NCBI GenBank assembly: GCA_004357015.1
Contig: SMXE01000038.1
Span: 1-11,522, forward strand
Direction of reading: 5' to 3'
Origin: Caldithrix sp.
Lineage (GTDB): Bacteria > Zhuqueibacterota > Zhuqueibacteria > Oceanimicrobiales > Oceanimicrobiaceae
Length of the DNA stretch: 11,522 nucleotides
Part shown: positions 1-11,522 of the stretch, in pieces
Layout: each line of letters begins with the position of its first letter
How positions within the stretch are numbered: position 1 is the stretch's first letter
Notes under the pieces: generated by a model
The model's input: only the letters and a program-made list of their open reading frames with translations
The model's database searches: none
What the model was told of the DNA's origin: nothing
Position numbers and translations under genes: made by a program

Positions 1-545
1 CAGGCGTCTGCATCTTGCACTGCAACGGCCACTATGTCCCTGTCCGTGAGCTCGTCACTCACAACTTTCTGCTTGAATTGAAACTCTTCGATGAATTTGA
101 TCTGATCGCGTACCCTGCCGGCCTCTTCATACAGCGTCCGTTCGGACAGTTTATGCATCTTTTCGGTGAGTTGCCGAACGACTTCGTTGTTCTTGCCATT
201 GATGAAACTTACAATTTGCTCAACCATTTCGCCATAATCGGCAACGCCAACGAGGCCATCGCACGGTCCGTCGCATTTCTTGATATGATAGTCGAGACAG
301 AGACGGTATTTTTTTTTGGCAACGACTTCCTCCGTTAGATCATAATTGCAGCTCCGGATCGGGAAAATCCGCTTCACTGACTGGAGCAGACTCTTCATGG
401 ATCCGACGTCGGTGTAGGGGCCGAAATAACGCGAGCCGTCTTTGATGATCTTGCGGGTAGGAAAAATTCGCGGGAAGCGTTCGTTGGTTACGCGAATGTA
501 GGGGTAGCTTTTGTCATCCTTCAGGTTGATGTTGTAGCGTGGCTT
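1..545 (-). pseudogene. uvrC: UvrC, part downstream of the premature stop (3' end off window)
   Basis: Translating the minus strand in the frame of the 90-residue UvrC N-terminal ORF, past its TAA at 546-548, gives about 181 further codons without a stop to the window edge. They read as UvrC: KPRYNINLKDDKSYPYIRVT right after the stop, then RYFGPYTDVGSMKSLL, a cysteine-bearing LCLDYHIKKCDGPC segment, and a UVR (UvrB-binding) motif around VRQLTEKMHKL...YEEAGRVRDQIKFIE, followed by KVVSDELTDRDIVAVAV. UvrC is the dual-incision nuclease of nucleotide excision repair. The 3' incision domain sits in the N-terminal fragment, and the RNase H-like 5' incision domain would lie beyond the window. An in-frame ATG at 398-396 could allow internal reinitiation, but it lies inside conserved UvrC sequence. 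Reading: one uvrC gene broken by a nonsense codon, or a sequence error. Frame and family identity are clear; whether it is a true pseudogene is not. Confidence 0.85.
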
Positions 546-818
546 TTACTCCTTGATCAGGTTCATTTCAAGGATGAGTGCTTCGATCTCGGAGTCGGTG
601 AAGATGGTCTCAAAATCAGCGATCTTCGACCGCAGCCGCATGAGTTTGGGGCCTTCGGAGCGACTTTCTTGAAAATACGAACGCACCCGGTTGCGCAAAT
701 TCTTAGCCTTCCCGATATAGATGACCTTGTGGTTCTTGTCCTGAAATAGATAGCAACCGGGCTTCTTTGGAACGTTCTGGAGTTTTTCCCGCAGAGGGTT
801 GGGAGAAACGGACTGCAT
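546..818 (-). CDS. uvrC: UvrC N-terminal GIY-YIG domain, truncated by in-frame TAA
   Basis: This 90-residue ORF is the GIY-YIG nuclease domain of UvrC, which makes the 3' incision in nucleotide excision repair. The first motif is PGCYLF (residues 20-25; usually PGVYLF) and the second VIYIG (32-36). [14 protein letters not shown] follows, holding the catalytic lysine/arginine region, and [11 protein letters not shown] carries the expected metal-binding Glu (about residue 79). The ORF ends LIKE-stop, whereas UvrC proteins normally continue with Y-K-P-R-Y-N. The TAA at 546-548 is one base change from TAC or TAT (Tyr), and UvrC sequence resumes at the next codon. The start is ATG at 818-816, and a TAA lies in frame just upstream, so no longer start is possible. 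There is no convincing Shine-Dalgarno. If translated as is, the product is a lone GIY-YIG domain with no UvrB-binding or 5' nuclease part, so repair incision would be expected to fail. Confidence 0.9.
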
Positions 819-872
819 GTAAACTTAGGACCTGACGAGTCAAATTCTGTTATTTCATGCCGTGGCGTTGGG

Positions 873-934
873 GTTTGTGATTTGCCTGTTTGGACTGATT
901 TGTGATTGCATCATTTGGAATTTGGAATTTGAGG
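873..934. repeat. Degenerate AT-rich word repeat (TTTGTGATT / TTTGGAA)
   Basis: On the plus strand the word TTTGTGATT occurs at 874-882 and again at 899-907, exactly 25 bases apart. A 7-base unit follows in tandem: TTTGGAA at 914-920, TTTGGAA at 921-927, then TTTGAGG at 928-934. The element lies between uvrC and the epimerase gene and overlaps the last codons of the latter. Similar text-like intergenic words occur in some environmental bacterial genomes; that comparison is from memory and unverified. No function is evident. Confidence 0.55.
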
Positions 935-1345
935 CTCAGCCGCGTTAGGATACTCAACCAGTTCAAAGAGGATGCCGCCGGTGCTTTTGGGGTGAATGAA
1001 GGCAACCCGCGTTCCGCCGGCGCCCTGCTCGTCCTGCTGCTCAATAAAGACAAAGCCGGCGCGTCTCATCTCCTCCCTGGCAGCATCGAGATCATCAACT
1101 TCAAAGCAGATGTGATGAATGCCTTCCCCGCGTTTTGCAACGTACTTCGAAATGGGTGAGTCCGGGGCCGTCCCGCGCAAAAGCTCCAGGCGCACCCCGC
1201 CTACCGGGAAAAACGCGGTGTCCACCTTTTGCCTCTCCACTGTCTCCCTGTGGGCAGCGCGCTGTCCAGTCAAACCCTGGTAGCGCTGCAGGGCGGAATC
1301 CAAATCAGCGACGGCAATACCGATGTGGTCGATCTTTTTTATCAT
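911..1345 (-). CDS. mce: Methylmalonyl-CoA epimerase (VOC superfamily)
   Basis: This 144-residue protein matches methylmalonyl-CoA epimerase, which interconverts the (2R) and (2S) forms of methylmalonyl-CoA in the propionyl-CoA/succinyl-CoA pathway in the cytoplasm. It has the two-module VOC fold. The first half starts KIDHIGIAVADLD, with His7 as probable metal ligand, and ends RLELL with Glu54. The second half starts GEGIHHICFEVDDLD (His77 or His78) and ends GILFELVEYP with Glu128. Length is normal for the family. The start ATG at 1345 is preceded directly by an AGAGAGAAGG purine stretch. The gene begins 21 bases after the nadC stop, so cotranscription with nadC is likely. No mutase or carboxylase gene is in the window. 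The last residues (PQIPNSK) are encoded by the low-complexity repeat at the 3' end. Another VOC enzyme is possible, but the GEGIHHI motif favours the epimerase. Confidence 0.88.
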   Translation of the reverse strand: MIKKIDHIGIAVADLDSALQRYQGLTGQRAAHRETVERQKVDTAFFPVGGVRLELLRGTAPDSPISKYVAKRGEGIHHICFEVDDLDAAREEMRRAGFVFIEQQDEQGAGGTRVAFIHPKSTGGILFELVEYPNAAEPQIPNSK

Positions 1346-1366
1346 CCTTCTCTCTTATTTGCCCTA

Positions 1367-2212
1367 TCAATTGAACAGCAACGTAAAATCAAATGCCCTG
1401 GCCGAATGCGTAATAGCGCCGACCGAAATATAATCAACGCCGGTCCCGGCAATCTCCCGAACACTGCCCAGATCAACCCCGCCCGAGGCTTCGACTTCGC
1501 ATCGGCCATCGATTACTTCAACAGCAACTTTCATTTCTGCCAGTGTCATATTGTCCAGCATGATTCGGTCGGCCCCAGCGTGCAGCGCTACCTTCACTTC
1601 CGGCAGGCTGGTTGTCTCAACCTCAATCTGTATCTGGCGTTGCTCGAGACTCAGGCTGTTTCGGATGCGCGCAACAGCAGCTTCTATCCCCCCGCCTAAC
1701 CGAATGTGGTTTTCTTTTATCAAGATCATGTCGTACAGCCCAAAGCGGTGGTTATGTCCGCCGCCAACGGTGACAGCATATTTTTCCAAAAGGCGCAACC
1801 CGGGCGTGGTTTTTCGGGTGTCCAATATTTTGCATCTTGTGCCTGAGATCTGCTCGACGAATCTAGCGGTTAGGGTGGCAATTCCTGACAGCCGTTGTAG
1901 AAAGTTTAACGCCGTACGCTCCGCCGCCAGAATGCTGCGTGCGCTGCCGCGTACATTCAGGACGTGGTCACCGGGCGTAGCTGCCGTCCCATCCGAAATG
2001 ACTTTTTCGACCTCCAGGTTTGGGTCGACGGCGCGAAAAACAGCGCCGCATACCTCCAGCCCCGCCACAACGCCGCTTTCTTTGCTGACAATCGTTGCCG
2101 AACCCGCTTGCCTCTCTTCCAGAAGCAGATTGGAGGTCAGGTCGCCGACTGCACCGAAGTCTTCAGCCAGTGCCTTCTCAAGTGTTGCTGTCAATTCCAG
2201 ATCAAAATTCAT
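1367..2212 (-). CDS. nadC: Nicotinate-nucleotide pyrophosphorylase (carboxylating), quinolinate phosphoribosyltransferase
   Basis: NadC converts quinolinate and PRPP to nicotinate mononucleotide, CO2 and pyrophosphate, the last step of de novo NAD precursor synthesis, in the cytoplasm. The 281-residue length is typical. Diagnostic motifs are present: GDLTSNLL (23-30); AAERTALNFLQRLSGIAT with Arg99; DTRKTTPGLR with Arg133 and Lys134; GGGHNHRFGLYDMILIKENH with His153, His155 and Lys166; IEVET with Glu197 and Glu199; MLDN with Asp220; then EASGGV and SVGAITHS for phosphate binding near the C-terminus. All expected active-site positions look intact. The start is ATG at 2212, with only a weak purine stretch upstream. 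A terminator and a possible promoter separate it from the VIT/VWA gene, so nadC and the epimerase gene probably form their own transcription unit. No nadA or nadB is in the window. Confidence 0.97.
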   Translation of the reverse strand: MNFDLELTATLEKALAEDFGAVGDLTSNLLLEERQAGSATIVSKESGVVAGLEVCGAVFRAVDPNLEVEKVISDGTAATPGDHVLNVRGSARSILAAERTALNFLQRLSGIATLTARFVEQISGTRCKILDTRKTTPGLRLLEKYAVTVGGGHNHRFGLYDMILIKENHIRLGGGIEAAVARIRNSLSLEQRQIQIEVETTSLPEVKVALHAGADRIMLDNMTLAEMKVAVEVIDGRCEVEASGGVDLGSVREIAGTGVDYISVGAITHSARAFDFTLLFN

Positions 2213-2251
2213 TGCCTGTCTTGCAGTTTCAAGCGCCTGAACCGGCAGGTA

Positions 2252-2280
2252 AGATTAGTTAAAAATCGGGTCAAAATCAA
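2252..2280 (-). promoter_or_regulatory. Possible sigma70-type promoter of nadC
   Basis: On the minus strand TTGATT (2280-2275) and TAATCT (2257-2252) are separated by exactly 17 bases, about 40 bases upstream of the nadC ATG and just after the terminator of the preceding operon. The -35 box matches the consensus at 4 of 6 positions and the -10 box at 3 of 6, so this is weak. Position and spacing are the main support. Confidence 0.3.
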
Positions 2281-2283
2281 CCC

Positions 2284-2322
2284 TAAAATAAAAGAGCCGC
2301 GCTGCAACAGATCACGGCTCTT
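2284..2322 (-). terminator. Rho-independent terminator after the VIT/VWA gene
   Basis: On the minus strand an 8-bp perfect stem, AAGAGCCG (2322-2315) with CGGCTCTT (2299-2292), encloses a 15-base loop. It runs into a T-rich tail, TTTATTTT (2291-2284). Within the loop CTG-TTG-CAG can form a small second hairpin. It lies about 40 bases beyond the TAA at 2364-2366, the end of the VIT/VWA C-terminal frame. This fits the end of the sigma/anti-sigma/VWA operon and supports 2364, not 2462, as the native end of that gene. Confidence 0.78.
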
Positions 2323-2363
2323 CATGGCTAGGAGGAAGGGTTAAAGCAGTTTTCTCAATTTCG

Positions 2364-2654
2364 TTACAAAATCCTGGCAAAAATCTCTTCAAACTCGTCT
2401 TTGGACATCGTCTGCTGTCCGCTGTCATCCACCTGCACTGTGGTGTTCCTGAATTTGAAAGTCACTTTCTTCCCGACTGCCAGATAGCAAGCAGCGCCGT
2501 TAAAGTTCTGAGCAAAGTCGAAGTACGCCTGACTGCCGAACATGAGTTTGAGCGTTCTTTCAGTAGCGTCCTGTGCTGTGTCCACCCAAATCCCTGAATC
2601 ATCGCGTATAAATGTTTTTCCAAGCGCATGGCGGATCCCCCCCCGATGACCCAC
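2364..2654 (-). pseudogene. C-terminal part of the VIT/VWA protein, in a shifted frame
   Basis: This 96-residue frame carries the natural C-terminus of the upstream VIT/VWA gene. From residue 7 it reads IRHALGKTFIRDDSGIWVDT, then LKLMFGSQAYFDFAQ and YLAVGKKVTFKF. That fits the usual ending of VIT/VWA proteins (K-T-F then G-x-W-V-D-T, then S-x-A-Y-F, then an A-x-G-x-x-V strand), as I recall the family. It has no start signal of its own; the apparent ATG lies inside the upstream coding sequence. It joins the upstream frame at the G8 run (plus-strand C at 2637-2644): one extra G, or two fewer, would fuse the frames into a protein of about 724 residues. It is followed by the operon terminator. 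It is best read as the 3' part of one frameshifted gene, not a separate small gene. Confidence 0.82.
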
Positions 2655-4537
2655 AGGTCAGGTGTGTCGCTCAACCTGAAGTGGCTTCTGAACACGCTCG
2701 TCATGACAGCCTCTTTCCCTATCTGTGCTGTGGGCAACTTCCTGGGTGGCATGCCGTATTGCCCGGCAAGTTGCGAAATCTCAGCGTCGAGATCGTCGGT
2801 GGGGGACTCAAATCGCTCCTGTTCGAGCAGGAAGCCGTACTTCCGGACGCCCCACACTCTCGAAACAAAAGCGTGGTGCAGTACCCTGTCCTCCGTGCTG
2901 ACAGGAAATGCGAACTCGGTTTTGCCTGTAGACAATTCACCCGACACCCGGACTCGTGCGGTTCCGCGGTTCCTGTATCTTCCGACAATGCGCACCTGCT
3001 CGCCTTTGTGAAGATCCGGGATTGTCTCAGGATAGATATCATACACTGCCATGTCGCCGAAATCGACCTTCGGGTCCATCAGCACCGGGTCTTTGATGCG
3101 GTCGAACATCTCAGTTATTGCGGCTGAGATGTCCGAAGCGCGTTCCACATAAATTGAAAGGCCCTTGCTGTCATAGGCAATGCCGTCCAGCAAATCCACG
3201 TGGACATCCTGTCCAAGCCCGAAATTAAATATCTTATATCCACGCGTGTTCAGGCGATGGGCATTGGTCCGAATCTCGGCGATGTCAGTAACCCCTACGG
3301 TCGGCAGACCGTCTGTGATGAGAAAGATGGTACTGGCCTTTGCGTGACCCCCCTTCACGTTCAGCGCTGTCAGCAAAGCTTCGTTCAGGTTTGCCCCTCC
3401 CCTGGCCTCAATCCCGTTGATAAAGTCAAGAGCCTCGTCCCCGTGGTCCACGGCACGAACCAGATCCTTCCCGAAAAGCCTGAGCTGCGTGTTGAAAGTT
3501 ATGATATTGAAGCAATCCTCATCGTTCAGGCTGCCGATGGCATACTTCAAGGCAGATTTGACTTGCTTCAGCTTTTCACCTTTCATGGAGCCGGACACAT
3601 CGACCAAAAAAAGAATGTCCTTGCTCACAATTCGGGACGCGGGCAGATTGGCTGTCGGTGACAGCGTCAGCATGAAATATCCATCCTGACCATTTTCCGG
3701 AGGGTAGGAGACAAAATCCGCGCTAACAATTCCCGTCTCTGTACCGAACAAAAGGACAAAATCATGCCCGAAGCTATTTTCACCGCTATAGGAAATCGTG
3801 GCACGGTTGGATCTCTTTCGTTTCACATTGATCGCATGACTGGGCGAGTAAATATTTATCAAGGCAGAGTCCGTGTTCAGCGCCACATCAACTTCCACTG
3901 GAGCTGTCCTGCCATTGTAAGAAGCGGCGTCCCTTATCTTATTGAAGGCATAAAGAGGAGGCTCGGCTGTGGTGGTGATTTGGGAATCGTGACCATGACG
4001 CAGGTGGTTTCCAGGCAGGGGAAAAGTCATGCTTGTCAGGCTGCCCGTGCGTTCCAGAACTTCCACGAACATGAATGTCAAAGTACGTTTTTCATGTGAG
4101 GAGAAAGGCGCGAGTTTTACTTCGAATAGTCTCTTGTCCACCAGGGCAAGCCAGGAAGGATCCCCGGTAGAACGAACACGTTCTTGCAGCACCTGGAACG
4201 ATTCATCCGGCGGCAGCAGCCTGCCCTCAAAAACAGCCCCTCCCGACTTAACGGAAAAACCAGAGACCTCACCTTGGGATAGCGGAAAATAGTAACTCGC
4301 CTTCTTGCTGTCGCCGGCAGGATTGAAGAACGTTTGCTCAACATCAAATTTGGCGACCTGGTTGGTGACGGAGACCTTCGTCTTGTTGCGGAGAAGATTC
4401 AGGTTTCCATTGGGCGTCGCATCCGAGACTATAAATCCCTGGCTGAAGGCATCGGCGCCGAACATGCAGGACAAGAGTAGGGTGGCGAAACATCCGCTAC
4501 GACGAATTTTGTTCATTCTTTGTAGTACAGAAATCAC
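2462..4537 (-). CDS. Exported VIT and VWA domain protein (frameshifted near the 3' end)
   Basis: This is an inter-alpha-trypsin-inhibitor-like protein. After an N-terminal signal peptide (hydrophobic FATLLLSCMFGADAFS) comes a VIT domain (about residues 44-160, with KVSVTNQVAKFDVEQTFFNP and YYFPL). Then comes a VWA domain (about 305-480) with DVSGSM at 313-318 and ITDG with Asp409. VWA domains bind metal and protein ligands. The usual MIDAS Thr of G-G-T-N is replaced by Ala382 (codon GCA). A beta-rich segment follows. From about residue 634 the frame is wrong: after the G8 run the remaining residues to 2462 look unlike a protein domain, while the conserved C-terminus continues in the frame ending at 2364. 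The outer start is GTG at 4537, 3 bases after the anti-sigma stop. ATG at 4516 gives a cleaner signal peptide (MNKIRRSGC...) and may be the true start; neither has a good ribosome binding site. It is third in the sigma/anti-sigma operon, so a role in envelope sensing or surface binding is inferred. Ligand unknown. Confidence 0.88.
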   Translation of the reverse strand: MISVLQRMNKIRRSGCFATLLLSCMFGADAFSQGFIVSDATPNGNLNLLRNKTKVSVTNQVAKFDVEQTFFNPAGDSKKASYYFPLSQGEVSGFSVKSGGAVFEGRLLPPDESFQVLQERVRSTGDPSWLALVDKRLFEVKLAPFSSHEKRTLTFMFVEVLERTGSLTSMTFPLPGNHLRHGHDSQITTTAEPPLYAFNKIRDAASYNGRTAPVEVDVALNTDSALINIYSPSHAINVKRKRSNRATISYSGENSFGHDFVLLFGTETGIVSADFVSYPPENGQDGYFMLTLSPTANLPASRIVSKDILFLVDVSGSMKGEKLKQVKSALKYAIGSLNDEDCFNIITFNTQLRLFGKDLVRAVDHGDEALDFINGIEARGGANLNEALLTALNVKGGHAKASTIFLITDGLPTVGVTDIAEIRTNAHRLNTRGYKIFNFGLGQDVHVDLLDGIAYDSKGLSIYVERASDISAAITEMFDRIKDPVLMDPKVDFGDMAVYDIYPETIPDLHKGEQVRIVGRYRNRGTARVRVSGELSTGKTEFAFPVSTEDRVLHHAFVSRVWGVRKYGFLLEQERFESPTDDLDAEISQLAGQYGMPPRKLPTAQIGKEAVMTSVFRSHFRLSDTPDLWVIGGGSAMRLEKHLYAMIQGFGWTQHRTLLKERSNSCSAVRRTSTLLRTLTALLAIWQSGRK

Positions 4538-4540
4538 GGG

Positions 4541-5641
4541 CTAACGTCCGTCAATAACCATTTGCAAGGCGTTGACTTTGACATCATAGCGCTGGCTTCC
4601 CATCTGGAATCGCAGGGAAGACTCATGCTCGACGAAAAAATCAAATGCCTCCTGAGCTTCTTTCTCTCCCCTGGTCTCTTCAGCAATCCTGGCGAGAACA
4701 AGCGCCAGATTATAGATGCCCATGGAGCGATAGGTCCTGTCCGCTTCCCGCGCAACATAGGAGAGCCAGATATTTTTCTTTTCCTGTGACAAAGCGCTCT
4801 GCTGTACTATCCACAACGTTTCCGCGAAATCGCTTTCTTCTGCAATTTCTTTGGAGAGCGCTGTTGGGGCATCGACATTCCGGGCCGCTGCGCCAGTCAA
4901 ATTATGCGACATTGCACGAAGTCCTGACCGCGAAGCTTCGGTTACCACAACATCCTCCGCGTCAAGAATGTATTCGTAAATGGGCACCGGCACCAACTCC
5001 TGAGCAAAATCACGCAGCACCCTTCTGGACGGCCGGGCCGCAATCGGTTCGATCTGCCCAGGCTGAGATTTCAAAACACCCTGGCCGGAACCCGCATCCT
5101 GCACTGTGGCATTCTGCTCCGCAGCTTCCGTAACAGACACAGCAGGCGTGGCGGCGTCCGCCTGCGTAGAAATCAAGACTTTATTCTCCTGCGGTGGATT
5201 TGTTCTATTCTCTTGCGCAGCAACCGACGCATTCGCATTCGACTCTAACTCGGTAATGGAGGGGGGCGACTGCATTTCGGGCTGGAAGCCCCGCACGACA
5301 AAGAACAAAAAAACTGCGGCCAGTGCGCCTGCGAATGCGAGACGGTAGCTTGGCGGGGAAAAGAAGCCTGCCGCCTGCTCTAGAAGGACTTGCAATGGCG
5401 ACCGGTACGGCTTTAATCCAAGCCGGGCGAGAATTTTTTTGGGCACGCTCTGCCAGTAGTCGGCAGGAGGACTGGCAAAAAGCGAGGACGACACAAGAGA
5501 TTCTATTTCCGAAAGAACCTCAACGTCTTTCGAGCAGTCGGAGCACCCACGAATATGCTTGCCCACTTCAAGCATATCGGATTCCGTAAGCGCCTCGTCC
5601 AGGTACCGCTCGATTTTGGACTTGTACTCACAATGGTTCAT
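4541..5641 (-). CDS. Membrane-anchored zinc-finger anti-sigma factor
   Basis: The N-terminus has the ZAS (zf-HC2) signature of anti-sigma factors: Cys4, then His29-x3-Cys33-x2-Cys36 (KHIRGCSDC), with the helical segment IERYLDEALTESDMLEVG between. This domain should bind and hold the ECF sigma factor encoded just upstream. One membrane span lies at about 99-118 (LAFAGALAAVFLFFVVRGF). An Ala/Gln/Asn/Pro-rich low-complexity linker (about 125-195) follows, then a helical extracytoplasmic domain to residue 366. The C-terminal part (about 270-360) contains tandem-helix sequence like TYRSMGIYNLALVLARIAEE that could be TPR-like, but I do not recognise a named domain. The ATG at 5641 is 7 bases after the sigma stop, with AGAGG upstream inside the end of the sigma gene, so coupled translation is likely. 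Many ZAS anti-sigma factors are much shorter, so the long outer part suggests a sensor. Confidence 0.86.
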   Translation of the reverse strand: MNHCEYKSKIERYLDEALTESDMLEVGKHIRGCSDCSKDVEVLSEIESLVSSSLFASPPADYWQSVPKKILARLGLKPYRSPLQVLLEQAAGFFSPPSYRLAFAGALAAVFLFFVVRGFQPEMQSPPSITELESNANASVAAQENRTNPPQENKVLISTQADAATPAVSVTEAAEQNATVQDAGSGQGVLKSQPGQIEPIAARPSRRVLRDFAQELVPVPIYEYILDAEDVVVTEASRSGLRAMSHNLTGAAARNVDAPTALSKEIAEESDFAETLWIVQQSALSQEKKNIWLSYVAREADRTYRSMGIYNLALVLARIAEETRGEKEAQEAFDFFVEHESSLRFQMGSQRYDVKVNALQMVIDGR

Positions 5642-5648
5642 GGCTTTG

Positions 5649-6254
5649 TTATACCTCTATATCTTTGGTTTCCAAATAACCCCGCAAAAGGGCCCGCAAC
5701 TTGGCGCGTGCCCGTGACAGGCGCGACATGACTGTACCGATAGAAATTTCAAGTGTATCGCTGATTTCCTGATAACTTAATCCGTCGTTGACTCTCAACA
5801 TAAATACCGTTCTTTGCTCATAAGGGATTTTGCCAAGCGCGGCTTTCAGCTTGAGCGCAAGTTCACTTCCCTCCATTTCGTACACCTGCTTAGGCGACTC
5901 AGCAAGCTCTGCCTGATGGCCGTTGCCATCCAGGTCATCGAGAGACAGAGCACGCAATCGGGCTTTCTTCTTCTGATGATTGAGAGACGTGTTGATGGCA
6001 ATACGATAAAGCCAGGGGTAGAAAGGATAACTGTCATCATATGTTTCCAGCTTTGTGTACGCTTTAATGAACGTCTCCTGCAGTACATCATCTGCATCCT
6101 CGTGGTTCATCACAACTTGCATAACGGTGAAGTAGATCCGTTTTTGATACTCTTTGATAAGCCAATCAAAGGCCCTGACGTCTCCGTCAAGAGACCGGTG
6201 GATGTACGCAAGTACATCTTTTTCATTTCGAGAATCCATCTTTGCACGGCTCAT
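5649..6254 (-). CDS. ECF-family RNA polymerase sigma factor (sigma-70 family)
   Basis: This is a 201-residue extracytoplasmic-function sigma factor. Region 2 (about 29-95) reads FDWLIKEYQKRIYFTVMQVVMNHEDADDVLQETFIKAY, then YPWLYRIAINTSLNHQKKKAR, covering core binding and -10 recognition. After a short acidic linker, region 4 (about 130-190) reads GKIPYEQRTVFMLR, then LSYQEISDTLEISIGTVMSRLSRARAKLR, the helix-turn-helix that reads the -35 element. There is no region 3. The general layout is that of RpoE-like sigma factors. It is first in the operon with a cognate anti-sigma gene 7 bases downstream, so it should be held inactive at the membrane until a signal arrives. The start is ATG at 6254, and an in-frame TGA lies upstream with no other ATG, GTG or TTG between. 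ATG at 6239 is an alternative. Neither has a clear Shine-Dalgarno. I give no gene symbol because the ECF subgroup cannot be fixed by eye. Confidence 0.93.
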   Translation of the reverse strand: MSRAKMDSRNEKDVLAYIHRSLDGDVRAFDWLIKEYQKRIYFTVMQVVMNHEDADDVLQETFIKAYTKLETYDDSYPFYPWLYRIAINTSLNHQKKKARLRALSLDDLDGNGHQAELAESPKQVYEMEGSELALKLKAALGKIPYEQRTVFMLRVNDGLSYQEISDTLEISIGTVMSRLSRARAKLRALLRGYLETKDIEV

Positions 6255-6407
6255 TAAGAAATAAAAGATATCTTTTTTACCAATAGCTACTTGTCAATAC
6301 TGCTTTGCGGGGATTTTATTCCATATCTGGCGAAAAATTGACATAGGTTGTAAATAGTGTCCAGGCGCCGGACGTGCGGTCGGGATTGCATTCTGCCACG
6401 CTTTGCG
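6255..6407 (-). promoter_or_regulatory. Intergenic region upstream of the sigma operon, with possible promoter
   Basis: This 153-base gap is the only sizeable one upstream of the sigma/anti-sigma/VWA operon, so it should hold its promoter. On the minus strand there is a perfect TTGACA (6297-6292). No good -10 box sits 16-18 bases further on; the best nearby hexamers (in GATATCTT) are too far or too weak. A 14-bp palindrome lies between this box and the start codon. I saw no convincing ECF-type autoregulatory promoter (GAAC with a GTC/TCT partner) and no terminator with a T-run behind the TPR gene. Confidence 0.3.
6263..6276. repeat. 14-bp perfect palindrome, AAAAGATATCTTTT
   Basis: The 14 bases read the same on both strands and sit 9-22 bases before the sigma factor ATG. 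It could be an operator half-site pair, or part of a hairpin covering the ribosome binding region (no Shine-Dalgarno is visible there). It could also be chance in an AT-rich spot. Only position and symmetry support it. Confidence 0.35.
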
Positions 6408-9400
6408 CTAACGCGTTGACTCTGACAGATAACTTTTATCGATTTCTTCCAATTGCTTGAGCGCAAATCGGCCAAAATTGCTTCCGACACCCTGCTCGCG
6501 GAGGATTCTTTGAAAGATTTTCCTTGCTTGCTCGACTTCATTGAGTCGCAGGAAGCATCTGCCGGTTTCGAACAGGGCGGTGACATGCCACGGGAGTTTT
6601 GTGCGAGGGGTGAGATACGCTACTTTCAAATACTCAGCAGTGGCTCGTTCGAAGTTCCCCATCTCTTTGTAGCATTGCGCGACGTTGAACTGGATCTCTG
6701 CTTCCGACTCCGTGTCAGCGTAGGGCAGCAGATCGCGAAAATGTCCGATGGCCCTGTCGTACTCCTTGAGATTCATCAGATGCCGGCCGAGAGCAACCTT
6801 AAGCGCAAAAACGTGCTCCCCGCGCGGATACTTGTTGAGGTACTCCCGCGTCACTGCAATCGCCTGGTCCCACATTCTGGCGTCGCCGTAACACTTGCTA
6901 AGATAGAGCAACGCTTTGGGATAATAGTCTCCTGCTTTAGGATGCTTAAGGATGCGTTTGAAAGCGTGAATTGCGTTTTCCACCTGTTGCGATTTGTAGT
7001 AAAAATCGCCCAGGTTGAAATAGGCGAGCGGCGTGACTTCGCTGTCAGGATAGCGTGAGGGAATGTCCGTCAGAATCTTTAGCGCGTCCTCAGTGTGGTT
7101 GGTGATGAGATAAACGGCCCCAAGCCCAAACTCTCCGTGCGCACCCCAGTCTGTATTCTTGAAGCTGCCGCGCAGCTTCTTAAAGGTCTTTTCGGCGAGG
7201 ATGAAGTTCTTGTCATCCAGATACGCGTTGCCCTTATCCAGCAAGAATTGGCCTTCTTCCTCCTTGATATTTTTGTACTTCTTTTTGAAAGCTTTTTCCG
7301 CAGCATTTGCGGCTGCAAATTGCTCCATTTTGTACTGACACCTAATCGCACGCGACTCAGCGTAACGTTGTTCCATCCTATCCTGAGCCAGTTGTTTGGT
7401 GGCCAAATAGTGTGTGAGTGCTTGCGGGAAGGATTTATCCGCAAACAACAGGTCTCCAAGTTGGCGGTGCACCCTCGCCTTAAGCCCCTGGCCCAGGTCC
7501 CGATTCAGGATGCTGCTGAGATATTCTCTTGCGAGAACCTCGTACCCCTCTTGCTGTGAAATCCGGGCAACCGCCAGCATGGCTTGCACAGCCTCATCGC
7601 CGTCCGCGTGGCCATGGATGAAACGGATATACTCCCGCAGGGCGCTCTCTTTCTGACCAAGCTGTTCGTAGGTATTCGCGATCCGGATCGTGAGACTATC
7701 AAGTTCCATTGCAGATGTCGATTTCAAATGGCGCCGAACCTTCATGTACGACTCCAGCGCCGGCTGGTGTTTGCCTAAATCAGAATTGATGTCGCCCAGC
7801 AAGATTTGCGCAGCCGTGACAATCGACGAGTAGAAAAAGTCAGTTTCGATGCGCCGCAAGTCATCGAGTGCCGATTGAGATGACCCCATTTGCTGAAAAA
7901 TCTGCGCGCGCAGGTAAAGCGCTTCAGGAATGAAATGGCTCCTGGGATTGTCTCCGACAAATTGTGACACGCTGGCCAACACCAGTGAGTCCGGTTCAAA
8001 GCGAGCCCTGCACAAAACGCTGCGAAAAGCGGCCTTTTCTAAATAGATGCTCGAACGTGGCGTCGAAACAACTTTCTCGTAGTAGGTTCTCGCGTTTCTG
8101 AACGCGCTCGTGTCCGCGGCGCTGGCGCTTTCAAAGATGGAATCCGCAAACGCCATATGGATAAAATCTAAGTGCTTGCCCTGCGGGTACCGCTCAAGCC
8201 ACGTTGCGGCCAAGTCGAGCAAGCTCATCTGACCTTCGTTCGTTAGCAGGTGGACTCTGGTCAAGAGGAACTTTACCTCCTCCGCCTTGAATTCAGAAAA
8301 GTTCTGCTCCAAATAGCTGAGACTGACTACCACACTGTCAAAGAGGCTTTTCGCCCCAACCGGATCATCCGCGAGCGAAGCCAATTCCGCGAGGCGAAAA
8401 TGAGACTTGCCCAGCAAAAAGAACGCCTCGGCAGAGGACTTGGCATTGTTGCCCTCTTGCAGCATTACAATCGCTCTTTTGAACTGACCGACTGCATCCT
8501 CGAAACTCTTGGCCTGGTAGTAGATCTTCCCGATTTCCAGGTCGATATTTTTCGAAGGGCTTTCCGAGTTCAAGACTGCAACAAGACTGGTCAAGCCGCG
8601 CAAACTCGAATTAGAGTCCAGATTAAGGTTTTCTCGAATTGATCTGACCCTGCCCTGTGCCCAGGAGAACTCGTCCGCGCCGGGATACGTTTCCAAATAG
8701 TGCTGATATTCCCGGATGGCCAGCCGGTATTCCCCAGATTTTTCGTAACACCTCCCAAGACCCAACTGCGCATTGTCCACCCTGGCGTTACCCGGGTACG
8801 TGTCGATGAAATCCTGATAGGCCCGCAAAGCCATGGGATAATTTCCCGTGGCTTGCTCGACGATCTCGGCCTGCCTGAAAGACATTTCCGGCATGATCTC
8901 ACTGCCACGAAAGCGGTTCTTGTACGTCCTGATCAAGCTCAGGGCATCCCGTGCCCGGCCGAGCTCAACCAGGATATCCACCTGCAGCAAATAGGCGGGT
9001 TGAATAATGCCGGCTGTGTCCCGCTGCACATCGGTACCTGGATCAACTTTTATTATCCCGGAGAGCGCTTTATCGGCCTCCTGGTACCTCTTGATTCTTG
9101 CAAGCAGCCGTGCAAGCTTCAGATTAGCTTTATCCACAAGCGCGGCAGAAGCAATCCGGGAGGCCTGCCTGTAAGAATCCAGAGCAGTTGCATTGTCGGT
9201 CAGCGTTTCGAAAATTTCACCCCTTCCCAGGTAAGCCGCGGCACGTCGGTCAGCGTTGTCAGCCTGCGCAATGAAGGCATCGAACTGTGCCAGAGCATTG
9301 GTGAAATCGCCATGCCGCTGATAGGCGAGTGCCAGATGATACAAGGCGTTCTCAGCTTCTTTGGAGGATTTGAATTCGTTTACGATCTTTTTGTAATTGG

Positions 9401-10106
9401 CTTCAGCTTCCCGAAATTGACCGAGTTTTTCAAAAATCTGGCCGCGCAACCAATAAATACGCGGGTCTTTCAGGTCCGGGCCTAGCGCGTGAAAAATGCC
9501 ATCCATTTGTGCAATCGCTTCCTGAAAGTCCCCACGGTCAACATAGAGGTTCACGACCGCAAGGTGAGCATCCATTCTCTCCAGCGCGTCGGGATAGTCG
9601 CTCACAACCCGCAGGAAACTGTCCAGGGCAGAGCCAAAGTCCCCAGCTTTGTCATAGGCTCCTCCTGCTGCCAACAGAGCCCGCGGCGCCAGCTCACTTT
9701 CCCGGTGGAAATAGGCGACTCGACTCCAAAGCTCAGCGGCAGCCTTGAAGTTTTCCTGCGCCAACTGACACTGTCCCATCTTAAATCGCGACTGCGGCAT
9801 TAGCGCGGAACGGGGGTAATTCAGCTCCATGTCCCGGTAGGCACCAAAAGCCTTATCATATTCTGAGATTGCAAAATAGGATTCGCCGCTGAGAAAGAGC
9901 GCCTGATCCGCACGTTCGTTGTTAGGGAATTTCTGTGTAAAATCCCGAAACTGCTTTGCTGCTAGTAAATGCAGGCCGTCTTCATAGAGTTTCTGCGCGA
10001 AAAGAAACTCCTTTTCGGCAATACTGACTTGCGCAAACGCCAATCCGCGGATGGCCGCGGCCAGCACATATACTATTAAGATAGTTAACTGGTTGACTCT
10101 TATCAA
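6408..10106 (-). CDS. Very large exported tetratricopeptide-repeat protein
   Basis: This 1232-residue protein starts with a signal peptide (hydrophobic LTILIVYVLAAAIRGLAFA, probable cleavage after AFA) and then consists almost wholly of TPR helix pairs to its end. I estimate twenty or more units. Typical ones read ADQALFLSGESYFAISEYDKAFGAYRDM, with YP-containing turns (KFPNNERAD, NYPRSAL, DYPDALE, TYPGNARVD, RYPDSEV, KYPRGEHV) that recall the BamD/YbgF type of outer-membrane-associated TPR. There is no lipobox Cys, C-terminal anchor or catalytic domain, so a soluble periplasmic scaffold is the simplest reading; partners are unknown. The start is TTG at 10106, 6 bases after the helicase stop, with GTAGG upstream. 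The first in-frame ATG lies far inside the repeats and would lose the signal peptide. Tight spacing suggests cotranscription with the helicase gene. The reading frame is intact throughout. Confidence 0.87.
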   Translation of the reverse strand: MIRVNQLTILIVYVLAAAIRGLAFAQVSIAEKEFLFAQKLYEDGLHLLAAKQFRDFTQKFPNNERADQALFLSGESYFAISEYDKAFGAYRDMELNYPRSALMPQSRFKMGQCQLAQENFKAAAELWSRVAYFHRESELAPRALLAAGGAYDKAGDFGSALDSFLRVVSDYPDALERMDAHLAVVNLYVDRGDFQEAIAQMDGIFHALGPDLKDPRIYWLRGQIFEKLGQFREAEANYKKIVNEFKSSKEAENALYHLALAYQRHGDFTNALAQFDAFIAQADNADRRAAAYLGRGEIFETLTDNATALDSYRQASRIASAALVDKANLKLARLLARIKRYQEADKALSGIIKVDPGTDVQRDTAGIIQPAYLLQVDILVELGRARDALSLIRTYKNRFRGSEIMPEMSFRQAEIVEQATGNYPMALRAYQDFIDTYPGNARVDNAQLGLGRCYEKSGEYRLAIREYQHYLETYPGADEFSWAQGRVRSIRENLNLDSNSSLRGLTSLVAVLNSESPSKNIDLEIGKIYYQAKSFEDAVGQFKRAIVMLQEGNNAKSSAEAFFLLGKSHFRLAELASLADDPVGAKSLFDSVVVSLSYLEQNFSEFKAEEVKFLLTRVHLLTNEGQMSLLDLAATWLERYPQGKHLDFIHMAFADSIFESASAADTSAFRNARTYYEKVVSTPRSSIYLEKAAFRSVLCRARFEPDSLVLASVSQFVGDNPRSHFIPEALYLRAQIFQQMGSSQSALDDLRRIETDFFYSSIVTAAQILLGDINSDLGKHQPALESYMKVRRHLKSTSAMELDSLTIRIANTYEQLGQKESALREYIRFIHGHADGDEAVQAMLAVARISQQEGYEVLAREYLSSILNRDLGQGLKARVHRQLGDLLFADKSFPQALTHYLATKQLAQDRMEQRYAESRAIRCQYKMEQFAAANAAEKAFKKKYKNIKEEEGQFLLDKGNAYLDDKNFILAEKTFKKLRGSFKNTDWGAHGEFGLGAVYLITNHTEDALKILTDIPSRYPDSEVTPLAYFNLGDFYYKSQQVENAIHAFKRILKHPKAGDYYPKALLYLSKCYGDARMWDQAIAVTREYLNKYPRGEHVFALKVALGRHLMNLKEYDRAIGHFRDLLPYADTESEAEIQFNVAQCYKEMGNFERATAEYLKVAYLTPRTKLPWHVTALFETGRCFLRLNEVEQARKIFQRILREQGVGSNFGRFALKQLEEIDKSYLSESTR

Positions 10107-10112
10107 ATCAGT

Positions 10113-11522
10113 TTAACCTACAGTTTCAAGCTTCGCATATTTGACCAACAACCGCTTTACGCCCACATCGTAAAACTTTACCGAAAGCTTCGCGGTCTCT
10201 CCACTACCGTCCATGCCGACAATTTTGCCGAGTCCAAAAGAAGGGTGTCTCACTTCACAACCGACATAAAATGACTGGGCATCCTGCGAGAAGTCCTCAT
10301 ACGCCGGCATAGTTTCTTCCTGACGCTGCCGGCGGCCATTTGTGCTGCCTCTCGGATGTTCCGTGTGTGGCCGTTCGCGGTAGGTTCTGCGGAGATCGAT
10401 TCGCTCCACGAAGCGGTCGTCTACCTCCTCCAGAAATCGGGAGGCTAAATTTTCAAAATACTCTCCGTATCGCAGCCTTCTGGCGGCCCAGGTCATGTAG
10501 AGGCGCTCTTCAGCACGCGTTGCCCCTACATAGAACAGGCGCCGTTCCTCTTCTAATTCCTCGTTGGTATTGAGAGAGCGCGACAACGGGAATAATCCTT
10601 CTTCGAGACCGGTCATGTACACCACCGGGAACTCGAGTCCCTTTGCGCTATGTAGCGTCATCAGCGTCACGGCATTGCTTCGGTCGTCCCAGGAATCAAT
10701 GTCAGTTATTAAAGAAACTTCTTCAAGAAAGTGTTCAAGATCGTTGCTATTGTGCCGTTTGCTAAAATTATCGACAGCGGAAAGAAGCTCGCCTACGTTC
10801 TCACCGCGCCCATAAGACTCCTCGGTACCCGTCGCCTTGAACTTTCGCAGGATACCAATTTCGTCCACCAGTGTGCGCGCCAGCTCTCCGGCCGAGAGTT
10901 CCACTCTGAGGCAGGCATATTTTCTGATAAGGTTATGAAATTGTTTAATTTGTGCCTCGATTCTGGCAGAGATCGATTCGACCTCATCTGCGCGGCCCGC
11001 TGCTTCAAGTAGAGGAATGCCGCTCTCTTGCGCAAATTGCTCCAGTTTCTCAACAGAGGTATCTCCGATCCCGCGCAAAGGAAAGTTGATGACGCGCTTC
11101 AGGCTGATGGAATCCTTCGGATTGCAAATCAAACGGAGGTATGCCAGCACATCCTTGATTTCCTTGCGCTCATAAAACCGAACGCCTCCCACGATAATGT
11201 ACGGAATGCCGGCGGCACGCAACGCATCCTCAAGAACACGTGACTGCGCGTTGGTGCGGTACAGAATGACAAAATCACAAAAGTTTCGTCCATTATCATG
11301 TAGTTCTTCTCTTATAGAGGTTACGACATAAAGTGACTCTGCGATTTGATCCTCAAACGCCAGTACCTTGGCCTTTTCACCCTTAGCATTCGCAGTCCAA
11401 CGCTTCTTTGGTAATCGCTGCTTGTTGTTCCGGACAACTGAGTGTGCCACGCTTAGAATGTGCTTGGTGGAACGGTAATTTTGCTCCAGGCGGTAGACCT
11501 TGCAGCCGGGGTAGTCTTTTTC
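10113..11522 (-). CDS. pcrA: PcrA/UvrD-type ATP-dependent DNA helicase, C-terminal part (5' end off window)
   Basis: The frame is open to the window edge. Bases 11451-11522 add 24 codons, including LEQNYRST (motif IV), so the GTG at 11450 is internal and not the start. The visible 469 residues cover most of the second RecA-like half of a superfamily 1A 3'-5' helicase. They include GVRFYERKEIKDVLAYLRL, motif V (TLMTLHSAKGLEFPVVYMTG) and motif VI (EERRLFYVGATRAEERLYM) with its arginine finger. A charged linker (RERPHTEHPRGSTNGRRQRQ) leads to a C-terminal Tudor-like domain (GCEVRHPSFGLGKIVGMDG, then VKFYDVGVKRLLVKYAKLE). In PcrA/UvrD that domain contacts RNA polymerase. The role is removal of blocked replication and transcription complexes and displacement of incised strands in excision repair. 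PcrA and UvrD cannot be separated cleanly here; HPSFGLGKI favours PcrA. About 270 N-terminal residues, with the Walker A motif, lie outside. It ends TAA at 10113. Confidence 0.95.
   Translation of the reverse strand, partial: EKDYPGCKVYRLEQNYRSTKHILSVAHSVVRNNKQRLPKKRWTANAKGEKAKVLAFEDQIAESLYVVTSIREELHDNGRNFCDFVILYRTNAQSRVLEDALRAAGIPYIIVGGVRFYERKEIKDVLAYLRLICNPKDSISLKRVINFPLRGIGDTSVEKLEQFAQESGIPLLEAAGRADEVESISARIEAQIKQFHNLIRKYACLRVELSAGELARTLVDEIGILRKFKATGTEESYGRGENVGELLSAVDNFSKRHNSNDLEHFLEEVSLITDIDSWDDRSNAVTLMTLHSAKGLEFPVVYMTGLEEGLFPLSRSLNTNEELEEERRLFYVGATRAEERLYMTWAARRLRYGEYFENLASRFLEEVDDRFVERIDLRRTYRERPHTEHPRGSTNGRRQRQEETMPAYEDFSQDAQSFYVGCEVRHPSFGLGKIVGMDGSGETAKLSVKFYDVGVKRLLVKYAKLETVG

Follow-up and report, generated by a model that had tools for sequence, protein, structure and literature searches.

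Spurious pseudogenes are a recognized feature of draft metagenome-assembled genomes, where isolated disruptions appear in conserved genes of which intact copies are on record. Genes of the nucleotide excision repair protein UvrC (excinuclease ABC subunit C) encode two incision activities; PMC7835731 assigns the 3′ incision to the GIY-YIG domain and the 5′ incision to the C-terminal domain. PMC1564403 describes an asparagine of the GIY-YIG domain as characteristic of the UvrC lineage, and also covers stand-alone GIY-YIG proteins of the Slx1-like kind.

The uvrC gene described here resembles UvrC in its domain order and in its sequence, with 100% identity over the 271 residues flanking the interruption to P0002, an intact UvrC of 617 residues in the protein database, and differs from it by a stop at codon 91 found in this assembly only. 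With the spurious pseudogenes of draft genomes it shares isolated disruptions in conserved genes, a fragmented bin and recorded intact copies, whereas the change in uvrC is of a single codon and the other disruptions here are frame switches. Its first piece is a small lone GIY-YIG domain, as in the Slx1-like proteins, but this piece is identical to the start of a full UvrC, and its six matches to solved structures are all UvrC N-terminal domains. The stop is present in the assembled sequence and is most likely no feature of the species.

Genomic Context

The window (the whole stretch of DNA analyzed, 11,522 bases) is the entire contig C189 of a draft genome that totals 2,216,483 bases over 268 contigs, with an estimated completeness of ~70%. 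In the genome collection, the four best named relatives of this genome belong to candidate division KSB1. The genes on the minus strand of the window are, in order, those for a pcrA/uvrD-like helicase (truncated where the contig ends), a long TPR protein, an ECF-type sigma factor with an adjoining zinc-finger protein, a VIT/VWA protein, nadC, a glyoxalase-fold protein and finally uvrC, which runs past the contig edge and so sits at a contig break. Scanning of the window gave no RNA family at gathering score and no tRNA; a suppressor tRNA was thus not found within the scope of that scan. The features discussed are listed in Table 1.

Table 1. Pieces of uvrC and disrupted genes in the window and in other contigs of the same genome; positions without a contig or locus label are those of the window.
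Feature	Position	Strand	Basis
uvrC N-terminal 90 codons, GIY-YIG domain with incomplete C-terminus	549..818	-	Pfam PF01541; PDB UvrC 1yd6/1ycz; 100% to P0002 residues 1-90
In-frame TAA, uvrC codon 91; tyrosine in P0002	546..548	-	Sequence read; comparison with relatives and P0002
uvrC codons 92-272 (UVR motif), no stop up to the contig end	3..545	-	Pfam PF02151; 100% to P0002 residues 92-272
uvrC C-terminal part, contig C5	L114:8949-9797	-	PF08459 match; alignment; 98.9% to P0002
VIT/VWA-domain protein gene, frame switch ~2650-2656	2364..4537	-	Two frames align with intact P0122
Probable frameshift, coxB	L115 (G000:C63) ~1215	-	COX2 46-96 in one frame, 78-113 in the other (Pfam)
Probable frameshift, histidine kinase	L131 (C17) ~2337	-	His_kinase in one frame, HATPase_c in the other (Pfam)
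Probable frameshift, bcp-type peroxiredoxin	L138 (C66) ~2436	-	AhpC-TSA 2-48 and 47-123 across frames (Pfam)
Probable frameshift, nucleotidyltransferase-like gene	L136 (C52) ~3336	-	Weak match of one piece (E 0.025), none of the other

The Interrupted uvrC Gene

The first-pass annotation had reported a TAA at 546..548 that splits uvrC, and this was seen again on the minus strand (548-546), with 90 codons before the stop and 181 stop-free codons after it in the same frame. The gene starts at 818 and its 90-codon open reading frame (818-549) terminates in MNLIKE. The piece before the stop matches the GIY-YIG domain PF01541 with a Pfam E-value of 7.8e-10 over domain positions 2-70 of 78, and the UvrC structure 1yd6 with an E-value of 6.7e-24, while the piece after the stop carries the UVR motif (PF02151, Pfam E 2.7e-8). 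The in-frame ATG at 398 that had been noted earlier is indeed the earliest ATG, GTG or TTG past the stop, and lies 50 codons downstream of it. An uninterrupted uvrC reading frame is absent from the window contig and present in P0002.

When the same genome was searched for the RNase H-like domain of UvrC, a single match was returned, which lies terminally on contig C5 (PF08459, E 1.1e-55). This contig holds the last 283 uvrC codons, open up to a stop at the natural UvrC end and corresponding to residues 335-617 of P0002. The ends of C5 and of the window share no overlap, with ~62 uvrC codons missing between them. The first-pass annotation had suggested looking for further disabling mutations to the left of the window, and none were found in the C-terminal 283 codons, the ~62 codons in between being unassembled. 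With P0002 intact and all of these readable C-terminal codons open, the gene does not appear to be a pseudogene fixed in the species. In P0002 the HhH region is also recognizable (PF12826 and PF14520 listed; PDB 1kft over residues 555-606).

Since the first piece ends short of the asparagine of the UvrC lineage and a restart would lose a further 50 residues, both pieces are unlikely to act as UvrC does. It had also been proposed that another uvrC or cho be sought. In this 70%-complete bin, the match on C5 is the single one to the UvrC RNase H-like domain, and the sole other GIY-YIG match is a frame of 80 codons on contig C63; a back-up nuclease was accordingly set aside as a candidate, and the missing 30% of the genome could hold one. 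For uvrB, a C-terminal fragment alone was found at the end of contig C9 (L201, 14035-14718 of 14723), and for uvrA there was no match above the cut-off in the bin. Loss of the whole pathway was considered and rejected, as the uvrB fragment and the absent uvrA fit an incomplete bin and say little.

Intact Copies of the Disrupted Genes

A profile search was conducted with the UvrC of a relative and the three pieces as queries, in which the 8000 candidates sharing most words were scored and the best 120 listed. P0002 has a tyrosine at codon 91 and is identical to the 90-residue and 181-residue pieces, with three differences in 283 residues to the piece on C5, while the runners-up among the 120 listed reach 75.0, 79.6, and 77.7% for the three pieces. 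P0002 is thus far closer than the next best listed homolog and is most likely the UvrC of the same species, so that P0002 and the window contig evidently belong together at the species level. It stands for a cluster of 13 sequences at 90% identity, from which P0002 itself was the one inspected, and its record carries no source, meaning that its sample may not be independent of this one. The 90-residue form was found once, in the window contig itself, with a limit of E <= 1e-30 and 258 candidates of similar length, remoter families falling beyond that limit; within the same bounds there was no natural stand-alone short GIY-YIG form other than this one.

The residue at the interrupted codon had been described as a conserved tyrosine. 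This holds among near kin, with tyrosine in 117 of the best 120 listed homologs (histidine in the other 3) and in 7/7 genomes of the same family, to which the 181-residue piece is 72-78% identical. It does not hold in the wider set, where leucine is commonest: across 105 distinct relative loci the residues were L (45), Y (39), H (13), F (4), N (2), I (1), and K (1). None of the 109 relative loci, among which 105 are distinct, has a stop at this codon, which places the TAA beyond chance.

The VIT/VWA gene on the same contig is likewise disrupted. Its counterpart P0122 is an intact protein of 716 residues, whose name refers to a candidate division KSB1 bacterium and which represents a cluster of 17 sequences. 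The first frame is 98.7% identical to residues 1-621 of P0122 (8/621 differ) and the second frame 94.8% identical to residues 621-716 (5/96 differ), and P0122 is evidently a copy from the same or nearly the same species. As P0002 and P0122 are both intact, neither disruption of the window contig is shared by a copy from the same or nearly the same species. An eight-C run lies on the plus strand at 2637-2644 (G on the coding strand), and the frame switch falls just ahead of it in the gene.

Frame Disruptions in Other Contigs and Relatives

Screening for disruptions used a coding-frame model in which frame switches and stops are permitted but penalized, followed by filters, and candidates were then assessed by eye, unblinded. 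The first sample comprised 43 contigs of this genome (367,591 bases) and 20 control stretches from four better-assembled relatives (396,001 bases). After filtering, 10 candidates remained in the genome under study, namely the uvrC nonsense codon and nine frame switches, against five in the controls. By eye, five of the nine frame switches were judged real, those in the genes of the VIT/VWA protein, coxB, the histidine kinase, the bcp-type peroxiredoxin and the nucleotidyltransferase-like protein, and none of the five control candidates, which resemble gene ends. The contrast of 6 to 0 gave a binomial p of 0.012, and with the window contig removed it was 4 to 0 (p 0.050).

The second sample added 20 contigs of this genome (163,392 bases) and 20 stretches from three more fragmented relatives (253,026 bases). 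It yielded a single unclear candidate in the former and eight in the latter: three at N runs, two gene ends and three real-looking frameshifts, all of them in G004, an assembly of 710 contigs with 8% contamination. The probable frameshifts of G004 are at ~2033 of L223 (minus strand, an RHS-like gene) and at ~79 and 192 of L231 (plus strand, a contig-terminal outer-membrane-like gene), the gene names being assigned by eye. With both samples pooled, the contrast was 6 to 3 (p 0.17), or 4 to 3 without the window contig (p 0.38). Scattered frame disruptions occur in fragmented assemblies, including this genome, and the pooled contrast gives no significant sign (p 0.17) that fragmented relatives fare better than this genome.

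Other than the uvrC stop, no nonsense codon was kept in the 63 contigs of this genome (530,983 bases) or the 40 control stretches (649,027 bases), and an error of this type would therefore be uncommon in this genome. In a simpler screen, for stops flanked by coding-like sequence, the uvrC stop ranked fifth in the set from this genome; 12 other high-ranking stops were dismissed by eye as gene boundaries or non-coding frames. A single-strand frame-shift Viterbi gave 123 events in this genome and 103 in the controls and was too noisy for use. ABC-transporter domains with a stop made up 0/19 matches in this genome (G000), and one such match was seen in G002, where, as for the relatives generally, the count is among the matches listed.

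Origin of the Stop Codon

Three readings of the stop had been offered at the outset, a base error, a recent nonsense mutation and a functional split, and it is the first that we favor. We put the probability at about 70% that the TAA is an error of assembly or sequencing in the consensus and no real base of the sampled cells. This is favored because P0002 is full length and matches the flanking residues throughout and the C-terminal part at 280/283 positions, because the 90-residue product was met once and on the window contig, and because the same contig has a second disruption in a gene that is intact in P0122. The further frame disruptions in other contigs of this genome point the same way, those of coxB, the kinase and the peroxiredoxin being backed by Pfam matches over two frames, as does the location of the gene where a contig breaks off, in a bin of 268 contigs that is 70% complete. 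It is weakened by the lack of a second nonsense codon in either the genome or the control screen, and by a pooled contrast of 6 to 3 that is not significant. A real nonsense mutation of very recent date, confined to the sampled strain or to a minor fraction of its population, is a less likely but tenable source of the same codon, and would leave UvrC truncated and excision repair lost or weakened. Strain variation in this species is real (3/283 in UvrC; 8/621 and 5/96 in VIT/VWA), making a private allele possible, and a protein identical to the intact copy on both flanks, with the C-terminal 283 codons open, is what would be expected of a young mutation; the same isolation of the nonsense codon in both screens that counts against a base error would also suit a private allele. 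Against such an allele stand the restriction of the truncated form to a single contig (search at E <= 1e-30), the broken VIT/VWA gene beside it, for which P0122 is intact, and the scattered frame switches in conserved genes, which point to assembly quality.

A functional split, with a lone 90-residue GIY-YIG protein and a remainder started from the ATG at 398, is very improbable. The first piece does hold most of the GIY-YIG domain and an in-frame ATG is available for the second, but the former stops short of the UvrC-type asparagine (residue 96 of P0002, present in 120/120 listed homologs) and the latter would begin with 50 more residues lost and, by eye, has no Shine-Dalgarno-like stretch ahead of it. 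The intact same-species uvrC, the occurrence of the short form here only and the lack of a stop among the distinct relative loci likewise argue against it. Just as improbable is read-through of the TAA or its recoding as an amino acid, although the variety of residues seen at codon 91 in relatives (Y, L, H, F, N, I, and K) indicates a tolerant position at which read-through could yield a working protein. That recoding was unlikely had been argued from ordinary genes ending in TAA, and the counts bear this out, as TAA terminates 66 of the 247 open runs that span 300 codons or more in the 63 sampled contigs. Read-through is further opposed by the tyrosine of P0002, by the relative loci without a stop and by the screen, which kept no other within-gene stop. 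Even taken together, a split or recoding has a very slim chance of being correct, and it is slightly more doubtful still that there is a living strain with a truly split uvrC, making two proteins or joining the pieces by read-through of the TAA.

Implications

Where a single fragmented bin shows a nonsense codon in a conserved repair gene, comparison with other assemblies of the species is called for before one claims that repair has been lost. Were the stop a real allele, UvrC would be lost at the level of the strain, which would be of limited interest. Overall, the stop is nothing unusual and is most likely a base error of the draft or else a rare private mutation. On the favored reading of a base error, this would be an ordinary uvrC with a single wrong codon in the consensus of this draft, and the real gene of the species would encode a normal UvrC, with GIY-YIG, UVR, RNase H-like, and HhH regions, that may be expected to make both incisions of nucleotide excision repair.
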